This document shows, in pieces, positions 1-64,000 of a DNA stretch of 64,000 bases. Location of the stretch: positions 1-64,000 of the forward strand of contig JAUXOA010000002.1 of assembly GCA_030682475.1 (NCBI GenBank). Direction: 5' to 3'. Positions within the stretch are counted from its first letter, which is position 1; each line of letters begins with the position of its first letter. The position numbers were made by a program, and so were the translations under genes. Below the pieces are notes generated by a model. That model saw nothing but the letters and a program-made list of their open reading frames with translations. It made no database searches and was not told the origin of the DNA. This stretch comes from Rhodoferax sp. (GTDB taxonomy: Bacteria; Pseudomonadota; Gammaproteobacteria; Burkholderiales; Burkholderiaceae_C).

Positions 1-87
1 AATACGCGCAACTGGCAGCCCACAGGGCCTGTCACTCTCAACCCGGAACGTGACTCCATCATCTCGGAGCACGCGATGGCAAACCAT
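1..87 (-). other. open frame running off the left edge, unrecognised
   Basis: Below the AlbA_2 fragment, a minus-strand frame beginning at an ATG at 87 is open to the window edge (29 codons, starting MVCHRVLRDDG). It is in a different frame from the AlbA_2 fragment. It could be the continuation of that gene after a frameshift, or a separate gene. No ribosome-binding site is evident and no family is recognised. Confidence 0.25.
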
Positions 88-109
88 ATTCAGCAGTTGG
101 CTGCGTGAA

Positions 110-379
110 TCAGGCGACAACTACCTTGACGCGCGCCGGAAGCTCGTTGCCCACCCTGGCTTGCTGCGGGTTGAACGTAGTCCCCAGCACCTTGCGCGAG
201 GTATCTTCGACACCCCACACCAGATAGCCATTGCGCTGCCCCGCCAGCGCTGCGGCATTGGACAGGGCGGAGATGTATTCACCAATTTGTCGTTCATTGC
301 CCTTGTTGTGCTTGAACTCCAGCCATTCCGTTTCCATGGGGTTCTTCAGCAAGGCTTCCAGCAAGACCGATTCGCTCAT
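110..379 (-). pseudogene. AlbA_2 (Schlafen-type) domain protein, truncated
   Basis: The 89-residue product has the start of an AlbA_2 domain: the WLEFKHN motif near residue 19, then IGEYISALSNAAAL and YLVWGVEDTS. These domains occur at the N-terminus of RecG-like or Schlafen-like helicase and regulator proteins several hundred residues long. Here the frame stops just after VGNE, where family members continue with the rest of the domain. The start codon overlaps the stop of the upstream restriction-modification gene by 4 bp (ATGA), so the two are translationally coupled. The short length suggests a frameshifted remnant, but a genuine short partner of the restriction system cannot be excluded. 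Function in this form is unknown. Confidence 0.6.
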
Positions 380-3300
380 CGCGCAGCCTCCTTCATCGCC
401 AGGGTGATCCGCACCGTTTCCACGCTCACGGTGGTCACGCGGGCCAGCAGGTCGATGACTTTTTCCTTGTAGTCGGCAAAGCGGTAGGTATCGAACTTCT
501 CACGGATGGTCGGGTCTTTCGGTTTCTTTTCCTTGTACTGGTCGAGCACCCAGTCGATGGCGCTGCGGTTGCCGAGTTTGTAAATCCAGGCCTCAGCGGG
601 GATACCGCGCAGCGTGGTTTCGGTGTCGAGCGAGATGCTGCCGGCGGCCGGGTCGGCGCGCAGCAGGGCTTTGGGTGACAAACCGGCGGCGCGGACTTTT
701 TCGTCGGGCGTGTCGGTGCGTGTCAACGGGAACGGCACCACGTTTTCATAGCCGATGTGGAGTTGCATCAACGTCTCGCCCCAGGCGGCCCATTGCCAGA
801 AATCGGCCAGCGTTGCACCGTAGAGCGGAATGCGCGGGAACTCGCGCTTGAGGTTCTGTGCGTACTTCTCGCGGTACAGCGGGTCGTGCAACACGGCGTA
901 GCAGTAGTGGAAGATGGCTTGCTTGGTGATCTTGCGGGCGCCTTTTCGCTTGCCGATCTCGTCCGCGTACTGGGTGGAAAATTGCTTGAGCGCCCAGTCG
1001 GTGATGTTTTCCAAGCGCTGCCCAAGTTCATACCGAAAGAGCGGGAAGCAAATTGAATCTCCATTGACGTGATAGTCCGGTAAGAGATCGCAGCCGATGG
1101 CACTAAACGGTTTGGAACCGCCGAGGTCAAGCAACATAGCCGTATTGTTTTGGTTAACCCCGAAAAACTCCCTTTGCAGATACTGCATCTCATTGAGTTG
1201 CTTCTGAAAATAGAGATTGGTCTTAACAAATGGACGGTACAACGCAGACTGTATGAAATTCTTTGCGAAGTTGTATTCAACGGACCTACTCAAATCATTC
1301 TTTACCGCACGCGACCACTTGATGCGGTATTCGAGCCGATCTCCAAGCCCTTCCCGCTTCCGCAAGTTCCCCTTGAGGCGCACGCGCTCAGCGTTGTATT
1401 CGTCAATCAAGAAGCGAACCTTGCTTTCTACTTGCGAAGAATCAAAGTCATATACCCACTCATCACGCGCGGTAACGACGCCCAGTGAAAATTTACGAAA
1501 AATAGCTTTGACATCCCGGCTGCTCTTCGCCGCTTTAGTTTCCTTGCTCGCCAGCGGCAGCAGTGTGTCGAAGTCGTTGTTCGCAAGGTTGATCCAGTTG
1601 TTCTTTGCATCCGGATTTATGAGGTCGAACTGACGATCTCTGAGTGACCGGCCACTCACAAAACTGAGTTTTTCGCCCGCTTTGGCGTAGTCGCGCACGG
1701 CCTCGTACATGATCTTGCAGCCGTGAGAACCTTTTTTCTTGACGCAAAACCAGATTGCCACGCCAACTCGAATTTGGTCATGAAAGACATTGCCGCCCTC
1801 TTGCCTTCGCCGCTCGCCGCTGGTGCGCGCGTTGCCTTTTAAGTCCACAACCCAGATTTCATTGAACTCGTGCGTGAGCACCTTGCGAAAACCATCAAAG
1901 GTGCGGCTGTCAATGAATGAGCTATTGCTGACAAAGGCAATGACACCGTTCTCGTTCAAGCGGTCGCTGGCCCAGCGGAAGAAGCGCGCGTACATGTCGT
2001 AGAGCTTGGTTTTCTGCGCGGTGCTCTCGGCGATGTAGGTCTGCTTGATGCGTTTGTCGATATCGGGGTATTCGCGGTTCTTGTTGTTGTCGTTCTCATT
2101 CGCCTGATTGGCGTTGTAGGGCGGATTGCCAATGACGACGCTGATCTTGCGGCTGTTCTGGCGCTTGATGCGGGCCACATTTTCTTCGCTCACGCTGCCG
2201 AATAAGCTGGCATTCACGCCCTTTGCCGCGGTGTGCAGGCCGACGTTGTCCAGCGTGTCCACAAAACATAGATTCGGAAACTCTTCGTAGCTGCCGGTGA
2301 TGGCGGCGTAGGTGGCTTCGATGTTCAGGTTGGCCACGTAATAGGGCAGGATGGCGACCTCGTTGGCGTGCAACTCGTGTTTGTATTTGTGCGCCAGCTT
2401 TTTGGGCTGGCCGCGAAAATGCTCCAGCAGTTCGCAGATGAAGGTACCGGTGCCGGTGGCCGGATCCAGGATATCCACATCCTTGTCGATCAGGTTCTTC
2501 TGGAAGTGCTTTTCACACAACCAGTCAGCGCCATCGATCATGAAGCGCACGATCTCGTTGGGTGTGTAGACCACGCCCAGTCGGTCGGCTGCCTTGGCGT
2601 TATAGACCTTGTAAAAGTTTTCGTAGATGACTTTGAGGAAAGTCTGCTTCTCGCCGTGGCTGCCGATTTGTGCGGCGGCGGCGCGAATGGCGGCGTAGTA
2701 GGTTTCCAGGCCCTTGAGGGTGTCCTTCTTGAGGGCGCCAATGAAGAATTCGGCCTCCAGCGCATACAGCTCACGCGCCACGTTGTTGTGCTGGTGAAAG
2801 TCCGAGTCGTCAAAGACCTTGGCAAAGATTTCTTCGGTCAGGATGTGCTGGATCAGCATCTCGCGCACGTCGGCATCGGTGAGCGCGGGGTTAATAGCAT
2901 CTTGCGCATGGGCGAGGAATTTTGTTTCGGCCACGCGAAAGCCGGGGTTCCTGGTGTGCTCCAGTTCGATCATTTCGCGCAAGGCCTTCAGCACGGCGGG
3001 CAAGTCGGTCTTGAACTGCGCCACCGCAGCACGAAAACCGGCAATCTCGGGCCGCTCGAAACCGAAAAACAGTTTGAGCAGCTTGGACAGCGCCTGCGTG
3101 TCGGTCATGTCGCAGCGCAGCACCTCATTACGGTTTTGCCAGAGCACGGCGACGGCATCGTCGCTGAAGATGATGTTGTCTTGCGGGTAGCCCTTTTTGA
3201 ATTTCTTGCTGACCTCGGCGTCAAGGTCGTCGTCGGCGTCTTTCGCTTCCCAGTAGCCCAGCGGCATGCGCAGCTCGTGCAAGAGCGCGCCGTCCACGTT

Positions 3301-3483
3301 GATGTTGGTCTTGGTGGCGGTCTTGAGTGGGTATTCGGCCAGAAAGATCAGCTTGTGCTGCTTGCCCCAGTTCTTGAGCAAATCCTTGAACGCCTCGCGC
3401 ACGATGGTTTCACGTTGGCTGCCACTGACCTTCTTGATGATGTCGAGTTGCTTGAGGTAATCGTTGATGAGGAGTTGGCTCAT
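376..3483 (-). CDS. type IIG-like restriction-modification enzyme (N6-adenine methylase with fused nuclease)
   Basis: This 1035-residue protein probably both methylates adenine and cleaves DNA at its own recognition site. The N-terminal part has a PD-(D/E)XK-like signature: D64, then E79-A-K81 in GYWEAKD. The methylase core follows, with GVVYTPNEIVRFM at about 303-315, the S-adenosylmethionine loop DPATGTGTF at 340-348, and the adenine-methylase motif NPPY at 453-456. The remaining roughly 500 residues should carry target recognition. I see no helicase motifs between nuclease and methylase, which argues against a true type ISP enzyme. The gene precedes and overlaps by 4 bp the truncated AlbA_2 gene. 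Class assignment comes from motif order, not from a database match. Confidence 0.85.
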   Translation of the reverse strand: MSQLLINDYLKQLDIIKKVSGSQRETIVREAFKDLLKNWGKQHKLIFLAEYPLKTATKTNINVDGALLHELRMPLGYWEAKDADDDLDAEVSKKFKKGYPQDNIIFSDDAVAVLWQNRNEVLRCDMTDTQALSKLLKLFFGFERPEIAGFRAAVAQFKTDLPAVLKALREMIELEHTRNPGFRVAETKFLAHAQDAINPALTDADVREMLIQHILTEEIFAKVFDDSDFHQHNNVARELYALEAEFFIGALKKDTLKGLETYYAAIRAAAAQIGSHGEKQTFLKVIYENFYKVYNAKAADRLGVVYTPNEIVRFMIDGADWLCEKHFQKNLIDKDVDILDPATGTGTFICELLEHFRGQPKKLAHKYKHELHANEVAILPYYVANLNIEATYAAITGSYEEFPNLCFVDTLDNVGLHTAAKGVNASLFGSVSEENVARIKRQNSRKISVVIGNPPYNANQANENDNNKNREYPDIDKRIKQTYIAESTAQKTKLYDMYARFFRWASDRLNENGVIAFVSNSSFIDSRTFDGFRKVLTHEFNEIWVVDLKGNARTSGERRRQEGGNVFHDQIRVGVAIWFCVKKKGSHGCKIMYEAVRDYAKAGEKLSFVSGRSLRDRQFDLINPDAKNNWINLANNDFDTLLPLASKETKAAKSSRDVKAIFRKFSLGVVTARDEWVYDFDSSQVESKVRFLIDEYNAERVRLKGNLRKREGLGDRLEYRIKWSRAVKNDLSRSVEYNFAKNFIQSALYRPFVKTNLYFQKQLNEMQYLQREFFGVNQNNTAMLLDLGGSKPFSAIGCDLLPDYHVNGDSICFPLFRYELGQRLENITDWALKQFSTQYADEIGKRKGARKITKQAIFHYCYAVLHDPLYREKYAQNLKREFPRIPLYGATLADFWQWAAWGETLMQLHIGYENVVPFPLTRTDTPDEKVRAAGLSPKALLRADPAAGSISLDTETTLRGIPAEAWIYKLGNRSAIDWVLDQYKEKKPKDPTIREKFDTYRFADYKEKVIDLLARVTTVSVETVRITLAMKEAAR

Positions 3484-3616
3484 GGCTTCCCTGATGTTGT
3501 GGGCTGATTCTAGGTCTACTTTTCACCACAAAAGCCAGTTTTCACACGAGAAGGAAGCACCCATTTGGCCCGCACCATCGGGCCACACGCGCCAAGCACT
3601 CGCGACACCTGTGCAA

Positions 3617-6136
3617 CTACTGCGCCGCACGGCGCAATGTCTCCACCACTGGGCGTCGCAACACCTCGCGCAGGCCCCACCAGCCCGCCGCCAGCGCCAG
3701 CAGGGCACCGCTTAAGGACCCGAACACGGGCACCCAGAGCGAGACGGTCCACTGGAACTCAAACACATACTTCGCCAGCGCCCAGCCCACCACAGTGGCG
3801 ACGGTGGAGGCCAGGAAACCGGCGAGCAAGCCGACGCCAATGAGCTCGGTACGCTGCACCTGGCGCAGCAAACTGCTTCGGGCGCCGAGGGCGCGCATGA
3901 TGGCAAACTCTTTGGCTCTTTCTTCGCGGGTCGCCGTCACCGCAGCAAACAACACCACCAGTCCCGCCGCCAGCGTGAAGCCAAACAGAAACTCCACGGC
4001 ACGAATAACCTGGTCCAGCACGCGCTGAATCTGTAGGATGGTGGTACTCATGTCCACATTCGTGATGTTGGGAAAACTTCGCACCAGAGCATTGTCAAAA
4101 CCTCGGGTGGTGGGCGCCTTGAACGCACTCATGTAGGTGGTCGGCACATTGGGCAGGCTGGTTACCGGGTACATGACAAAGAAATTGGCCCGCATCGAGC
4201 CCCAGTCGACCTTGCGCAAGGAAGTTATTTTGGACTCGGTCTGCACGCCCCCAATGTCAAAGCGCAGGGTGTCGCCCAGCTTGAGGTTGAGGGTGTTGGC
4301 AATGCCTTCTTCCACGCTGATGGCGCCCTGTTCTTCCTCGGTCCAGCGGCCGGCCATCACGTCATTTTGTGGCGGTTTTGTGGCGCTGTTGGAGAGGTTG
4401 AACTCACGGTCCACCAGCCGCTTGGCCCGGTCGTCCGCATAGTCGTCCGGCGTTACGGTTTGCCCGTTGACCGCCACCAGCCGCCCGCGAATCATCGGGT
4501 ACCAGTCAAACTTGCTCACCCCAGCGTCACGCAAGGCCTTGACGAACGCATCGCCCTGTTCCGGCATGACGTTGATCACAAAGCGGTTCGGTGCATCCTG
4601 TGGTGTGGCTTGGCGCCAACTGCTGATAAGGTCGGTGCGCAAAAGCACCAGCAGCACCAGCGCCAGCAAACCCACCGCCAGCGCACTGACCTGCACCACA
4701 GCAAAAACCGGGCGCGCCGAAATCTGCCGGGTGGCCAGCACCAGCCAGCGCGGCGCGGTACTCTCGTTCACACTCCAGCGCAGCAACTTGACGGCCAACC
4801 AGCTTAAAGCGGCAAACACTGCAGTTGCCGCCGCAAAGCCGCCAACCGCAATCAGGCCCAGCTTCACGTCGCTGCTTGCGGCCAGTAGCAGGGTGGCGAA
4901 ACCGGCCACGCCCAGAGCCAGCACGCCGATTGAGGCGGGTTTGAGGTTGCCGACATCGCGGCGGATCACGCGCAGCGGCGGCACCTGGGCCAGTTGCAGC
5001 ACCGGCGGCAGACCAAAAGCCAATAGCAGTGTCAATCCCATCCCCATGCCAAAGATGACCGGCCAAATGCCGGGTGCAGGCAGCGCAGCATCCACCAAAC
5101 CCGCCAGCAGCAACACGAATACATAGTGCACCGCGTAGCCAAAGGCCACCCCCAGGGCGCTGGCCAGCAGACCGATAAAGGTGAACTCGAAGGCATAACT
5201 GGACGCAATGGTGCGCTGACTCAAACCGAGCACGCGCAGCATGGCGCAGTCATCCAGATGGTTGGCAGCAAAGCCGCGTGCCGCCAGTGCCACCGCCACG
5301 GCACTCAGGAGCGCCGCCAGCAAGGCAACGAGGTTGAGAAACTTCTCGGCCCGCTCCAGTGTTTGTCCCAATTCCGGGCGCCCCCCTTGCAGCGACTCCA
5401 CGCGCACACCGCGCACCTCGGGCTTTTTGACTTCAATCAGCGCCCAGTCCACAAAAGATTTGATGCGCCGGTCGTCACCGGCCACCGCCAGTCTGTAGGT
5501 CATTCGGCTGGCCGGCTGGATCAGTTTGGTGGCCTCCACATCAGCGCGGTTGATCATGACGCGTGGTGCAAAATTCATAAAACCGGCGCCGCGGTCGGGC
5601 TCGATCACAATGATTTTTGCAATCCGCAGGCTGGCGTCGCCCAATAGCAACTCATCTCCCATCTGAACACCGATTCCGTCCAGCAAGGGCGCATCGACCC
5701 AGGCCTCACCCGGCCGGGGAATAGTCCGCGTCACGCTGTCCACCCCCCCCGGCTGGCTCGCCACCGTCAGGTTGCCGCGCAGCGGGTAGCCCGACTCCAC
5801 CACCTTCAGGGCCACCAGCTTGGTGCCGCCGCCCTTGGCGTCACTGGCACGGCCCATGGTGGGGAAGCCCAGCGTTTCGACCACCTCCAGGCCCAGCGTG
5901 CGCGCCTTCGCAGCAAACACGGCCGACGTCGGGTTGTCGCTGGAAATCACGGCGTCGCCGCCCAGCAACTGCCGTGCGTCGCGTTGCAAACCGCCTTTGA
6001 GCCGGTCGGCAAAGAATCCAACCGCAGTCAAGGCCGCCACTGCCAGCGTCACGGCCACGATAAGCAAGAGAAGTTCACCCGAGCGCAGATCGCGCCACAA
6101 AGAGCGCCAGCCCAGGCGCCAAAAAGAAATATTCAT
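3617..6136 (-). CDS. FtsX/YbbP-family ABC transporter permease
   Basis: An 839-residue inner-membrane protein with the usual double-FtsX layout. A first transmembrane helix lies near residues 22-45 (GELLLLIVAVTLAVAALTAV), followed by a large periplasmic region with the GGDAVIS motif typical of YbbP-like proteins. Helix groups then follow at about 265-380 and 400-500, a second periplasmic domain, and three C-terminal helices. YbbP-type permeases normally work with a YbbA/LolD-like ATPase in lipoprotein or lipid-related transport or toxin-export complexes. No ATPase gene is adjacent on either side, so the partner must be elsewhere. The specific substrate is unknown. Confidence 0.85.
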   Translation of the reverse strand: MNISFWRLGWRSLWRDLRSGELLLLIVAVTLAVAALTAVGFFADRLKGGLQRDARQLLGGDAVISSDNPTSAVFAAKARTLGLEVVETLGFPTMGRASDAKGGGTKLVALKVVESGYPLRGNLTVASQPGGVDSVTRTIPRPGEAWVDAPLLDGIGVQMGDELLLGDASLRIAKIIVIEPDRGAGFMNFAPRVMINRADVEATKLIQPASRMTYRLAVAGDDRRIKSFVDWALIEVKKPEVRGVRVESLQGGRPELGQTLERAEKFLNLVALLAALLSAVAVALAARGFAANHLDDCAMLRVLGLSQRTIASSYAFEFTFIGLLASALGVAFGYAVHYVFVLLLAGLVDAALPAPGIWPVIFGMGMGLTLLLAFGLPPVLQLAQVPPLRVIRRDVGNLKPASIGVLALGVAGFATLLLAASSDVKLGLIAVGGFAAATAVFAALSWLAVKLLRWSVNESTAPRWLVLATRQISARPVFAVVQVSALAVGLLALVLLVLLRTDLISSWRQATPQDAPNRFVINVMPEQGDAFVKALRDAGVSKFDWYPMIRGRLVAVNGQTVTPDDYADDRAKRLVDREFNLSNSATKPPQNDVMAGRWTEEEQGAISVEEGIANTLNLKLGDTLRFDIGGVQTESKITSLRKVDWGSMRANFFVMYPVTSLPNVPTTYMSAFKAPTTRGFDNALVRSFPNITNVDMSTTILQIQRVLDQVIRAVEFLFGFTLAAGLVVLFAAVTATREERAKEFAIMRALGARSSLLRQVQRTELIGVGLLAGFLASTVATVVGWALAKYVFEFQWTVSLWVPVFGSLSGALLALAAGWWGLREVLRRPVVETLRRAAQ

Positions 6137-6187
6137 GGCGCAACCTTAGCGCATTTTTCTTATGGCGATTGATGAAGGGTTTTGATC

Positions 6188-6223
6188 ATCGAAATAGCCG
6201 GGTTTCACCCCGGCTATTTCGAT
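6188..6223. repeat. perfect 15-bp inverted repeat between fdhD and the permease
   Basis: Arms ATCGAAATAGCCGGG (6188-6202) and its exact complement (6209-6223) flank a 6-base loop. The hairpin lies 24 bp after the fdhD stop, where a terminator is expected, but no T-tract follows on either strand. It may be a Rho-assisted or bidirectional transcription barrier, or an unrelated palindromic element. Confidence 0.7.
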
Positions 6224-6246
6224 TACAGACACCCCACCTCAGCAGA

Positions 6247-7095
6247 TCAAGCCGCAGCCCGCAGCCGCGCCCCTGCCAGCTCCGGCTGCAACTGCAAGCG
6301 TCCGCCACCGGTGTAGCAAAGAAAGCGCTTGTTGGTGGCGCGGCCAATCGTGCACAGGCCCAGGCGTTGCGCTACTTGATGACCCATCTGCGTGATGCCG
6401 CTGCGCGACACCACAATGGGCACACCCATCTGGGCCGACTTGATCACCATCTCGCTGGTCAGGCGCCCGGTGGTGTAGAACACTTTGTCATGGCCCGACA
6501 TGGCTTGGGAGTCTTGCAGCCACATCCAGCCGGCAATGGTGTCGATGGCATTGTGGCGGCCCACATCTTCCACAAACACCAGCATTTCTTCGCCGCGAAA
6601 GAGCGCGCATCCGTGCACCGAGCCCGCCGATTTATAGGTGCTCTCCTGCAGCCGGATGGCATTGACGATAGCGTAGAGCTGCGACTGGGTGAGATGCGCG
6701 TCGGGCAACACCAGGCTGTCCACCTCTGCCATCAGGTCGCCAAACACACTGCCCTGGCCGCAACCGGTGGTGACCACACGTTTGGCGGTGCGCGCCTCAA
6801 TGTCAGAGATGCCTTGCCGTGTTTTGACGGCCGCCGCGCCCACCTCCCAGTCCACGGTAATGGCTTCGACTTCCTGCACCGACTGCACCAAGCGCTGGTT
6901 GCGCAGAAAACCCAGCACCAGCAGTTCCGGCTGGGCGCCCAGCGTCATCAGCGTCACCAGCTCGCGTTTGTCGACGTAGACCGTGAGCGCCCGCTCGGCC
7001 GGAATTGATATCTGTTGCTGCGCACCATACTCGTTGACAGCATCAACTTCGCAGGTCAGCGGCGCACTCGCTTGAGTCAGAAAAGGCAGGGACAT
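6247..7095 (-). CDS. fdhD: formate dehydrogenase accessory sulfurtransferase FdhD
   Basis: FdhD passes sulfur from a cysteine desulfurase to the molybdenum cofactor of formate dehydrogenase in the cytoplasm, which is required for activity. The 282-residue product has the family's VVTTGCGQGSVFGD segment (Cys112), the ED-x-GRHNA motif in VFVEDVGRHNAIDT, and the C-terminal YTTGRLTSEMV and GVPIVVSRSG blocks. The E. coli enzyme has a CxxC pair at the cysteine loop, whereas here only one Cys is present (C-G-Q-G). The frame is open far upstream, but homology starts near MSLPFL, so the ATG at 7095 is chosen. A terminator separates it from the structural operon. Confidence 0.93.
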   Translation of the reverse strand: MSLPFLTQASAPLTCEVDAVNEYGAQQQISIPAERALTVYVDKRELVTLMTLGAQPELLVLGFLRNQRLVQSVQEVEAITVDWEVGAAAVKTRQGISDIEARTAKRVVTTGCGQGSVFGDLMAEVDSLVLPDAHLTQSQLYAIVNAIRLQESTYKSAGSVHGCALFRGEEMLVFVEDVGRHNAIDTIAGWMWLQDSQAMSGHDKVFYTTGRLTSEMVIKSAQMGVPIVVSRSGITQMGHQVAQRLGLCTIGRATNKRFLCYTGGGRLQLQPELAGARLRAAA

Positions 7096-7111
7096 GAATG
7101 CAAGACTACAA

Positions 7112-7147
7112 CAAAAAAAGCCGCCACCTTTCGTGTCGGCCTTTTTG
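7112..7147 (-). terminator. intrinsic terminator after the formate dehydrogenase structural operon
   Basis: On the minus strand, a GC-rich stem (GGCCGACAC pairing imperfectly with GTGGCGGC) is followed by a run of seven Ts. It sits about 15-50 bp past the stop of the small periplasmic protein gene and just before the fdhD start, so it should end the structural operon and leave fdhD with its own promoter. The flanking A-rich arm could also make it work in the other direction. Confidence 0.75.
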
Positions 7148-7162
7148 AGAATGCAGGCGTTG

Positions 7163-7552
7163 TCAGGGCTTTTTGGCAGGGGCAATCGCCGCGGCCGGCG
7201 TTTTGCTGCTGGGTGGGCTGGTTGCGGTAGGTGCGGGTGAATGCGCACCAGCCGCCTCAAGCGGCTTGGCAGCCTCAGGCGGCGTGTACACAAAAAGTCC
7301 CGGGTCAGCACAAGGCGGCATTTCTTTTGCCGGCTTGGTGTCCTTGTTTGCAGCCTTGGCCGTCTTGTAGTAGTGGGCGGCGACCTTGTCCTGCGATTTG
7401 CAAAACTGGTAGGCATCGACCTTGCCGCTCCACGCGGCGCGGGCAGCAGCCTCGGCAGCCTTGGCTTTGACCTCGTCGCTCGGGGGCGGCAGCTTGGCCA
7501 TGACCAGCACCGAGGCAGTGATTAAAAAACTCGCAGCTATCAATTTTTTCAT
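7163..7552 (-). CDS. small exported protein of the formate dehydrogenase operon, unknown function
   Basis: The 129-residue product begins with a Sec signal peptide (KKLIAASFLITASVLVMA). A short Ala/Lys-rich helical stretch follows (residues 27-42), then a segment with two cysteines (YQFCKSQD and MPPCADPGLFVY), and a low-complexity Pro/Ala C-terminus. The two cysteines could form a disulfide in the periplasm. It is the last gene before the operon terminator, 15 bp after the gamma subunit gene, which points to a role at the periplasmic face of the enzyme. No characterised family is recognised. Confidence 0.75.
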   Translation of the reverse strand: MKKLIAASFLITASVLVMAKLPPPSDEVKAKAAEAAARAAWSGKVDAYQFCKSQDKVAAHYYKTAKAANKDTKPAKEMPPCADPGLFVYTPPEAAKPLEAAGAHSPAPTATSPPSSKTPAAAIAPAKKP

Positions 7553-7567
7553 ACGACTTTCCTCGCT

Positions 7568-8746
7568 TTATACGCGTACGGTCTGGCTGGGCGGCAGCGG
7601 CTGGCTACGCTGGGCAGGAATATGGCCGGCCTTTACGTCGTCATACCAGAGCTCATGGTGCTCCCTGGCCCAGGTTTCATCCACGTAGCCGGTCCTCATG
7701 CCTTGGTAAGCGCCCTCGGTGCCCAGTGTACCCAGGTAGATATGGCCCATGAACAAGACAAGCATCAGGATGTTGGACACAGCGTGCACCATGTGGGCCA
7801 CCTGCATCGTGCTGCGTTCATACAGCAGGCCGGGCACCAGCTTGTCCAGGACCAGACCCGAGGCCACCACGACCAGCCCCAGCACAAACACGCCGCCCCA
7901 GAACAGCGCCTTCTCGCCGGCGTTGAAGCGGCCTGACTTGACCTCGTGCTCGCCCAACATGCCACCGCCCTTGAGCAGCCAGTTCAGATCACCCTTGGCC
8001 GGCAGGTTGTCGCGCACGAAGGTCACGATCACAATCAGCAGCGACACGGCAAACACCGGGCCGACAAAGTTGTGTGCGTTTTTTAAAATATAGGCCAACC
8101 AGCCAAACAAGGTGCTGCCCATGACGGGCAGCAGGAAGAACTGGCCGAAGGCCATGACCAGGCCTGAAATAGCCAGAATGACGAAGGAAATCGCGTTCGC
8201 CCAGTGCGCCGAGCGCTCAAACGGTGTGAAGCGCTCAAGCATGCGTCCGGTCGGCTTGCCGTGCAGCTTGATGACGCCCACGCGCCAGTAAAACAGCGCA
8301 ATCGCACCCAGCACAATCAGCACCAGCGCCCCGCCGTAAGGAATGATCCAGTTGTTGCGCACCTGACGCCAGGCCTCACCCGCATTCGTCAGACGCGAGC
8401 CGGGGTATTGCACAAAGGGTTGAATCAGGTTGCCGGCTTCGGGCGCTTCACTTTTGGGCAGGCTGCTGAAGCCTGTAACACCGGCGCCGACCTGGCGCCA
8501 CATGGGGGCATTGTTGCCAGGCTGGACTTTGGTGCGCTCGGCATTGGTCTGGCTGGCGTACTTCGGATCAGCGTCAGCATCCGGCTTGACGTCCATGATG
8601 TTGACACTCTGAACGCCTGGCGTGGTCGCGGTAGCCGGGACCGCCGCTACAGGCTGTACCGGTTCAAGCGCCGCCTTGGTTTGTGCCGCAAGACTGCCGC
8701 ACAAACCAAACGCTAGCAACGTTGTAGCAATAAGTGACCGCAGCAT
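7568..8746 (-). CDS. formate dehydrogenase gamma subunit (membrane cytochrome b)
   Basis: This FdnI/FdoI-like subunit anchors the enzyme and moves electrons from the iron-sulfur subunit to quinone through two b hemes. The 392-residue protein is longer than the roughly 215-residue E. coli subunit: it adds a signal peptide and about 120 residues before the core. The core starts with RFTPFERSAHWANAISF and contains the candidate heme ligands in SAHW, LKNAHNFVGPVF and MVHAVSN, plus MGHIYLGTLG near the end; four helices are visible. The ATG at 8746 is chosen because GGAGG lies 5-6 bases upstream. An in-frame TTG lies 15 bp further up. The gene begins just downstream of, and nearly overlaps, the lipoprotein gene. 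Confidence 0.9.
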   Translation of the reverse strand: MLRSLIATTLLAFGLCGSLAAQTKAALEPVQPVAAVPATATTPGVQSVNIMDVKPDADADPKYASQTNAERTKVQPGNNAPMWRQVGAGVTGFSSLPKSEAPEAGNLIQPFVQYPGSRLTNAGEAWRQVRNNWIIPYGGALVLIVLGAIALFYWRVGVIKLHGKPTGRMLERFTPFERSAHWANAISFVILAISGLVMAFGQFFLLPVMGSTLFGWLAYILKNAHNFVGPVFAVSLLIVIVTFVRDNLPAKGDLNWLLKGGGMLGEHEVKSGRFNAGEKALFWGGVFVLGLVVVASGLVLDKLVPGLLYERSTMQVAHMVHAVSNILMLVLFMGHIYLGTLGTEGAYQGMRTGYVDETWAREHHELWYDDVKAGHIPAQRSQPLPPSQTVRV

Positions 8747-8757
8747 AGAGCCTCCAA

Positions 8758-8979
8758 TCAATTAACTTTGAAATAGTCGTTCTGACCATTCTGTGTGCGG
8801 GCCTTCAGATGCGACTCCCAACTGACCTTGTCGCCCTGCTTCCAGCCACCATCGACAAAAGCCTTGCCGGTACCTTGGTGCGGCGCTGCATCCTGCTTGC
8901 CCGCGCCCTGTGTTTGCGGCTTCTCGCCGCAAGCCGAAAGTAGTGCTGCCAGGGCAACTGTCCACAACATCTGTTTCAT
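8758..8979 (-). CDS. small lipoprotein between the beta and gamma formate dehydrogenase genes
   Basis: The 73-residue product has a lipoprotein signal: a short hydrophobic run followed by the lipobox LSAC with Cys17. The mature part is about 57 residues, polar, and contains the GGWKQGDKVSWESHLKARTQ segment. Its start overlaps the stop of the beta-subunit gene by 4 bp and its stop is 11 bp from the gamma-subunit start, so it is a true operon member. It probably sits on a membrane facing the periplasm, near the catalytic subunit. The function is unknown. Confidence 0.8.
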   Translation of the reverse strand: MKQMLWTVALAALLSACGEKPQTQGAGKQDAAPHQGTGKAFVDGGWKQGDKVSWESHLKARTQNGQNDYFKVN

Positions 8980-9608
8980 GATTTGGCTCCTTCAGGTGCG
9001 CTAACACCAGGCTGCCCAGCCTGTTTGGATCCGTAGGCAGTGCCCCAGCCCCAGACTTCGGCGCCTTTGCCACGCTTGAGCACGCGGTTGCGGAAGATAT
9101 CGGCGACCACATCGCCGTCACCGGCGATCAGGGCCTTGGTGGAGCACATTTCGGCGCAGACCGGCAGCTTGCCTTCGGCCAGACGGTTGCGGCCATATTT
9201 TTCGAACTCGGCCTGGCTGCCATTGGCCTCGGGACCACCGGCACAGAAGGTGCACTTGTCCATCTTGCCACGCACGCCGAAAGTACCCTGCGAAGGGAAT
9301 TGGGGCGCACCAAAAGGGCAGGCATAAGAACAGTAACCGCAGCCAATGCAGACGTCCTTGTCGTGCAACACCACGCCTTCATCGGTCTTGTAAAAGCAGT
9401 TGACCGGGCAGACCGCCATGCAGGGCGCGTCGCTGCAATGCATGCAGGCCACCGAGATCGATTTCTCGCCCGGCACACCATCGTTCAGGGTGACGACGCG
9501 GCGACGATTCACGCCCCACGGCACCTCGTGCTCGTTCTTGCAGGCGGTGACGCAACCGTTGCATTCAATGCAACGCTCGGCGTCACAAACAAATTTCATA
9601 CGTGCCAT
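8976..9608 (-). CDS. fdhB: formate dehydrogenase beta subunit (four [4Fe-4S] ferredoxin)
   Basis: Carries electrons from the catalytic subunit to the membrane cytochrome b. The 210-residue protein has four cysteine groups: CIECNGCVTACKNEHEV near the N-terminus, CMHCSDAPCMAVCPVNC, CIGCGYCSYACPFGAP, and the split CTFC with CAEMC. These match the ferredoxin arrangement of FdnH/FdoH. It lacks the C-terminal transmembrane helix of the E. coli subunit, so contact with the membrane must come through gamma. It has no signal peptide, so export as a complex on the alpha subunit's Tat signal is expected. It is separated from the alpha gene by a tandem repeat of 118 bp. Confidence 0.93.
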   Translation of the reverse strand: MARMKFVCDAERCIECNGCVTACKNEHEVPWGVNRRRVVTLNDGVPGEKSISVACMHCSDAPCMAVCPVNCFYKTDEGVVLHDKDVCIGCGYCSYACPFGAPQFPSQGTFGVRGKMDKCTFCAGGPEANGSQAEFEKYGRNRLAEGKLPVCAEMCSTKALIAGDGDVVADIFRNRVLKRGKGAEVWGWGTAYGSKQAGQPGVSAPEGAKS

Positions 9609-9624
9609 ATTGAACTCCTCTAAT

Positions 9625-9742
9625 CAGTTGAGGACAGAGCAAAATTGCTTCGCAATTCTTGGTCTGTCCCGCAAAGTTTCATGCCAGTTGAGGACAGAGC
9701 AAAATTGCTGCGCAATTCTTGGTCTGTCCCGCAAGGTTTCAG
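9625..9742 (-). repeat. two tandem copies (60-bp period) of the GTTGAGGACAGAGC palindromic repeat
   Basis: Two near-identical units start at 9625 and 9685. Each runs from CAGTTGAGGACAGAGC through an inner inverted repeat (AATTGC/GCAATT) to GGTCTGTCCCGCAA, with the outer ends GGACAGA and TCTGTCC pairing. The units lie in the alpha-beta intergenic space, so the operon mRNA would carry two consecutive hairpins here. The same family recurs at 47168, 50238, 51933, 52337 and 52933. Confidence 0.9.
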
Positions 9743-9745
9743 GCT

Positions 9746-12706
9746 TCAAGCTCGCTCGACGTTGCAAACCGTTGTTTTGGTCTCTTGCATCATGGTCACG
9801 CTGTCATAGCCATAGGTGGTTGCCGTGTTGATGGCTTCGCCGCGCACGATTGGCGCCGCGCCATTGGGGTAATAGGCCAGCATGTCAGCGCCCTGCCAGC
9901 GACCCGAGAAGTGGAAAGGCATGAACACGGTGTCCGGCCCAACGCGTTCTGTCACCATCGCCTGCACATTGAGACGCGCGCCGGTGGGTGTCGAAACCCA
10001 GGCCCGCTCACCATTGCGGATGCCTTTGTCGGCCGCCACCTTGGGGTTGATCTCGATGAACATTTCCTGCTGCAACTCGGCCAGCCAGGGATTGGAGCGG
10101 GTTTCTTCGCCGCCGCCTTCGTACTCAACCAGTCGGCCCGAAGTCATTATGAGCGGGAACTTCTCGTGCACCTTGTCGGCGATGTTTTTCTGTTGAATCG
10201 TCTTGTACAGCGTGGGCAGACGCCAGAACGTCTTCTTGTCGTCGTGCGTCGGGTACTTGGCCATGAGGTCGGCCCGGTTGCCGTACAAGGGTTCGCGGTG
10301 CTGCGGAATGGCATCGGGGAAATTCCACACCACGGCCCGCGCCTTGGCGTTGCCAAACGGATGACAGCCATGGATTTGCATGACCACGCGGATGATGCCA
10401 CCCGACGCATCGGTTTTCCAGTTCTTGCCTTCAGCAGCCGTTTTCTCGGCGTCGGTGAGCTCATCCCACCAGCCGAGCTTCTTGAGCAACACATGATCAA
10501 ACTCGGGGTAGCCGGTGGTGATGTCTGCGCCCAGTGAATGTGATCCGTCTTCGGCCAGCAGGTTTTTGCCCTCGCGCTCGACGCCGAAATTGGCGCGGAA
10601 ATTACCACCGCCCTCCATCACGTGTTTCGAGGTGTCGTACAGATTGGGCGAACCGGGGTGCTTGAGCGCAGCGTTGCCATAACAAGGCCAGGGCAGGCCG
10701 AAGTAGTCGCCGGTGAAGTCGTAGCCAGTTTCCTTGTCTTTGCCACCTTTGGCCTTGAGCGTTTTGACGTCAAACAAATGCATGTTGCGCATGTGCGCCT
10801 TGAGCCGCTCCGGGCTCTGGCCGGTGTAGCCGATGGTCCAGACCGACTTGTTGATCTCGCGCAGGATCTCCTCCGGCATGGGCTCGTCCATGCCTTTGAC
10901 TTTTTGCATCTTGTAGTTCTTGGACAATTCCTTGCCAAAGCCGAGTTTGTCGGCAAATTGCTGCATGATCATGTGATCGCTGCGGCTCTCCCACAAGGGT
11001 TCGATCACTTTTTCGCGCCACTGCAAGGAGCGGTTGGACGCCGTGACCGAGCCACTGGTCTCGAACTGGGTGGCGGCCGGCAACAGATACACCGAGCGAT
11101 TGGGATTCAGATCCTCCGCCTTGCCGGGCATGGCTGCCATCGCCGCCGTGGCTGAAGGGTAGGGGTCGACCACCACCAGCAAGTCGAGCTTGTCCATGGC
11201 GCGCTTCATCTCCAGACCGCGGGTCTGGGAATTAGGCGCATGGCCCCAATAGAAGACGCCGCGCAGATTGGAATCCTGGTCAATCAGCTCGTTTTTCTCC
11301 AGCACGCCGTCAATCCAGCGCGACACGGTAATGCCGGGCTTGCTCATCATGGCGGGTGATGAAAAGCGGCCCTTGATCCATTCGAAATCAACGCCCCAGA
11401 CCTTGGCAAAATGCTTCCATGATCCTTCGACAATGCCGTAGTAACCGGGCAGCGAGTCGGGGTTGGGGCCGACGTCGGTGGCGCCCTGCACGTTGTCGTG
11501 GCCACGGAAAATATTGGCACCGCCGCCGGACTTGCCCACATTGCCCAACGCCAGTTGCAAGATGCACGAGGCCCGCACAATGGCGTTGCCGGTGGTGTGC
11601 TGGGTTTGCCCCATGCACCAGACGATGGTGGAGGGCCGGTTTTTGGCCATCATTTCGGCGGCCTTATAAACCTGAGCCTCGGAAACGCCGCAAGCCTCCT
11701 CGACCTTGTCGGGCGTCCACTTGGCCAGCACGTCTGCCTTCACCTTGTCCATGCCATAGACGCGGTCGTTGATGTACTTGGCATCTTCCCAGCCGTTTTT
11801 GAAGATGTGGTACAGCATGCCGAAGAGGAAAGGGATGTCCGAGCCCGAACGCAGGCGGATGTACTCGTCTGCCCTGGCGGCCGTACGCGTGAAACGCGGG
11901 TCGACCACGATCATCTTGCAGCCCGACTCCTTGGCGTGCAGCATATGCAGCATGCTGACCGGGTGCGCCTCGGCCGCGTTGGAGCCAATGTACAGAGCGC
12001 ACTTGCTGTTTTGCATGTCGTTGTACGAATTGGTCATGGCGCCATAACCCCAGGTGTTGGCGACCCCGGCCACTGTCGTGGAGTGGCAGATACGGGCCTG
12101 GTGGTCGCAGTTGTTGGAGCCCCAGAAACTGACAAACTTGCGCAGCAAGTAGGCCTGCTCGTTGCTGTGCTTGGATGAACCGACCCAGTAAATCGAATCG
12201 GGCCCACTGGCCTTGCGCAAATCCTGCAGCTTGGCGCTGATTTCCGTCAACGCCGTGTCCCAACTGATGCGCTCGTACTTGCCCTTGACCAGCTTCATCG
12301 GATAGCGCAGACGGTACTCACCATGCCCGTGCTCACGCAAGGCCGCCCCCTTGGCGCAATGGGCACCGAGGTTGATCGGGGAATCAAACACCGGCTCCTG
12401 GCGCACCCAGACGCCGTTCTCCACCACCGCATCGACCGCGCAACCGACGGAACAATGGGTACAGATGGTGCGCTTGATCTCGATCTTGCTCTCACCCATC
12501 GCCCCGGTGCCGGGTGCTGCACTCGCTTTTTTTACCAGCGTTAACTGGGAGGCCGCAAGCCCGACGCCAACCCCAAGGCCGGAGCGACGCAAAAACGCGC
12601 GCCGGTCCATGGTGGGCAGCGCCTGCGACAGGCCACGGCGCAGACTGTGGACGAACGGGGAACGGGCGGCGGTGCCGGATGAACCGGATTTTTTGGTCAA
12701 CAACAT
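9746..12706 (-). CDS. fdhA: formate dehydrogenase catalytic alpha subunit (Mo/W-bisMGD, Tat-exported)
   Basis: Oxidises formate to CO2. The 986-residue protein starts with a Tat signal, the twin arginines R35-R36 in DRRAFLRR followed by a hydrophobic run, which places the enzyme on the periplasmic side. An iron-sulfur motif follows (Cys82, 85, 89 and 117). The metal ligand position is Cys207 in ARICHST, where E. coli FdnG/FdoG have selenocysteine, so this is a Cys-type enzyme. The molybdopterin-binding blocks GSNAAEAHPVSM and WCMGQTQHTTGN are present. The ATG at 12706 is preceded by GGAGAG at proper spacing; an in-frame TTG lies at 12718. Second gene of the operon after the Tat-marker peptide. 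Confidence 0.95.
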   Translation of the reverse strand: MLLTKKSGSSGTAARSPFVHSLRRGLSQALPTMDRRAFLRRSGLGVGVGLAASQLTLVKKASAAPGTGAMGESKIEIKRTICTHCSVGCAVDAVVENGVWVRQEPVFDSPINLGAHCAKGAALREHGHGEYRLRYPMKLVKGKYERISWDTALTEISAKLQDLRKASGPDSIYWVGSSKHSNEQAYLLRKFVSFWGSNNCDHQARICHSTTVAGVANTWGYGAMTNSYNDMQNSKCALYIGSNAAEAHPVSMLHMLHAKESGCKMIVVDPRFTRTAARADEYIRLRSGSDIPFLFGMLYHIFKNGWEDAKYINDRVYGMDKVKADVLAKWTPDKVEEACGVSEAQVYKAAEMMAKNRPSTIVWCMGQTQHTTGNAIVRASCILQLALGNVGKSGGGANIFRGHDNVQGATDVGPNPDSLPGYYGIVEGSWKHFAKVWGVDFEWIKGRFSSPAMMSKPGITVSRWIDGVLEKNELIDQDSNLRGVFYWGHAPNSQTRGLEMKRAMDKLDLLVVVDPYPSATAAMAAMPGKAEDLNPNRSVYLLPAATQFETSGSVTASNRSLQWREKVIEPLWESRSDHMIMQQFADKLGFGKELSKNYKMQKVKGMDEPMPEEILREINKSVWTIGYTGQSPERLKAHMRNMHLFDVKTLKAKGGKDKETGYDFTGDYFGLPWPCYGNAALKHPGSPNLYDTSKHVMEGGGNFRANFGVEREGKNLLAEDGSHSLGADITTGYPEFDHVLLKKLGWWDELTDAEKTAAEGKNWKTDASGGIIRVVMQIHGCHPFGNAKARAVVWNFPDAIPQHREPLYGNRADLMAKYPTHDDKKTFWRLPTLYKTIQQKNIADKVHEKFPLIMTSGRLVEYEGGGEETRSNPWLAELQQEMFIEINPKVAADKGIRNGERAWVSTPTGARLNVQAMVTERVGPDTVFMPFHFSGRWQGADMLAYYPNGAAPIVRGEAINTATTYGYDSVTMMQETKTTVCNVERA

Positions 12707-12757
12707 GGGGCTCTCCAAAAGCGGCGTGGAACGAGGTGCGTCGCGGTTAGCGGAAAA

Positions 12758-12967
12758 TCAGATCAGCGTCGTCTGGTAATACTTCTTGACGTGCGCGCTC
12801 AAGCTGTAGCCGCCCCCTTTTTCAGGTGTTGGCCTGGGCATCTGCCCGGCTGGCGCGGCCAGACCCCGAACCGAGGGCAGCAAGCTGGCAACGGCCGCCA
12901 TGGCACCGACGGTCCCAGCACCCGCAAACAGGGTTCGCCGTGACAACTTGGTCGTGGATTGACTCAT
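12758..12967 (-). CDS. formate dehydrogenase region Tat-signal protein
   Basis: A 69-residue protein with a Tat signal (SRRTLFAGAG, then a hydrophobic stretch). Its short mature part, PEKGGGYSLSAHVKKYYQTT, matches the small Tat-targeted proteins found in front of formate dehydrogenase alpha genes in many proteobacteria (a TIGR02811-type family, recalled rather than searched). It is the first gene of the operon, about 50 bp before the alpha subunit. Its role is not established; helping assembly or export of the alpha subunit is a reasonable guess. Confidence 0.88.
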   Translation of the reverse strand: MSQSTTKLSRRTLFAGAGTVGAMAAVASLLPSVRGLAAPAGQMPRPTPEKGGGYSLSAHVKKYYQTTLI

Positions 12968-13140
12968 GCTTTTGTCTCCTCAAATGTTCCACCTAGGAAC
13001 TCGATTGCATAGCAGGTAATTGTGGTCAAGCCTACCAACGTCTGGCTGATTCCGCAAGGCGGTACAAACCCTTTGAGCCCCCAAGACGCACGTTCCTTGA
13101 CATTCAAGGCGAACCGCATCTCAGCGGCACACTGACCCGC

Positions 13141-13157
13141 AGCAGAAAGTATGCCAG
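13141..13157 (-). promoter_or_regulatory. candidate sigma-54 (-24/-12) promoter of the formate dehydrogenase operon
   Basis: Read on the minus strand the sequence is CTGGCATACTTTCTGCT. It keeps the invariant GG and GC doublets with the required 10-base spacing, and most of the TGGCA and TGC(T/A) consensus. It lies about 175 bp upstream of the first structural gene. A sigma-54 promoter fits the neighbouring NtrC-family activator, which carries the GAFTGA motif needed to contact sigma-54. Confidence 0.65.
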
Positions 13158-13251
13158 AAGACACGCCCAGGCCACGCTTCATACGAATCAACGGCTTGCC
13201 TCTTGAACCCTGTGCGACAACCCATCATCATCCGCCAAACTGTCATTTCTT

Positions 13252-13270
13252 TTGCGACAACTTGTCGCAA
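13252..13270. promoter_or_regulatory. perfect palindrome TTGCGACAA-C-TTGTCGCAA, candidate enhancer site
   Basis: Two 9-bp arms are separated by one base. Related half-sites lie on both sides (TGCGACAA at 13213-13220 and TTGTCGTCGC at 13275-13284). The palindrome is about 95 bp upstream of the -24 element of the candidate sigma-54 promoter and about 135 bp before the response regulator gene. This is where an NtrC-type activator would be expected to bind. Confidence 0.65.
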
Positions 13271-13405
13271 CAATTTGTCGTCGCGCCTTGCTGGCAGTGC
13301 CATGTCGGCGTCGCCAGACCCTGCTGATTTACAACATAAATATGTTTACCCGAGTAAATTTGTCGGACGTTCCGATAGAATTTGCCCACATCCTGATCGA
13401 ACCCA

Positions 13406-14803
13406 GTGAACCAAGCACCCGCACCCCCATTGAGTAGCAAGAGCACCGAAGGCTGGCCGCTCTGGTCGATCCTGATCGTGGATGACGAGCCCGGCATGCG
13501 CAACTTTCTGGTCAAAACACTGGTCCCGCGTTGCCACTGCGTGATGAGTGCCGGTAGCGCCGAAGAAGGTGCCGAAATTGTGCGCACGCAGCATGTCGAC
13601 CTGATCATCCTGGACATCTCTTTGCCCGGTCGCAATGGCGTGAACTGGCTCAAGGAGCTGCGCGAACAGGGGTTCTCGGGGCAGGTCATTTTGATCACCG
13701 CTTTTGCCGATCTCGACACCGCCATCGAGGCGCTGCGCGCGGGCGCCTCGGACTTCATTCTCAAGCCCTTTCGGGTGCCGCAGATTCTCAATGCCGTCAA
13801 GCACTGCTACGAGAACTCCCGTCTGGCGCGGGAAAACTATGTGCTCAAACACACCTTGTCGGCCAGCCAGGATGCCAGCAATGGCCTGGTGGGGCATTCC
13901 CGGGTCATGACCGAGCTGTCCCGCTCGCTGGGGCGGCTTGCCGCCGTCAACAGCACGGTACTGCTGCAAGGCGAGTCGGGCTCGGGCAAGGAGCTGGTGG
14001 CCCGCGCACTGCACGACTTGAGCCCGCGCGCGCAGGGGCCGTTTGTGCCGGTCAATTGCGCCTCCATGTCGCCCGAGTTGATCGAGAGTGAATTGTTCGG
14101 CCACACCAAGGGCGCCTTTACCGGCGCGGCCAAGGCGCGCGATGGCCTGTTTTACTACGCCCAGGGCGGCACGCTGTTCCTGGACGAAGTGGCCGATCTG
14201 CCACTGCCCCTGCAGGCGACCCTGCTGCGCGCCCTGGAAGACCTCAAGATCCGCCCGGTGGGCAGCGAGAAGCTGCTGCCGGTGAACGTGCGCATCATTG
14301 CCGCTACCAACCGGTCCCTCAGGGAAGAAGTGGCGGCCGGGCGCTTCCGCAAAGACCTCTACTACCGGCTGCAGGTGGTGGAAATCACGCTGCCGCCGCT
14401 GCGCGAGCACAAGGAAGACATTGTCGATCTGGTGCACCATTTCATGGCCCGACTGGCCCCCGTACTGGGCGTGGCGCCGCTGGAGATCACGCCCGCCGAG
14501 ATGGACTACCTGATGCAGTACGAATGGCCCGGCAATGCGCGCGAGCTGCGCAACCTGATCGAGCGCTCCCTGATTCTGGGCACCCTCAACGTATCGGCCC
14601 TGTATTCGCTGGGCCAGCGAACTTCACCGCCCCAGCCCACCGCCAGCCAGAGCCATGGCGCCACCGACCTGCAGACGCTGGAGAAGCAGCACATCCGGGC
14701 GGTGTTGGACTCGGTGCAGGGCGACAAGAGCCGGGCCGCCCAATTGCTCGGTATTTCGCGCCGTACGCTGGAGCGGCGCTATGCCGAATGGGCCGTGCCG
14801 TGA
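13406..14803 (+). CDS. NtrC-family sigma-54-dependent response regulator
   Basis: A 465-residue activator with a receiver domain (DD at 26-27, phospho-acceptor Asp70 in LIILDISLPG, Lys120). The AAA+ domain has Walker A GESGSGKE at 189-196, the sigma-54 contact motif GAFTGA at 236-241 and Walker B LFLDEVADL. A Fis-type helix-turn-helix lies at the end (RAAQLLGISRRTLERR). The frame begins at a GTG at 13406 with no strong ribosome-binding site; a TTG at 13430 is an alternative. It is divergent from the formate dehydrogenase operon and its stop overlaps the histidine kinase start (TGATG). It probably activates the formate dehydrogenase operon through the palindrome and sigma-54 promoter between them. 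Confidence 0.92.
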   Translation: MNQAPAPPLSSKSTEGWPLWSILIVDDEPGMRNFLVKTLVPRCHCVMSAGSAEEGAEIVRTQHVDLIILDISLPGRNGVNWLKELREQGFSGQVILITAFADLDTAIEALRAGASDFILKPFRVPQILNAVKHCYENSRLARENYVLKHTLSASQDASNGLVGHSRVMTELSRSLGRLAAVNSTVLLQGESGSGKELVARALHDLSPRAQGPFVPVNCASMSPELIESELFGHTKGAFTGAAKARDGLFYYAQGGTLFLDEVADLPLPLQATLLRALEDLKIRPVGSEKLLPVNVRIIAATNRSLREEVAAGRFRKDLYYRLQVVEITLPPLREHKEDIVDLVHHFMARLAPVLGVAPLEITPAEMDYLMQYEWPGNARELRNLIERSLILGTLNVSALYSLGQRTSPPQPTASQSHGATDLQTLEKQHIRAVLDSVQGDKSRAAQLLGISRRTLERRYAEWAVP

Positions 14804-16890
14804 TGCCAAAGGTTTCGGCACTACTGGCCCGGCTGACACCGCGCTGGATCACCCACTCCATCCGCAACAAGCTGCTGGCCATGGCCCTGCTGCCCCTGGC
14901 GGTGGTGCTGCCGCTGCTGGTGGGCGCACTGGTAATCTGGGGCAATGCGGCCTACGACCGGCTGCTGATTACCAAGGTGCGCAGCGACCTGGCGGTGGCG
15001 CGTGGCTACTTCGCTCAGGTGCTGGGCGAGGTGGGGGCCGGCACCCACGCGGTGGCCGCGTCACACACCTTGCACCTGGCGCTGGCGCAACATGACTTGC
15101 AGGGCCTGCAGGCCCTGCTGGCCAAAGAACGGGGCCGACTGGGTTTTGACTTCATCAACCTCTACAACCCGCAAGGCGCGCTGCTCACCGCCGACTGGAG
15201 CGCCTCGAATCCGCCCGCCCCCTCCGGCACACCCCTGACGCAGACTGCGGGTGGCAAAACGGGTGCTGATCACTCGGCCACAGGACAAGCCAGCCTGGCC
15301 CTCCTCAACGCCACCGAACTGCTGGCGCTGGCGCCCCATCTGGCGGATCGCATTCACATCCCGCTGCTTGCCACACGCGGCGCATCACCCATCAGCCGCA
15401 GCATCGAAGACCGGGCACTGGTCATGCTCTCGACCACGCCGGTACTGGGCGCCAGCGGCGAAACGCTGGCGCTGCTGCGCGGCGGCCTGCTGCTCAACCA
15501 GAACCTGGCCCTGATCGACCACATCAACCGGATCGTGTACCCGCAAGGCTCGCTGCCCTTTGGCAGCCACGGCACCGCCACGCTGTTCATGGATGACGTG
15601 CGCATCACCACCAATGTGCGCCTGTTCCAGGACCAGCGTGCCATTGGCACCCGCGTCTCGCAGGCCGTGCGCGAGGCCGTGCTGGCGCGCGGCGACACCT
15701 GGCTGGACCGCGCCTTTGTGGTGAACGACTGGTATGTGTCCGCCTACGAGCCGCTGCTCGATGCCGCCGGCCAGCGCGTGGGCATGTTGTATGTGGGTTA
15801 TCTGGAACAGCCGTTCCGCTGGGTGAAGTACGCCATGCTGGCCCTGATCGTCGCCATCTTCATGGTGGTGATGGTGCTGGCAGCGCTGTTTTCAGTGCGC
15901 TGGGCGCGCAGCATTTTCAAACCCGTGGAGCAAATGAACCGCACCATGCAGCGGGTGCAAGACGGCGACACCGGCGCACGGGTCGGCGCCGTGCAGGCGC
16001 GCGACGAGATTGGTGCGCTGGCCACCCATCTGGACCAGTTGCTCAATGTGATTGACGACAAGACCCGCGCCCTGCAGCGCTGGGCCGACGAACTGGATGC
16101 GAAAGTAGTTGCGCGCACGCATGAACTGGCCCAGAGCAACACCTCACTACAGCAGGCGCAGCAGCAGCTCGTCAAGTCAGAAAAGCTGGCAGCCATCGGT
16201 CAACTGACGGCCAGTGTGGCGCATGAAATCAACAACCCGATTGCCGTCATGCAGGGCAATCTGGACCTGATGCGCGAAACGCTCGGTGAGCAGGCGCTGC
16301 CGGTGGCCGCCGAACTGCACCTGATGGACCAGCAGGTCGACCGGATGCGCCTGATCGTCACCCAGTTGCTACAGTACGCACGGCCCACGGATTACGCCGG
16401 CTACGTGGAAGCCGTCGATGTCAACCGCACGCTGGACGACTCCCTGGTGCTGGTGGCGCACCTGCTGGCCCACACCCGCATCGAGGTGGTGCGCCGACTG
16501 CAGGCCACCACGCCCATCGGCATCAACCGCCAGGAGTTGCAACAGGTGGTGATCAATCTGCTGATCAATGCCATTCAGGCCATGCCCGCAGGCGGCGCCC
16601 TGGAGTTGCGCACGCACGACCAGCCCGACGCGGCGGGCCAACCCGCGGTGGTGATTGAGGTGTGCGACAGCGGCGCCGGACTGAGCCCGGCCGTGCATGC
16701 CCAATTATTCCGCCCCTTCTTCACCACCAAGAACGACGGCAACGGACTGGGCCTGTGGATCAGCGTCGGGCTGGTCGAGCGCTACGGCGGCAGCATCAGC
16801 GGCGCCAACCGACGCGAGCGCGGCGAAGACGCGCCCGGCGCGGTGTTCAGCATCTGGTTGTTGGCCGAACCGAACGCGCCCGACCCCTGA
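14803..16890 (+). CDS. membrane sensor histidine kinase, partner of the NtrC-type regulator
   Basis: A 695-residue kinase with a first membrane helix at about 24-46 and a periplasmic sensor region of nearly 300 residues resembling double-Cache sensors. A second helix lies at about 343-366, followed by a HAMP segment, a coiled coil (about 435-465) and the phospho-acceptor His474 in SVAHEINNPIAV. The ATPase domain has the N box near 585 (NLLINAIQAM), DSGAGL near 623 and GNGLGLWIS. It starts at an ATG overlapping the regulator stop by one base, so the pair is co-translated. The ligand is unknown; a formate- or redox-related signal is inferred only from the neighbouring genes. Confidence 0.9.
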   Translation: MPKVSALLARLTPRWITHSIRNKLLAMALLPLAVVLPLLVGALVIWGNAAYDRLLITKVRSDLAVARGYFAQVLGEVGAGTHAVAASHTLHLALAQHDLQGLQALLAKERGRLGFDFINLYNPQGALLTADWSASNPPAPSGTPLTQTAGGKTGADHSATGQASLALLNATELLALAPHLADRIHIPLLATRGASPISRSIEDRALVMLSTTPVLGASGETLALLRGGLLLNQNLALIDHINRIVYPQGSLPFGSHGTATLFMDDVRITTNVRLFQDQRAIGTRVSQAVREAVLARGDTWLDRAFVVNDWYVSAYEPLLDAAGQRVGMLYVGYLEQPFRWVKYAMLALIVAIFMVVMVLAALFSVRWARSIFKPVEQMNRTMQRVQDGDTGARVGAVQARDEIGALATHLDQLLNVIDDKTRALQRWADELDAKVVARTHELAQSNTSLQQAQQQLVKSEKLAAIGQLTASVAHEINNPIAVMQGNLDLMRETLGEQALPVAAELHLMDQQVDRMRLIVTQLLQYARPTDYAGYVEAVDVNRTLDDSLVLVAHLLAHTRIEVVRRLQATTPIGINRQELQQVVINLLINAIQAMPAGGALELRTHDQPDAAGQPAVVIEVCDSGAGLSPAVHAQLFRPFFTTKNDGNGLGLWISVGLVERYGGSISGANRRERGEDAPGAVFSIWLLAEPNAPDP

Positions 16891-16991
16891 TCAGCCCGTC
16901 GGCATGAACCGGGTATTTGGCGACAACTGTGCAGCGGAAGCGGTCGTTTGCAGATATCCCCAAAATGGGAGACTGAAATTTGACGCGCTTG

Positions 16992-17011
16992 ACATACTAT
17001 AATTGGTATGT
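16992..17011 (+). promoter_or_regulatory. higBA promoter with overlapping operator
   Basis: A perfect -10 box, TATAAT (16998-17003), lies inside an inverted repeat with arms ACATAC (16992-16997) and GTATGT (17006-17011). The palindrome ends 12 bp before the toxin ATG. This is a typical layout for autorepression of a toxin-antitoxin operon by its antitoxin. The -35 region is weak. Confidence 0.6.
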
Positions 17012-17023
17012 GGATAATGCGGC

Positions 17024-17308
17024 ATGTGGGAAATCGAAGAACACCGTCGCGTTGACAAACAGCTTTCTGGCTCCGTCCCTATTGAGGTTCTGAAGCGTTA
17101 CGAGAAATGGAAAGACATTGCCAGAGTCTCGGGACCGCTTGGTTTGCGAGCCATAAAGGGGTTTCATGACGAGGCTCTGTCCGGCGAGTGGAAAGGCCAC
17201 CGCTCTTCCCGGCTAGGGCTCCAGTGGCGGGTGATTTACCGGGTTGTCGCCAATGTGTTGCTGATCCAGGTTGTTCAAGTTACCGCCCACGACTACAGGA
17301 GGCCATGA
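17024..17308 (+). CDS. higB: RelE/HigB-family toxin
   Basis: A 94-residue toxin of the RelE superfamily, probably a ribosome-dependent mRNA nuclease. It begins MWEIEEHRRVDKQL and has the family's central GPLGLRAIKGFHDEAL segment and the basic block WKGHRSSRLGLQWRVIYRV, ending in a beta strand and VTAHDYRRP. The toxin precedes the antitoxin, as in HigBA loci, with only 1 bp between stop and start. It sits between the formate dehydrogenase regulators and the maturation operon and looks like an insertion there. Confidence 0.85.
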   Translation: MWEIEEHRRVDKQLSGSVPIEVLKRYEKWKDIARVSGPLGLRAIKGFHDEALSGEWKGHRSSRLGLQWRVIYRVVANVLLIQVVQVTAHDYRRP

Positions 17309-17309
17309 T

Positions 17310-17570
17310 ATGAAAGAGTTTCGTTCCGCAAAAAAACGAGTTGAGGTCTCGGTGGGAGAGTCTGTGCGCATTTTGCGCGAACTCCAGGAGTTGAGCCAAA
17401 ACCAACTTTCCGAGCTTACCGGTATTCCTCAAGCCACTATTTCAGCCATCGAAAACGGTAGAGTGAATTTAGGTGTCGAGCGCGCAAAGGTTTTTGCTCG
17501 TGCTCTCCAGTGCCATCCTGCCGTACTCGTGTTTCCCGGCTGGGAGGTTCCTCTTGCGCGTGCAGCATAA
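17310..17570 (+). CDS. higA: XRE-family antitoxin HigA
   Basis: An 86-residue DNA-binding antitoxin. The helix-turn-helix is clear (LSQNQLSELTGIPQATISAIENGRVNLG in two helices around residues 30-57). The ATG at 17310 is chosen over upstream in-frame starts because AGGAGG lies 7 bases before it and the upstream frame overlaps the toxin. It should neutralise the adjacent HigB and repress the operon at the palindrome over the -10 box. Confidence 0.87.
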   Translation: MKEFRSAKKRVEVSVGESVRILRELQELSQNQLSELTGIPQATISAIENGRVNLGVERAKVFARALQCHPAVLVFPGWEVPLARAA

Positions 17571-17737
17571 CGAATAAGGTTTGTCGGCTTGGGCTCAATT
17601 TGGTCGGCCCAGCGATCTATTTTCTGCTGTTTTGGACCGATCAATGCCATCACACCCGCTGGGGTGCTGGCGCGTTGTTGAGCGCTCAGGTTGTGGTACA
17701 CGCCTCAAGCTGGAAAAAAATCTGCCGATTGGCCAAC

Positions 17738-18361
17738 TCAGGCCAGCATGTCAAAACCCTGGGCTTCGACGCCCATGAAGGCGCGGGTGAGCTCGGCCAG
17801 AGCGGCATAAAACTGGGCCTTGGGGTGCTTCTGGATGTCATCGCACATCATCAGTACCCAGGGCTGGATGTGAGCTGAAAAGAAGTCACGTTGGCGTGTC
17901 AGGTTGGCCACCGCCACATCGTCACCCGCAATCAGGTAGCGCATCACCTCGCACAGGTAGGCAAAGTGGTCTTCGGTCTCTGACATGTGCTCGTCGCGCG
18001 CCAGGCCCAGTTGGGCCAGTTCGGTGCGCAAACGCGCAAGCGGTTTCTCGTTGAGGAAACCGCTCAAAAAATGGGAGCCGTAGAGGTAAACCTCGGGCTT
18101 GCCGATGCCACCAAACAAGGCGTTGTATTCGCTTTGAATGTCCTGCTCGTTCATGGCACGGGCCACGCCCACCAGGGCGCGCCAGGGCTCTTCGAGAAAG
18201 GCACCGGCGGCGGGCGCCTCGGTGGCGGCGGCGCGCAGTTGCGTCATCAGTTCAGGCGTGGGCGGCGCATAGTACAAAAGCGCCAGCAGGCCATAAAGCT
18301 CTGAGCGGGCTGTTTCTTCGTCGAGCGCGCTGCTCAGCATCAGGTGGGGCGTTGACGTCAT
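17738..18361 (-). CDS. TorD/DmsD-family molybdoenzyme chaperone
   Basis: A 207-residue all-helical chaperone expected to bind the Tat signal of, and help insert the cofactor into, a molybdoenzyme, here most likely the formate dehydrogenase alpha subunit. Family features are the N-terminal ARSELYGLLALLYY, the YNALFGGIGKPEVYLYGSHF core and EDHFAYLCEVMRYLI. The start at 18361 follows the polyferredoxin stop by 2 bp, so they form one transcript; the open frame upstream merely reads through that gene in another frame. It is the last gene of the maturation operon. Confidence 0.88.
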   Translation of the reverse strand: MTSTPHLMLSSALDEETARSELYGLLALLYYAPPTPELMTQLRAAATEAPAAGAFLEEPWRALVGVARAMNEQDIQSEYNALFGGIGKPEVYLYGSHFLSGFLNEKPLARLRTELAQLGLARDEHMSETEDHFAYLCEVMRYLIAGDDVAVANLTRQRDFFSAHIQPWVLMMCDDIQKHPKAQFYAALAELTRAFMGVEAQGFDMLA

Positions 18362-18363
18362 GT

Positions 18364-20529
18364 TCAAAGGTCCGTGATTTTTGTTTCGTTTTGCGCCGAG
18401 TAAATATCGATGACCCGGCAGTCCCCGCACATTTTCAGGCGCTCCAGCGCCGCGCCCTGGAACATGCTGTGGCCGCCGAGCTTGCCGAGCATGGCCTCGA
18501 TCGCTTTGAGCGTGCCAAAGGGTTTGCTGCAACGCACACAGGCGTAGGGTTGCATCTCGTTGATCACCACCGCCTCGTTGCGCTGCGGCGTCAGGTTCAG
18601 TTGCGGCACCAGGGAGAGTGATTTTTCCGGGCAGGTCTGGACGCACAGGCCACACTGCACACAGTTCTTCTCGATGAACTTGAGCTGCGGCGACTGCGGG
18701 TTGTCCTGCAAGGCGCCGGCCGGGCAGGCGTTGATGCAGCTCAGGCACAGGGTGCAAGTGTCTTTGTTAATTGCCAAAGCACCCAGCGGTGAACCGCTGG
18801 CGGGCAAGGCAATGACAGTCGCTTTGAGCGGGGCGTGTGCGATCAAATGATCGAGCGCCAGCTCCAGCGTGGCGCGCTTGTCGGCCTGCACGGCGAAGCT
18901 GGCGCTGCGGCTGACACACTGCGCGGGAGGTGCCTGCAAATCGCGGTCCAGCGCCGCCAGGTCGCGTGCGTCTCTGGCATGCAACAGGCGGAAATGTTCG
19001 CCCTGGTAGCCGAGCCCCGTCAGAATGGCCTGCGCCACCGCCATCTGGCTGCGCAGCGCCTCATGGTATTGCGGCGCTTCCTCGTCGGTCAACAACACCC
19101 AGACCTGCGCGGCGCCATAAGCCACCGCTGTCAGCCAGACCTCCAGCCCGAGCGACGAGGTGTGCCAGAGGGCGATCGGCAACACGCGTGCCGGCACGCC
19201 ATGCGTGCCCTGGTAAGTTCCGCCATGCGTGGCGCCTTTGATAGCGCCCTCCAGTTGCGCGGCCCGACCCAAATCGCCCAGCAGGCGCGTGCCACCTTCC
19301 TGGCTGTGCAGCAGCAGCGCAGCATTTTTTCCGCCGCAACGGGTGTAGGTACTGAGCAGGGTCTTGATCTTGACCCCTTGCTCACTGGCGCGCGGGTAGG
19401 CATAGCTCAAGGCGCCGCTCGGACAAACCGTGGTGCAGGTGCCGCAGCCCACGCACAAATTGGGGTTGACCTTGATCTGTTGCCGATGGCTGTCGCTGCT
19501 GATGGCAGAGGCGGAACAGACGTCGATACAGGCCGTGCAACCAGTTTTTGCGTTGCGGCTGTGGGCGCACAGTTTTTGTTTGTAAACAAAGAACCTGGGC
19601 TTTTCAAACTCGCCAACCAGCGCGCGCAGTTGCAGCAGGGGCTTGGCATCACGGCCATTCCAGCGCAGATAGCCCTGCGGCAAGGCATGCTGCGTGAAAG
19701 CAGGCGTGGCGCGCAGATCAAGGACCAGATCAAAGGTTTCGCTCAAAGCCTCGGGCGCCCGGCTGAAATCAATCGCACCCGCCACCTTGCACGCCGTGAC
19801 GCAGGCGCGGTGCGATTGGCACAGGCCCAAATCAATTTGGTAATCCAGCCCAATAGCATCTTCCGGACACGCCACCAGACAGGCGTTGCAGCGCGTGCAC
19901 AGGTCCAGATTGATCGGGTTGTTGCGCAGCCACTTGAGCTCGAAGGCGCCGAGCCAACCGGTGAGTGCCTGAATCTGGCCGCCCAGCACCGGGTAACGCC
20001 GCTCCTGCATGGCGCCCCCATATCCCATCGTGTCCCCCGCACCTTGCGTGAACAGGGTGATGTCGAGCTCATCACCCAGCAGCTCGGCGGCATGCTCGGC
20101 GGCGCCCAGCTCACCGATGATCAGCAGGCGCCCGGCGCTTTTGTACGTGACGGTGGCGACCGGTTCCGGTTCGGGCAGATGGGCAGCCGCCAGCAGCGCC
20201 GCGATTTTGGGGCTGGCTTGGGCTGCATCCTTGCTCCAGCCGCCGGTTTCACGGATGTTCACGAAACGAATCGGCGCATAGCCAGCGCCCGCACGCTCAG
20301 GCAGCCCGCGCGCTGCCTCTTGCGTCTGCTCTGCCAGTTCGGTAAACAGCCGCTTTTCCTGGGTGCAGGCCACTAGCACCTCATCGCCCGACTCGATCGC
20401 CTTGAGAAAGGCGCTCGCCTCGCGGCGACACAGGGCGGAGTGCAGCGTCAGGTTTTCATTCAGCGCTGCGCCCAGGCTCCTGGGGTCCAGTGGCATGGTT
20501 TGGTTGCAATCGCAAATCAGTGTGGTCAT
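18364..20529 (-). CDS. polyferredoxin-like [4Fe-4S] protein of formate dehydrogenase maturation
   Basis: A 721-residue cytoplasmic protein with several ferredoxin-type cysteine groups: CTRCNACLVACPEDAIG and CQSHRACVTACK around residues 200-245, CTACIDVCSASAIS and CVGCGTCTTVCPSG around 335-375, and CTLCLSCINACPAG and CVQCGLCVQTCPEKS around 590-640. A CxxC...CGDC pair lies near the C-terminus. Large proteins of this type sit next to TorD and DUF3305/DUF3306 genes at formate dehydrogenase loci. An electron-transfer role in maturation or regulation is inferred. Its first 74 bp overlap the DUF3306 gene. Confidence 0.82.
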   Translation of the reverse strand: MTTLICDCNQTMPLDPRSLGAALNENLTLHSALCRREASAFLKAIESGDEVLVACTQEKRLFTELAEQTQEAARGLPERAGAGYAPIRFVNIRETGGWSKDAAQASPKIAALLAAAHLPEPEPVATVTYKSAGRLLIIGELGAAEHAAELLGDELDITLFTQGAGDTMGYGGAMQERRYPVLGGQIQALTGWLGAFELKWLRNNPINLDLCTRCNACLVACPEDAIGLDYQIDLGLCQSHRACVTACKVAGAIDFSRAPEALSETFDLVLDLRATPAFTQHALPQGYLRWNGRDAKPLLQLRALVGEFEKPRFFVYKQKLCAHSRNAKTGCTACIDVCSASAISSDSHRQQIKVNPNLCVGCGTCTTVCPSGALSYAYPRASEQGVKIKTLLSTYTRCGGKNAALLLHSQEGGTRLLGDLGRAAQLEGAIKGATHGGTYQGTHGVPARVLPIALWHTSSLGLEVWLTAVAYGAAQVWVLLTDEEAPQYHEALRSQMAVAQAILTGLGYQGEHFRLLHARDARDLAALDRDLQAPPAQCVSRSASFAVQADKRATLELALDHLIAHAPLKATVIALPASGSPLGALAINKDTCTLCLSCINACPAGALQDNPQSPQLKFIEKNCVQCGLCVQTCPEKSLSLVPQLNLTPQRNEAVVINEMQPYACVRCSKPFGTLKAIEAMLGKLGGHSMFQGAALERLKMCGDCRVIDIYSAQNETKITDL

Positions 20530-21082
20530 CGTCTGTCCCCAGTGCCTGGGGCTGGTTGTCTGTCAGTTGGTGGGCGTCTGTTAGTGGCGGCTGCGCAGAC
20601 TGTGCCACGGAATCGGCAGCCGCGGTATTGGCATCATCCAGTACCCTGTTGTCGGGCTTGTCTTTTTGCCCTTGCTCTTCATCCTCCTCGTCCTCGAACA
20701 GCTTGAGAAACTTGGCGCTGGCCATTTGCCGCAACATGGATTCAGGCAGGGGATCCGGCTTGGAATAGTCGTCAATGTAGATGTCCAGACGGTCCATCAC
20801 GTTGTAGTGCGGGTCGGCAAACAGCTTTTTCATCGCGGCGTTGCGCACCTCAGGTGCGACATCACGCGCCACAAAAGGCTTGAAGTCGGACTGGGTGGTG
20901 AGGTTCTTCACGTCTTCCAGCGACGGCGGCGGCGCCTGCGCTACCGGTTCGGCTTGAGGCTCTTCGGTTGTTGCCACCGGCGGCTGCGCCACCTGTTTGA
21001 TCACGACCGGTTCGTCAAGCGCTTGCCCCGCGCGCACGGCCTGCTTGCGCTGCGACCAGCGGCCCAGAAAACCATCAGCCAT
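20456..21082 (-). CDS. DUF3306 domain protein
   Basis: A 208-residue protein with the DUF3306 signature: GFLGRWSQRK at the N-terminus, then the conserved core DFKPFVARDVAPEVRNAAMKKLF and PHYNVMDRLDIYIDDY around 70-110. The tail is acidic and low in complexity (FEDEEDEEQ). The family is known mainly from formate dehydrogenase clusters and its function is not established. The ATG at 21082 matches the family N-terminus. The gene overlaps DUF3305 by 8 bp and the polyferredoxin by 74 bp, so the maturation operon is very tightly packed. Confidence 0.85.
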   Translation of the reverse strand: MADGFLGRWSQRKQAVRAGQALDEPVVIKQVAQPPVATTEEPQAEPVAQAPPPSLEDVKNLTTQSDFKPFVARDVAPEVRNAAMKKLFADPHYNVMDRLDIYIDDYSKPDPLPESMLRQMASAKFLKLFEDEEDEEQGQKDKPDNRVLDDANTAAADSVAQSAQPPLTDAHQLTDNQPQALGTDDDHTDLRLQPNHATGPQEPGRSAE

Positions 21083-21635
21083 GGTCACCACCCCCCGATT
21101 TCTTCCCGGTGCTGATCGACACCGGATTGCCAAAGCGGTCGGTCAGGGAGCGAAAACTTTCCGGCCGCTTGCGGCGTTTGGGTTCTACCACGTGGTGTTG
21201 GTCTACAAAAGCCTGTAGCCATTCAAGCACCGGCGCCGGGGCCGCCACCTGCTCCACCGTTTCCTGCGCGTCCAGCCAGCGGCCAGCATCGTGATAACTC
21301 AAGCTCACCGCCTCGGGCCGGGCGATCGGCTCCTGCGCCAATCCAGCCTCTTCTTCCATGCGCCACAAGACAAACCAGCAGGGCGCCTGGGTGGTGACGT
21401 TGAGGTAGTAACCCTCCCCATCATCGGCGAACAATTCCACCTTGTAGCCCGGATGCAGCCAGCGTTCTTCATTCTCATTTTTGTAGAGCAGGCGCGGCAC
21501 GGTACCGAAGCCGTCCTCGTGCATGAGTACCTCGGCCAGCACCCAGCGCCAGGTTTGCCAGCGGCTGGCCGGACCGGTGATGCACTCACGGCGCATGACC
21601 ACGGCAACTTCAATGGAGGGACGAATGTTGGGCAT
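21075..21635 (-). CDS. DUF3305 domain protein
   Basis: A 186-residue protein matching DUF3305: SIEVAVVMRRE followed by WQTWRWVLAEV, then LYKNENEERWLHPGYKVELF and the GYYLNVTTQAPCWFVLWRME core. The C-terminal segment is short and basic. It is the first gene of the maturation operon. Its start at 21635 is set by the family N-terminus; the open frame upstream to 21824 is not supported. The function is unknown, but the gene co-occurs with DUF3306 at formate dehydrogenase loci. Confidence 0.85.
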   Translation of the reverse strand: MPNIRPSIEVAVVMRRECITGPASRWQTWRWVLAEVLMHEDGFGTVPRLLYKNENEERWLHPGYKVELFADDGEGYYLNVTTQAPCWFVLWRMEEEAGLAQEPIARPEAVSLSYHDAGRWLDAQETVEQVAAPAPVLEWLQAFVDQHHVVEPKRRKRPESFRSLTDRFGNPVSISTGKKSGGGDHG

Positions 21636-22177
21636 AAGTTTCTGCAATGTAACGGATTGCCAGTATCGACACACGGCGGGCGCAGTATTCGACCCTACTC
21701 CCACGTCTTCACTCCCGCTGCTGGACCATGTGGGTGGCAGTGGGGCGCAGTCCCACTGCTGGCGGACTATCTCTTGCTCGCGTCTGCGTGTGCCATTGAA
21801 AGCTGCCGGCCTGAATGTCCGCAAAGCTGCAACCTGAAATGCCAGCTGAGTGACATTTGCACCGGTGACCTGTCGGACTGGTTAGTGCCCAAAGCGGCTG
21901 CACGCCTTATCAGGTCATCCAACTCGAAAGCCGACGCTCAACATAAAACATGAGCGACGGTTTTCCCCCAACAGCAGGCGGCACCTTGGCAGTGGTTGAG
22001 TGGCATCGTCTGGGTCGGACCTGCCAGCAACCCTTGCTGCTTAGTAACGATTGGCTGCCAAAAGGTGTGGGCCGTCAGGCCACCAGCCCTTTGTCCGCCA
22101 ACCCATTCCGGGTGAATGTGGATTGCCAGGCGAGCCGGCCGAGACTATAAGTAAATGGCTTTACACTCACCCCCAGA
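21636..22177. other. intergenic region, 542 bp, no gene recognised
   Basis: This gap separates two divergent units, the formate dehydrogenase maturation operon and the ImmA/IrrE cassette, so it should hold both promoters. An inverted repeat (GCAGTGGG at 21737-21744 with CCCACTGC at 21752-21759) is visible. A minus-strand sigma-54-like sequence at 21826-21845 has one base too many between its elements. Short open frames here show no recognisable protein. Confidence 0.5.
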
Positions 22178-23359
22178 ATGACCACGCGAATCTTTGCAAC
22201 CGTCAAGCCTGAAATCTTGGAATGGGCCCGCACTTCTGCAGGGTTCGGCTTGGACGCGGCCGCGACGAGCTTGAAGCTCAACGTGGAGGTGCTGACGCTT
22301 TGGGAGCAGGGGGAGGGATCTCCAAGCATCCCGCAACTGCGTTCACTTGCTACCTTGTACAAGCGGCCTCTGGCGGTTTTCTATCTGCAAGAGGTTCCTC
22401 GCAAATTTCAGGTTCTGAGTGACTTGCGGCGAACACGGCCTGGTGAGGATCTAGCCTTCTCCCCGGCGTTGACTCAGGAAATTCGCGCCGCACAGCAGCG
22501 CCGCTCCCTGGCGCAGGAACTGGCGTCTGATCTTGGAGAGCAGATTGAACCGTTCCGATTCAGGGTCGGCGCAGACTCCCCTGATGAAGCAGGCGAGGCG
22601 ATCCGGCAGCTTCTAGGGCTGCGCGTCGACACGATCCTGCAGTTTGGAAGGGATCCGACCGGCAGAGTGGCGTTCAATACATGGCGTAGCGCTATTGAGG
22701 ATGCCGGTGTTTTGGTATTTCAGAGTTCCAAGATGCCGCAGGCTGAGGCGTCGGGGTTCGCCCTTGCGTACGACGAAATGCCTGTCGTGGTTGTCAATCG
22801 TAAGGATGCTCCGCAGAGGAGGGTTTTCTCGCTGCTGCATGAGTTCGCACACGTCGCGCTCCGTGAGAGCGGCGTGTCTGACTTGCGACTACACAGAGAT
22901 CAGGCGGTCGAAAACGGGGACGTGGAGATGCGCTGCAACAGCATTGCTGCCTCCGCGCTTATGCCCTTGGATGCAGTGAATGTCGAGTATCAGGGGGCGA
23001 TTTCTGATGAGGGCGGCCTAACGGACGTAGCGATTTCGCGTATCGCTCGACGGTTCGGTATCAGTCGACCGGCGCTGTTACTCCGGCTTGTTCGGGCGGG
23101 TCGGGCAACCTGGGACTTCTACTTTGAGAAGGACGCCCAATACAAGGCCGAATACGAGCGGGAGCGGGCTAACCGAAAGCCTCTGCCCGACATGAAGCGG
23201 AACATTCCGCAGGAGTCCCTGAGCGATCTGGGGCGACCCTTCATCGGACTGGTGCTGGATAACTTTCACCAGAGGAATATCACACTCGGCGACGTAGCGG
23301 GATACCTTGGCGTGCGTGTTAAGCACATCGAGACGATTGAACGTCGCATGGCTATTTGA
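22178..23359 (+). CDS. HTH plus ImmA/IrrE-type metallopeptidase
   Basis: A 393-residue two-domain protein. Residues about 10-70 form an XRE-like helix-turn-helix (TSAGFGLDAAATSLKLNVEVLTLWE in parts, then PSIPQLRSLATLYKRPLAVFYL). The C-terminal domain carries the zinc-protease motif H221-E-F-A-H225. Relatives (ImmA, IrrE) cleave a repressor in response to stress or phage induction. The stop lies 5 bp from the DUF4411 ATG, or overlaps an alternative TTG start, so the two form one unit. A toxin-antitoxin-like or defence role is inferred from this pairing. Confidence 0.88.
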   Translation: MTTRIFATVKPEILEWARTSAGFGLDAAATSLKLNVEVLTLWEQGEGSPSIPQLRSLATLYKRPLAVFYLQEVPRKFQVLSDLRRTRPGEDLAFSPALTQEIRAAQQRRSLAQELASDLGEQIEPFRFRVGADSPDEAGEAIRQLLGLRVDTILQFGRDPTGRVAFNTWRSAIEDAGVLVFQSSKMPQAEASGFALAYDEMPVVVVNRKDAPQRRVFSLLHEFAHVALRESGVSDLRLHRDQAVENGDVEMRCNSIAASALMPLDAVNVEYQGAISDEGGLTDVAISRIARRFGISRPALLLRLVRAGRATWDFYFEKDAQYKAEYERERANRKPLPDMKRNIPQESLSDLGRPFIGLVLDNFHQRNITLGDVAGYLGVRVKHIETIERRMAI

Positions 23360-23364
23360 TCTAC

Positions 23365-23850
23365 ATGCCGCTCACCATCGACACACTTTTCAGCTTCGAC
23401 TCAAGTGCGTTAATACATGCATGGCATCGAGCTTATCGCCCAAAGAACTTCCCAACATTCTGGACGAATCTTGAGCAGGCTGTGCTTGCAGGGCACGTGG
23501 TGGCGTCAACGGAAGTTCTTGCCGAGCTGGAGAAGAAAGACGACGACGTGCATAAGTGGTGCAAGCGACTCGCTGCCAACCTTAGTGTGGACGTGGATGA
23601 TGTGCAGCAGGAACACATGCGGCACATCATGGGCACCTACCCCCGCTTGGTTGATACCGTCAAGGGGCGTTCCGGCGCTGATCCCTTCGTTATTGCCGTC
23701 GCGAGGTCGATGCGCGGCAACATCATCGTCGTGAGCGAAGAAGATTTCGGCAAGAAGGAAAGCCCGAAGATCCCGGATGTTTGCAGGGCTGAGGGCATCC
23801 GCTGCCACAAGCTCGCCGACTTCATCGACGCTCGTGGCTGGACCTTCTAG
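23365..23850 (+). CDS. DUF4411 family PIN-like protein
   Basis: A 161-residue protein with a PIN-like fold signature. An N-terminal acidic residue lies in LFSFDSSALIHAW (Asp12), a central glutamate in VLAELEKKDDDV, and further acidic residues in SGADPFVIAVARSM and VVSEEDFGKKES. DUF4411 proteins are predicted nucleases commonly paired with HTH-ImmA/IrrE proteins. The ATG at 23365 is chosen; an in-frame TTG at 23356 would overlap the upstream stop. In this pair DUF4411 is the probable toxin. Confidence 0.8.
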   Translation: MPLTIDTLFSFDSSALIHAWHRAYRPKNFPTFWTNLEQAVLAGHVVASTEVLAELEKKDDDVHKWCKRLAANLSVDVDDVQQEHMRHIMGTYPRLVDTVKGRSGADPFVIAVARSMRGNIIVVSEEDFGKKESPKIPDVCRAEGIRCHKLADFIDARGWTF

Positions 23851-24084
23851 TCGGCTGAAACCAAGGGATTGGTCATGTGGGCTGTATCTGGTCCGGTGGA
23901 CACAACTTGACCTTCTCATTTCCGACGGCCACGAACGACCGCTACTGGTCGGAACCAGGTACCGTTATTTTGTTGCCAAGAGGCCGCACGAGTGGCCGCA
24001 TTCCGGCATCTTTCGCGCTCACCGACCTACCCCCGGAACTCCGCGAAACAATCAGCATGCTGGACGAACAGGAAAGGGTTGTCG

Positions 24085-24378
24085 TTACCGCCTACTGCCA
24101 GCGTAGCCAGGTTTTCTGTGCTGATGACGCACTATCAGAATCCGAATTTCGTTATCGAGAGATCGATAAACGACGGAGTACGGAAAGACCTTCAACGGGT
24201 AGCTTCTTCGTCCGCGTATGGTTGGTGTACCGAAACCAGGGTGTTGAGTCAAAAGCTTGGCAACACGTTCGAATTCTTCGAGAAAACGAACTGCTACTGC
24301 CGCACCAGCGCGTTCACTGTAAAAATCAAGTGCATTGGCAACATCGTTTTCCGCCCCGGGGTGGAGCGAATAGCTCAT
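24085..24378 (-). CDS. ParE/RelE-family toxin
   Basis: A 97-residue ParE-like toxin. Family features are the N-terminal HPGAENDVANALDFY helix, the FLEEFERVAKLLTQHPGFGTP helix-loop and the C-terminal strands YPLKVFPYSVVYR and IRILIVRHQHRKPGY. ParE proteins poison gyrase and RelE proteins cleave mRNA, and the sequence alone does not settle which applies. The start overlaps the antitoxin stop by 4 bp, as usual for such pairs. Confidence 0.88.
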   Translation of the reverse strand: MSYSLHPGAENDVANALDFYSERAGAAVAVRFLEEFERVAKLLTQHPGFGTPTIRGRRSYPLKVFPYSVVYRSLDNEIRILIVRHQHRKPGYAGSRR

Positions 24379-24602
24379 TGAGCAAGCCTGGATCGAAGCC
24401 GTGCAATGGCTTGCTGGCCTGGTACTGCTACCACCAAACCAGATTCAAGCTCCGAGTCCCTTCGATCCGCCTCCAGTTCCCAGGCTTGTTCGACTTCGCT
24501 ATCTGAGTCAATGCTTGCAATCAGCTTCTCGAACAAACGCGACCGATCTGCTGGGGCTAATTGAAGAACTTCGGCTTCCAGGGCTTCCAGGTTTGTACTC
24601 AT
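24375..24602 (-). CDS. addiction-module antitoxin (TIGR02574-type)
   Basis: A 75-residue antitoxin that resembles the putative addiction module component family: an N-terminal LEALEAEVLQLAPADRSRLFEKLIASID segment and a short acidic helix (VEQAWELEADRRDSELESG), which usually wraps around a ParE toxin. The ATG at 24602 is the family-like start. The gene is coupled by ATGA to the downstream toxin. Confidence 0.82.
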   Translation of the reverse strand: MSTNLEALEAEVLQLAPADRSRLFEKLIASIDSDSEVEQAWELEADRRDSELESGLVVAVPGQQAIARLRSRLAQ

Positions 24603-24779
24603 AGCAACCTCCAGCGGGATAAATACCCAATAAGTCGCAGTTTGCCACAAACCTACGCAACGAAAGTGGCCAATCTAAACATGATCAACCACGAGACCAA
24701 CGAATTGTTCTTTGAGAATTTGGAAATCCCCGAGGAATTATTCTGCTGCAGCATTGGTCAGCAAATTGGCCGCCGCCCA

Positions 24780-24854
24780 TCAGGAATGCAGAGTTGGACG
24801 GTAGGCCATGTTCAACTCGCTGGCGAGCAGGCTCATGTCGACGAGTACGTTCAT
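24780..24854 (-). pseudogene. vapC remnant (PIN toxin N-terminus)
   Basis: A 24-codon frame begins MNVLVDMSLLASELN, matching the first strand and first catalytic Asp of VapC-type PIN toxins, and then stops. Its ATG overlaps the stop of the upstream vapB remnant (ATGA), the normal vapBC arrangement. The rest of the PIN domain is missing, so the toxin is dead. The 177 bp beyond it up to the ParE module hold no recognisable gene. Confidence 0.6.
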
Positions 24855-25036
24855 GGCGTCGCGGTTTCTTCACGTCGGCGCGGTGCGATCTCAATTTCGG
24901 GAGCCAATCCGCCCAGGTCTGCCAAGCGGCGGGCTGTTTGCCGTTGGATGAACGCCATCACACATTCTCTAATCAGCTCGGACTTTTCAATTCCGGGCTG
25001 TGCCAGAGAAACTGCCTTGGCAAAGGATGGATTCAT
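24851..25036 (-). pseudogene. vapB-type antitoxin, 5'-truncated
   Basis: The 61-codon frame reads SFAKAVSLAQPGIEKSELIR, then IQRQTARRLADLGGLAPEIE and a basic tail. This is the helix and C-terminal pattern of short VapB antitoxins. The usual first beta strand (RTTVTIDD-like) is absent, and the frame starts only 7 bp after the benzoate-CoA ligase stop. The upstream part was therefore lost, probably in the rearrangement that placed the box cluster here. Confidence 0.6.
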
Positions 25037-25042
25037 AGGGAC

Positions 25043-26641
25043 TTACCGGGCCGCAGCCTCGCGCTCGCGCAGCTTGAAGCGTTGGATCTTGCCGGTGGCC
25101 GTCTTCGGCAGGTCGGTGACGAACTCGATCAGGCGTGGGTATTTGTACGGTGCCAGGCGTTCCTTCACAAAGGCCTTCAGATCGGCATCGCTCACGCTTT
25201 GTCCGACCTTGAGCACCACGAAGGCCTTGGCCCGGGTCAGGCCCTCCGCGTCGTTTACCCCGATGACCGCGGCCTCCAGCACCGTCGGGTGCTGCACCAG
25301 CGTCGCTTCCACCTCAAACGGCGACACATAGATGCCACTGACCTTGAGCATATCGTCGCTGCGGCCGCAGTAGGTGTAGCTGCCGTCGGCGTTGCGCACA
25401 TATTTGTCGCCGCTCCTGGTCCACGCGCCCTGAAAGGTTTCGCGCGACTTGTCGCGGTTGCCCCAGTACATGAGGGCCGCGCTGGGGCCCTGAATGTAGA
25501 GTTCGCCGGTCTCGCTCGATCCGTCCGCGTTCAGGGGCAGCGGGCGGTTGTCGTCGCCACGCAACTCGATGTCGTAGCCGGGTACCGGCCAGCCGGTGGT
25601 GCCGTAGCGCACCTGGCCCGGGCGGTTGGACAGAAAGATGTGAAGCATCTCGGTCGAGCCGATGCCGTCAATGATCTCGACCCCGAAGTGGGCGGTGAAC
25701 CGCTTGCCCAGTTCAGCGGGCAAGGCTTCACCGGCGGACGAGGCCAGCCGCAGCGCCACGTCGCCTTTGGCCGGCAGCGCAGGCGAGGCCAGCATGCCGG
25801 CAAAACCGGTGGGGGCGCCGAAGAACACGGTCGGGCGCTGGCCGCCGACTTCGCCGCGCCAGCGTTTGAACGTGGCCTCGGGCGTTGGCCGTTCGGCCAT
25901 CAGCAGCACAGTGGCGCCGACGCTCAAGGGGAAGCTCAGCGCATTGCCAAGACCGTAAGCGAAGAACAGCTTGGCGGCCGAGAAGCAGACGTCACGCTCG
26001 GTGATACCGAGTACCGGGGTACCGTACAGCTCGGCCGTCCAGTACGGGTTGGCGTGGCTGTGCAGCGCACCCTTGGGGCTGCCGGTGGAGCCGGAGGAAT
26101 AGAGCCAGAAGCCGGGATCATCGGGGCCAGTGCCGGCCGGTTCCGCCAGCGGCGCATGTTGCGCCAGCAGGCTGTCCAGCGCCACGCTACCGGCAGGCAA
26201 GGCAGCTTGCGCGCGCGCGACAATCACGGTCTTGACCTCGTGGCCGCCCTGGGCCAGGGCAGCCTGTAGCATGGGCAGCAGGGCGTCGGACACGAGGGCC
26301 GCCTGGGCCCGGCTGTGTTTGAGCATGTAGACGTAATCATCGACAGTGAGCAGCGTGTTCACGGCCACCGGCACGATGCCCGCGTACAGGGCACCCAGGA
26401 AACTCACCGGCCAGTCGCTGCAGTCGTGCATCAGCAGCAGCACGCGCTCCTCGCGGCGCACGCCCGAGGCCAGCAGTGCGGCCGCCAGGCGGCGGATGCG
26501 GTCCGCCAGATCGCCATAACTCAAACTGCCCTGGTCGTCGATATAGGCCGTCTTGGCCGGGCGATCCAGGTTGCGCGTGATCAGGTGCTGGGCAAAATTG
26601 AAGCGCGGCCCGGGCGGCTGGATGTCGGCGTGGCTTGTCAA
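25043..26641 (-). CDS. benzoate-CoA ligase
   Basis: Activates benzoate to benzoyl-CoA with ATP and CoA, the entry step of the box pathway. The 532-residue protein is an acyl-adenylate enzyme of the BclA/BadA type. It has the ATP loop YSSGSTGSPKG at 181-191, the SSAGEALPAEL and IGSTEMLHIFLS blocks, the YCGRSDDMLKVSG hinge and the catalytic Lys in TATGKIQR near the C-terminus. The start is most likely a TTG at 26641, because GGAG lies 6 bases before it and the family N-terminus begins there; no ATG fits. It follows boxD on the same strand. Confidence 0.92.
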   Translation of the reverse strand: MTSHADIQPPGPRFNFAQHLITRNLDRPAKTAYIDDQGSLSYGDLADRIRRLAAALLASGVRREERVLLLMHDCSDWPVSFLGALYAGIVPVAVNTLLTVDDYVYMLKHSRAQAALVSDALLPMLQAALAQGGHEVKTVIVARAQAALPAGSVALDSLLAQHAPLAEPAGTGPDDPGFWLYSSGSTGSPKGALHSHANPYWTAELYGTPVLGITERDVCFSAAKLFFAYGLGNALSFPLSVGATVLLMAERPTPEATFKRWRGEVGGQRPTVFFGAPTGFAGMLASPALPAKGDVALRLASSAGEALPAELGKRFTAHFGVEIIDGIGSTEMLHIFLSNRPGQVRYGTTGWPVPGYDIELRGDDNRPLPLNADGSSETGELYIQGPSAALMYWGNRDKSRETFQGAWTRSGDKYVRNADGSYTYCGRSDDMLKVSGIYVSPFEVEATLVQHPTVLEAAVIGVNDAEGLTRAKAFVVLKVGQSVSDADLKAFVKERLAPYKYPRLIEFVTDLPKTATGKIQRFKLREREAAAR

Positions 26642-26666
26642 GTTGTACTCCTTTTGTGTTTGTACT

Positions 26667-28235
26667 TTATTGCGCTGGCCCTGACAAGCCCGCCAGCACC
26701 GCGGTGCTGGCCTGCACGGCACTGCGGCGGTGGTAGAAACCGAGCGCGCGCAGACCCCCCAATTCCTCGCCGCCGCCGGCGCGGCCTGGGCCGCCATGCA
26801 GCGACTGCGGCATGACATTGCCGTGGCCGGTGTGCAGTTGCGCCACGTCGGGCGAGATCACATGGACACGGCCATGGCTGTCGGCCAATTGCAGCGCCGT
26901 CGCCGCTAGTGTTTGCGGATCACTGCCGTAAAGCGAGGCCACCAGCGAGCCCTGGCCGCGACGCACCAGCGCCAGCGCGTGCGCCGTGTCGCGGTACACC
27001 AGCAAGGTGGCGACCGGGCCGAAGACTTCGGTGTCATGGACCCGGTCAGCGCCGTCGCTGCCCTGTGGATGGCGCGTGCCCAGCAGCGTGGGGCCGACGC
27101 AGCAGGCAAGCGCCGGATCGGCGTCAACCAGCGCGTGCGTGGCGCCGTCGTGCAGCGTCTCGGCCTGTTGCTTCAAATGGTCCAGCCCTGCACGCACGCT
27201 GACCAGTTGCGCACGATTGACCAGCGCGCCCATGCGCACCGATTCATTGCGCGGATTGCCCACCGTGGTCTTGGCCAGGCGCGCGGAAATGGCTTGCGCC
27301 GCCGCGCCATAACTGGCCTCGGTCACGAAGATGCGGCGGATTGCGGTGCATTTCTGGCCCGACTTGACCGTCATTTCGCGCACCACCTCTTTCGCCAGCA
27401 GATCAAAGGCTTCGCTGCCGGGCACGGCGTCGGGCAACAGCACGGCAGAGTTGACGCTGTCAGCCTCGATGTTGACGCGCACAAAGCGTTGCGCCACGGC
27501 CGGATGGGAACGGATGAGCGCGGCGGTCTCGGCCGAGCCGGTGAACGACACCACGTCAAAGGGCTGCAGTTCGTCCATCAGGCCAGCGGAGCTGCCGCAA
27601 ACCACTGACAGTGCGCCCGGCGGGAAGATTCCGGCATCGACCACGTCCTTGACCATGCGCTGTGTCAGCCAGGCGGTGGCGGTGGCCGGCTTCACAATCA
27701 CCGGCACACCCGACAGCAAGGCGGGCGCTGCTTTTTCCCACAAGCCCCAGCCCGGGAAGTTGAAGGCATTGATGAAGAGCGCCACACCGCGCGTGGGTAC
27801 CAGCACATGCTGGGACTGGAACAGCGGGTCTTTGCCCAGACGCGCGGCCTCGCCGTCCAGCAAAAAGTGGCGGTCGCCAAGGGACTCGCCGAGTTTGGCG
27901 TAGGTCCCGAGTGTGAAGATTCCACCGTCGATGTCCACCGCCGAGTCATTTTTGACCGTGCCGCTATTGGCGGTGGCAATCTCGTAATAGGTATCGCGGC
28001 TGGCTTGCAACACTTTAACGGCTGCCGCCAGCATGCCGGCGCGCTCGCGATAGGTCAGCGCGCGCAGTGCGGCGCCACCCTGTTCGCGGGCGAAGGCAAA
28101 GCCGGCTTTCAGGTCCAGTCCGGTCGCGTCCACGCGTACCAATTCGTTGCCCAGCACGGGGTCAATCAGCGGCGTGCCGGCACCTCGCCCGGTCTGCCAA
28201 TGGCCGCCGAGGAAGTTGGAAAGCAGTTCAGTCAT
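26667..28235 (-). CDS. boxD: 3,4-dehydroadipyl-CoA semialdehyde dehydrogenase
   Basis: Oxidises 3,4-dehydroadipyl-CoA semialdehyde, the product of the ring-opening lyase BoxC, to the acid with NADP. The 522-residue protein has an aldehyde dehydrogenase fold. The substrate-phase block FINAFNFPGWGLWEKAAPAL and cofactor loop VSFTGSAETA are present, as are the general-base Glu in NIEADSVNSAVL and the catalytic Cys in KSGQKCTAIRR. The C-terminus is that of the longer PaaZ/BoxD type. The ATG at 28235 matches the family start. It lies 25 bp upstream of the ligase gene. Confidence 0.9.
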   Translation of the reverse strand: MTELLSNFLGGHWQTGRGAGTPLIDPVLGNELVRVDATGLDLKAGFAFAREQGGAALRALTYRERAGMLAAAVKVLQASRDTYYEIATANSGTVKNDSAVDIDGGIFTLGTYAKLGESLGDRHFLLDGEAARLGKDPLFQSQHVLVPTRGVALFINAFNFPGWGLWEKAAPALLSGVPVIVKPATATAWLTQRMVKDVVDAGIFPPGALSVVCGSSAGLMDELQPFDVVSFTGSAETAALIRSHPAVAQRFVRVNIEADSVNSAVLLPDAVPGSEAFDLLAKEVVREMTVKSGQKCTAIRRIFVTEASYGAAAQAISARLAKTTVGNPRNESVRMGALVNRAQLVSVRAGLDHLKQQAETLHDGATHALVDADPALACCVGPTLLGTRHPQGSDGADRVHDTEVFGPVATLLVYRDTAHALALVRRGQGSLVASLYGSDPQTLAATALQLADSHGRVHVISPDVAQLHTGHGNVMPQSLHGGPGRAGGGEELGGLRALGFYHRRSAVQASTAVLAGLSGPAQ

Positions 28236-28257
28236 GTAATTCTTTCGTGATGAGTCA

Positions 28258-28341
28258 TCGTGACGCCGCCGGGCCGCCCCAAGCAAGCACAGCCCCCTTG
28301 GGGGGCAGCGCAGCACACCCGGTGGCAAGCGTGGGGCCATA
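28258..28341. repeat. dispersed GC-rich palindromic element
   Basis: This 84-bp stretch between boxD and the DUF4863 gene contains the hairpin CCCCCTTGGGGGG and a CCCCAAGC...GCGTGGGG outer part. I recognise it as a type of intergenic element common in Comamonadaceae genomes (recollection, not searched). It may reduce read-through between the two genes. Confidence 0.6.
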
Positions 28342-28343
28342 TA

Positions 28344-28808
28344 TCAGCGGGTAAAGTCAATGCGGCCTTCGGGCAGCAGATAAAGCACGAGCGCACGCCC
28401 GCCAGAGACGGTCGGCCGGTGCGCACTGCCCGGCGGGCAGACCAGCCAGCCGGCAGGGCGGCCGTCAAACCGGGCGCCGTCATCGATCGGCATGATCAGG
28501 TCGATCTCGCCGTTCGGGTGCGCGTGGTGCGGGCCGGCAATGTCTTTCATGTCAACCACATCGACCGAGAAACCGCCCAAGTCCGGTGCCGGTTTGAAAA
28601 TGCGCCCGTAACGGATACCGCCGCCTTCGCGCTCGCACAACCAGCCGGCGGCAACACCCGCTTTGCAGCTTTGCTTCAGGCGGTCATAAGTCGCGCTGCC
28701 GACACCGTGTTCTGTATTGAGCCAAGCGTCCAGATCGGCATCAAGGGGGAGCCCCGCTAACTGGGTGCCGAGTTTCGCAATCTGTTCCCGAAATTGGGCA
28801 AGTGACAT
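28344..28808 (-). CDS. DUF4863 family cupin-like protein of the box cluster
   Basis: A 154-residue protein with a cupin-like C-terminal half: IAGPHHAHPNGEIDLIMP supplies likely metal ligands (several His and a Glu), followed by GWLVCPPGSAHRPTVSGG. DUF4863 proteins recur in aromatic degradation clusters, and at least one relative, as I recall it, is a 4-hydroxylaminobenzoate lyase. That reaction is not part of the box route, so here the protein may have another ring-related or protective role. It is transcribed with boxD and the ligase, divergent from boxR. Confidence 0.75.
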   Translation of the reverse strand: MSLAQFREQIAKLGTQLAGLPLDADLDAWLNTEHGVGSATYDRLKQSCKAGVAAGWLCEREGGGIRYGRIFKPAPDLGGFSVDVVDMKDIAGPHHAHPNGEIDLIMPIDDGARFDGRPAGWLVCPPGSAHRPTVSGGRALVLYLLPEGRIDFTR

Positions 28809-28834
28809 GGTTCAGTCTCCATTGTTTCGATTCA

Positions 28835-28871
28835 GCTTGCACATTTAGACAAGATGAATTATTGTGCAAGC
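28835..28871. promoter_or_regulatory. inverted repeat GCTTGCACA-N19-TGTGCAAGC in the boxR divergent promoter
   Basis: Perfect 9-bp arms at 28835-28843 and 28863-28871, each holding a TGCA core, lie between the divergent DUF4863-boxD-ligase operon and boxR. This is a candidate BoxR operator, given that BzdR/BoxR proteins are known to use TGCA-containing repeats. Confidence 0.55.
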
Positions 28872-28888
28872 AGGAACAATAAAGTCTT

Positions 28889-29878
28889 ATGAACATTATG
28901 TCAAGCACCCTATTGCATTTGTCCGGGTTAACAACTAGTCAGGCGAAACCAGACGTTGGCGCCTTCACAGAGCCAGCCAACCCCGTCGACGGCCTGCTGG
29001 CGGAGGAGGAGAAGAAGAATCCCTTCCTTGCGGCGCTTGGTGATCGGGTGCGTGCCCTGCGCGCGCGGCGCGGCATGACGCGCAAGGCAGTGGCATTGGC
29101 GGCCGATGTCTCCGAGCGACACCTGGCGAACCTGGAATACGGCCTGGGCAACGCTTCCATCCTGGTCCTGCTGCAAGTGGCTGGCGCCTTGCAGTGTTCA
29201 CTGGGCGAGATCATTGGCGACGTCACGACCTCGTCACCCGAATGGCTGCTGATCCGCGAACTGCTTGAGCAGCGAGACGAAACCACATTGCAGCGCGTGC
29301 GGGTCGTCATCGGCGAAATGCTGGGCACCGGCGGCGGCAATGCAGCGCACAGCCCGCGCGTGGCGCTGATTGGCTTGCGCGGTGCGGGCAAATCGACGCT
29401 CGGTCAGATGCTGGCCGATGACCTGGGCTTCCCCTTTGTGGAACTGAGTCGCGAGATCGAGAAGTTTGCCGGCTGCAGTATTGCCGAGATACAGGCGCTT
29501 TACGGAATGAATGCCTATCGCCGGTACGAGCGGCGCGCGCTCGAAGAGGCGATCCAGATCTACCCGGAGGCGGTGATCGCCATCCCCGGCGGGCTGGTGT
29601 CGGATGCAGCCACCTTCAACCAGTTGCTCGCGCACTGCACGACGGTCTGGCTCCACGCCGACCCGGAGGACCACATGAAGCGCGTGACGGCGCAGGGTGA
29701 CTTGCGCCCGATGGCGGCCAGCAGGGAGGCCATGGAAGACCTGAAGGGCATCCTGACAGGCCGCGCTGCTTTTTATTCCAAGGCCCAGTTCAAACTCGAC
29801 ACCAGCGCCCTGCCGCTGGCACTGACATTTCTCGCCTTGCGGGAGATCGTCAGGAAGGTACTACAGTTGCCAGCATGA
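28889..29878 (+). CDS. boxR: BoxR/BzdR-type transcriptional regulator (HTH plus shikimate-kinase-like domain)
   Basis: A 329-residue regulator of aromatic degradation. An XRE-type helix-turn-helix spans about 50-110 (TRKAVALAADVSERHLANLE). A linker leads to a shikimate-kinase-like domain with Walker A GLRGAGKST at 162-170 that binds benzoyl-CoA in relatives. It probably represses both flanking box units until benzoyl-CoA appears. The ATG at 28889 is listed; an ATG at 28898 is equally possible. It lies divergent from the DUF4863 operon and upstream of boxC on the same strand. Confidence 0.92.
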   Translation: MNIMSSTLLHLSGLTTSQAKPDVGAFTEPANPVDGLLAEEEKKNPFLAALGDRVRALRARRGMTRKAVALAADVSERHLANLEYGLGNASILVLLQVAGALQCSLGEIIGDVTTSSPEWLLIRELLEQRDETTLQRVRVVIGEMLGTGGGNAAHSPRVALIGLRGAGKSTLGQMLADDLGFPFVELSREIEKFAGCSIAEIQALYGMNAYRRYERRALEEAIQIYPEAVIAIPGGLVSDAATFNQLLAHCTTVWLHADPEDHMKRVTAQGDLRPMAASREAMEDLKGILTGRAAFYSKAQFKLDTSALPLALTFLALREIVRKVLQLPA

Positions 29879-29915
29879 ATTATTTTGAAAAAATGTATAA
29901 AAATGCTTCTCAATT

Positions 29916-29944
29916 TTTAAAATATGCATTATGATGCGTATATT
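29916..29944 (+). promoter_or_regulatory. candidate boxC promoter
   Basis: A -10 box TATATT (29939-29944) lies 17 bp after a weak -35 TTTAAA (29916-29921), giving a leader of about 40 bases to the boxC start. The region is strikingly AT-rich compared with the surrounding genes. One TGCA-N6-TGC repeat sits between the two boxes. Confidence 0.5.
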
Positions 29945-29970
29945 GAAATCGATTTATGCATTTTTATGCT
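29925..29970. promoter_or_regulatory. two TGCA-N6-TGC direct repeats, candidate BoxR operators
   Basis: TGCA-TTATGA-TGCG (29925-29938) and TGCA-TTTTTA-TGCT (29957-29970) both keep the six-base spacing described for BzdR operators (known family property, recalled). One lies between the -35 and -10, the other just after the predicted start of transcription, which fits repression of boxCBA. Confidence 0.6.
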
Positions 29971-29991
29971 TCAGTTTAAGGAGAACAAGCC

Positions 29992-31650
29992 GTGACCCTT
30001 CCCAGCCGCGTCGAATACCAGACCACCCCGTCCCAGTACAAGCACTGGAAGCTTGATTTCAATGGCCCGGTGGCCACGTTAAAAGCAGATTTTGACGAGA
30101 GTGCCGGCCTGCGTCCCGGCTACAAGCTCAAGCTCAACAGTTACGACCTGGGCGTCGACATTGAGCTGAATGACGCCATCAGCCGCATCCGCTTTGAGCA
30201 TCCCGAGGTGCGCACCGTGGTGATGACAAGCGCCAAAGAGAAGGTTTTTTGCTCGGGCGCCAACATTTTCATGTTGGGCGTGAGCAGTCATGCGTGGAAG
30301 GTCAATTTTTGCAAGTTCACCAACGAGACGCGCAATGGCCTGGAAGACTCATCGACCCACAGTGGCCTGAAGTTTCTCGCGGCGGTCAATGGCGCCTGTG
30401 CCGGTGGTGGTTACGAGCTGGCGCTGGCCTGTGACGAGATCATCCTGGTCGATGACCGATCATCGGCCGTGAGCCTGCCCGAGGTGCCGTTGCTCGGCGT
30501 GCTGCCCGGCACCGGCGGCCTGACCCGCATCACCGACAAGCGCCATGTGCGCCACGATCTGGCCGACCTGTTCTGCACCAGCGTCGAGGGCGTGCGTGGC
30601 GACAAGGCGGTGGCCTGGCGCCTGGTGGACGCAATTGCCAAACCGGCCGTGTTTGCTCAAAAAGTGCGGGAGCGCGCGCTGGAATTGGCCGCCGGGAGCG
30701 ATCGGCCCGCCAACGCCAAGGGCGTGGCCCTGACACCGCTGCAACGCACGCTGGAGGCGGATGCCTTGCGTTACCCCCATGTGACGGTCGAGATAGACCG
30801 GGCCAAGCGCACCGCCACCTTCACCATCAAAGGGCCAACTGGCGCGCAGCCGGCGGACATTGCCGGCATTGAGGCAGCGGCCGCCACCTGGTATCCGCTG
30901 GCGATGGCGCGTGAACTGGAAGATGCCATCCTGGCCATGCGAACCAATGAAACCGGCATCGGCACCTGGTTGGTAAAAACTGAAGGCGATGCCAGCGCTG
31001 TGCTGGCGATGGATGCGACGCTGCTGGCGCACAAAAACCATTGGCTGGTCCGCGAAACCATTGGCCTGCTGCGCCGCACGCTAAGCCGTCTGGATGTGTC
31101 CTCGCGCAGTCTGTTTGCCCTGATCGAACCGGGTTCCTGTTTTGCCGGCACCTTGCTGGAACTGGCCCTGGCCTGCGACCGCAGCTACCAGCTGGCATTG
31201 CCCGACGACGCAGCGCGCACGCCCCGCATCACGGTGGCCGAGACCAACTTTGGCCTTTACCCGATGATCACCGGACAGAGCCGCCTGGGCCGCCGCTTTT
31301 ATGACGAACAACCCGCGCTGAACGCCGTGCGCGCAAAGACTGGCCAGGCGCTCGATGCGGATGCCGCGTTCGCCCTCGGCCTGGTGACATCCAACCCGGA
31401 TGACATTGACTGGGCCGACGAGGTGCGGATTGCGGTCGAGGAGCGGGTCTCGATGTCGCCCGACGCGCTGACCGGCCTGGAAGCGAACTTGCGCTTCAAT
31501 GGCCCGGAAAACATGTTCACCCGCATCTTCGGCCGGCTCACTGCCTGGCAGAACTGGATCTTCCAGCGCCCCAACGCCGTTGGCGAAAAAGGTGCACTCA
31601 AGGTTTATGGCAAGGGCGAAAAAGCCGCCTTTGACTGGAACCGCGTCTAA
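29992..31650 (+). CDS. boxC: 2,3-epoxybenzoyl-CoA dihydrolase (ring-cleaving lyase)
   Basis: Opens the ring of 2,3-epoxybenzoyl-CoA by adding water, releasing formate and 3,4-dehydroadipyl-CoA semialdehyde. The 552-residue protein is a crotonase-superfamily member with two related halves: KVFCSGANIFMLGVSSHAWK and AAVNGACAGGGYELALACDE in the first, LIEPGSCFAGTLLELALACDRS in the second. The start is GTG at 29992, supported by AAGGAG 8 bases upstream. It begins the boxCBA operon. The formate released here could feed the formate dehydrogenase encoded in this window (inference). Confidence 0.94.
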   Translation: MTLPSRVEYQTTPSQYKHWKLDFNGPVATLKADFDESAGLRPGYKLKLNSYDLGVDIELNDAISRIRFEHPEVRTVVMTSAKEKVFCSGANIFMLGVSSHAWKVNFCKFTNETRNGLEDSSTHSGLKFLAAVNGACAGGGYELALACDEIILVDDRSSAVSLPEVPLLGVLPGTGGLTRITDKRHVRHDLADLFCTSVEGVRGDKAVAWRLVDAIAKPAVFAQKVRERALELAAGSDRPANAKGVALTPLQRTLEADALRYPHVTVEIDRAKRTATFTIKGPTGAQPADIAGIEAAAATWYPLAMARELEDAILAMRTNETGIGTWLVKTEGDASAVLAMDATLLAHKNHWLVRETIGLLRRTLSRLDVSSRSLFALIEPGSCFAGTLLELALACDRSYQLALPDDAARTPRITVAETNFGLYPMITGQSRLGRRFYDEQPALNAVRAKTGQALDADAAFALGLVTSNPDDIDWADEVRIAVEERVSMSPDALTGLEANLRFNGPENMFTRIFGRLTAWQNWIFQRPNAVGEKGALKVYGKGEKAAFDWNRV

Positions 31651-31697
31651 GCAATATCCCATATTCCCACCCAGCAACTTCAGTCAAGGAGACCATC

Positions 31698-33125
31698 ATG
31701 TCAGAGATGAATTACAGCGACAAGATTCCCAATAACGTCAACCTGAGCGAAGACCGCACCCTGCAGCGCGCTCTGGAACAGTGGCAGCCCAACTACCTCA
31801 AATGGTGGAGCGACATGGGTCCCGATGATTCGCAGGGCTTCGACGTTTACCTGCGCACCGCCATCAGCGTTGATCCGCAGGGCTGGGCGCAGTTCGGTCA
31901 TGTGAAGATGCCCGACTACCGCTGGGGCATTTTCCTGAACCCTGGCGATGCCGAGCGCAAGATTCACTTTGGCGATCACAAGGGCGAAAAAGCCTGGCAG
32001 GACGTGCCCGGCGAACACCGCGCCAACCTGCGCCGCATCATCGTGACGCAGGGCGACACCGAACCCGCATCGGTCGAGCAGCAACGCCACCTCGGCCTGA
32101 CCGCGCCCAGCCTGTACGACCTGCGCAACCTGTTCCAGGTCAACGTCGAGGAAGGCCGCCACCTGTGGGCCATGGTCTATCTGCTGCACAAACATTTTGG
32201 CCGCGACGGCCGTGATGAAGCCGAAGGCCTGCTGGAACGCCGCAGTGGCGACGCGAACAACCCGCGCATCCTGGGTGCCTTCAACGAAGCCACGCCCGAT
32301 TGGCTGAGCTTCTTCATGTTCACCTACTTTACCGATCGCGACGGCAAATACCAGCTCTGCGCCCTGGCCGAAAGCGCGTTTGACCCGCTGGCCCGCACCA
32401 CCAAGTTCATGCTGACCGAAGAAGCGCACCACATGTTCGTGGGCGAGAGCGGCATTTCGCGCGTGATCCAGCGCACGGCGCAGAAGATGAACGAGCTCAA
32501 GACCGATGACGTGGGCAAGCTGCGCGCAGCCGGCGTGATCGACCTGCCGACCCTGCAGCGCTACATCAACTTTCACTTCAGCGTCACCATTGACCTGTTT
32601 GGCTCCGACGAGTCGAGCAACGCCGCCACTTTTTACAGCTCCGGCCTGAAAGGCCGCTTCGAGGAAGGCAAGCGAATGGACGACCATGTGCTCAAGGGCC
32701 AGACCTACAAGGTGATCGTCGCCAAAGACGGTCAACTGGTCGAAAAAGAAGTGCCGATGCTCAATGCGCTCAACGAAGTGCTGCGCGACGATTACATCAA
32801 GGACTCGGTCGCGGGCGTCGAGCGCTGGAACAAGGTTCTGGACAAGGCCGGAATTGCGTTGCGGCTCAGGGTGCCGCACAAGGCGTTTCACCGCAATATC
32901 GGCGCGCTGTCGGGTGTCAAGGTCTCGCCGGACGGTCGTGTGGTGTCCGAGGCCGAATGGAATGCCACGGTGGGCCAATGGTTGCCAAGCACCGAAGACC
33001 GCGCTTATATCGCCAGCCTGATGGGCCGCGTGGTCGAGCCGGGCAAGTTTGCCAACTGGATTGCGCCCCCGGTCATGGGCATCAACCGCCAGTTGGCGGA
33101 CTTCGAGTACGTGCGTTTCAACTGA
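31698..33125 (+). CDS. boxB: benzoyl-CoA 2,3-epoxidase, diiron oxygenase subunit
   Basis: The oxygenase component that converts benzoyl-CoA to the 2,3-epoxide with O2, using electrons from BoxA. The 475-residue protein has the diiron ligand helices: E152-GR-H155 in VNVEEGRHLW and E241-EA-H244 in LTEEAHHMF, with an acidic helix around 207-214. Length and motifs match the BoxB family throughout. AAGGAG lies 10 bases before the ATG. It is spaced 47 bp after boxC and 33 bp before boxA. Confidence 0.96.
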   Translation: MSEMNYSDKIPNNVNLSEDRTLQRALEQWQPNYLKWWSDMGPDDSQGFDVYLRTAISVDPQGWAQFGHVKMPDYRWGIFLNPGDAERKIHFGDHKGEKAWQDVPGEHRANLRRIIVTQGDTEPASVEQQRHLGLTAPSLYDLRNLFQVNVEEGRHLWAMVYLLHKHFGRDGRDEAEGLLERRSGDANNPRILGAFNEATPDWLSFFMFTYFTDRDGKYQLCALAESAFDPLARTTKFMLTEEAHHMFVGESGISRVIQRTAQKMNELKTDDVGKLRAAGVIDLPTLQRYINFHFSVTIDLFGSDESSNAATFYSSGLKGRFEEGKRMDDHVLKGQTYKVIVAKDGQLVEKEVPMLNALNEVLRDDYIKDSVAGVERWNKVLDKAGIALRLRVPHKAFHRNIGALSGVKVSPDGRVVSEAEWNATVGQWLPSTEDRAYIASLMGRVVEPGKFANWIAPPVMGINRQLADFEYVRFN

Positions 33126-33158
33126 TCGCTCCTGCCCCCTGGAGATATTGTCCTGGCC

Positions 33159-34439
33159 ATGAGCGAAACCCATGCCATCAAGCAGCATCTGATTGACCCG
33201 GAGATATGCATCCGCTGCAACACCTGCGAATCCATTTGCCCGGTGAAAGCGATCAGCCATGACTCGCGCAACTACGTGGTCGATGTTGACAAATGCAAGT
33301 TCTGCCTGGCCTGCATCGCTCCGTGTCCGACCGGTTCAATTGACAATTGGCGAACCTTGCCGCGCCTCAATGCCTACAGCGTGACGGCCCAATTGGGTTG
33401 GGATGAGCTGCCGTCCGAGCTGACCAACGACACCCGCCCCGTTCGGGCTGAGCTTGTCGAAGCCGTGGTGGATCCCGAAACGGCCCTTCGACTGGCTCAG
33501 GGCGAACGGTTCACGGCGGCCGACGCCATCTTCAATAGCGCCCAATACGGCGCCACGCTGCCACCCTGGTCGGCCGCCCATGCCTACACCCATCTCTACG
33601 GCCCGAAGGCCGCCGGGAAGTCGATCACCGCCACCGTGGCAGGCAATGTACGGGTCACCGAGGTGGGCCGCGATTACGACACGCATCACATCGTGCTCGA
33701 TTTCGGCGGAATGCCGTTCCCGGTGCTCGAAGGCCAGTCCATCGGCATCCTTCCACCCGGCACCGATGCGAACGGCCGCCTGCACCATGCCCGGCAATAC
33801 TCGATTGCCAGCCCGCGCAACGGCGAGCGGCCCGGCTACAACAACCTGTCCCTCACGATCAAGCGCGTGCTCGAAAATCACCAAGGCCTGCCGGTGCGTG
33901 GCGTGGGATCGAACTACATGTGCGATCTGCAGGTGGGCGACAAGGTGCAGGTGATTGGTCCGTTTGGCGCCAGCTTCCTGATGCCAAACCACCCGCATTC
34001 AAACATCGTGATGATCTGCACCGGAACAGGATCGGCACCGATGCGCGCAATGACCGAGTGGCGCCGGCGGCTGCGCGCTTCGGGCCAGTTCGAAGGCGGC
34101 AAATTGATGCTGTTCTTCGGCGCCCGCACCAAGGAAGAGCTGCCCTACTTCGGCCCGCTGCAAAACCTGCCCAAGGATTTCATCGACATCAACTTTGCCT
34201 TCTCACGCACACCGGGGCAACCCAAGCGTTATGTGCAGGACGTGATGCGCGAACGCGCCGCCGACCTCGGCCCCCTGCTGGGCGACCCCAATACCTGCGT
34301 CTACGTCTGCGGACTCAAGAGCATGGAAGAAGGCGTGCTGCTGGCGCTGCGCGACGTGGCACAGCAGCGGGGTCTGTCCTGGGACACCGTTGGCGCGGCA
34401 TTCAAGACCGAAGGCCGCCTGCACCTGGAGACCTACTGA
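33159..34439 (+). CDS. boxA: benzoyl-CoA 2,3-epoxidase, reductase subunit
   Basis: Transfers electrons from NADPH to BoxB. The 426-residue protein has two [4Fe-4S] motifs at the N-terminus ([16 protein letters not shown] at 18-32 and [16 protein letters not shown] at 46-61). The ferredoxin-reductase module follows with [11 protein letters not shown] for flavin and [12 protein letters not shown] for NADPH. Residues 94-117 are odd: they are encoded by a 72-bp palindromic repeat in exact codon phase, in the linker between the ferredoxin and flavin parts. It ends 8 bp from the convergent apbC gene. Confidence 0.95.
33438..33509. repeat. 72-bp palindromic repeat inside boxA
   Basis: The left arm 33438-33464 starts CCCGTTCGGGCTGAGC and pairs with the right arm 33485-33509 (CTTCGACTGGCTCAGG...GAACGG). 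The length is exactly 24 codons, with no stop, encoding [14 protein letters not shown] and following residues. The first 27 bases are identical to the intergenic copy at 61315-61341. Confidence 0.88.
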
Positions 34440-34446
34440 TAAAAGT

Positions 34447-35538
34447 TCAGGTATCTTTTGATATCTTGATGGACGGAAACTTGGAGGAAAAATCTTTGTT
34501 CTTGGCTGCAATCGCCACCGCCACCTTGCGCGCCACCGCCTTGTAAATGGCGGCCACCTCGCCGTCCGGGTCAGACACCACCGTCGGATGGCCACTGTCG
34601 GCCTGCAGACGAATCTGCATATCGAGCGGCAAGGCACCCAGGTAATCCATGTTGTATTCAGCGGCCATCCTCTTGCCGCCCTCAGAACCAAAAATGTGCT
34701 CCACATGGCCGCAGTTGCTGCACACGTGCACTGCCATGTTTTCCACAATGCCCAGAATCGGGACGCCCACTTTCTCGAACATCTTGATGCCTTTTCTGGC
34801 GTCCAGCAGCGCGATGTCCTGCGGTGTCGTCACCACCACGGCACCAGTCATGGGCACGCGCTGCGACAGCGTCAACTGAATGTCCCCGGTGCCCGGTGGC
34901 AGGTCCACAATCAGGTAGTCCAGGTCTTTCCAGTTGGTCTGGCGCAACAACTGCTCCAGCGCCTGGGTCGCCATCGGGCCGCGCCAGATCATGGCTTCGT
35001 CCTGCGCCACCAGGAAACCGATGGACATGACCTGCACACCGTAGTTCTCCATCGGTTCCATGGTTTGCCCGTCTGCACTTTCGGGCTTGCCGCTGATACC
35101 CATCATCATGGGCACGCTGGGTCCGTAAATGTCGGCGTCCAGCAGGCCCACACTGGCACCCTCAGCGGCCAGCGCCAGCGCCAGATTGACGGCGGTTGTA
35201 CTTTTGCCCACGCCACCCTTGCCGGAGGCCACCGCCACAATATTCTTCACCTTGGGCAACAGTTGCACACCGCGCTGCACCGAATGCGACACAATTTTCA
35301 TGTTGACGTTGACCGACACATTGTCGACACCGGCCACCCCTTTGGCGGCGGCAATCAAGGCCTTGCGAAAGCCGGGTATCTGGCTTTTGGCGGGATAACC
35401 CAGCTCGACATCGAACGCCACATCAGCGCCGTTGAGGGTGAAATTTTTGATCGATTTGGAGGACACGAAGTCGCGCCCGGTATTGGGATCGACCACACTT
35501 TTGAGTGCGTCCATCAGCATCTGTTCTGTTACTGCCAT
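34447..35538 (-). CDS. apbC: iron-sulfur cluster carrier ATPase ApbC/Mrp
   Basis: A cytoplasmic P-loop ATPase that carries [4Fe-4S] clusters to apo-proteins. The 363-residue protein has an N-terminal DUF59/MIP18 domain (TEQMLMDALKSVVDPNTG), a deviant Walker A GKGGVGKSTT around 120-130, LLDADIYGPSVPMM and the C-terminal cluster-binding CSNCG. It is convergent with boxA. The many iron-sulfur enzymes of the window (BoxA, NadA, BioB, formate dehydrogenase) are possible clients, but the gene is a general housekeeping one. Confidence 0.94.
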   Translation of the reverse strand: MAVTEQMLMDALKSVVDPNTGRDFVSSKSIKNFTLNGADVAFDVELGYPAKSQIPGFRKALIAAAKGVAGVDNVSVNVNMKIVSHSVQRGVQLLPKVKNIVAVASGKGGVGKSTTAVNLALALAAEGASVGLLDADIYGPSVPMMMGISGKPESADGQTMEPMENYGVQVMSIGFLVAQDEAMIWRGPMATQALEQLLRQTNWKDLDYLIVDLPPGTGDIQLTLSQRVPMTGAVVVTTPQDIALLDARKGIKMFEKVGVPILGIVENMAVHVCSNCGHVEHIFGSEGGKRMAAEYNMDYLGALPLDMQIRLQADSGHPTVVSDPDGEVAAIYKAVARKVAVAIAAKNKDFSSKFPSIKISKDT

Positions 35539-35690
35539 TGATTACTCCTGAAGGACTCTAGTCTAACGAAGAAAGTTTTAACCTTGTCGGCGTCGGTAAA
35601 TCCGGGTTTACCCGATGGACATACAGCCTCGCCGCCACTTTGCCGGATTTTCCTGGCCTGAGGCGCTACGCTACGACCGATAATGATGCC

Positions 35691-36941
35691 ATGCCGAACG
35701 CATCCCCCACGACCGCAACGACCGGGCTTGTGCTGAGCGGCGGCGGCGCGCGCGCAGCTTATCAGGTCGGCGTTCTGGAGGCCATTGCCGACATCCGAAA
35801 AGCCGCCGGGGCGCTGGCCCACGCCAACCCGTTTCCCATCATCACCGGCACCTCGGCCGGGGCCATCAATGCCGCCGCGCTGGCCTGTGGCGCTGATGAT
35901 TTCGACAGCACGGTGCGGCGCATCGGCGAGGTCTGGAAAAACATTCATGCCAAACAGATCTACCGGGCCGACTCCTTCAGCATGCTGCGCTCGGGCGCCG
36001 GCTGGATGACCTTGCTGTCGCTAGGCTGGCTGATTGCTAAATGGCGGCGCCTGAAACCGCGCTCGCTGCTGGACAACTCCCCGCTGCATGAATTACTGCC
36101 CCGCCTGGTGCCTTTGGGGCGACTGCCCGCGCTCGTGCGCCAAGGGCATGTGCAGGCGCTGGCGATCACTGCGTCGAGCTACAGCTCGGGCGAGCACATC
36201 ACATTTTTTGAGGGAAACAAGCGGCACCTGCCCTGGGTGCGCTCGCAGCGGCGCTCGGTGCGGGATCGCATTACCCATGCCCACCTGCTGGCGTCCTCGG
36301 CGATTCCCTTCGTCTTTCCGGCCACGCCCCTGCAACTCGACGGACAGACCGAATATTTTGGTGATGGCTCCATGCGCCAGTCTGCACCAGTGTCAGCCGC
36401 TATTCATTTAGGAGCTAATCGGATTCTTGTGATGGGGGCTGGGCGCATGCAAGAGCCCAAGGACGAGGCCTATCTGCACACCACCCGCAGCTACCCCTCG
36501 CTGGCGCAAATTGCCGGACACACCCTGTCCAGCATCTTTCTGGACGCGCTGGCGATGGATGTAGAGCGGGTTCGCCGCATCAACCAGACGATGGCATTGG
36601 TGCCGCCCGAGGCGCGCAATGCCAGCGCCCTGCGACCCGTGGAACTGCTGGTGATTGCGCCCTCGCAACGGCTGGACACTATTGCAGCCCGCCATGTGGG
36701 CGATTTGCCACCGGCTGTGCGCACCATGCTCGGGGCATTGGGGGTTTCTTCCGACGCGGCCGACGCCAAAGGCGCCGCACTGGCGAGCTACCTGCTGTTT
36801 GAGCCAGGCTACACCTGTGAGTTGATGGCGCTGGGCTACGCCGATGCGCAAGTGCAACAACAAGAGATCTGTGCGTTCTTTGGCTGGTCTGATATCGAAC
36901 CGTTGCACAACAGCACTGGCCCGAGTGGACCCGTCAAATAG
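35691..36941 (+). CDS. patatin-like phospholipase
   Basis: A 416-residue RssA/patatin-family protein, probably a lipid acyl hydrolase. It has the oxyanion-hole motif LSGGGARAAYQVG (about 14-26), the nucleophile elbow GTSAGAIN (Ser around 55) and the catalytic Asp in FGDGSMRQ. A hydrophobic stretch at about 105-118 (WMTLLSLGWLIAKW) may touch the membrane. The ATG at 35691 begins shortly before the conserved motif; the upstream in-frame TTG is unlikely. The substrate is unknown. Confidence 0.9.
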   Translation: MPNASPTTATTGLVLSGGGARAAYQVGVLEAIADIRKAAGALAHANPFPIITGTSAGAINAAALACGADDFDSTVRRIGEVWKNIHAKQIYRADSFSMLRSGAGWMTLLSLGWLIAKWRRLKPRSLLDNSPLHELLPRLVPLGRLPALVRQGHVQALAITASSYSSGEHITFFEGNKRHLPWVRSQRRSVRDRITHAHLLASSAIPFVFPATPLQLDGQTEYFGDGSMRQSAPVSAAIHLGANRILVMGAGRMQEPKDEAYLHTTRSYPSLAQIAGHTLSSIFLDALAMDVERVRRINQTMALVPPEARNASALRPVELLVIAPSQRLDTIAARHVGDLPPAVRTMLGALGVSSDAADAKGAALASYLLFEPGYTCELMALGYADAQVQQQEICAFFGWSDIEPLHNSTGPSGPVK

Positions 36942-37025
36942 TGTTGTGCTATAAATAAAGACTGTCCAACCCGGTCGGAGATGATGTGCTCGCTCCGGCA
37001 TTCGTTCTAACGAAAGGAGATCGCC

Positions 37026-37370
37026 ATGCGTAGTTCGTCTATTTATCCAATCCTCGGCGCCGCGCTACTTGCCTGCTCACAGATGAGCCTTGCACAGAAT
37101 GCCTCCGTCCAAATCGCTTCCCCCGCAGACGGTGCCAAGCTCGATGCCATGGCCCAGAACAAGGTCGTCTATGAAGTGATCGCTGGCCCCAAGGGCGACC
37201 ACACCCACCTTTACGTGGACAGCAAGGAAGTGGCTGTCTTGCGCCAACTCAAGGGCAGCTACGCACTGGAAACCCTTTCGCCCGGCAAGCACGACATCTG
37301 CATCAAGGTCGTGAATAAGGGTCATACGCCCATCGGCGTGGAACAGTGCGTCAAGGTGACAGTCAACTAG
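37026..37370 (+). CDS. exported protein of unknown function
   Basis: The 114-residue product starts with a signal peptide ending near SLAQNA (residue 23-25). The mature domain is about 90 residues and beta-rich, and includes NKVVYEVIAGPKGDHTHLYVD and LSPGKHDICIKVVNKGHTP with two cysteines. This looks like a small Ig-like periplasmic domain. AAAGGAG precedes the ATG. The next gene, an inner-membrane protein, starts 6 bp after the stop, so the two are probably co-transcribed. Confidence 0.8.
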   Translation: MRSSSIYPILGAALLACSQMSLAQNASVQIASPADGAKLDAMAQNKVVYEVIAGPKGDHTHLYVDSKEVAVLRQLKGSYALETLSPGKHDICIKVVNKGHTPIGVEQCVKVTVN

Positions 37371-37375
37371 CCATC

Positions 37376-37783
37376 ATGGATCTGCAAAACCTGAGTTATG
37401 CGGCGATTCAGGCAGTTCACAATTTCGGCGCCGTCGCCGTTGTCGGCAGCGCGGTCTGCGCATTGTGGCCGGGGCTGGCCGGGCTGCGTAAAGCGCTGGC
37501 GTGGACAGTGCTGTGGGGATGGGCCGCGCAAGCTGCCAGCGGCGGCGCCTTCGGCGCAGTCAGTTGGTTTTATTACGGCCGCTTACCGGATATCCACGGC
37601 ATCGCGATTGCCGCGCTGCTGGTCAAGGTGGCATGCGCCGCTGCCGGATTCATGCTTGCCGCCGCGTATCTCAATAGTGGCATCGGGTGGAGCGAACGGG
37701 CACAGAAAACGACTTGGCGCACGCTCACTCTGCTGGCCGCGACGGCGCTAACCGCCGCCGCGTTCCTGCGTTGGTTTTCCTGA
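37376..37783 (+). CDS. small inner-membrane protein, unknown function
   Basis: A 135-residue protein with about four membrane helices: AVAVVGSAVCALWPGLAG, LAWTVLWGWAAQAASGG, GIAIAALLVKVACAAAGFML and WRTLTLLAATALTAAAFL. The ATG at 37376 is 6 bp after the exported protein's stop. The first helix begins with conserved-looking polar residues (QAVHNFGAVAVVGS). No family is recognised. Confidence 0.78.
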   Translation: MDLQNLSYAAIQAVHNFGAVAVVGSAVCALWPGLAGLRKALAWTVLWGWAAQAASGGAFGAVSWFYYGRLPDIHGIAIAALLVKVACAAAGFMLAAAYLNSGIGWSERAQKTTWRTLTLLAATALTAAAFLRWFS

Positions 37784-37854
37784 AAAGCCGGTTCACCATG
37801 CTGGCGGGATGCGGTGACTAAAATCGGGCTTATCTTCTGAAAGCTTATTCCTCC

Positions 37855-39987
37855 ATGCCCCGCCAACTCTTCGTCACCACCGCCCTGCCCTACGCCAACG
37901 GCAATTTCCACATCGGCCACATCATGGAGTACATCCAGGCCGACATCTGGGTGCGCTACCAGCGCATGATGGGCAGCAGGGTGCACTTTGTCTGCGCCGA
38001 CGACGCCCACGGCGCGCCGATCATGATTGCGGCTGAGAAAGCAGGCAAGACACCGCAGCAGTTCGTGGCCGACATTGCGGCTGGCCGCAAGCCGTATCTG
38101 GATGGCTTTCACATCGGCTTTGACAACTGGCATTCCACCGACGGCGCCGAAAACCATGAGCTGGCGCAACAGATATACCGCGACCTGAAAGCCGCCGGGC
38201 TGATCTTCACGCGCGTCATCGCCCAGTTCTTTGACACTGAGAAGAACATGTTTTTACCGGACCGTTTCATCAAGGGCGAGTGCCCCAAGTGCGGCTCAGC
38301 AGACCAGTACGGCGACAACTGCGAAGTGTGTGGCGCGGTGTACAACCCGACCGAGGTTAAAAACCCGTATTCGGCCCTGTCGGGCGTGACGCCCGTGCTG
38401 CGCGACTCGGAGCACTACTTCTTCAAGCTGTCGGACCCGCGTTGCGTGGCGTTTCTGGAAAAGTGGACGCAAGGCGCCAACGCCAGCGGCCAGGCGCACC
38501 TGCAAGGCGAGGTCTACAACAAGATCAAGGAATGGCTTCTGCCCGACGAGGACGGCAAGCGCGAGCTGGGCGACTGGGACATCTCTAGAGACGCGCCCTA
38601 CTTCGGCATCGAAATCCCCGATGCACCGGGCAAGTATTTCTACGTCTGGCTCGATGCGCCGATCGGCTACCTGGCCGCGCTCAAAAACCGTTTCATCAAA
38701 CTGGCGGGCGGTGCGACGCTGGGGGCGCAGCAATACGACGCTTTCATGGCCGATCCGGCCACCGAGCAGTACCACTTCATCGGCAAGGACATCATCACCT
38801 TCCATACCCTGTTCTGGCCGGCCATGCTGCATTTCAGCGGCCGCAAGACGCCCAACGCCATCTTCGTGCACGGCTTCCTGACGGTCAATAGCGAGAAGAT
38901 GAGCAAGAGCCGCGGTACCGGACTGGACCCGCTCAAATACCTCAGCCTGGGCATGAACCCGGAGTGGCTGCGCTACTACATTGCCGCCAAGCTCAATGCC
39001 CGCAATGAAGACGTGGAGTTCAGCCCGGAAGACTTCATGGCGCGGGTCAACAGCGACCTGGTGGGCAAATACATCAACATTGCATCGCGGGCGGCCGGCT
39101 TTATTGCCAAGCGCTTTGACGGCAAGCTGGGTGCTGTTTCAGCCGACGGTGCCGCGCTGCTGACCCAACTGCGGGTCGAGCGCGCCAGCATTGAGCAACT
39201 GTACGAAAGCCGCGAGTTTGCCAAGGCCCTGCGCGAGACCATGCTGCTGGCGGATCGCGTGAACGAATACGTGGACGCCAACAAACCGTGGGAGCTGGCC
39301 AAACAAGAGGGCATGACGGAGCGCCTGCACGACGTTTGCACGGTGTGCATGGAAGCTTTTTCGGTGCTTACGGCCTACCTCAAACCCGTACTGCCCGCGC
39401 TGGCGGCGCAGGTGGAAGCTTTCCTTGGCATCGCGCCCCTGACCTTTGACAGCACCCGCCAGGCGCTGGGCGCCGGACACCGCATTGGCAACTACCAGCA
39501 CCTGCTGCAGCGCGTTGACATCAAGCAACTTGAAGCCTTGTTTGAGGCCCCCGTCGAAGCGCCCTCACCCCAGCCCTCTCCCGCTGGGAGAGGGAGTGAA
39601 CAGCCCGGCGGCGAGGAGATCGCCGCCACGATCAGCATCGACGACTTCAGCAAGATCGACTTGCGCATCGCCAGAATCGTGAACTGCGAGCCGGTGGCGG
39701 GCTCGACCAAACTATTGCGGCTGACGCTGGACGCGGGTGAAGGCACTGACCCGCAGGGCAAGCCGATCACGCGCAATGTCTTCAGCGGCATTGCCAGCGC
39801 CTACCAACCCCAACAATTGATCGGGAAATTCACGGTCATGGTGGCCAACCTGGCGCCGCGCAAGATGAAGTTCGGCCTCAGCGAAGGCATGGTGCTGGCG
39901 GCCAGCCACGCCGACGAAAAGAGCAGTCCAGGCATTTATGTGCTGGAGCCTTTCGCTGGGGCGCAGGTGGGCATGCGGGTGCGCTGA
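37855..39987 (+). CDS. metG: methionyl-tRNA synthetase
   Basis: Charges tRNA-Met. The 710-residue enzyme has the class I motifs HIGH (in [11 protein letters not shown], about 18-27) and KMSKS (in [10 protein letters not shown], about 346-351). A zinc knuckle (CPKCG...CEVC) lies around 143-160. The C-terminal dimerising tRNA-binding domain starts near [16 protein letters not shown] (about 595). A dispersed repeat of about 35 bp is incorporated at codons 570-581 in the linker before that domain, encoding [11 protein letters not shown]. Confidence 0.97.
39562..39596. repeat. CCCTCACCCC...GAGAGGGAG repeat within metG
   Basis: The short palindromic element CCCTCTCCC-GCT-GGGAGAGGG, with its usual CCCTCACCCCAG leader, lies in frame at metG codons 570-581. 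A related element occurs in reverse orientation at about 48091-48143. I recall this repeat type from many proteobacterial genomes, mostly from intergenic sites. Confidence 0.8.
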
Positions 39988-40021
39988 AAATGCATTCAGG
40001 ACAAACCATGATGGCGTGTTG

Positions 40022-41692
40022 ATGATCTGGTCTGCATTTGAGTTTCGACCCAAGTTGCTGGTAGCACTGCAAGGCTACAACCGCCAGCGGCTGATCAAGG
40101 ACGTGGGCGCTGGAGTGACAGTGGGGGTGGTGGCCCTGCCCTTGGCCATGGCCTTTGCCATAGCCAGTGGACTCAAGCCCGAAGCAGGTCTGTTCACCGC
40201 CATCATCGCCGGCCTGTTGATCTCCGTTTTAGGCGGTAGCCGGGTGCAGATTGGCGGACCGGCCGGCGCTTTCATTGTGATTGTGTATGGCATCGTGGAG
40301 CGCTACGGCCTGGCCAACCTGATCATTGCCACGGCCATGTCGGGCGTGCTGCTGTTTGCCATGGGGTTTTTCAAACTCGGAACGCTGGTGCGGTTCATCC
40401 CGATTGCGGTGGTCATTGGCTTCACCAACGGCATTGCGATCCTGATCGCGCTGTCGCAGGTCAAGGATTTTCTGGGCTTAAGCGTAACCGCCATGCCGGC
40501 CAACTTTTTTGGCATGCTGTCCACGCTAAAAAATGCGTTGCACACTGTCAATCCCTACGCCACCGCCGTAGCTTTGCTGTGCCTTGGCACCCTCGTGCTG
40601 TGGCAGTTTGCCATGCCCAAGCTGGGCAAAAAACACCGCTGGGCGACACGCCTGTCGCTGGTGCCGGGCTCGGTGCTGGTTTTGGTGTTCGCCACAGTGT
40701 GTGTGTCGGTATGGCAACTGCCGGTCGAGACCATTGGCAGCCGCTTTGGCGGCATTCCCTCCAGCCTGCCAGCGCTGCAATGGCCCGACTTTTCCTGGGA
40801 CTCCGCACGGTTCCTGTTCATTCCGGCCATCACGCTGGCCATGTTAGGCGCGATTGAGTCCCTGCTGTGCGCTCGGGTGGCCGACGGCATGATTGATGAC
40901 CGCCACAACCCCAACCAGGAGCTAATGGCCCAGGGCATTGCCAACTTCGTTACCCCGTTCTTTGGCGGCATGCCGGCCACCGGAAACATCGCGCGCACCG
41001 TCACCAACGTCAAAAGCGGCGCCACCAGCCCGGTGGCCGGCATCGTGCATGCCCTGACCCTGCTGCTGGTCATGCTGCTCGCAGCCCCGCTGGCGCAGGA
41101 CATTCCGCTGGCGGCGATGGCTGCGATCCTGATGTTTGTGGCCTGGAATATGGGCGAATGGCGCGAGTTTGCGCATTTACGCCAGTACCGTTTTCCCTAC
41201 CGGGCGACGCTGCTGGCGGTCTTTTTCCTCACCGTGGTATTCGATTTGACGGTCGCGGTTGAAGTCGGGCTGGTGGCTGCGTGCATCACCTTTATTTATC
41301 GGATTTCCAGCCTGTCCCGCTGCGAAGCGGTGAGCGCCGCAGACTATCCGGCCCTGATCCAACTCGCGGGGCTTAACGAACGTGTGGCCAGTTACCGGCT
41401 TTACGGTGCGCTGTTTTTTGGTGCCGTCAAACTGATCGAAGACCTGCAGGACAATTTGCCACGGGAAGTGCTGCTGTTGGACCTGAAAAACCTGATTTAC
41501 ATCGATTCGTCAGGCGCAGACAGTCTCAATGACCTGGCCCATGCCTGCGCCAAAAACGGGGTTCGGCTGGCTGTTTGCGGACTCAGCCACCAACCCCTGG
41601 ACATCGCCCGGCGCTGCGGTTTTGTCAATCTGGTGGGTTCTGCCCACATTTACCCCGACCTGCGCGCCGGCATGGCGGCGGCGCTGGCTTGA
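40022..41692 (+). CDS. SulP-family anion transporter with STAS domain
   Basis: A 556-residue inner-membrane transporter. The N-terminal SulP signature region reads DVGAGVTVGVVALPLAMAFA and is followed by about 10-12 helices with GLLISVLGGSRVQIGGPAGAF. The C-terminal cytoplasmic STAS domain (about 440-550) contains LLLDLKNLIYIDSSGADSL. Substrates in the family are sulfate, bicarbonate or C4-dicarboxylates, and the sequence does not decide which. The ATG at 40022 is preferred because the metG stop lies just upstream. Confidence 0.9.
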   Translation: MIWSAFEFRPKLLVALQGYNRQRLIKDVGAGVTVGVVALPLAMAFAIASGLKPEAGLFTAIIAGLLISVLGGSRVQIGGPAGAFIVIVYGIVERYGLANLIIATAMSGVLLFAMGFFKLGTLVRFIPIAVVIGFTNGIAILIALSQVKDFLGLSVTAMPANFFGMLSTLKNALHTVNPYATAVALLCLGTLVLWQFAMPKLGKKHRWATRLSLVPGSVLVLVFATVCVSVWQLPVETIGSRFGGIPSSLPALQWPDFSWDSARFLFIPAITLAMLGAIESLLCARVADGMIDDRHNPNQELMAQGIANFVTPFFGGMPATGNIARTVTNVKSGATSPVAGIVHALTLLLVMLLAAPLAQDIPLAAMAAILMFVAWNMGEWREFAHLRQYRFPYRATLLAVFFLTVVFDLTVAVEVGLVAACITFIYRISSLSRCEAVSAADYPALIQLAGLNERVASYRLYGALFFGAVKLIEDLQDNLPREVLLLDLKNLIYIDSSGADSLNDLAHACAKNGVRLAVCGLSHQPLDIARRCGFVNLVGSAHIYPDLRAGMAAALA

Positions 41693-41791
41693 CGGCGGGG
41701 TCACTTCTCCCGTGTCTGGGCCTTTCCAGCTAAATTCTGTCGAGCGCAACGCAATCCGACCCCGCTAAAATGCGCCAAAGAGGTTTAGTTC

Positions 41792-41998
41792 ATGAATATT
41801 TTTTACCGCCCCAAGTACCAGTCTGACGTGACCCAGTTCATCGCTCAACTGAAAGTCAAAGACCCTGAACTGGAAGCGAAGCAGCGCCAGGGCCGCGACC
41901 TGCTGTGGGACAAAGCGGTGGACCGCAGCGCCTGGAGCGAGTACCGGGAGGCCGAGGTTGAGCAGCAGCCCTACGTCTACCAGACCAACGCCAAATAA
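41792..41998 (+). CDS. DUF3460 family protein
   Basis: The 68-residue product matches DUF3460, a small family of Burkholderiales: YRPKYQSDVTQFIAQLK, then RQGRDLLWDKAVDRSAWSEY and a QPYVYQTN tail. It has no signal peptide or membrane helix. It lies 28 bp upstream of scpA on the same strand, its usual genomic position. The function is unknown. Confidence 0.87.
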   Translation: MNIFYRPKYQSDVTQFIAQLKVKDPELEAKQRQGRDLLWDKAVDRSAWSEYREAEVEQQPYVYQTNAK

Positions 41999-42025
41999 CA
42001 AGCCTGTCGGCTGTCGGTTACAGAC

Positions 42026-42874
42026 ATGGTTGGAAGCGCCACACTGATCGCCCGGCGCGCGCCCGATCCAGCCGGCATGCCCGACGTAGTGGACCACGTG
42101 GCGGTGGCCCGGCTGTATGGCGAGCCGCTGTTTGCCATGCCGCAGGATTTGTACATCCCGCCCGATGCGCTGGAAGTCTTTCTGGAGGCGTTCGAAGGCC
42201 CGCTGGACCTGCTGCTGTACCTGATCCGCAAGCAGAATTTCAATATTCTTGACATTCCCATGGCTGGCGTCACGCGCCAGTACCTGGTGTATGTGGAAGA
42301 AATTCGCGGCCGCAACCTGGAGCTGGCGGCCGAATACCTGCTGATGGCCGCCATGCTGATCGAGATCAAGTCGCGCATGCTGCTGCCACCCAAAAAAGTG
42401 GCGCAAGGGCAGGAAGCGCAAGACCCGCGCGCCGAGCTGGTACGCCGTCTGCTGGAATACGAGCGGATCAAGCTGGCCGCCGCCAAGCTCAACGCGGTGC
42501 CCCAGTTTGGCCGCGACTTCCTCACGGCGCAGGTCCTTATCGAGCAGTCGCTGCAGGCGCGTTTTCCGGATGTGAACGTGGTCGATCTGCAGGAAGCCTG
42601 GCGCGACATACTCAAACGTGCCAGACTGGTACAGCACCACCGAATCACACGTGCCGAGCTGTCGGTACGCGAACACATGAGCATGGTGCTCAAAAAATTG
42701 CAGGGCCGGCGCTTTGTGGTCTTCGAGGATTTGTTTGACGCGGCCAAAGGGGCGCCGGTGCTGGTTGTTACCTTCATCGCCCTGCTAGAACTCGCCAAGG
42801 AAACATTGATCGAAATCACCCAGGCTGAAGTATTTGCCCCTATTTATGTCCGTTTAGCCTACTCACCCGCATGA
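42026..42874 (+). CDS. scpA: segregation and condensation protein A
   Basis: Kleisin subunit of the SMC-ScpAB condensin, active in chromosome compaction and segregation. The 282-residue product shows the N-terminal kleisin motif FEGPLDLLLYLIRKQNFNI, then LAAEYLLMAAMLIEIKSRML. The C-terminal winged-helix segment is VVTFIALLELAKETLIEITQ. The N-terminal 40 residues before VFLEAFEG are an extension seen in betaproteobacteria. The stop overlaps the nadB start by 4 bp. Confidence 0.93.
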   Translation: MVGSATLIARRAPDPAGMPDVVDHVAVARLYGEPLFAMPQDLYIPPDALEVFLEAFEGPLDLLLYLIRKQNFNILDIPMAGVTRQYLVYVEEIRGRNLELAAEYLLMAAMLIEIKSRMLLPPKKVAQGQEAQDPRAELVRRLLEYERIKLAAAKLNAVPQFGRDFLTAQVLIEQSLQARFPDVNVVDLQEAWRDILKRARLVQHHRITRAELSVREHMSMVLKKLQGRRFVVFEDLFDAAKGAPVLVVTFIALLELAKETLIEITQAEVFAPIYVRLAYSPA

Positions 42875-44487
42875 CACCAACTACCCAATATTTTGACGTG
42901 CTGATTGTCGGCAGCGGCCTGGCCGGACTGAGTGCCGCCTTGCTGCTGGCCCCGAGTCAGCGCGTGGCCGTGATCACCAAACGCGCCGTGCAGGAAGGCT
43001 CCAGCGGCTGGGCCCAGGGCGGCATTGCTGCGGTGTGGAGCAAGGACGACAGCTTTGACGCCCACGTGGACGACACACTGGTCGCGGGTGCCGGCCTGTG
43101 CAATCTTGAAGCTACCCGTTTCGTGGTGGAGCAAGCGCCGCAGGCCATTGCCTGGCTGCAAACCATGGGTGTGCCTTTTTCCGAAGAAGCCGGCCAGTTG
43201 CACCTGACGCGCGAAGGTGGTCACAGTGCGCGGCGCATTGTGCATGTGACCGACGCCACCGGCGCAGCCGTGCAGCGCACCCTGATTGAGCGCGTGCGCC
43301 AGACCCCCAACATCACCCTGTTCGAGCACCACACGCTGGTCGACCTGATCACCAGCGCCAAACTGGCCGGGCATGGCACCAACGCCGCCAACCCAAGCCC
43401 CAGCGCGAGCGAGCACTCCAACCACTGTCTGGGCCTGTATGCACTGGACGAAGCCACCGACCAGGTGCTGACCTTCAGCGCCCCGCACACCATCCTGGCG
43501 ACCGGCGGCGCCGGCAAGGTCTACCTCTACACCACCAACCCCGATACCGCCACCGGCGACGGCATTGCCGCCGCCTGGCGCGCCGGCTGCCGGGTGCAGA
43601 ACATGGAGTTCATCCAGTTTCATCCGACCTGCCTGTACCACCCGCACGCCAAATCATTTTTGATCAGTGAAGCGGTGCGCGGCGAAGGCGGTCGCCTGCT
43701 GTTGCCCGATGGCACGCGCTTCATGCCGCAGCACGACGCGCGCTTGGAGTTGGCGCCGCGTGACGTGGTGGCGCGCGCCATCGATTTCGAGATGAAAAAG
43801 GGCGGGCTCGACTGCGTCTACCTGGACATTTCGCACCAGCCGCTGGCCTTTCTGCAAGAGCATTTCCCCAATATCTACGCGCGCTGCCTGGAGCTTGGCA
43901 TTGACATCTCCAAACAAGCCATTCCGGTGGTGCCTGCAGCGCACTACACCTGCGGCGGTGTCATGGCCGATCTGGCCGGACGCACCGATTTAGGCGGCCT
44001 GTATGCGATCGGTGAAACCGCCTGCAGCGGCCTGCACGGCGCCAACCGGCTGGCGAGCAACTCGCTGGTGGAATGCATGGTGTTTGCCAAAGCCACGGCA
44101 CAGGCTATTCACCACACCACAGTGGCAACAGCGCCCGCGCTGCCGGCCTGGGACGACAGCCGCGTAACCGACGCCGACGAAGCCGTGGTGATCTCGCACA
44201 ACTGGGATGAGTTGCGCCGCTTCATGTGGGACTACGTGGGCATTGTGCGCACCAACAAGCGGCTCGAGCGCGCCGCCCACCGCATTGCGCTGCTCAAGAG
44301 TGAAATTCAGGAGTTTTACGCCCATTTTCACGTCACGCGTGACTTGCTGGAGTTGCGCAATCTGGTGCAGGTGGCCGACTTGATTGTGCGCAGCGCCCAG
44401 GCCCGCCACGAGAGCCGCGGCCTGCATTTCAGCCGCGATTACCCGCAGCTCAACCCCGAAGCACGCGACACCGTGCTGACACCCTGA
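42871..44487 (+). CDS. nadB: L-aspartate oxidase
   Basis: Oxidises L-aspartate to iminoaspartate, the first step of de novo NAD synthesis. The 538-residue flavoprotein begins with the FAD dinucleotide fold VLIVGSGLAGLSAALLL. It has SSGWAQGGIAAV, the active-site HSARRIVH, and the HGANRLASNSLVECMVFA block, and ends with a helical domain. A cluster of polar residues near 170-190 (NAANPSPSASEHSN) is a surface-loop extension. It overlaps scpA by 4 bp and is followed by panD. Confidence 0.95.
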   Translation: MTPTTQYFDVLIVGSGLAGLSAALLLAPSQRVAVITKRAVQEGSSGWAQGGIAAVWSKDDSFDAHVDDTLVAGAGLCNLEATRFVVEQAPQAIAWLQTMGVPFSEEAGQLHLTREGGHSARRIVHVTDATGAAVQRTLIERVRQTPNITLFEHHTLVDLITSAKLAGHGTNAANPSPSASEHSNHCLGLYALDEATDQVLTFSAPHTILATGGAGKVYLYTTNPDTATGDGIAAAWRAGCRVQNMEFIQFHPTCLYHPHAKSFLISEAVRGEGGRLLLPDGTRFMPQHDARLELAPRDVVARAIDFEMKKGGLDCVYLDISHQPLAFLQEHFPNIYARCLELGIDISKQAIPVVPAAHYTCGGVMADLAGRTDLGGLYAIGETACSGLHGANRLASNSLVECMVFAKATAQAIHHTTVATAPALPAWDDSRVTDADEAVVISHNWDELRRFMWDYVGIVRTNKRLERAAHRIALLKSEIQEFYAHFHVTRDLLELRNLVQVADLIVRSAQARHESRGLHFSRDYPQLNPEARDTVLTP

Positions 44488-44520
44488 GCGAACGCAGCCG
44501 CTTTTTCAGTGAGAAAAACC

Positions 44521-44901
44521 ATGTTCCGAACCCTGCTCAAATCCAAGATTCACCGCGCCACCGTCACCCACTGCGAGCTGCATTACGAAGGCTCCTGCGC
44601 CATCGACGAAGACCTGCTGGACGCGGCCAACATTGCCCCGAATGAACAGATCCACATCTGGAACATCAACAACGGTGAACGCTTTGTCACCTATGCCATC
44701 AAGGGCGAACGCGGCTCCGGCATGATTTCGGTCAACGGCTCAGCCGCCCGGCGCGCCGCCGTGGGCGACCTGATCATCATCGCCGCCTTTGCGCAGGTGC
44801 ACAACGATCAAGTGGCCGGGCATGAACCCGAGTTGGTGTTTGTCGACGACAACAACCGGCAGACTGAGTTGCGCCACCAGGTGCCAACCCAGCGCCTGTG
44901 A
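44521..44901 (+). CDS. panD: aspartate 1-decarboxylase
   Basis: Makes beta-alanine for pantothenate from L-aspartate. The 126-residue pro-enzyme carries the self-cleavage site in [10 protein letters not shown]: the G-S bond yields the pyruvoyl cofactor from Ser25. The beta-barrel blocks [18 protein letters not shown] and [17 protein letters not shown] follow. The ATG at 44521 is chosen over a GTG four codons upstream. Its stop overlaps the start of the bioA remnant. Confidence 0.95.
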
Positions 44902-44999
44902 TGACCCGACCCGACGACCACTCTGCCAGCTCGCTGGTTGAACGCAGCCTGGCCTCTATTTGGCACCCCTGCACCCAGAACCCAGCCCAGCCGCGGTGA
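44901..44999 (+). pseudogene. bioA: bioA remnant (N-terminal 32 residues)
   Basis: A short frame with an ATG overlapping the panD stop reads [20 protein letters not shown] and then WHPCTQ. This matches the conserved N-terminus of adenosylmethionine-8-amino-7-oxononanoate aminotransferase (E. coli BioA has a corresponding WHPYT). It then reads NPAQPR and stops. The remaining roughly 400 codons are gone, leaving bioB about 75 bp downstream. A functional bioA, if present, must be elsewhere. Confidence 0.7.
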
Positions 45000-45075
45000 C
45001 CGCGCACCTGGACCCTGCGGCCTTAACCGCCCTTTTTTCATCATTTTTTCTTCCCTTACCTCTTAAAAAAACAAC

Positions 45076-46113
45076 ATGACCATCATTTCCATCATTCCCG
45101 TTTCAACGCTGCGTCCCGCCCCTGCGCGAACAGCCGCCCCCGAAGCCTCCCAACGCTGGTCTGTCGCGAACATCGAAGCCTTGTACGCGCTGTCCTTCCT
45201 GGATCTGCTGTATCAAGCCCAGCAAGTGCACCGCGAACACTTTGACGCCAACGAGGTGCAGTTATCCACGCTGCTGTCCATCAAGACCGGCGGCTGTGCC
45301 GAGGACTGCGGTTACTGCCCGCAATCGTCCCACTTCGAAACCGGCGTCGAAGCCAGCAAGCTGATGCCCTTGGCCGAGGTGGTGGTGGCGGCACAGGCGG
45401 CCAAAGCCCAGGGTGCAACCCGCTTTTGCATGGGCGCGGCCTGGCGCAGCCCGAAAGAGCGCGACATGGAACGCGTGACCGAGATGGTGCGCGAGGTCCG
45501 CGCCCTGGGCCTGGAGACCTGCATGACGCTGGGCATGCTCGAAGCGGAACAGGCCCAGGCACTGAAGCACGCCGGGCTGGACTACTACAACCACAACCTG
45601 GACAGCGCGCCCGAGTTCTATGAACGCATCATCAGCACCCGCACCTACCAGGACCGGCTCGACACACTGGGCCACGTGCGCGACGCCGGCATCAACGTCT
45701 GCTGCGGCGGCATCGTCGGCATGGGTGAAACCCGTGGCGAGCGCGCCGGCCTGATAGCGCAACTGGCCAACCTTGACCCGTACCCCGAATCGGTGCCGAT
45801 CAATAACCTGATCGCGGTGGCGGGCACGCCACTGGCAAACGCCGAACCACTGGACCCATTTGAGTTCGTGCGTACGATTGCGGTGGCGCGCATTACCATG
45901 CCGCGCACCATGGTCCGGCTGTCGGCCGGGCGCGAGCAGATGGATGAAGCCTTGCAGGCGCTGTGCTTCGCGGCGGGTGCCAACTCAATCTTCTACGGCG
46001 ACAAGCTGCTCACCACCCGCAACCCGCAGGCCGATCGGGACCGTCAGCTCCTTGCTCGGCTGGGCTTGAAGGTGCAGGGGCAACGACCCGTAGCGCATCA
46101 CGCGCAGTGCTGA
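45076..46113 (+). CDS. bioB: biotin synthase
   Basis: Radical-SAM enzyme inserting sulfur into dethiobiotin. The 345-residue protein has the cluster motif [11 protein letters not shown] (CxxxCxxC, about 75-82) and the auxiliary-cluster region [14 protein letters not shown]. The family blocks [13 protein letters not shown] and GGIVGMGET are present, with the Arg ligand region [13 protein letters not shown]. The first 30 residues are a low-complexity extension before [10 protein letters not shown]. The stop overlaps an in-frame start leading into panB. Confidence 0.96.
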
Positions 46114-46274
46114 TGCGTGCCGTGTTGCAGCGGCTGGCACCTCACATTGAGAACGAGGTGCGCGAGCTGCTTGACCAAGTCGAAAACGACCCCGCCTTTG
46201 ACTTCCAGCAGCCGACGATTCCAAAGCCCGACAGGCTGCTAGACTCGCTGCACCATTTAATTCGTCCACCGCCC

Positions 46275-47162
46275 ATGGCCATGAACACCCCCGCTTCAGA
46301 TCCCGCTTCGCCCTACGGCACGCTGCCGCCCGCTTCAGTCCCGGCATTGCGCAAGCCGATCAGCCTGCCACGCCTGATGGAAATGCATGGTCGCGGTGAA
46401 AAAATCACCATGCTCACGGCCTATGACGCCACCTTTGCCGCCATGGCCGACGCAGCGGGCGTGGAATGCATTTTGGTAGGTGATTCGCTGGGCATGGTGT
46501 GCCAGGGCCTCTCCAGCACCGTGGGCGTCACGCTGGAGACCATGCGCTACCACGTGGAGAGCGTGACGCGCGGCGTGCGCCGGGTGCAGGGCACCGCCTG
46601 GATCATTGGCGACCTGCCCTTTGCTTCTTACCATGAATCGAAGGAACAGGCCCTGCGCAGCGCCGCCGTGCTGCTGCAGGCCGGTGCCCACATGGTCAAG
46701 CTGGAGGGCGGCGGCTGGACCGCGGACACCGTGCGTTTTCTGGTGCAGCGCGGTATCCTTGTGTGCGCCCATCTGGGCCTGACGCCGCAAACCGTGCACG
46801 CCCTGGGCGGCTACCGGGTGCAAGGCAAGACCGCCGAAGCAGCCGCCACCTTGAGGCGCCAGGCGCACGAACTGCAGGATGCCGGCGCCGCGCTGCTGGT
46901 GCTGGAGATGGTGCCGGCCGCCCTAGCCGCCGAACTCACGGCTGAGTTGCTGCATTGCCCCACGATCGGCATTGGCGCCGGCAAAGACACGGCCGGCCAG
47001 GTGCTGGTGCTGCACGACATGCTGGGGCTGAACCTGGGCAAGATGCCCAGGTTCGTACGCAACTTCATGAGCGGTGCGCCCGGCATTCGTGAAGCCATGC
47101 AGGCCTACGTGGCGGCCGTGAAGAACGGCACCTTTCCCGACAACACCCAACACGCCTGGTAA
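46275..47162 (+). CDS. panB: 3-methyl-2-oxobutanoate hydroxymethyltransferase
   Basis: First committed step of pantoate synthesis: adds a one-carbon group from methylene-tetrahydrofolate to ketoisovalerate. The 295-residue protein has [12 protein letters not shown], the metal-site LVGDSLGMV, the AHMVKLEGG lysine/glutamate block and [15 protein letters not shown]. Start choice is open: ATG at 46275 or 46281 fits the family. The same frame is open back to an ATG at 46113 overlapping the bioB stop, which would add 54 residues of unrecognised sequence. Confidence 0.93.
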
Positions 47163-48041
<879 letters not shown>

Positions 48042-48090
48042 ACCTTAAGCGCCGTAGAAGCCTTATCGGTCACCAAAAGCAAAATGAAGC

Positions 48091-48143
48091 TCCCCTCTTT
48101 CGCCCGGCGGGGCGAGAGAGGGGCTGGGGGAGTGAGTGGGGGA
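48091..48143. repeat. dispersed CCCTCTTTCGCC...GAGAGAGGGG palindromic element
   Basis: A GC-rich hairpin (CCTCTTTCGCCC pairing with GGGGCGAGAGAGG) is followed by CTGGGGGAGTGAG. It lies in the 107-bp space between the convergent panC and nadA genes, where it may act as a bidirectional terminator. It is related to the element inside metG, in reverse orientation. Confidence 0.75.
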
Positions 48144-48148
48144 AAAGC

Positions 48149-49294
48149 TCACGCAGCCCCGATAAGGGGCACCAGACTACCCGCATCCCGCCCCCCCTTG
48201 AGCGCCGAAGTGAATGCCAACATGCGGTCAATCGGCAGCCGGGCGCGCAGGCCTAACGCGGGGTCCACGTGGACTTCATTGGCGCCCGTTTCCAGCACAC
48301 GGGCCACGTCCGCCAGGCCGTTCATGGCCATCCAGGGACAATGGGCGCAGCTCTTGCAGGTGGCGCTGTTGCCGGCCGTCGGCGCCTCAAGAAACACCTT
48401 GCCCGGATTGAGGGTGCGCAACTTGTGCATCATGCCCTTGTCGGTGGCCACAATGAACTCTTTGGCATCCATCTCATGCGCCGCCTTCAGAATGCCCGAG
48501 GTGGAACCGACCGCATCCGCCAGCGCCACCACATCGGCCGGTGACTCGGGGTGCACCAGCACCTTGGCCTTCGGATGTTCTTTTTTCAGGGCAGCCAGCT
48601 CAAACGCCTTGAACTCGTCGTGCACGATGCACGAACCGCCCCACATCACCATGTCGGCCCCGGTTTCACGCTGAACGTAAGCGCCCAAATGCCGATCCGG
48701 CGCCCACAGGATCTTGTGGCCCCTGTCTTTGAGCGCACGCACGATGTCCACAGCACAACTGGAGGTCACCAGCCAGTCGGACCGCGCCTTCACTGCCGCG
48801 CTGGTATTGGCGTAGACCACCACGGTGCGGTCCGGGTGGGCATCGCAAAAGGCACTGAATTCGTCGATCGGACAACCCAGATCGAGCGAACAGGTGGCGT
48901 CCAGGTCTGGCATCAGGACGCGTTTTTCTGGCGAGAGGATTTTGGACGTCTCGCCCATGAAGCGTACCCCCGACACCAGCAGTGTGGTGGCCGGATGATC
49001 ACGCCCGAAACGGGCCATCTCCAGCGAATCGCTGACGATACCGCCGGTTTCTTCAGCCAGGTCCTGCAAATCCGGATGCACGTAGTAGTGCGACACCATC
49101 ACCGCCTTGCGTTCTTTCAGCAAGCGGCGAATTTTGTCTTTCAGCGCAGTGCGCTCGATCGGGCCAGGCTCCACCGGCACACGGGCCCAAGCATGTTTGG
49201 TGGCCTTGGTGGCGCACACCCCGCCGACGGGCACCGCATCCGGTTGCGGCTGCTCGTATTCGACATCCATCACGGTGTTGGAAACTGTATTCAT
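48149..49294 (-). CDS. nadA: quinolinate synthase
   Basis: Condenses iminoaspartate and dihydroxyacetone phosphate to quinolinate, step two of NAD synthesis. The 381-residue protein has the three [4Fe-4S] cysteines in [20 protein letters not shown] and the C-terminal [13 protein letters not shown]. The substrate blocks [19 protein letters not shown] and [16 protein letters not shown] are also present. The N-terminus (first 40 residues) is a family extension. It is followed by nadC on the same strand upstream, so nadC-nadA form a minus-strand unit. Confidence 0.95.
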
Positions 49295-49337
49295 CACAAA
49301 CCTGCTAGTGAAGTTTCAGTGGAGTACTCGCCTGTAC

Positions 49338-50231
49338 TCAAGTTATGTCGGAACTAAAACGCATGGAAAAATCGATCGCCTTGACGTCTTTGGTCAGGGC
49401 ACCCATCGATATCTGGTCGACGCCAGTGGCAGCAATATCGCACACCGTGGACAGATTCACACCGCCCGACGCCTCCAGAATCGCCCGCCCGGCGTTGATT
49501 TGCACTGCCTCGCGCAGCATAATCAAATTCATGTTGTCGAGCAATACCATGGTGGCACCGGCGTTCAAGGCTTCTGCCAACTGGGCCAGTGTTTCGACCT
49601 CGATCTCGACAAACTTCGCCGTCGGCGCCAGCGTAGCGGCGCGTTGCAGCACGGCCCTTATGCCACCCGCCGCCGCAATGTGGTTTTCCTTGATCAGCAC
49701 CGCATCAAACAAGCCGATACGGTGATTCGTGCCGCCGCCGGTGCGCACCGCATATTTCTGCGCCAATCGCAAACCGGGCAGTGTCTTGCGGGTATCCACA
49801 ATCTGCGCGTGCTTGCCCGGCACGCCCTGCACGGCTTGTACATAGCTGGCGGTTTTGGTGGCCACCGCGCTGAGCAGTTGCAGAAAATTGAGCGCGCTAC
49901 GCTCCGCTGTCAACAGCGCGCGCGCCAAGCCCTCCATCTCCAGCACCACCTGATCGGGCGCGCAACGCTGGCCTTCCTGCACCCGCCAGCGCAGGCGTAC
50001 GCCCGGATCGAGTTGTTGCAGCGTGGCCTGGACCCACGGGGTGCCACAAATGATGGCCGCTTCGCGCGCCAGGATATGGGCCCGGGCGCGGCGAGTGGGG
50101 TCAATCAAAGCGGCCGTCAGGTCGCCTGCGCCCACATCTTCCTGCAAAGCCCGGGCCGCATCGGCGCGGGCTAAAGCGGCTACGGCATCATGGGAAAAGT
50201 CGAAAAAATGAATCATCAAAGTTACACCCAT
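49338..50231 (-). CDS. nadC: nicotinate-nucleotide pyrophosphorylase (quinolinate phosphoribosyltransferase)
   Basis: Converts quinolinate and PRPP to nicotinate mononucleotide, completing the NadB-NadA-NadC route. The 297-residue protein has LQEDVGAGDLTAALI at the N-terminus, ERSALNFLQLLSAVAT, the RKTLPGLR phosphate-binding block and LDNMNLIMLREAV, with EASGGVNLSTV near the end. The ATG at 50231 is listed; an ATG at 50216 is also plausible. A composite repeat separates it from gpsA. Confidence 0.94.
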   Translation of the reverse strand: MGVTLMIHFFDFSHDAVAALARADAARALQEDVGAGDLTAALIDPTRRARAHILAREAAIICGTPWVQATLQQLDPGVRLRWRVQEGQRCAPDQVVLEMEGLARALLTAERSALNFLQLLSAVATKTASYVQAVQGVPGKHAQIVDTRKTLPGLRLAQKYAVRTGGGTNHRIGLFDAVLIKENHIAAAGGIRAVLQRAATLAPTAKFVEIEVETLAQLAEALNAGATMVLLDNMNLIMLREAVQINAGRAILEASGGVNLSTVCDIAATGVDQISMGALTKDVKAIDFSMRFSSDIT

Positions 50232-50237
50232 CTTAAT

Positions 50238-50365
50238 CAGTTGAGGACAGAGCTAGCGGACAGCCGACATCCATTTTCAAGTTGAGGACAGAGCTGGTTC
50301 GCTTCGCGTAACTGCGGTCTGTCCCGCAATCTGTTCGGCTTGTAGCTGCGGTCTGTCCCGCAAAT
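50238..50365. repeat. composite GTTGAGGACAGAGC repeat between gpsA and nadC
   Basis: Three pieces lie in a row: a left half (50238-50280, GTTGAGGACAGAGCTAGC then GACAGCCGACATCC), a full unit (50281-50330) and a right half (50341-50363, GGTCTGTCCCGCAA). The arrangement looks like a full unit inserted inside an older copy. The same order occurs at 52337-52456 and, inverted, at 52933-53045. Confidence 0.88.
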
Positions 50366-50367
50366 TC

Positions 50368-51396
50368 TCACACAAGTTCCGCCGTCGGCTCGCGCCCCAT
50401 CAGCAGCGCCACGGCCTGAACCGGTTGGATCTGGCCATCCAGCAAAGCCACCACCGCCTGCGCAATCGGCATCTCCACGCCAAGACTGACAGCGCGCTGC
50501 ACCACGGTTCGAGCGCAATAAACACCTTCGGCCACATGGCCCAGTGAGGCCACCGCCTGTTGCAGGGTCTGGCCTCGGGCCAGCGCCAGACCGACCTGGC
50601 GATTGCGTGACAAATCGCCGGTGGCGGTGAGCACCAGGTCGCCCAGGCCACTCAAGCCCATGAACGTTTCAACCCGGGCACCTAAACCCACGCCCAGACG
50701 CGTCATCTCGGCCAGGCCACGGGTAATCAGTGCCGCACGGGCATTGAGGCCCAAATTCAGGCCGTCACACAAGCCAGTGGCAATCGCCAGCACATTTTTA
50801 ACCGCGCCACCCACTTCCACGCCCACCATATCGTCATTGGCATAGACCCGCAGCGTTGGGCTGTGAAAAGCCGCCACCAGGGTGAGGCGCACCGCCGCAT
50901 GCACACTGGCGGCCACCAGGGCCGTCGGCTGACCCCGGGCCACTTCCTGCGCAAAGCTGGGACCGCTGAGTACGCCCGCTATCAAATCAGGGGCCGCTTG
51001 TGCTTGTATTTCATGGGCCAGCAGCCCATAAGATTGGAATGAAGTAGCGGCTTCAAAGCCCTTGCACAACCAGGCCACCGGCACCCGGCAGCTACGCAGT
51101 AGCACCAACATGCCGCGCAGCCCTGCCATCGGCGTGGCCACGATGACCAGATCAGCCCCAAGCAAGAGGCTGTCGCGTTGCTCTGGGTTGGCCAAGTTGA
51201 GCGAGCTGACAGCCAGCATGGGCGGCAGCGTAATGCCAGGCAAGTAGCGCACATTTTCACGCTCGGTCTGCATGGCAGAGGCCTGACTGGCATCACGCGC
51301 CCACAAGGTCACGGCGTGCTGGGCGAGCGGGTTGCTGGCCGCACTCACCGCCAGCGCCGTACCCCAAGCACCGGCCCCAAGCACTGCGATTTTCAT
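50368..51396 (-). CDS. gpsA: glycerol-3-phosphate dehydrogenase [NAD(P)+]
   Basis: Makes sn-glycerol-3-phosphate for phospholipids. The 342-residue protein has the N-terminal dinucleotide fold [12 protein letters not shown], then the VSKG-type block [10 protein letters not shown] and [17 protein letters not shown]. The catalytic region reads [16 protein letters not shown], followed by the [20 protein letters not shown] block. It is the last gene of the minus-strand secB-gpsA unit. Confidence 0.94.
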
Positions 51397-51448
51397 AGTA
51401 TGTTACGTAATGAATTCGGGGGCTAGAATGCCAAATGGTTGCCGACCT

Positions 51449-51919
51449 TTACTGGGTGACGGTGCGCGGCGCATCCTCGGCAACGGCGGTCTGTTGCTGT
51501 TGCTGTTGCTGTTCGTACATCGCCTGGAAATTGATTTCCGATAGATGCACGGGAGAAAAGCCGCCCCGCTGGATCAGGTCAGCCACGTTGCCGCGCAGAT
51601 AGGGGTAAACGATTTGGGGACAGGCGATGCCCATGATCTGGCTCATCTGCTCTTGCGGTAAATTGCGAATCTCGAAAATACCGGCTTGCGTGGCTTCCAC
51701 CAGGAACACGGTTTTGTCCTTGATCTTGGTTTGCACGGTGGCAGTGACCGTCACCTCGAAAATACCCTCAGCCACCGGCGCGGCGTTCACGCCCAACTGG
51801 ATGTCCACGGTGGGGGACTCCTGCTCCAGCAGGATGGCGGGTGAGTTGGGCTGCTCCAGGGACGTTTCTTTGAGGTAAACACGCTGAATCAGGAAAATGG
51901 GGTCTAGTTGGTCGGACAT
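51449..51919 (-). CDS. secB: protein-export chaperone SecB
   Basis: Holds precursor proteins unfolded and hands them to SecA. The 156-residue protein shows the family core: [37 protein letters not shown], then [20 protein letters not shown] and the [17 protein letters not shown] end. A glutamine run (QQQQQQQ) lies in the C-terminal tail and is encoded by a repetitive stretch around 51490-51515. A full palindromic repeat precedes it. Confidence 0.95.
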
Positions 51920-51932
51920 GGGGCTCCTTAAT

Positions 51933-51983
51933 TAGTTGAGGACAGAGCTAGCTCGCTTCGCGTAGCTGTGGTCTGTCCCGCAA
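51933..51983. repeat. single GTTGAGGACAGAGC repeat unit between secB and grxC
   Basis: A full unit from GTTGAGGACAGAGC to GGTCTGTCCCGCAA with inner complementary AGCTA/TAGCT. It lies immediately upstream of secB in the intergenic space after grxC. Confidence 0.85.
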
Positions 51984-52053
51984 GATTTCAGTTAACAAAG
52001 CCCGCTCTGGCATATCTTGAGCGGGCACACGATCGGAATCGGGGGAGATTATC

Positions 52054-52317
52054 TCAGGTGACGGCGCTCAGCAGAAGCGTCAACCCCCCCTGCCCGTCGA
52101 GCGCCATCAGATCATCACAGCCACCCACGTGCGTCTGGCCAATGAAAATCTGGGGCACGGAGCGCCGACCGGTGATCTCCATCATCTTCATGCGCTGAGC
52201 TGGATCGATGTCGATGCGGATTTCTTCAATCTGCTCCACGCCTTTGGACTTGAGAATCTGCTTGGCGCGAACGCAGTAGGGGCAGACTGAGGTGGTGTAC
52301 ATCGTGACGGTTTGCAT
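52054..52317 (-). CDS. grxC: glutaredoxin 3
   Basis: An 87-residue thioltransferase that reduces disulfides with glutathione. The active site is CPYC in TTSVCPYCVRAKQIL (residues 12-15). The glutathione-binding TVP-type loop is RRSVPQIFIGQTHVGGCDDL. A third cysteine near residue 70 is common in Grx3. It is located between secB and a rhodanese, a conserved Burkholderiales neighbourhood. Confidence 0.94.
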   Translation of the reverse strand: MQTVTMYTTSVCPYCVRAKQILKSKGVEQIEEIRIDIDPAQRMKMMEITGRRSVPQIFIGQTHVGGCDDLMALDGQGGLTLLLSAVT

Positions 52318-52336
52318 GCGTGTTTTCTTTTTTAGT

Positions 52337-52456
52337 CAGTTGAGGACGGAGCTGGCAGACAACCAACATCCCGTTTCAAGTTGAGGACAAAGCTGGCTCG
52401 CTGCGCGTAGCTGCGGTCTGTCCCGCAAGGCTTCAGGATTCGGTCTGTCCCGCAAT
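52337..52456. repeat. composite GTTGAGGAC repeat between grxC and the rhodanese gene
   Basis: A left half (52338-52379) with GGCAGACAACCAACATCC, a full unit (52380-52430) and a right half (52441-52456). An almost identical composite lies in reverse orientation at 52933-53045, so the rhodanese gene is flanked by inverted copies of more than 100 bp. Confidence 0.88.
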
Positions 52457-52463
52457 TTTCATA

Positions 52464-52871
52464 TTAAACTTTTTCAACCGGCAGGTTGGCGGCCTTCCAG
52501 GCACCCAGGCCCCCAGCCAAAGACTGGGCCTGCTCATAGCCCAGTTTTTTGGCGATCCCCAGCGCGCGGTTTGAGCGGGCACCCGACCGGCACACCAAAA
52601 TGACCGGCAAGGCCTTGTTCTTCACCAAGGCGGGCAATTTTTCTTCGAGTTGATTCAAAGGAATGTTTTTGGCGCCACCCACATGACCGGCCGCGAACTC
52701 CTCGACTTCGCACACGTCAATAACCACCGCTTTCTCGCGGTTGATGAGCTGCACCGCACCGGCCGCAGTCAGCGAGCCCCCGGCAGCGCCTTTGAGCACA
52801 GGCCACACCAGCATGGCGCCAGAGGCCAACGCGATGGACATAAGCATCCAGTTGTCGATAATAAATTTCAC
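52464..52871 (-). CDS. membrane-anchored rhodanese-like protein
   Basis: A 135-residue single-domain rhodanese with an N-terminal membrane anchor (MLMSIALASGAMLVWPVL, about 9-26). The rhodanese domain starts near INREKAVVIDVCEVEEFAAG. The active-site loop is CRSGARSNRA with Cys at about 94, followed by LAGGLGAWKAANLPVEK. It could act as a sulfur carrier or in redox sensing at the membrane. The gene is flanked by inverted composite repeats. Confidence 0.9.
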   Translation of the reverse strand: MKFIIDNWMLMSIALASGAMLVWPVLKGAAGGSLTAAGAVQLINREKAVVIDVCEVEEFAAGHVGGAKNIPLNQLEEKLPALVKNKALPVILVCRSGARSNRALGIAKKLGYEQAQSLAGGLGAWKAANLPVEKV

Positions 52872-52932
52872 TTTTTACCTTTGTTAAATTCCTGAAATCC
52901 CGCCGGGCACAATCCAGTGCCTGGCGCATGTG

Positions 52933-53045
52933 GGACAGACCGAATCCTGAGACTTTGCGGGACAGACCGCAGTTACGCGAAGCGAACCAGCTCTGTCCTC
53001 AACTTGAAACGGGATGTTGGTTGTCTGCCAGCTCTGTCCCCAACT
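52933..53045. repeat. composite repeat, inverted, between the rhodanese gene and gpmA
   Basis: Read on the minus strand it has a left half with GGCAGACAACCAACATCC, a full unit and the right-half end GGTCTGTCCC. It is the mirror copy of 52337-52456. The two genes on either side are divergent, so both their promoters must lie within or beside this element. Confidence 0.88.
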
Positions 53046-53159
53046 GATTCAAGCGCTTATTTTAGAATAGAGGGGTGCTTCACGTATTCAGCCTTCGTTT
53101 TGCCCCGGCCCTGACCGCTGTTATTGCCGTCGTCATGGCTTCTGACCTTCCAAAAAACA

Positions 53160-53912
53160 ATGTATAAACTAGTTCTCATCCGCCACGGCGAATCCACCTG
53201 GAACCTTGAAAACCGCTTTACCGGCTGGACCGATGTCGACCTGACACCGACCGGCATTGAGCAGGCCAAAAACGCCGGGCACCTGCTCAAGGCTGAAGGC
53301 TACGAATTTGATGTGGCCTACACCAGCGTTCTCAAGCGCGCCACCCGCACCCTGTGGCACGTGCTTGACGAAATGGACCGGACCTGGTTGCCGGTGGTCC
53401 ACAACTGGCGGCTCAACGAGCGCCACTATGGTGGCTTGCAAGGGCTCAACAAAGCGGACATGGCCCGGCAATATGGCAACGCTCAGGTGCTGGCGTGGCG
53501 GCGCAGCTATGACACCCCGCCGCCGGCACTGGAGGCGAGCGACCCGCGTCGCGAGCGCGCTGATTTGCGTTATGCCAAGCTGCAGCCGGAACAAGTCCCC
53601 CTGACCGAATGCCTGAAAGACACAGTGGCACGGGTAATGCCATTCTGGAACGAAGCCCTGGCACCTGCCATCAAAGCGGGCAAACGCGTGGTGGTGGTGG
53701 CGCACGGTAACTCAATCCGGGCGCTGGTGAAGTACCTGGACAACATCGCCGACGCCGACATCGTGGGCTTGAACATCCCCAACGGCATTCCGCTAATTTA
53801 CGAGCTGGACGACCAGCTCAAACCGATCCGCCACTACTACCTGGGCGACGCCGAGGTCGCCGTCAAAGCGGCGGCTGCAGTGGCAGCCCAGGGCACCATC
53901 TTGAGGAAATAG
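53160..53912 (+). CDS. gpmA: 2,3-bisphosphoglycerate-dependent phosphoglycerate mutase
   Basis: Glycolytic and gluconeogenic interconversion of 3- and 2-phosphoglycerate. The 250-residue protein has the catalytic LIRHGEST (phospho-histidine at 11), [12 protein letters not shown], the [16 protein letters not shown] block and the second histidine in [17 protein letters not shown]. The ATG at 53160 is chosen over an upstream in-frame start because it matches the family N-terminus [10 protein letters not shown]. Confidence 0.95.
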
Positions 53913-53979
53913 GGAACCGCCCCGTCGGACAAGCCTCCAAGCGTGTATATTGAGCAAGGCTAACTGATTAAAGATACAT

Positions 53980-55452
53980 ATGGGTCAAAAATTGAAAATT
54001 GCAGGCTGGATTTCGCTCGGTGTCGTCGCCGGCGCCTTGACCACGGTATCGCTCCAGACCGTGGCGCGCGGCACACTGGCGCCGTTGCCGCTGGAGGAGT
54101 TGCAGCAGCTGGCCGCCGTCTTCGGCATGGTCAAGAGCAATTACGTTGAGCCAGTCAACGACAAAAAACTCATCACCGATGCCATTGTTGGCATGGTGTC
54201 CAGCCTCGACCCGCACTCCCAGTACCTCGACAAGAAGGCGCTCAAGGAATTCAACGAAGGCACAACCGGCAAATTTGTCGGCGTCGGCATCGAAATCTCC
54301 CAGGAAGATGGCGTCATCAAGGTGGTGTCACCGATCGAAGGTTCGCCCGCCTTTCGGGCCGGCATCAAGCCCAACGATCTGATCACCAAGATTGACGACA
54401 CCCCGGTCAAGGGTCTAACGCTCAGTGAAGGCATCAAGCGCATGCGCGGCGAGCCCAATACCAAGGTGCTGCTGACCATTTTTCGCAAGGCCGAGAATCG
54501 CAGCTTCCCGGTCACCATCACACGCGAGGAAATCCGGACCCAGTCGGTGCGCAGCAAGCTTATCGAACCGGGTTACGCCTGGATTCGCGTGAGCCAGTTC
54601 CAGGAACGCACAGTGGAAGACTTTGCGCGCAAGATCGAAGAGATCTACAAGCAGGAACCCCAGCTCAAAGGCCTGGTGCTGGACCTGCGCAACGATCCTG
54701 GTGGTTACCTGGACGCCGCAGTGGCTATTTCGGCGGCATTTTTGCCAGAAAACGTCACCGTGGTGTCGGCCAACGGCCAGTTGGCCGAGAGCAAGTTCAC
54801 CTACAAGGCGGCACCTGAGTTCTACCAGCGCCGTGGTGGCGCCGACCCCCTCAAGCGCCTGCACGACGTCACCAAGGGGGCGCTGAAAAGCGTGCCCCTG
54901 GTGGTGCTTGTCAACGAAGGCTCGGCCTCGGCCAGTGAAATCGTGGCGGGTGCGTTGCAAGACCACAAACGCGCTACCATTTTGGGCAATCAGACCTTCG
55001 GCAAGGGCTCCGTGCAAACCGCGGTTTGCCTTGATTCCTCATTCCGCATGGACAACTGCCCGACGGCCGGCCTGAAGCTCACCACCAGCCGTTATTTCAC
55101 GCCCAACGGCAAGTCGATTCAGGCCAAAGGCATCTTGCCCGATGTCATGGTGGACGAAACCGAGGAGGGCAATCTGTTTGCCGCGCTGCGCACGCGCGAG
55201 GCCGACCTGGAAAAACACCTGAACAATGGCCAGGGCGAAGAAAAGAAAGACGAAGCCCAGGAAAAAGCACGCGAAGAAGCGCGCAAAAGGCTGGAGGAAG
55301 AACTCAAGAAGCCGCCGTCCGAGCGCAAGATTCCAGAGTTTGGATCGGAGAAGGATTTCCAGCTGATCCAGGCCATCAACCAGCTCAAAGGTCGTCCCGT
55401 CATCGTCAGCAAGACCATGGTTGAACGCAAGGAAGAAAAGAAAGAAGACTAA
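53980..55452 (+). CDS. carboxy-terminal processing protease (S41 family)
   Basis: A periplasmic or membrane-attached protease of 490 residues. An N-terminal hydrophobic segment (IAGWISLGVVAGALTTVSL) is followed by a PDZ domain at about 98-180 (GVGIEISQED). The S41 catalytic core has the serine within SASASE (315-320) and Lys342 in TFGKGSVQT. The last 90 residues are highly charged (GEEKKDEAQEKAREEARKR). The start at 53980 is followed by a typical signal/anchor. Substrates are unknown. Confidence 0.93.
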   Translation: MGQKLKIAGWISLGVVAGALTTVSLQTVARGTLAPLPLEELQQLAAVFGMVKSNYVEPVNDKKLITDAIVGMVSSLDPHSQYLDKKALKEFNEGTTGKFVGVGIEISQEDGVIKVVSPIEGSPAFRAGIKPNDLITKIDDTPVKGLTLSEGIKRMRGEPNTKVLLTIFRKAENRSFPVTITREEIRTQSVRSKLIEPGYAWIRVSQFQERTVEDFARKIEEIYKQEPQLKGLVLDLRNDPGGYLDAAVAISAAFLPENVTVVSANGQLAESKFTYKAAPEFYQRRGGADPLKRLHDVTKGALKSVPLVVLVNEGSASASEIVAGALQDHKRATILGNQTFGKGSVQTAVCLDSSFRMDNCPTAGLKLTTSRYFTPNGKSIQAKGILPDVMVDETEEGNLFAALRTREADLEKHLNNGQGEEKKDEAQEKAREEARKRLEEELKKPPSERKIPEFGSEKDFQLIQAINQLKGRPVIVSKTMVERKEEKKED

Positions 55453-55458
55453 AAGCCC

Positions 55459-56211
55459 ATGACGGACGACCAGCTCCTGCGCTACTCGCGCCACATCCTG
55501 CTCAACGAGATCGGGATTGAAGGTCAGGAGCAAATTCTAGGCAGTCACGCCCTGATTGTGGGTGCCGGTGGTTTAGGGTCGCCAGTCGCCCTCTACCTGG
55601 GGTCGGCCGGCGTCGGGCGTATCACCGTGGTTGACCATGACACCGTGGACATGAGCAATTTGCAACGGCAAATTGCCCACACCATGGCCCGTGTCGGTCA
55701 AGCCAAGGTCGCGTCAGCCCAAATGGCCATTGGCGCCATCAACCCGGAAGTGCAGGTAATCCCCATCGTGGCACGCGCCGATGCCGCGTTGCTGGACACT
55801 TTGGTAGCGCAAGCCGACGTGGTACTGGACTGTTGCGACAACTTTGCCACGCGCCACGCCATCAACGCAGCCTGCGTGAAACACCGCAAGCCTCTGGTGT
55901 CGGGTGCCGCCATTCGCTTCGATGGCCAGATTTGTGTCTATGACCCACGCGACGCCAACTCGCCCTGCTACGCCTGCATCTTTTCCCCCGACACCACTTT
56001 TGAAGAAACCCGCTGCGCCACCCTGGGCGTTTTCGCCCCGCTGGTGGGTATCATCGGCTCCATGCAGGCCGCCGAAGCACTCAAGTTGCTCAGCAGTGTC
56101 GGTCGCCCGCTGACCGGCCGTCTGCTGATGCTCGATGGCCGGTCCATGGAGTTCACCGAAGTCCGTATCGCGCGCCAGGCCGCCTGCACCGTCTGCGGCG
56201 TGGCGCACTGA
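55459..56211 (+). CDS. MoeB/ThiF/HesA-family E1-like adenylyltransferase
   Basis: Activates the C-terminus of a ubiquitin-like sulfur carrier (MoaD or ThiS) with ATP. The 250-residue protein starts LLRYSRHILLNEIGIEGQE. It has the nucleotide fold ALIVGAGGLGSPVALYLGSAG and the VDMSNLQRQIAH block. Two zinc pairs, CYAC and CTVC, and the catalytic-cysteine segment ETRCATLGVFAPLVG are present. It lies 6 bp after the protease stop, so the two are probably co-transcribed. MoeB and ThiF cannot be distinguished from this sequence alone, but MoeB would serve the molybdoenzyme in this window. Confidence 0.92.
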   Translation: MTDDQLLRYSRHILLNEIGIEGQEQILGSHALIVGAGGLGSPVALYLGSAGVGRITVVDHDTVDMSNLQRQIAHTMARVGQAKVASAQMAIGAINPEVQVIPIVARADAALLDTLVAQADVVLDCCDNFATRHAINAACVKHRKPLVSGAAIRFDGQICVYDPRDANSPCYACIFSPDTTFEETRCATLGVFAPLVGIIGSMQAAEALKLLSSVGRPLTGRLLMLDGRSMEFTEVRIARQAACTVCGVAH

Positions 56212-56264
56212 CGCCCCGGATTCATCGTCTCGCTGCGTGGCTTGCGCGGCGGGCTGTCAAACGC

Positions 56265-56687
56265 TCAGGCGCGACCGATGATGCAAGCGGTTGCCATCAG
56301 CTCTTCGAGCAGGGCCAAGGACACGCCGCCCGACACTGAATAGGGGTCGAGCTCCGGTTTCTCGGCGTACTTGAGCAAAATAGAAGCGTTGATCTTGGAC
56401 ATGTTGACCTGTCCCATGGTCCAGCCACCGAAGCGACGCTCGGCTATTTCTTCGTAGTGCAGCAGCACCACATCCTTGTGGCGGGGATCCTTCTGGATGT
56501 GACCATACAGCTCGCTCACGGGCATGCGCCCGCCTTCAATCGCCTGCAGAAAAATACCGCCGCCATAACAAAGAATGCCGGTGATGCCGCACTCCGGGTT
56601 GTGCTGGCGCGACTGCGTCAGAATCGCCTCGATGGCGTCGGCACTGGTGTCGATGGCGCGGCTGGCGTAGAGCAAACGTACCAACAT
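56265..56687 (-). CDS. BLUF-domain blue-light photoreceptor
   Basis: A 140-residue stand-alone BLUF protein binding FAD. The photocycle residues are present: Tyr7 (RLLYASR), Asn30, Gln48 (GIFLQAIEG), Trp89 and Met91 (RFGGWTMGQVN), at the spacing of AppA/YcgF-type BLUF domains. After the roughly 95-residue core there is a short helical tail that may mediate output. The start is 3 bp downstream of the folE stop, so both are on one transcript. Its partner is unknown. Confidence 0.92.
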   Translation of the reverse strand: MLVRLLYASRAIDTSADAIEAILTQSRQHNPECGITGILCYGGGIFLQAIEGGRMPVSELYGHIQKDPRHKDVVLLHYEEIAERRFGGWTMGQVNMSKINASILLKYAEKPELDPYSVSGGVSLALLEELMATACIIGRA

Positions 56688-56689
56688 GA

Positions 56690-57409
56690 TTAACTCCTTC
56701 GAGGTATCAGCGACAGAAACTCACGACGCAGATTGGGGTCTTTGAGGAAGCTGCCGCGCATGACCGAATTGATCATCTTGCTGTCCATGTCCTGGACACC
56801 GCGCCAGCCCATACAGAAATGGGTGGCCTCCATCACGATGGCCAGGCCGTCGGGCTGGGTTTTTTGCTGAATCAGGTCAGCCAACTGGACCACCGCTTCC
56901 TCCTGTATCTGCGGTCGGCCCATGATCCACTCCGCCAGCCGGGCGTACTTGGACAAACCAATCACGTTCGTGTGCTCATTGGGCAGCACACCAATCCAGA
57001 TCTGGCCGATGATCGGGCACAGGTGGTGGCTGCAGGCGCTGCGCACGGTAATGGGGCCGACAATCATCAACTCGTTGAGGTGTTCGGCGTTCGGGAACTC
57101 GGTGATGGGGGGGGCGCTGACGTAGCGGCCACGGAACACCTCATTGAGGTACATCTTGGCCACCCGACGCGCCGTCTTGTCGGTGTTGTGATCGCGTTCG
57201 GTGTCAATCACCAGGCTGCTCAGCACGCCTTTCATCTTGTCTTCCACCTCGTCGAGCAGCTCCTCAAGCTCACCGGGCTGGATGAAATCGGCAATGTTGT
57301 CGTTGGCATTGAAGCGCTTGCGCGCCGCCATCAGGCGTTCCCGGATTTTGACGGATACGGGGGTGCCCTCATCGGCATCAACTGGATTCATGGTGCTCTG
57401 ATTTTTCAT
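56690..57409 (-). CDS. folE: GTP cyclohydrolase I
   Basis: Converts GTP to dihydroneopterin triphosphate, the entry step of folate synthesis. The 239-residue enzyme has TARRVAKMYLNEVFRG, the zinc ligand block SACSHHLCPIIGQIWIG (Cys and His), then NVIGLSKYARLAEW, and HFCMGWRGVQD with the third ligand. The start is uncertain: ATG at 57409 is listed, while 57415 or 57391 are possible, and none has a clear ribosome-binding site. nudB, the next enzyme of the pathway, lies 2 kb upstream on the same strand. Confidence 0.93.
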   Translation of the reverse strand: MKNQSTMNPVDADEGTPVSVKIRERLMAARKRFNANDNIADFIQPGELEELLDEVEDKMKGVLSSLVIDTERDHNTDKTARRVAKMYLNEVFRGRYVSAPPITEFPNAEHLNELMIVGPITVRSACSHHLCPIIGQIWIGVLPNEHTNVIGLSKYARLAEWIMGRPQIQEEAVVQLADLIQQKTQPDGLAIVMEATHFCMGWRGVQDMDSKMINSVMRGSFLKDPNLRREFLSLIPRRS

Positions 57410-57435
57410 TAACATGAAAGAATGGTACCAGCGTT

Positions 57436-58683
57436 TTAATATCGCTTCCCGTTCAGGAACAGCAGGATACGCATCACGCCAAACGCGACGCGGTCCAGAA
57501 AGCGCTGGCGCCACGGCCGGTTGGCGTAAGCCGCCGGGTCCACGCGCACACCCCCATGGGCCATGGCGTGCTCTAGCCGGGCGCGCAAGTCCTGCGCGAA
57601 AGCAACATCATCCACCACCACGTTGGCCTCGCGCGCCAGCAGCAAACTCAAAGGGTCCAGGTTGGAAGAACCCACCGTGGCCCAGTGGCCGTCGATGACC
57701 GCAACCTTGGCATGGAGAAAGCTGACCGCGTACTCGTGAATCTCCACGCCCGCCGCCAGCAAGGCACCGTACACCGGCCGGGTAGCGTGGTACTGCATGA
57801 AATATTCATACCGTCCCTGCAGCAACAAACGCACCCGCACCCCCCGCTGCGCCGCATGAATCAGCCCCTTGCGCAGTTTGCCGCCCGGAACAAAATAGGC
57901 GTTGGCAATGATGATCTCATGGTGCGCCGCGCCAATGGCTTTTCGGTAGCTGCGTTCAATGCGTGAGCGGTTGCGTACGTTGTCGCGCAGCACCAAAGCA
58001 GCGTTGGTGTGGTGATCGAGTGCGCTGGGGATCTGCGCCCCCGCATCCGTGTCCGTGTCCGTGTCCGTGTCCGTGTCCGAACGAGCCTGTAGCGCCAGCG
58101 TCACCGCTTCCTGCAGCGCCCGCCAGGCGGCCGGGAAATCGCTGTGGCGCGCGGTACTGGTGGCTTGCAAACGCCACCAGAACTGCACTGTCGCCTCATG
58201 CACCGCCTGCACCAGCGGGCCCGTCACGCGCACGGCGAAGTCAAACCGGGGCGCCTCCAAAGCGCCATGGTTGGGGTCATAAAAATCGTCCAGCACATTG
58301 ATACCGCCGCAAAATGCCACCGCACCATCCACCACACACAGCTTTCGGTGCAAACGCCGCCAGCGGTTGGGAATCAGCACGCCCAAGCGCCCCAATGGCG
58401 AAAAAATGTGCCACTTGACGCCAGCCGCATCGAAGCGGGTCACCCATTCAAGCGGAATGCCGGGGGTGCCGACGCCGTCCATCACCAGATACACCGCCAC
58501 CCCGCGCTGCGCGGCTCGCTCAAGTGCCACCGCCACCTGTTCGCCTGAGGCCTCGACACTGAAGATGTAAGTCTCGATCCGGACTTCATGGGCACTGCGC
58601 TCAATAGCCTGCACCAGCGCCTGAAAAAACGCCTGTCCACCCTGTAGCAGTTGGACCTGATGGTTGGGTCTAAGTTGCGACAT
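57436..58683 (-). CDS. clsB: cardiolipin synthase B-type (phospholipase D family)
   Basis: A 415-residue membrane-associated enzyme joining phosphatidylglycerol (or PE and PG) into cardiolipin. It has two HKD motifs: HRKLCVVDGAVAFCGG (about 110) and HAKVAVIDGHWATVGSSNLD (about 330). The N-terminal FFQALVQAIERSAHEVRIETYIF matches the ClsB/YbhO type without two leading membrane helices. An Asp-Thr dipeptide run between the motifs (about 215-226) is encoded by a hexanucleotide tandem repeat. The ATG at 58683 follows the EEP gene's stop by 7 bp. Confidence 0.91.
   Translation of the reverse strand: MSQLRPNHQVQLLQGGQAFFQALVQAIERSAHEVRIETYIFSVEASGEQVAVALERAAQRGVAVYLVMDGVGTPGIPLEWVTRFDAAGVKWHIFSPLGRLGVLIPNRWRRLHRKLCVVDGAVAFCGGINVLDDFYDPNHGALEAPRFDFAVRVTGPLVQAVHEATVQFWWRLQATSTARHSDFPAAWRALQEAVTLALQARSDTDTDTDTDTDAGAQIPSALDHHTNAALVLRDNVRNRSRIERSYRKAIGAAHHEIIIANAYFVPGGKLRKGLIHAAQRGVRVRLLLQGRYEYFMQYHATRPVYGALLAAGVEIHEYAVSFLHAKVAVIDGHWATVGSSNLDPLSLLLAREANVVVDDVAFAQDLRARLEHAMAHGGVRVDPAAYANRPWRQRFLDRVAFGVMRILLFLNGKRY
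58047..58079. repeat. (CCGTGT)5 hexanucleotide microsatellite inside clsB
   Basis: Five perfect CCGTGT units plus a partial sixth. On the coding strand they encode alternating Asp and Thr. Because the unit is six bases, gains or losses change the protein by two residues without shifting the frame. Confidence 0.92.
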
Positions 58684-58690
58684 GGCTTCT

Positions 58691-59437
58691 TTAAAGTGTT
58701 TCAATTGTCGGCAGGCCAAACTCGGCAATCAATGGCAAATGGTCAGACATGCGCCACCAGTTGCGTCCACGGGGCACCTGAACCCCCAGCGGCGTCAGGC
58801 CTCTGGCATAGACATAGTCCAGTTGCACCAGTGGCAGTCGGGCCGGATAAGTGGCTTGACGGCTGCCTTCAAACGCACGCAAATGCGTAGCATCGAGCGC
58901 ACGTTGCACCAGGGCACCCCAGTCATTGAAGTCGCCGGCGACGAGCAACGGCGCGGCTGGCGGCACTTCGCGCTCGATAAAGCGCTGCAATTGCGCCACC
59001 TGGCGTGTGCGGCTGGCCCGAATCAGCCCGAGGTGAACCACCACCACATGCACAGAGCGTCCATGCACCATCACCTCCACATGCAGCAGACCACGCTGCT
59101 CAAAACGGTGATCAGACATGTCTTCATGCTGGTGCGTCACCACCGGCCAGCGCGACAACATGGCATTGCCATGCTCCCCATGCCGGGTAAAAGCGTTGCT
59201 GCGGTACACCGCCTCGTAGCCTTCAGGAGCCAGAAAATCGGCTTGTGGCAGGTCCGGCCAGCGGGTGAAATACTGTTCCTCGCGCCGGTGCACTTTGCGC
59301 ACCTCCTGCAGGCACACAATGTCGGCATCGAGCTGCTCAACCGCATGCCCCAGGTTGTGAATTTCCAGCCTGCGCTGCGGCCCGATGCCTTGCACACCCT
59401 TGTGAATGTTGTAAGTGGCGACACGGACAATATTCAT
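58691..59437 (-). CDS. endonuclease/exonuclease/phosphatase family protein
   Basis: A 248-residue EEP-superfamily metal-dependent phosphodiesterase. It shows VATYNIHKGVQG, the catalytic Glu in DIVCLQEVRKV, VVVVHLGLIRASRTRQ, the GDFNDWG motif and the terminal WRMSDHLPLIAEF with the catalytic Asp-His. The start at 59437 overlaps the nudB stop by 4 bp, and clsB follows at 7 bp. This EEP-clsB pair is common in proteobacteria, and a lipid- or nucleic-acid substrate is not resolved. Confidence 0.9.
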   Translation of the reverse strand: MNIVRVATYNIHKGVQGIGPQRRLEIHNLGHAVEQLDADIVCLQEVRKVHRREEQYFTRWPDLPQADFLAPEGYEAVYRSNAFTRHGEHGNAMLSRWPVVTHQHEDMSDHRFEQRGLLHVEVMVHGRSVHVVVVHLGLIRASRTRQVAQLQRFIEREVPPAAPLLVAGDFNDWGALVQRALDATHLRAFEGSRQATYPARLPLVQLDYVYARGLTPLGVQVPRGRNWWRMSDHLPLIAEFGLPTIETL

Positions 59438-59952
59438 GTTTGAACTTTGGACAAAGCGAAGCTTGACAACATCAAACAAGCCTCCGCGTTGGAAGGTGAA
59501 AAACAGGCCTCTGCGGCTTTCCGGTAGGGCAGCCACTGGTACGCCGTGTGTTCGTGTGGACTCAAACGCACCGGGGTCCCGACTGGCACCATTAAACCAA
59601 ATAAATGTTCGGTGTTGCGCATCACACCCGGTGCGTAACGGTGCTGCCAGCGCGGATAAATGTCATAGACGTTTTCAAGCTGCCAGTCGAGCAGGCTATT
59701 CGACAGCGGTGTGCCGGGCGCGCAGTCAATCCCGGTTTCCTCGCGTACCTCGCGCACCGCCGTTTGCTGAAAAGACTCATCCAGCGCATCCTTGCTGCCC
59801 GTGACCGATTGCCAAAAATCAGTGGCGTCGGCTCGCTTTATAAGCAGCACATCGAGCGCCGGGGTGTAAATCACCACCAGCACGGATTGGGGAATCTTGA
59901 AGCGACGGGGGTCAGACACCGGAGATGACTGCGTCAAGGGCAGCGGCGACAT
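59434..59952 (-). CDS. nudB: dihydroneopterin triphosphate diphosphatase (Nudix)
   Basis: Hydrolyses dihydroneopterin triphosphate to the monophosphate in folate synthesis, downstream of FolE. The 172-residue protein has the Nudix box G-x5-E-x7-REVREETGI starting at GSKDALDESF (about 53-75). The start of the domain is VLVVIYTPALDVLLIKR, and the FWQSVTGSK motif is typical of NudB. The ATG at 59952 is used; a GTG one codon upstream is also open. Its first 41 bp overlap the CcdB-like remnant. Confidence 0.9.
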   Translation of the reverse strand: MSPLPLTQSSPVSDPRRFKIPQSVLVVIYTPALDVLLIKRADATDFWQSVTGSKDALDESFQQTAVREVREETGIDCAPGTPLSNSLLDWQLENVYDIYPRWQHRYAPGVMRNTEHLFGLMVPVGTPVRLSPHEHTAYQWLPYRKAAEACFSPSNAEACLMLSSFALSKVQT

Positions 59953-60196
59953 CACTGGCCTGCGATTGCAAATTCATGACAGGATTTTTGAGCAGGCTGG
60001 TCGCCACTGGCGCAGCCAAATGGGCCTGAAGTGTGAGGCGTTCACCCTCAACGCTGACCACCGGGCACAAAAGGGCACGACTGGTGTTGCGGATTGGGAT
60101 ATACGTCGTATTGAGCCATTCAAACCGCTCCGGGCCAGGCCACCATGCCATCACACCATAGTCCATGGGCTTCATGGTGAGCGTTTTGCGCGTCAA
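59912..60196 (-). pseudogene. ccdB-type toxin, N-terminally scrambled remnant
   Basis: The C-terminal half (SRALLCPVVSVEGERLTLQA and then AHLAAPVATSLLKNPV, ending AALDAVISGV) matches CcdB-family gyrase toxins. The expected N-terminus (about 45 residues) is missing, and the open frame instead overlaps the antitoxin gene by 77 bp. A deletion across the toxin-antitoxin junction is the simplest explanation. It also overlaps the first codons of nudB. Confidence 0.55.
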
Positions 60197-60401
60197 TCCA
60201 GTCTTTGTTTTTTTCGTTGAATTCGGCTCGACGCTGCGCCATGCTCTTGATGGGCACGGCCACCTTCATGGCCTGAAATTCCTCAATCGACAGAATCACC
60301 GAATCCACGCGACCATCCTTCTCAACAAACACCGGCTCACTCTTGGCCCTGGAGCAGAGGTAACCGAACCGGTTCTTGGCTTCTGTGGCAGTGACTTGCA
60401 T
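60120..60401 (-). CDS. Phd/YefM-family antitoxin
   Basis: A 93-residue antitoxin: MQVTATEAKNRFGYLCSRAK is the Phd DNA-binding N-terminus, followed by PVFVEKDGRVDSVILSIEEF. The C-terminal toxin-binding helix ends HGLWCDGMVAW, a pattern I associate with partners of CcdB-like toxins. The last residues PGAV probably read into the deleted toxin. The toxin gene is decayed, so the antitoxin is an orphan. Confidence 0.8.
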   Translation of the reverse strand: MQVTATEAKNRFGYLCSRAKSEPVFVEKDGRVDSVILSIEEFQAMKVAVPIKSMAQRRAEFNEKNKDWIDAQNAHHEAHGLWCDGMVAWPGAV

Positions 60402-60422
60402 GGCCAGACTCCTTGGGCTGAA

Positions 60423-60932
60423 ATGGCCATTTTAGCCATCAATCATGCCCCCCGCGTCACAATAGTTGTCGCCTCGATAGAACCAAGAACCCGAGGGCGG
60501 GCATGGACTGCGGCGGCGCGGTTGCAGGCAGTGATCACCACGGCGGCTATGTCCGAGGCCGCAAAGAGCGCCTGGTGCCGCGAGCAAGGCATCTACCCCG
60601 GCGAGTTGGAGAAATGGTGCTCAGGCGCAGCGGCTGCACTGTGCGACCCGCAGGATGCCAGGGCCAGCCCACAGGCCACGCGCAAAGACCGAAAGCGCAT
60701 CAAGGAACTCGAACGTGAGCTGCTGCGCAAGGACCGCGCCCTGGCCGAAACAGCAGCCCTGCTGGTCCTGTCAAAAAAAAGTCACGACGATCTTCAACAG
60801 AAGCGAGGACGCATGATCCTCATCGAAGATCGCCGTAGTCTGGCAGTTGACATAGCCACCGCTCACAGCGCAGGTGCCCGGTTGCGCCTGGCCTGTGAAA
60901 TCGCAGGCATTGACGAACGCACCCGAGTGTAA
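60423..60932 (+). pseudogene. IS3-family transposase orfA/orfB fragment
   Basis: The frame resembles an IS3-type OrfA: helix-turn-helix WTAAARLQAVITTAAMSEAA and CREQGIYPGELEKWC, then the leucine-zipper RIKELERELLRKDRALAETA with AALLVLSKK. It continues into an OrfB start (MILIEDRRSLAVDIATAHSA, then CEIAGIDERT) and stops before the DDE domain. The normally frameshifted orfA and orfB appear as one frame. It is a remnant without terminal repeats that I could identify. Confidence 0.7.
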
Positions 60933-60958
60933 AGGGGTCTGACCTCTTTATTTTTTAT

Positions 60959-61207
60959 TTAAAGCAACTTGACCAATGCAGCAACGATGCCGACCGACCC
61001 CACCATCAGAGCCCCCAGCTTAATCGTCATACGTTGTTCAAGCTGTGTAAGACGAGCGTCCAGGTATTCTTTCGTGGCCAAATCACGTCCGGCAAGGTCG
61101 AACACCTCGGCCAGCGCCTCGGCTTCTGCCTCGGCTTGCGCAGACGGAACCCCTGCCGATTTTAGGCGGTTAGCAAACTTCAGGGTATCGAAAGTAATCG
61201 CGCTCAT
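60959..61207 (-). CDS. DUF1640-like coiled-coil membrane protein
   Basis: An 82-residue protein: ITFDTLKFANRLKSAGVPSA then QAEAEAEALAEVFDLAGRDLATKEYLD, a helical middle and a C-terminal membrane helix (LGALMVGSVGIVAALVKLL). This is the DUF1640/CCDC90-like layout often found near mobile elements in betaproteobacteria. It is shorter than typical members, with part of the coiled coil missing. AAGGAG precedes the ATG at 61207. The function is unknown. Confidence 0.75.
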   Translation of the reverse strand: MSAITFDTLKFANRLKSAGVPSAQAEAEAEALAEVFDLAGRDLATKEYLDARLTQLEQRMTIKLGALMVGSVGIVAALVKLL

Positions 61208-61300
61208 CGTTCGGCTCCTTGCGGATTTTTTGCATTGTACACAAAAATCCGCTCGATAATTTTCCGAAAAACAAAAGGAAAACCCCGCCTTTAGGGAAAC

Positions 61301-61407
61301 TCTGCATAAGTCCTCCCGTTCGGGCTGAGCTTGTCGAAGCCTTCTCTAAGTTATTGATTTATAACGAAAACATTTCGACAAGCTCAATGCGAACGGACTT
61401 ATGCAGA
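61301..61407. repeat. long inverted repeat with the CCCGTTCGGGCTGAGC core
   Basis: Outer arms CTGCATAAGTCC (61302-61313) and GGACTTATGCAG (61395-61406) enclose the same palindromic core as in boxA (left arm 61315-61341, right arm 61373-61396). The loop is about 30 bp and AT-rich. The whole element sits in the gap between the DUF1640 gene and the IS66 remnant. Confidence 0.85.
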
Positions 61408-61411
61408 TGTT

Positions 61412-61511
61412 CCTAAGCGCACGGCCAACCCATATTGACCGTGCGAAAGCGATCAGGTAGAGGTGGGCACCACCCAGCGGTGCGGCAGCAACTCCGCCAG
61501 GCGCGAGTCGG
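61412..61511 (-). mobile_element. IS66-family 3' end remnant
   Basis: The minus strand reads DSRLAELLPHRWVVPTST and stops at 61453, the typical C-terminus of an IS66 transposase. It continues to a TAAGCGCACGGCC-type end around 61412. The rest of the element is missing. It joins directly to the truncated HigB toxin at about 61511-61515. Confidence 0.55.
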
Positions 61512-61514
61512 GCC

Positions 61515-61709
61515 GACTGGGAAACCCCGGCTGACATCAAAGAGGCTTATCGCAGTGCCAGTTTCACTGCAAACAACCACGTTGTTTTTGATATCAAGGG
61601 CAATGATTACCGGCTGGTGGTGTTGGTGAAATATGACCGTGGATTGATTTTTGTCCGGTTCATCGGCACACATCGGCAGTACGACAAGATTGACGTTGAA
61701 ACGATTTGA
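61515..61709 (+). pseudogene. higB: HigB toxin, 5'-truncated by the IS66 remnant
   Basis: The open frame DWETPADIKEAYRSASF, then HVVFDIKGNDYRLVVLVKYD and FVRFIGTHRQYDKIDVETI is the C-terminal two-thirds of a HigB-type mRNA interferase. The N-terminus and any start codon have been replaced by the IS66 end. Its stop is 10 bp before the intact antitoxin start. Confidence 0.75.
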
Positions 61710-61719
61710 AGGAGCAAGC

Positions 61720-62133
61720 ATGGAACTCAAACCCATCCACACCAAGAAAGACTACCAGGCTGCTCTGGCAGAGATTGAACGGCTATGGGATGCGCCAGCC
61801 AAGTCCTCCGCAGACAAGCTCGACATCCTTACTCTGCTGGTGCAGCACTATGAGAGCATTCACTACCCCATTGCCGATCCAGATCCAATCGAGTTCATCA
61901 ACCATGTCATGGAAAGCCGGGGTTTGACCCGTAAGGATATGGAGCCCCACATTGGCGCACGCGGACGCGTGGCAGACATTCTTAACCGTACTCGTCCTTT
62001 GACACTGGAGATGATTCGACGCCTTACAGTCAACTTGAAGCTCCCTGCCGAGGTATTAGTCAAACCCTATCAACTGCGTCGGGATCAGCGACGTGCAGAT
62101 GGCCGTCTTATATTTCGATCAGCCCAAGTTTGA
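61720..62133 (+). CDS. higA: HigA-type antitoxin (XRE family)
   Basis: A 137-residue antitoxin of the larger HigA type: KPIHTKKDYQAALAEIERLW at the N-terminus and a C-terminal helix-turn-helix (SRGLTRKDMEPHIGARGRVA then DILNRTRPLTLEMIRRL). GGAG lies 5 bases before the ATG at 61720. Its partner toxin is broken, so it is an orphan antitoxin, and its native promoter upstream of the toxin is lost. Confidence 0.88.
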   Translation: MELKPIHTKKDYQAALAEIERLWDAPAKSSADKLDILTLLVQHYESIHYPIADPDPIEFINHVMESRGLTRKDMEPHIGARGRVADILNRTRPLTLEMIRRLTVNLKLPAEVLVKPYQLRRDQRRADGRLIFRSAQV

Positions 62134-62158
62134 CGAGCCACGTCAATTTCGATGCGTT

Positions 62159-63025
62159 TCATTTGATTTCCAAATGTGGCGATCCACTTTCCTGCTCATG
62201 CTTTTTAAGTGCCCGGCTGACCGTCATGTAATGCACCCCAAAATGCTGACCAATCTCGGCCATCGTGTACGCGCCTGACAAATAGGCTCGCGCCATCGCC
62301 TCGTCTCTGTCCGGGTGGTGCGACTGATAAGCCATCAGTGGCAAGGCGATGCTTCGCCGGTGGGCTTTTGACATCTCCCGTAAAACCTCTGGTTTTAGCT
62401 CTTGCTGATGACTTTGCACAAAAGCATCATCACCCAGCAGCAACTGATGACGGGCCGCCAGCAGGGGGCTGGGCAAATCCCGTCCGGCCATGACAAATTG
62501 ACAGTAGTTCTGCAGAGCTTGACTGCGCAAGGAGCCAAACTGATTCAGCAGCCAGTTGGCATCCAGCCAGGATGGTACGGCCTGCTGCCCCATCACCATG
62601 GGGTAACTGCTCCAGCGCCACTCGTCCAGAGACGCCACCATCCTGGCACGCAATGGGTTGAGCACCACATAACGGGTCAACTCCAGCAAGTAAGCCTCCT
62701 TTTGCACCAGAATCGCCTTGTAGCGCCCCTGGAAAAGATGCCCCACCAGACCATGCCGGCGGTTAAAGCACTGCGTGTAGTGACCATTGAGTTGCCGCAT
62801 CCCCCTGGACAAATCGCCGTCCACCGTCTCCAGCAGCAGGTGATAGTGATTGCTCATCTGGCAAAACGCATGCACCACCCAGTTAAACCGCGCACAAACC
62901 GTCTCCAGCACAGCCAACCAATCCATCCGGTCATCGTCGCACAGATAAATATCTTCCCGCCGATCCCCCCGCGACGTCACGTGGTACAGAGCACCAGCGA
63001 ATTCAAGTCTGAGAGGTCTGGCCAT
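62159..63025 (-). CDS. REP-associated tyrosine transposase (Y1/HUH)
   Basis: A 288-residue transposase of the IS200-like Y1 superfamily in its REP-associated form. It starts with RPLRLEFAGALYHVTSRGD. The catalytic HUH motif is in FCQMSNHYHLLLET, followed by HYTQCFNRRHGLVGHLFQGRYKAI and RYVVLNPLRARMV. The C-terminal part adds a helix-turn-helix (YTMAEIGQHFGVHYMTVSRA). Relatives mobilise or maintain small palindromic repeats. No IS ends are seen next to it. Confidence 0.9.
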   Translation of the reverse strand: MARPLRLEFAGALYHVTSRGDRREDIYLCDDDRMDWLAVLETVCARFNWVVHAFCQMSNHYHLLLETVDGDLSRGMRQLNGHYTQCFNRRHGLVGHLFQGRYKAILVQKEAYLLELTRYVVLNPLRARMVASLDEWRWSSYPMVMGQQAVPSWLDANWLLNQFGSLRSQALQNYCQFVMAGRDLPSPLLAARHQLLLGDDAFVQSHQQELKPEVLREMSKAHRRSIALPLMAYQSHHPDRDEAMARAYLSGAYTMAEIGQHFGVHYMTVSRALKKHEQESGSPHLEIK

Positions 63026-63093
63026 GCGTAAAGCATAACAGGAATTGTATTAATGTTAGACCTGACCCCTTTTTTGACCCCTTTTTTCTGCTG

Positions 63094-63528
63094 CTACGCC
63101 TTTAGCACTGTCACCATGCTGGGCCTGAGCAACTTGCGGAAGCCCTTGTCGAATGTCACCAGATGCAAGTGATGGCTTTGTGCAGCGGCTGCAATCCAGG
63201 CATCGGGAATCGCATTGCCGGTCAGGCTGTGTCGTGCGCACAAGCGCTCGACCTCTGGCCACTCATTACCCAACGAGAGCAGGATGACACCCGGCGAATC
63301 CAGCACGGCGCGCAAAAAAAGCAAGGCCGTATCGACGGGTGTGGGTTCCAGGAACACTTTCGGATGCGTCACCAAGCGCAAAAAACCCGAAGCCACCATC
63401 GGCAATATCGCCAATGACCGCCCTTCGGCGCTGTTGGCAAGGGCCTCTTCCAGCCAGACCCGTGCCCGTTCATGGTGTGGATGATCCTGACGGGAAGCCG
63501 CCACCAGAACATTCACATCGGGCGTCAT
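63094..63528 (-). CDS. vapC: VapC-type PIN-domain toxin
   Basis: A 144-residue PIN nuclease: the first catalytic Asp is in MTPDVNVLVAASRQDH (Asp4), a further acidic residue is in NAIPDAWIAAAAQSH and another in LVTFDKGFRKL. The TA-type VapC cuts tRNA or rRNA. The start overlaps the antitoxin stop by 4 bp. Confidence 0.87.
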   Translation of the reverse strand: MTPDVNVLVAASRQDHPHHERARVWLEEALANSAEGRSLAILPMVASGFLRLVTHPKVFLEPTPVDTALLFLRAVLDSPGVILLSLGNEWPEVERLCARHSLTGNAIPDAWIAAAAQSHHLHLVTFDKGFRKLLRPSMVTVLKA

Positions 63529-63785
63529 CGGGCAAAATCCGCTTCATCCGCCGCATCGAGCAGAGCACGCTGGCTCAAGGTATCCCGTATCGTCGGCCGC
63601 AGCCCGCCGCGTCCGGCATAGACCGGCAAAACCGGGCGCCCCTTGCCATGCATGGAGACTTGCGAAGCGCGCAGACGCAAGGACAGGCTTTCCTCGATCA
63701 AGCGCGTCAAGCTGGTATGTTCCCTGGCCGCAAACGACTTGGCCTGCATCAGCAGACCATCCTCAATATCCAGTGTCGTTCTCAT
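63525..63785 (-). CDS. vapB: VapB-type antitoxin
   Basis: An 86-residue antitoxin with an N-terminal ribbon-helix-helix: MRTTLDIEDGLLMQAKSFAA then SLTRLIEESLSLRLR. The C-terminal part (GRPVLPVYAGRGGLRPTIRD) would wrap around VapC. The ATG at 63785 matches the family start; open frame upstream is ignored. Confidence 0.85.
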   Translation of the reverse strand: MRTTLDIEDGLLMQAKSFAAREHTSLTRLIEESLSLRLRASQVSMHGKGRPVLPVYAGRGGLRPTIRDTLSQRALLDAADEADFAR

Positions 63786-63885
63786 AGCACGCCCCTCTAA
63801 TGATGCAGATTTCTGCATATTTTACATTGACCCTGAGGAAAGGGGCCTGGCCTCTTATTGGCCCTGTTCTGTGCTGAAAATATTT

Positions 63886-64000
63886 TTAAGCGTGAATCGC
63901 CAACAAGGCGTCAGGATTAGCCTCGACGATTTTGAGCAATGCCCTTGCAGGGCCGGCAGGTCGCACGCGTCTTTGCTCCCAGTTCTGCAGCGTCTTGGGC
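63886..64000 (-). CDS. XRE-family regulator (NadS/HigA-like antitoxin), C-terminal end only
   Basis: The last 37 codons of a gene entering from the right edge read PKTLQNWEQRRVRPAGPARA then LLKIVEANPDALLAIHA. This matches the C-terminus of short HTH antitoxin regulators of the NadS/HigA type that pair with a RelE-like toxin. The upstream part and any toxin are outside the window. Confidence 0.75.
   Translation of the reverse strand, partial: PKTLQNWEQRRVRPAGPARALLKIVEANPDALLAIHA

Follow-up and report, generated by a model that had tools for sequence, protein, structure and literature searches.

Dispersed palindromic repeats that sit in frame inside unrelated housekeeping proteins have been described in Rickettsia, as RPEs, and as related elements in Wolbachia (Ogata, Claverie, and others; PMC2229807, PMC3767692, PMC10969869). 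These reports model the RPE inserts in exposed regions of the proteins, and a guanylate kinase that bears an RPE is reported to be active, with a changed affinity for its substrate (PMC2229807). By their description, the RPEs measure about 100 to 150 bp, belong to Rickettsia, and often occupy one site in several species. A second group consists of the GTAG/CGTC REPs, short tagged stem-loop units that are often arranged as dimers and that can code in frame for 20 to 30 amino acids (Di Nocera et al. 2013, PMC3733652). According to the main text of that paper, the hosts of intragenic copies include uvrA and the genes for DNA polymerase I and DNA ligase in several genomes, GTAG units can provide a stop codon via their TAG, CGTC REPs lack a dedicated transposase, and no single dominant reading frame is reported. 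A third system, the REPINs, is made of two inverted REP units that form a hairpin and are amplified within one genome (Bertels and Rainey 2011, PMC3116915). REPINs are described as extragenic and accompanied by a RAYT, and in P. fluorescens SBW25 just 14 of the 16-mers overlap genes. We set beside these systems a repeat pair captured in a boxA gene.

In the window, the stretch of 64,000 nucleotides analyzed here, the boxA host gene (33159..34439, plus strand; 426 aa) was recognized from its ORF, Pfam matches, and orthologues and encodes a ferredoxin-type 4Fe-4S domain followed by FAD/NAD reductase domains. Fer4 and NAD_binding_1 are above the Pfam cut-off, FAD_binding_6 reaches 21.8 bits against a cut-off of 21.1, and the protein is 75 to 83% identical to 39 orthologues, with both domains intact. 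The repeat, an in-frame REP-like doublet in >< orientation, occupies 72 bp at 33438..33509 (plus strand; codons 94 to 117) within the BoxA linker, a segment of 46 aa (33423..33560, plus strand) that is bounded by ELPSEL and PPWSAAH and is similar in length to the linkers of repeat-less orthologues. Its sense unit (33439..33464, plus strand) starts with the head CCGTTCG (33439-33445) and has a stem of GGCT (33446-33449) with AGCC (33461-33464); its antisense unit (33484..33509, minus strand) has the head at 33503-33509 on the minus strand and a stem of CCCT with AGGG, a type opposite to that of the sense unit. The arms of the doublet (33439-33462 and 33486-33509), 24 nt each and spaced by 23 nt, are 83% complementary, and the DNA hairpin is more stable than shuffled sequences (z = -5.0; 0 of 200 shuffles equaled it).

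The initial annotation had reported a 72-bp inverted repeat at 33438-33509, and the inverted arms, the fold, and the family matches given below all show that this repeat is real. Its first 27 bases are indeed identical to 61315-61341, it does lie where the ferredoxin domain is linked to the flavin domain in an otherwise intact BoxA (an ORF of 426 codons with its Pfam domains present), and the likeness proposed to the protein-embedded palindromes of Rickettsia is justified, a dispersed palindromic repeat sitting in frame as RPEs do. The further statement that the repeat sits exactly between codons is true of 33438-33509 but not of the conserved unit, whose edge, at the CCGTTCG head, is 33439. 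The AlphaFold model of BoxA is poor (mean pLDDT of 55), so that the pLDDT of 25 to 28 over residues 91-150, in the linker, can be taken as no firmer than an indication of disorder. A PDB match was discarded as evidence on the linker, since the displayed alignment spans the reductase half only.

The source genome (3.29 Mb in 112 contigs, 94% complete) contains 43 places that match the boxA repeat at E <= 0.001. The core GAGCYTGTCGAAG has 82 exact occurrences, against 0 for the pattern read backwards, and a position matrix detected 134 units in 61 stretches of the genome (the window and 60 others), with 0 units in the reversed-sequence control, even at a lower threshold. The 134 units fall into 76 clusters, 52 of which are inverted >< pairs. 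Linkers are compositionally loose, and one may ask whether the resemblance to the repeat is mere chance in a GC-rich gene whose linker is rich in A, P, and E. This reading, which we judge vanishingly improbable, is refuted by the family-matrix scores and by a scan of BoxA linkers: the two boxA arms match the family with scores of 42.6 and 37.9, whereas in the scan of 96 linkers all those other than the window's and those of L145, L171, and L168 scored -6.0 or less on the sense strand, the maximum of the reversed-matrix control being 5.4. L171 scored 13.6 and L168 scored 5.3, the latter alone not exceeding the control.

Copy numbers of an exact 24-mer of the repeat vary widely among genomes, with 70 copies in the source genome and 0 to 5 in each of 35 congeners. 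The 24-mer is present in 11 of the 59 other genomes in the set of relatives. Family-wide, 88 genomes out of 349 carry it, belonging to 53 of 141 genera, with up to 177 copies; several genera hold one species that is rich in it and another that is devoid of it. This distribution is consistent with a mobile element that has multiplied in repeated bursts. Our main reading, to which we assign a probability of about 0.8, is that the boxA segment is a copy of a REP-like mobile repeat, composed of two inverted units of about 26 nt, which recently multiplied in this genome and is kept in frame by selection.

The unit of about 26 nt consists of the conserved head CCGTTCG followed by NNCT-GAGCYTGTCGA-AGNN. 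Of 116 distinct units, 91 show full complementarity at NN, the outer stem positions (mean of 35 and maximum of 52 in 1000 shuffles), as do 165 of 186 units from 14 other genomes (shuffle mean of 67, maximum of 84), and the stem types switch between GG..CC, CC..GG, GA..TC, CA..TG, and CG..CG. Each arm thus looks like a small REP-like stem-loop, for which covariation is the evidence, as a lone unit folds no better than shuffles (z of about -0.1 and -0.3). Among the pairs with GG- or CC-type arms, opposite types are found in 24 and equal types in 2 (p = 1e-5). With opposite arm types, the long hairpin has mismatches at these positions, yet each small stem is paired; selection may therefore act on the small stems and not on the long hairpin. 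Full elements within genes measure 45 to 84 bp (22 elements).

Away from genes, the window contains an intergenic doublet of the same family (61314..61398, unstranded) with a 29-nt AT-rich loop, enclosed in a longer palindrome (61295..61413, unstranded) whose outer arms (61295-61313 and 61395-61413, 19 nt) are 89% complementary. Similar longer palindromes, with CTGCATA in the outer arms and a 29-nt AT-rich loop, occur at L061, L073, L079, L091, and L092, and none of these palindromes, that of the window included, was called in frame within a gene. An Rfam search over 60500-64000 returned no family. The neighboring gene (62159..63025, minus strand; 288 aa, identified by Pfam) encodes a RAYT-like Y1 transposase and has a family unit 763 to 820 nt past its 3' end. 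It is flanked by what we take, from their appearance, to be a HigA-like ORF and a VapC/VapB-like pair (61651-62133 and 63094-63818).

This proximity, the REPIN-like pairing of inverted units that bear stems, and the presence of three Y1 genes in the source genome would be expected if the repeat were an ordinary REPIN and a RAYT, probably the Y1 transposase of the window (62159-63025), had moved it. We nevertheless find such an origin unlikely, since the distribution of Y1 genes follows neither the abundance nor the position of the repeat: they are equally common in repeat-rich genomes (27 of 31, with at least 21 copies) and in repeat-poor ones (25 of 31, with at most 7 copies; p = 0.73), and four repeat-rich genomes have no Y1 gene, two of which (G255 and G358) are single contigs. 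The 52 Y1 loci examined yielded 47 Y1 ORFs, two of them merely 28-aa fragments, with five left unplaced, and only one of the 47 located genes, that of the window, had a family unit in its fetched flank. The head of the unit is furthermore CCGTTCG and not GTAG. A RAYT as the mobilizer is therefore unsupported both by its presence across the 62 genomes and by the flanks.

The search for further in-frame copies, which the initial annotation had proposed as a check, was productive: 31 of the 76 clusters are located in frame within a total of 27 ORFs, where gene interiors were defined not with a gene finder but by a codon score of 0.15 or more on each side over at least 25 codons. All 27 host ORFs have Pfam matches at E <= 1e-5. 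Named from Pfam and PDB matches, the hosts include an HrpA-type DEAH helicase, NuoG, PEP carboxylase, UvrA, Tex, LigA (at two sites), RecJ, PolA, PurL, and GcvP, as well as oxo-acid dehydrogenase E2 and E3 components and a protein of LipB type; PDB matches name IleRS, GcvP, PurL, UvrA, Lpd, and GltX. Several of these are genes that are usually essential, and for both LigA and PolA the assembly (94% complete) gives a single match at E <= 1e-50, so that the only copies seen carry inserts.

Comparison with homologues indicates how these copies were acquired. Relative to 28 other rows, among which L214 is counted although it is unaligned at both LigA sites, LigA has 53 aa at site 1 against a median of 24 and 60 aa at site 2 against a median of 34. 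The PolA linker measures 67 aa against 36 (range of 22 to 80 in 28 other rows), and because this site is a variable linker, the size of the insert is weak evidence there. IleRS exceeds its homologue by about 31 residues, GcvP by 25, UvrA by 18, PurL by 14, and Lpd by about 27, the last in an inter-domain linker. Judged from these alignments, most of the host copies compared (LigA, PolA, IleRS, GcvP, PurL, UvrA, and Lpd) are insertions. The single unit in GltX (L089) aligns to the homologue without a gap, which makes it a chance match or a replacement and not an insertion. At the LigA and PolA sites, congeners do not share the repeat. One LigA row (L215, from G008) carries a different, hairpin-forming segment at the repeat site, 28 aa above the median, and one PolA (L243, from G012) has another hairpin-forming segment in the linker that carries the repeat here.

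In BoxA itself, the claim of the initial annotation that the repeat adds 24 residues did not withstand comparison. The linker was measured by pattern in 86 of the 98 BoxA proteins collected, and the 46 aa of the window compare with a median of 44 (window counted) and a range of 23 to 54. Excluding the window, 84 of 85 linkers span 41 to 54 aa, and the remaining one (L024, in genome G019) has 23 aa. In a tree built without the linker, the BoxA of the window forms a group with L102 and L105 (SH-aLRT of 86), both with linkers of 44 aa; this tree is a quick one, with 96 rows, from which L166 and L025 were omitted and in which L013/L104 and L015/L136 are identical and probably come from duplicate genomes. 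With a linker of 46 aa in the window and 44 aa in its nearest relatives, the addition of 24 residues is unsupported. Insertion into a linker shortened beforehand, like that of L024, was also considered, and since L024 does not group with the window, the tree gives it no support. The alternatives are an insertion accompanied by the loss of about 22 residues and a replacement of the segment.

Orthologues from distant genera with an equally long and similar segment had been named in the initial annotation as evidence against a capture. An equally long segment does exist in orthologues, but similar sequence is confined to L145, from Hydrogenophaga (exact unit), and L171 (decayed). The unit core is found in 2 of the 98 BoxA proteins, those of the window and L145; the latter has one exact unit, in the same frame and linker as in the window, and a linker of 42 aa. 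The scores of L171 and L168 cited above were obtained at the site that corresponds to the L145 unit. The L145 and L171 proteins read as the product of an older, separate capture that would now be decaying into ordinary linker.

The nearly unaltered length of the linker (46 versus 44 aa, the latter also in the nearest relatives) could mean that the repeat was not inserted but replaced a linker part of like length in a single step, by gene conversion or template switching between copies. The exact unit of L145 in a linker of ordinary length and the gapless unit of GltX would both agree with such an exchange. The copies in LigA, IleRS, GcvP, UvrA, PurL, and Lpd are insertions, however; the BoxA linker tolerates changes in length (23 to 54 aa), so that a later deletion would have been equally easy; and the apparently decayed unit of L171, the sister of L145, implies that the L145 copy may be old and of uncertain length history. 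We regard one-step replacement as possible but doubtful. Under our main reading, that of a mobile copy kept in frame, the repeat would have landed in a linker of conserved length and free sequence, and about 22 original residues would have been lost before, during, or after its arrival, leaving a linker of 46 aa and, presumably, an active enzyme.

A second, unrelated repeat was noticed in the same protein. It is GC-rich, about 78 nt long, and lies in frame in BoxA of four congeners (L021, L026, L027, and L028), after EWRRR, at one site in two separate clades, the clade members L018, L019, and L020 being without it. It gives 9 to 39 matches in 11 of 13 genus genomes searched, including the source genome. 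The recurrence at the same site hints at target specificity. In the window, a copy at 28267-28310 falls within the 5' end of a listed ORF (26667-28340, minus strand) and probably lies upstream of the true start of that ORF, as we infer it. Another copy (G000:C35:72984-73028, in L062) is inside the PEP carboxylase ORF that also carries a REP-like doublet.

Inside genes, the REP-like family keeps largely to one reading frame. The sense arm has two open frames, read as VR[AP]E[LP]VE[AG] or as PFGLSLSK, and the third meets a TGA, so that a gene in that phase ends inside the repeat. In the source genome, the VR[AP]E[LP]VE[AG] frame is used by 26 of 26 in-gene sense arms. In other genomes, 14 of 107 clusters lie in genes and the VR frame is kept in 14 of 15 sense arms, in a non-random sample of 100 stretches, 88 of them with a match, taken from the first-listed places in 14 of 18 genomes (L182-L211 and L272-L301 were not used). 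The single exception, the second sense arm of one composite copy (L309), is also the only occurrence of the PFGLSLSK phase in a gene interior. Overall, the VR frame accounts for 40 of 41 sense arms (p = 4e-11 against one in two), and the antisense arms of the source genome use all three frames (13, 11, and 3; p = 0.04). In a separate count, well-scoring genes enter the first sense arm in the VR phase in 20 cases and in the TGA phase in 3 (VR in 5 for other genomes), with none in the PFGLSLSK phase. Three genes, at L063, L077, and L088, terminate at the TGA of a sense unit, their stop codon being supplied by the repeat.

We think that selection at the peptide level is a likelier cause of this bias than insertion dependent on phase. 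That PFGLSLSK, although an open frame, has a count of 0 is nonetheless striking, and phase-dependent insertion may be an alternative. A bolder idea, which we put forward tentatively and do not expect to hold, is that the element is a mobile repeat compatible with translation, tuned to one codon phase either through its sequence or through the sites at which it inserts; it would act as a portable VR[AP]E[LP]VE[AG] linker module encoding a soluble peptide, would be spread by an enzyme that is possibly not a RAYT, and would seed linkers that later decay, as in the L145 and L171 BoxA proteins. The nearly fixed frame of the sense arm, the strong boxA hairpin (z = -5.0), and the nucleic-acid enzymes among the hosts (UvrA, PolA, LigA, RecJ, Tex, and the DEAH helicase) might also be taken as signs that the insert is kept for use, for example, as a hairpin in the mRNA by which translation is slowed between the BoxA domains or as a useful linker peptide. 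A role of this kind appears very unlikely to us: the unit core is restricted to the window and L145 among the 98 BoxA proteins, the host genes are spread over unrelated pathways, and copy counts differ sharply among relatives, as expected for mobile DNA.

Placed against the described systems, the family resembles RPEs in having in-frame copies in genes for conserved proteins (27 ORFs, all with Pfam domains), but it differs in the size of its in-gene elements (45 to 84 bp), presumably in sequence, in occurring in Burkholderiales, and in having LigA and PolA sites that congeners do not share. As in REPs and REPINs, the unit is an imperfect palindrome of 20 to 40 nt (26 nt, with a covarying stem) and is paired in inverted orientation (52 of 76 clusters), whereas the near-exclusively extragenic location of those elements is not seen (31 of 76 clusters in genes; elsewhere 14 of 107), nor is their association with a RAYT (1 of 47 flanked by units). 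As with the CGTC REPs, no dedicated transposase is tied to the family, but its conserved head, CCGTTCG, differs from both the GTAG and the CGTC tags. The strings CGTTCG, CGAACG, and CTTCGA are absent from the main text of PMC3733652, and TCGAAG appears there once, in an unrelated palindrome. Since it has no GTAG/CGTC tag and no RAYT link, we do not class this family, which works like a REP doublet, with the GTAG/CGTC REPs or with the RAYT REPINs. The palindromic repeats mentioned for the R. ferrireducens genome in the text of PMC2755013 are CRISPR and unrelated. A literature search at the level of text, to which figures and supplements are closed, found no description of the family, and four core sequences, each 12 or 13 letters long, turned up in 5 papers, none of which, judged from titles and the beginnings of abstracts, concerns bacterial repeats. 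The general phenomenon of protein-embedded palindromes is known, and what appears new is the family with its covarying units, the near-absolute frame rule, and the absent transposase link.

Our working model is that copies entered as short hairpin-forming DNA by means of some enzyme, that insertions in genes would survive if their length keeps the frame and the site is a loop or a linker, and that selection would then retain almost solely the VR[AP]E[LP]VE[AG] frame. The absent RAYT association points to some other mobilizing enzyme. The near-absolute frame makes it testable whether a selection filter alone or a frame-dependent entry into genes is at work. With about 30 in-gene copies, LigA and PolA included, in a Comamonadaceae genome whose nearest BoxA proteins are those of Rhodoferax and which presumably belongs to a free-living bacterium, our results suggest that an abundance of protein-embedded palindromes is not confined to reduced intracellular genomes.
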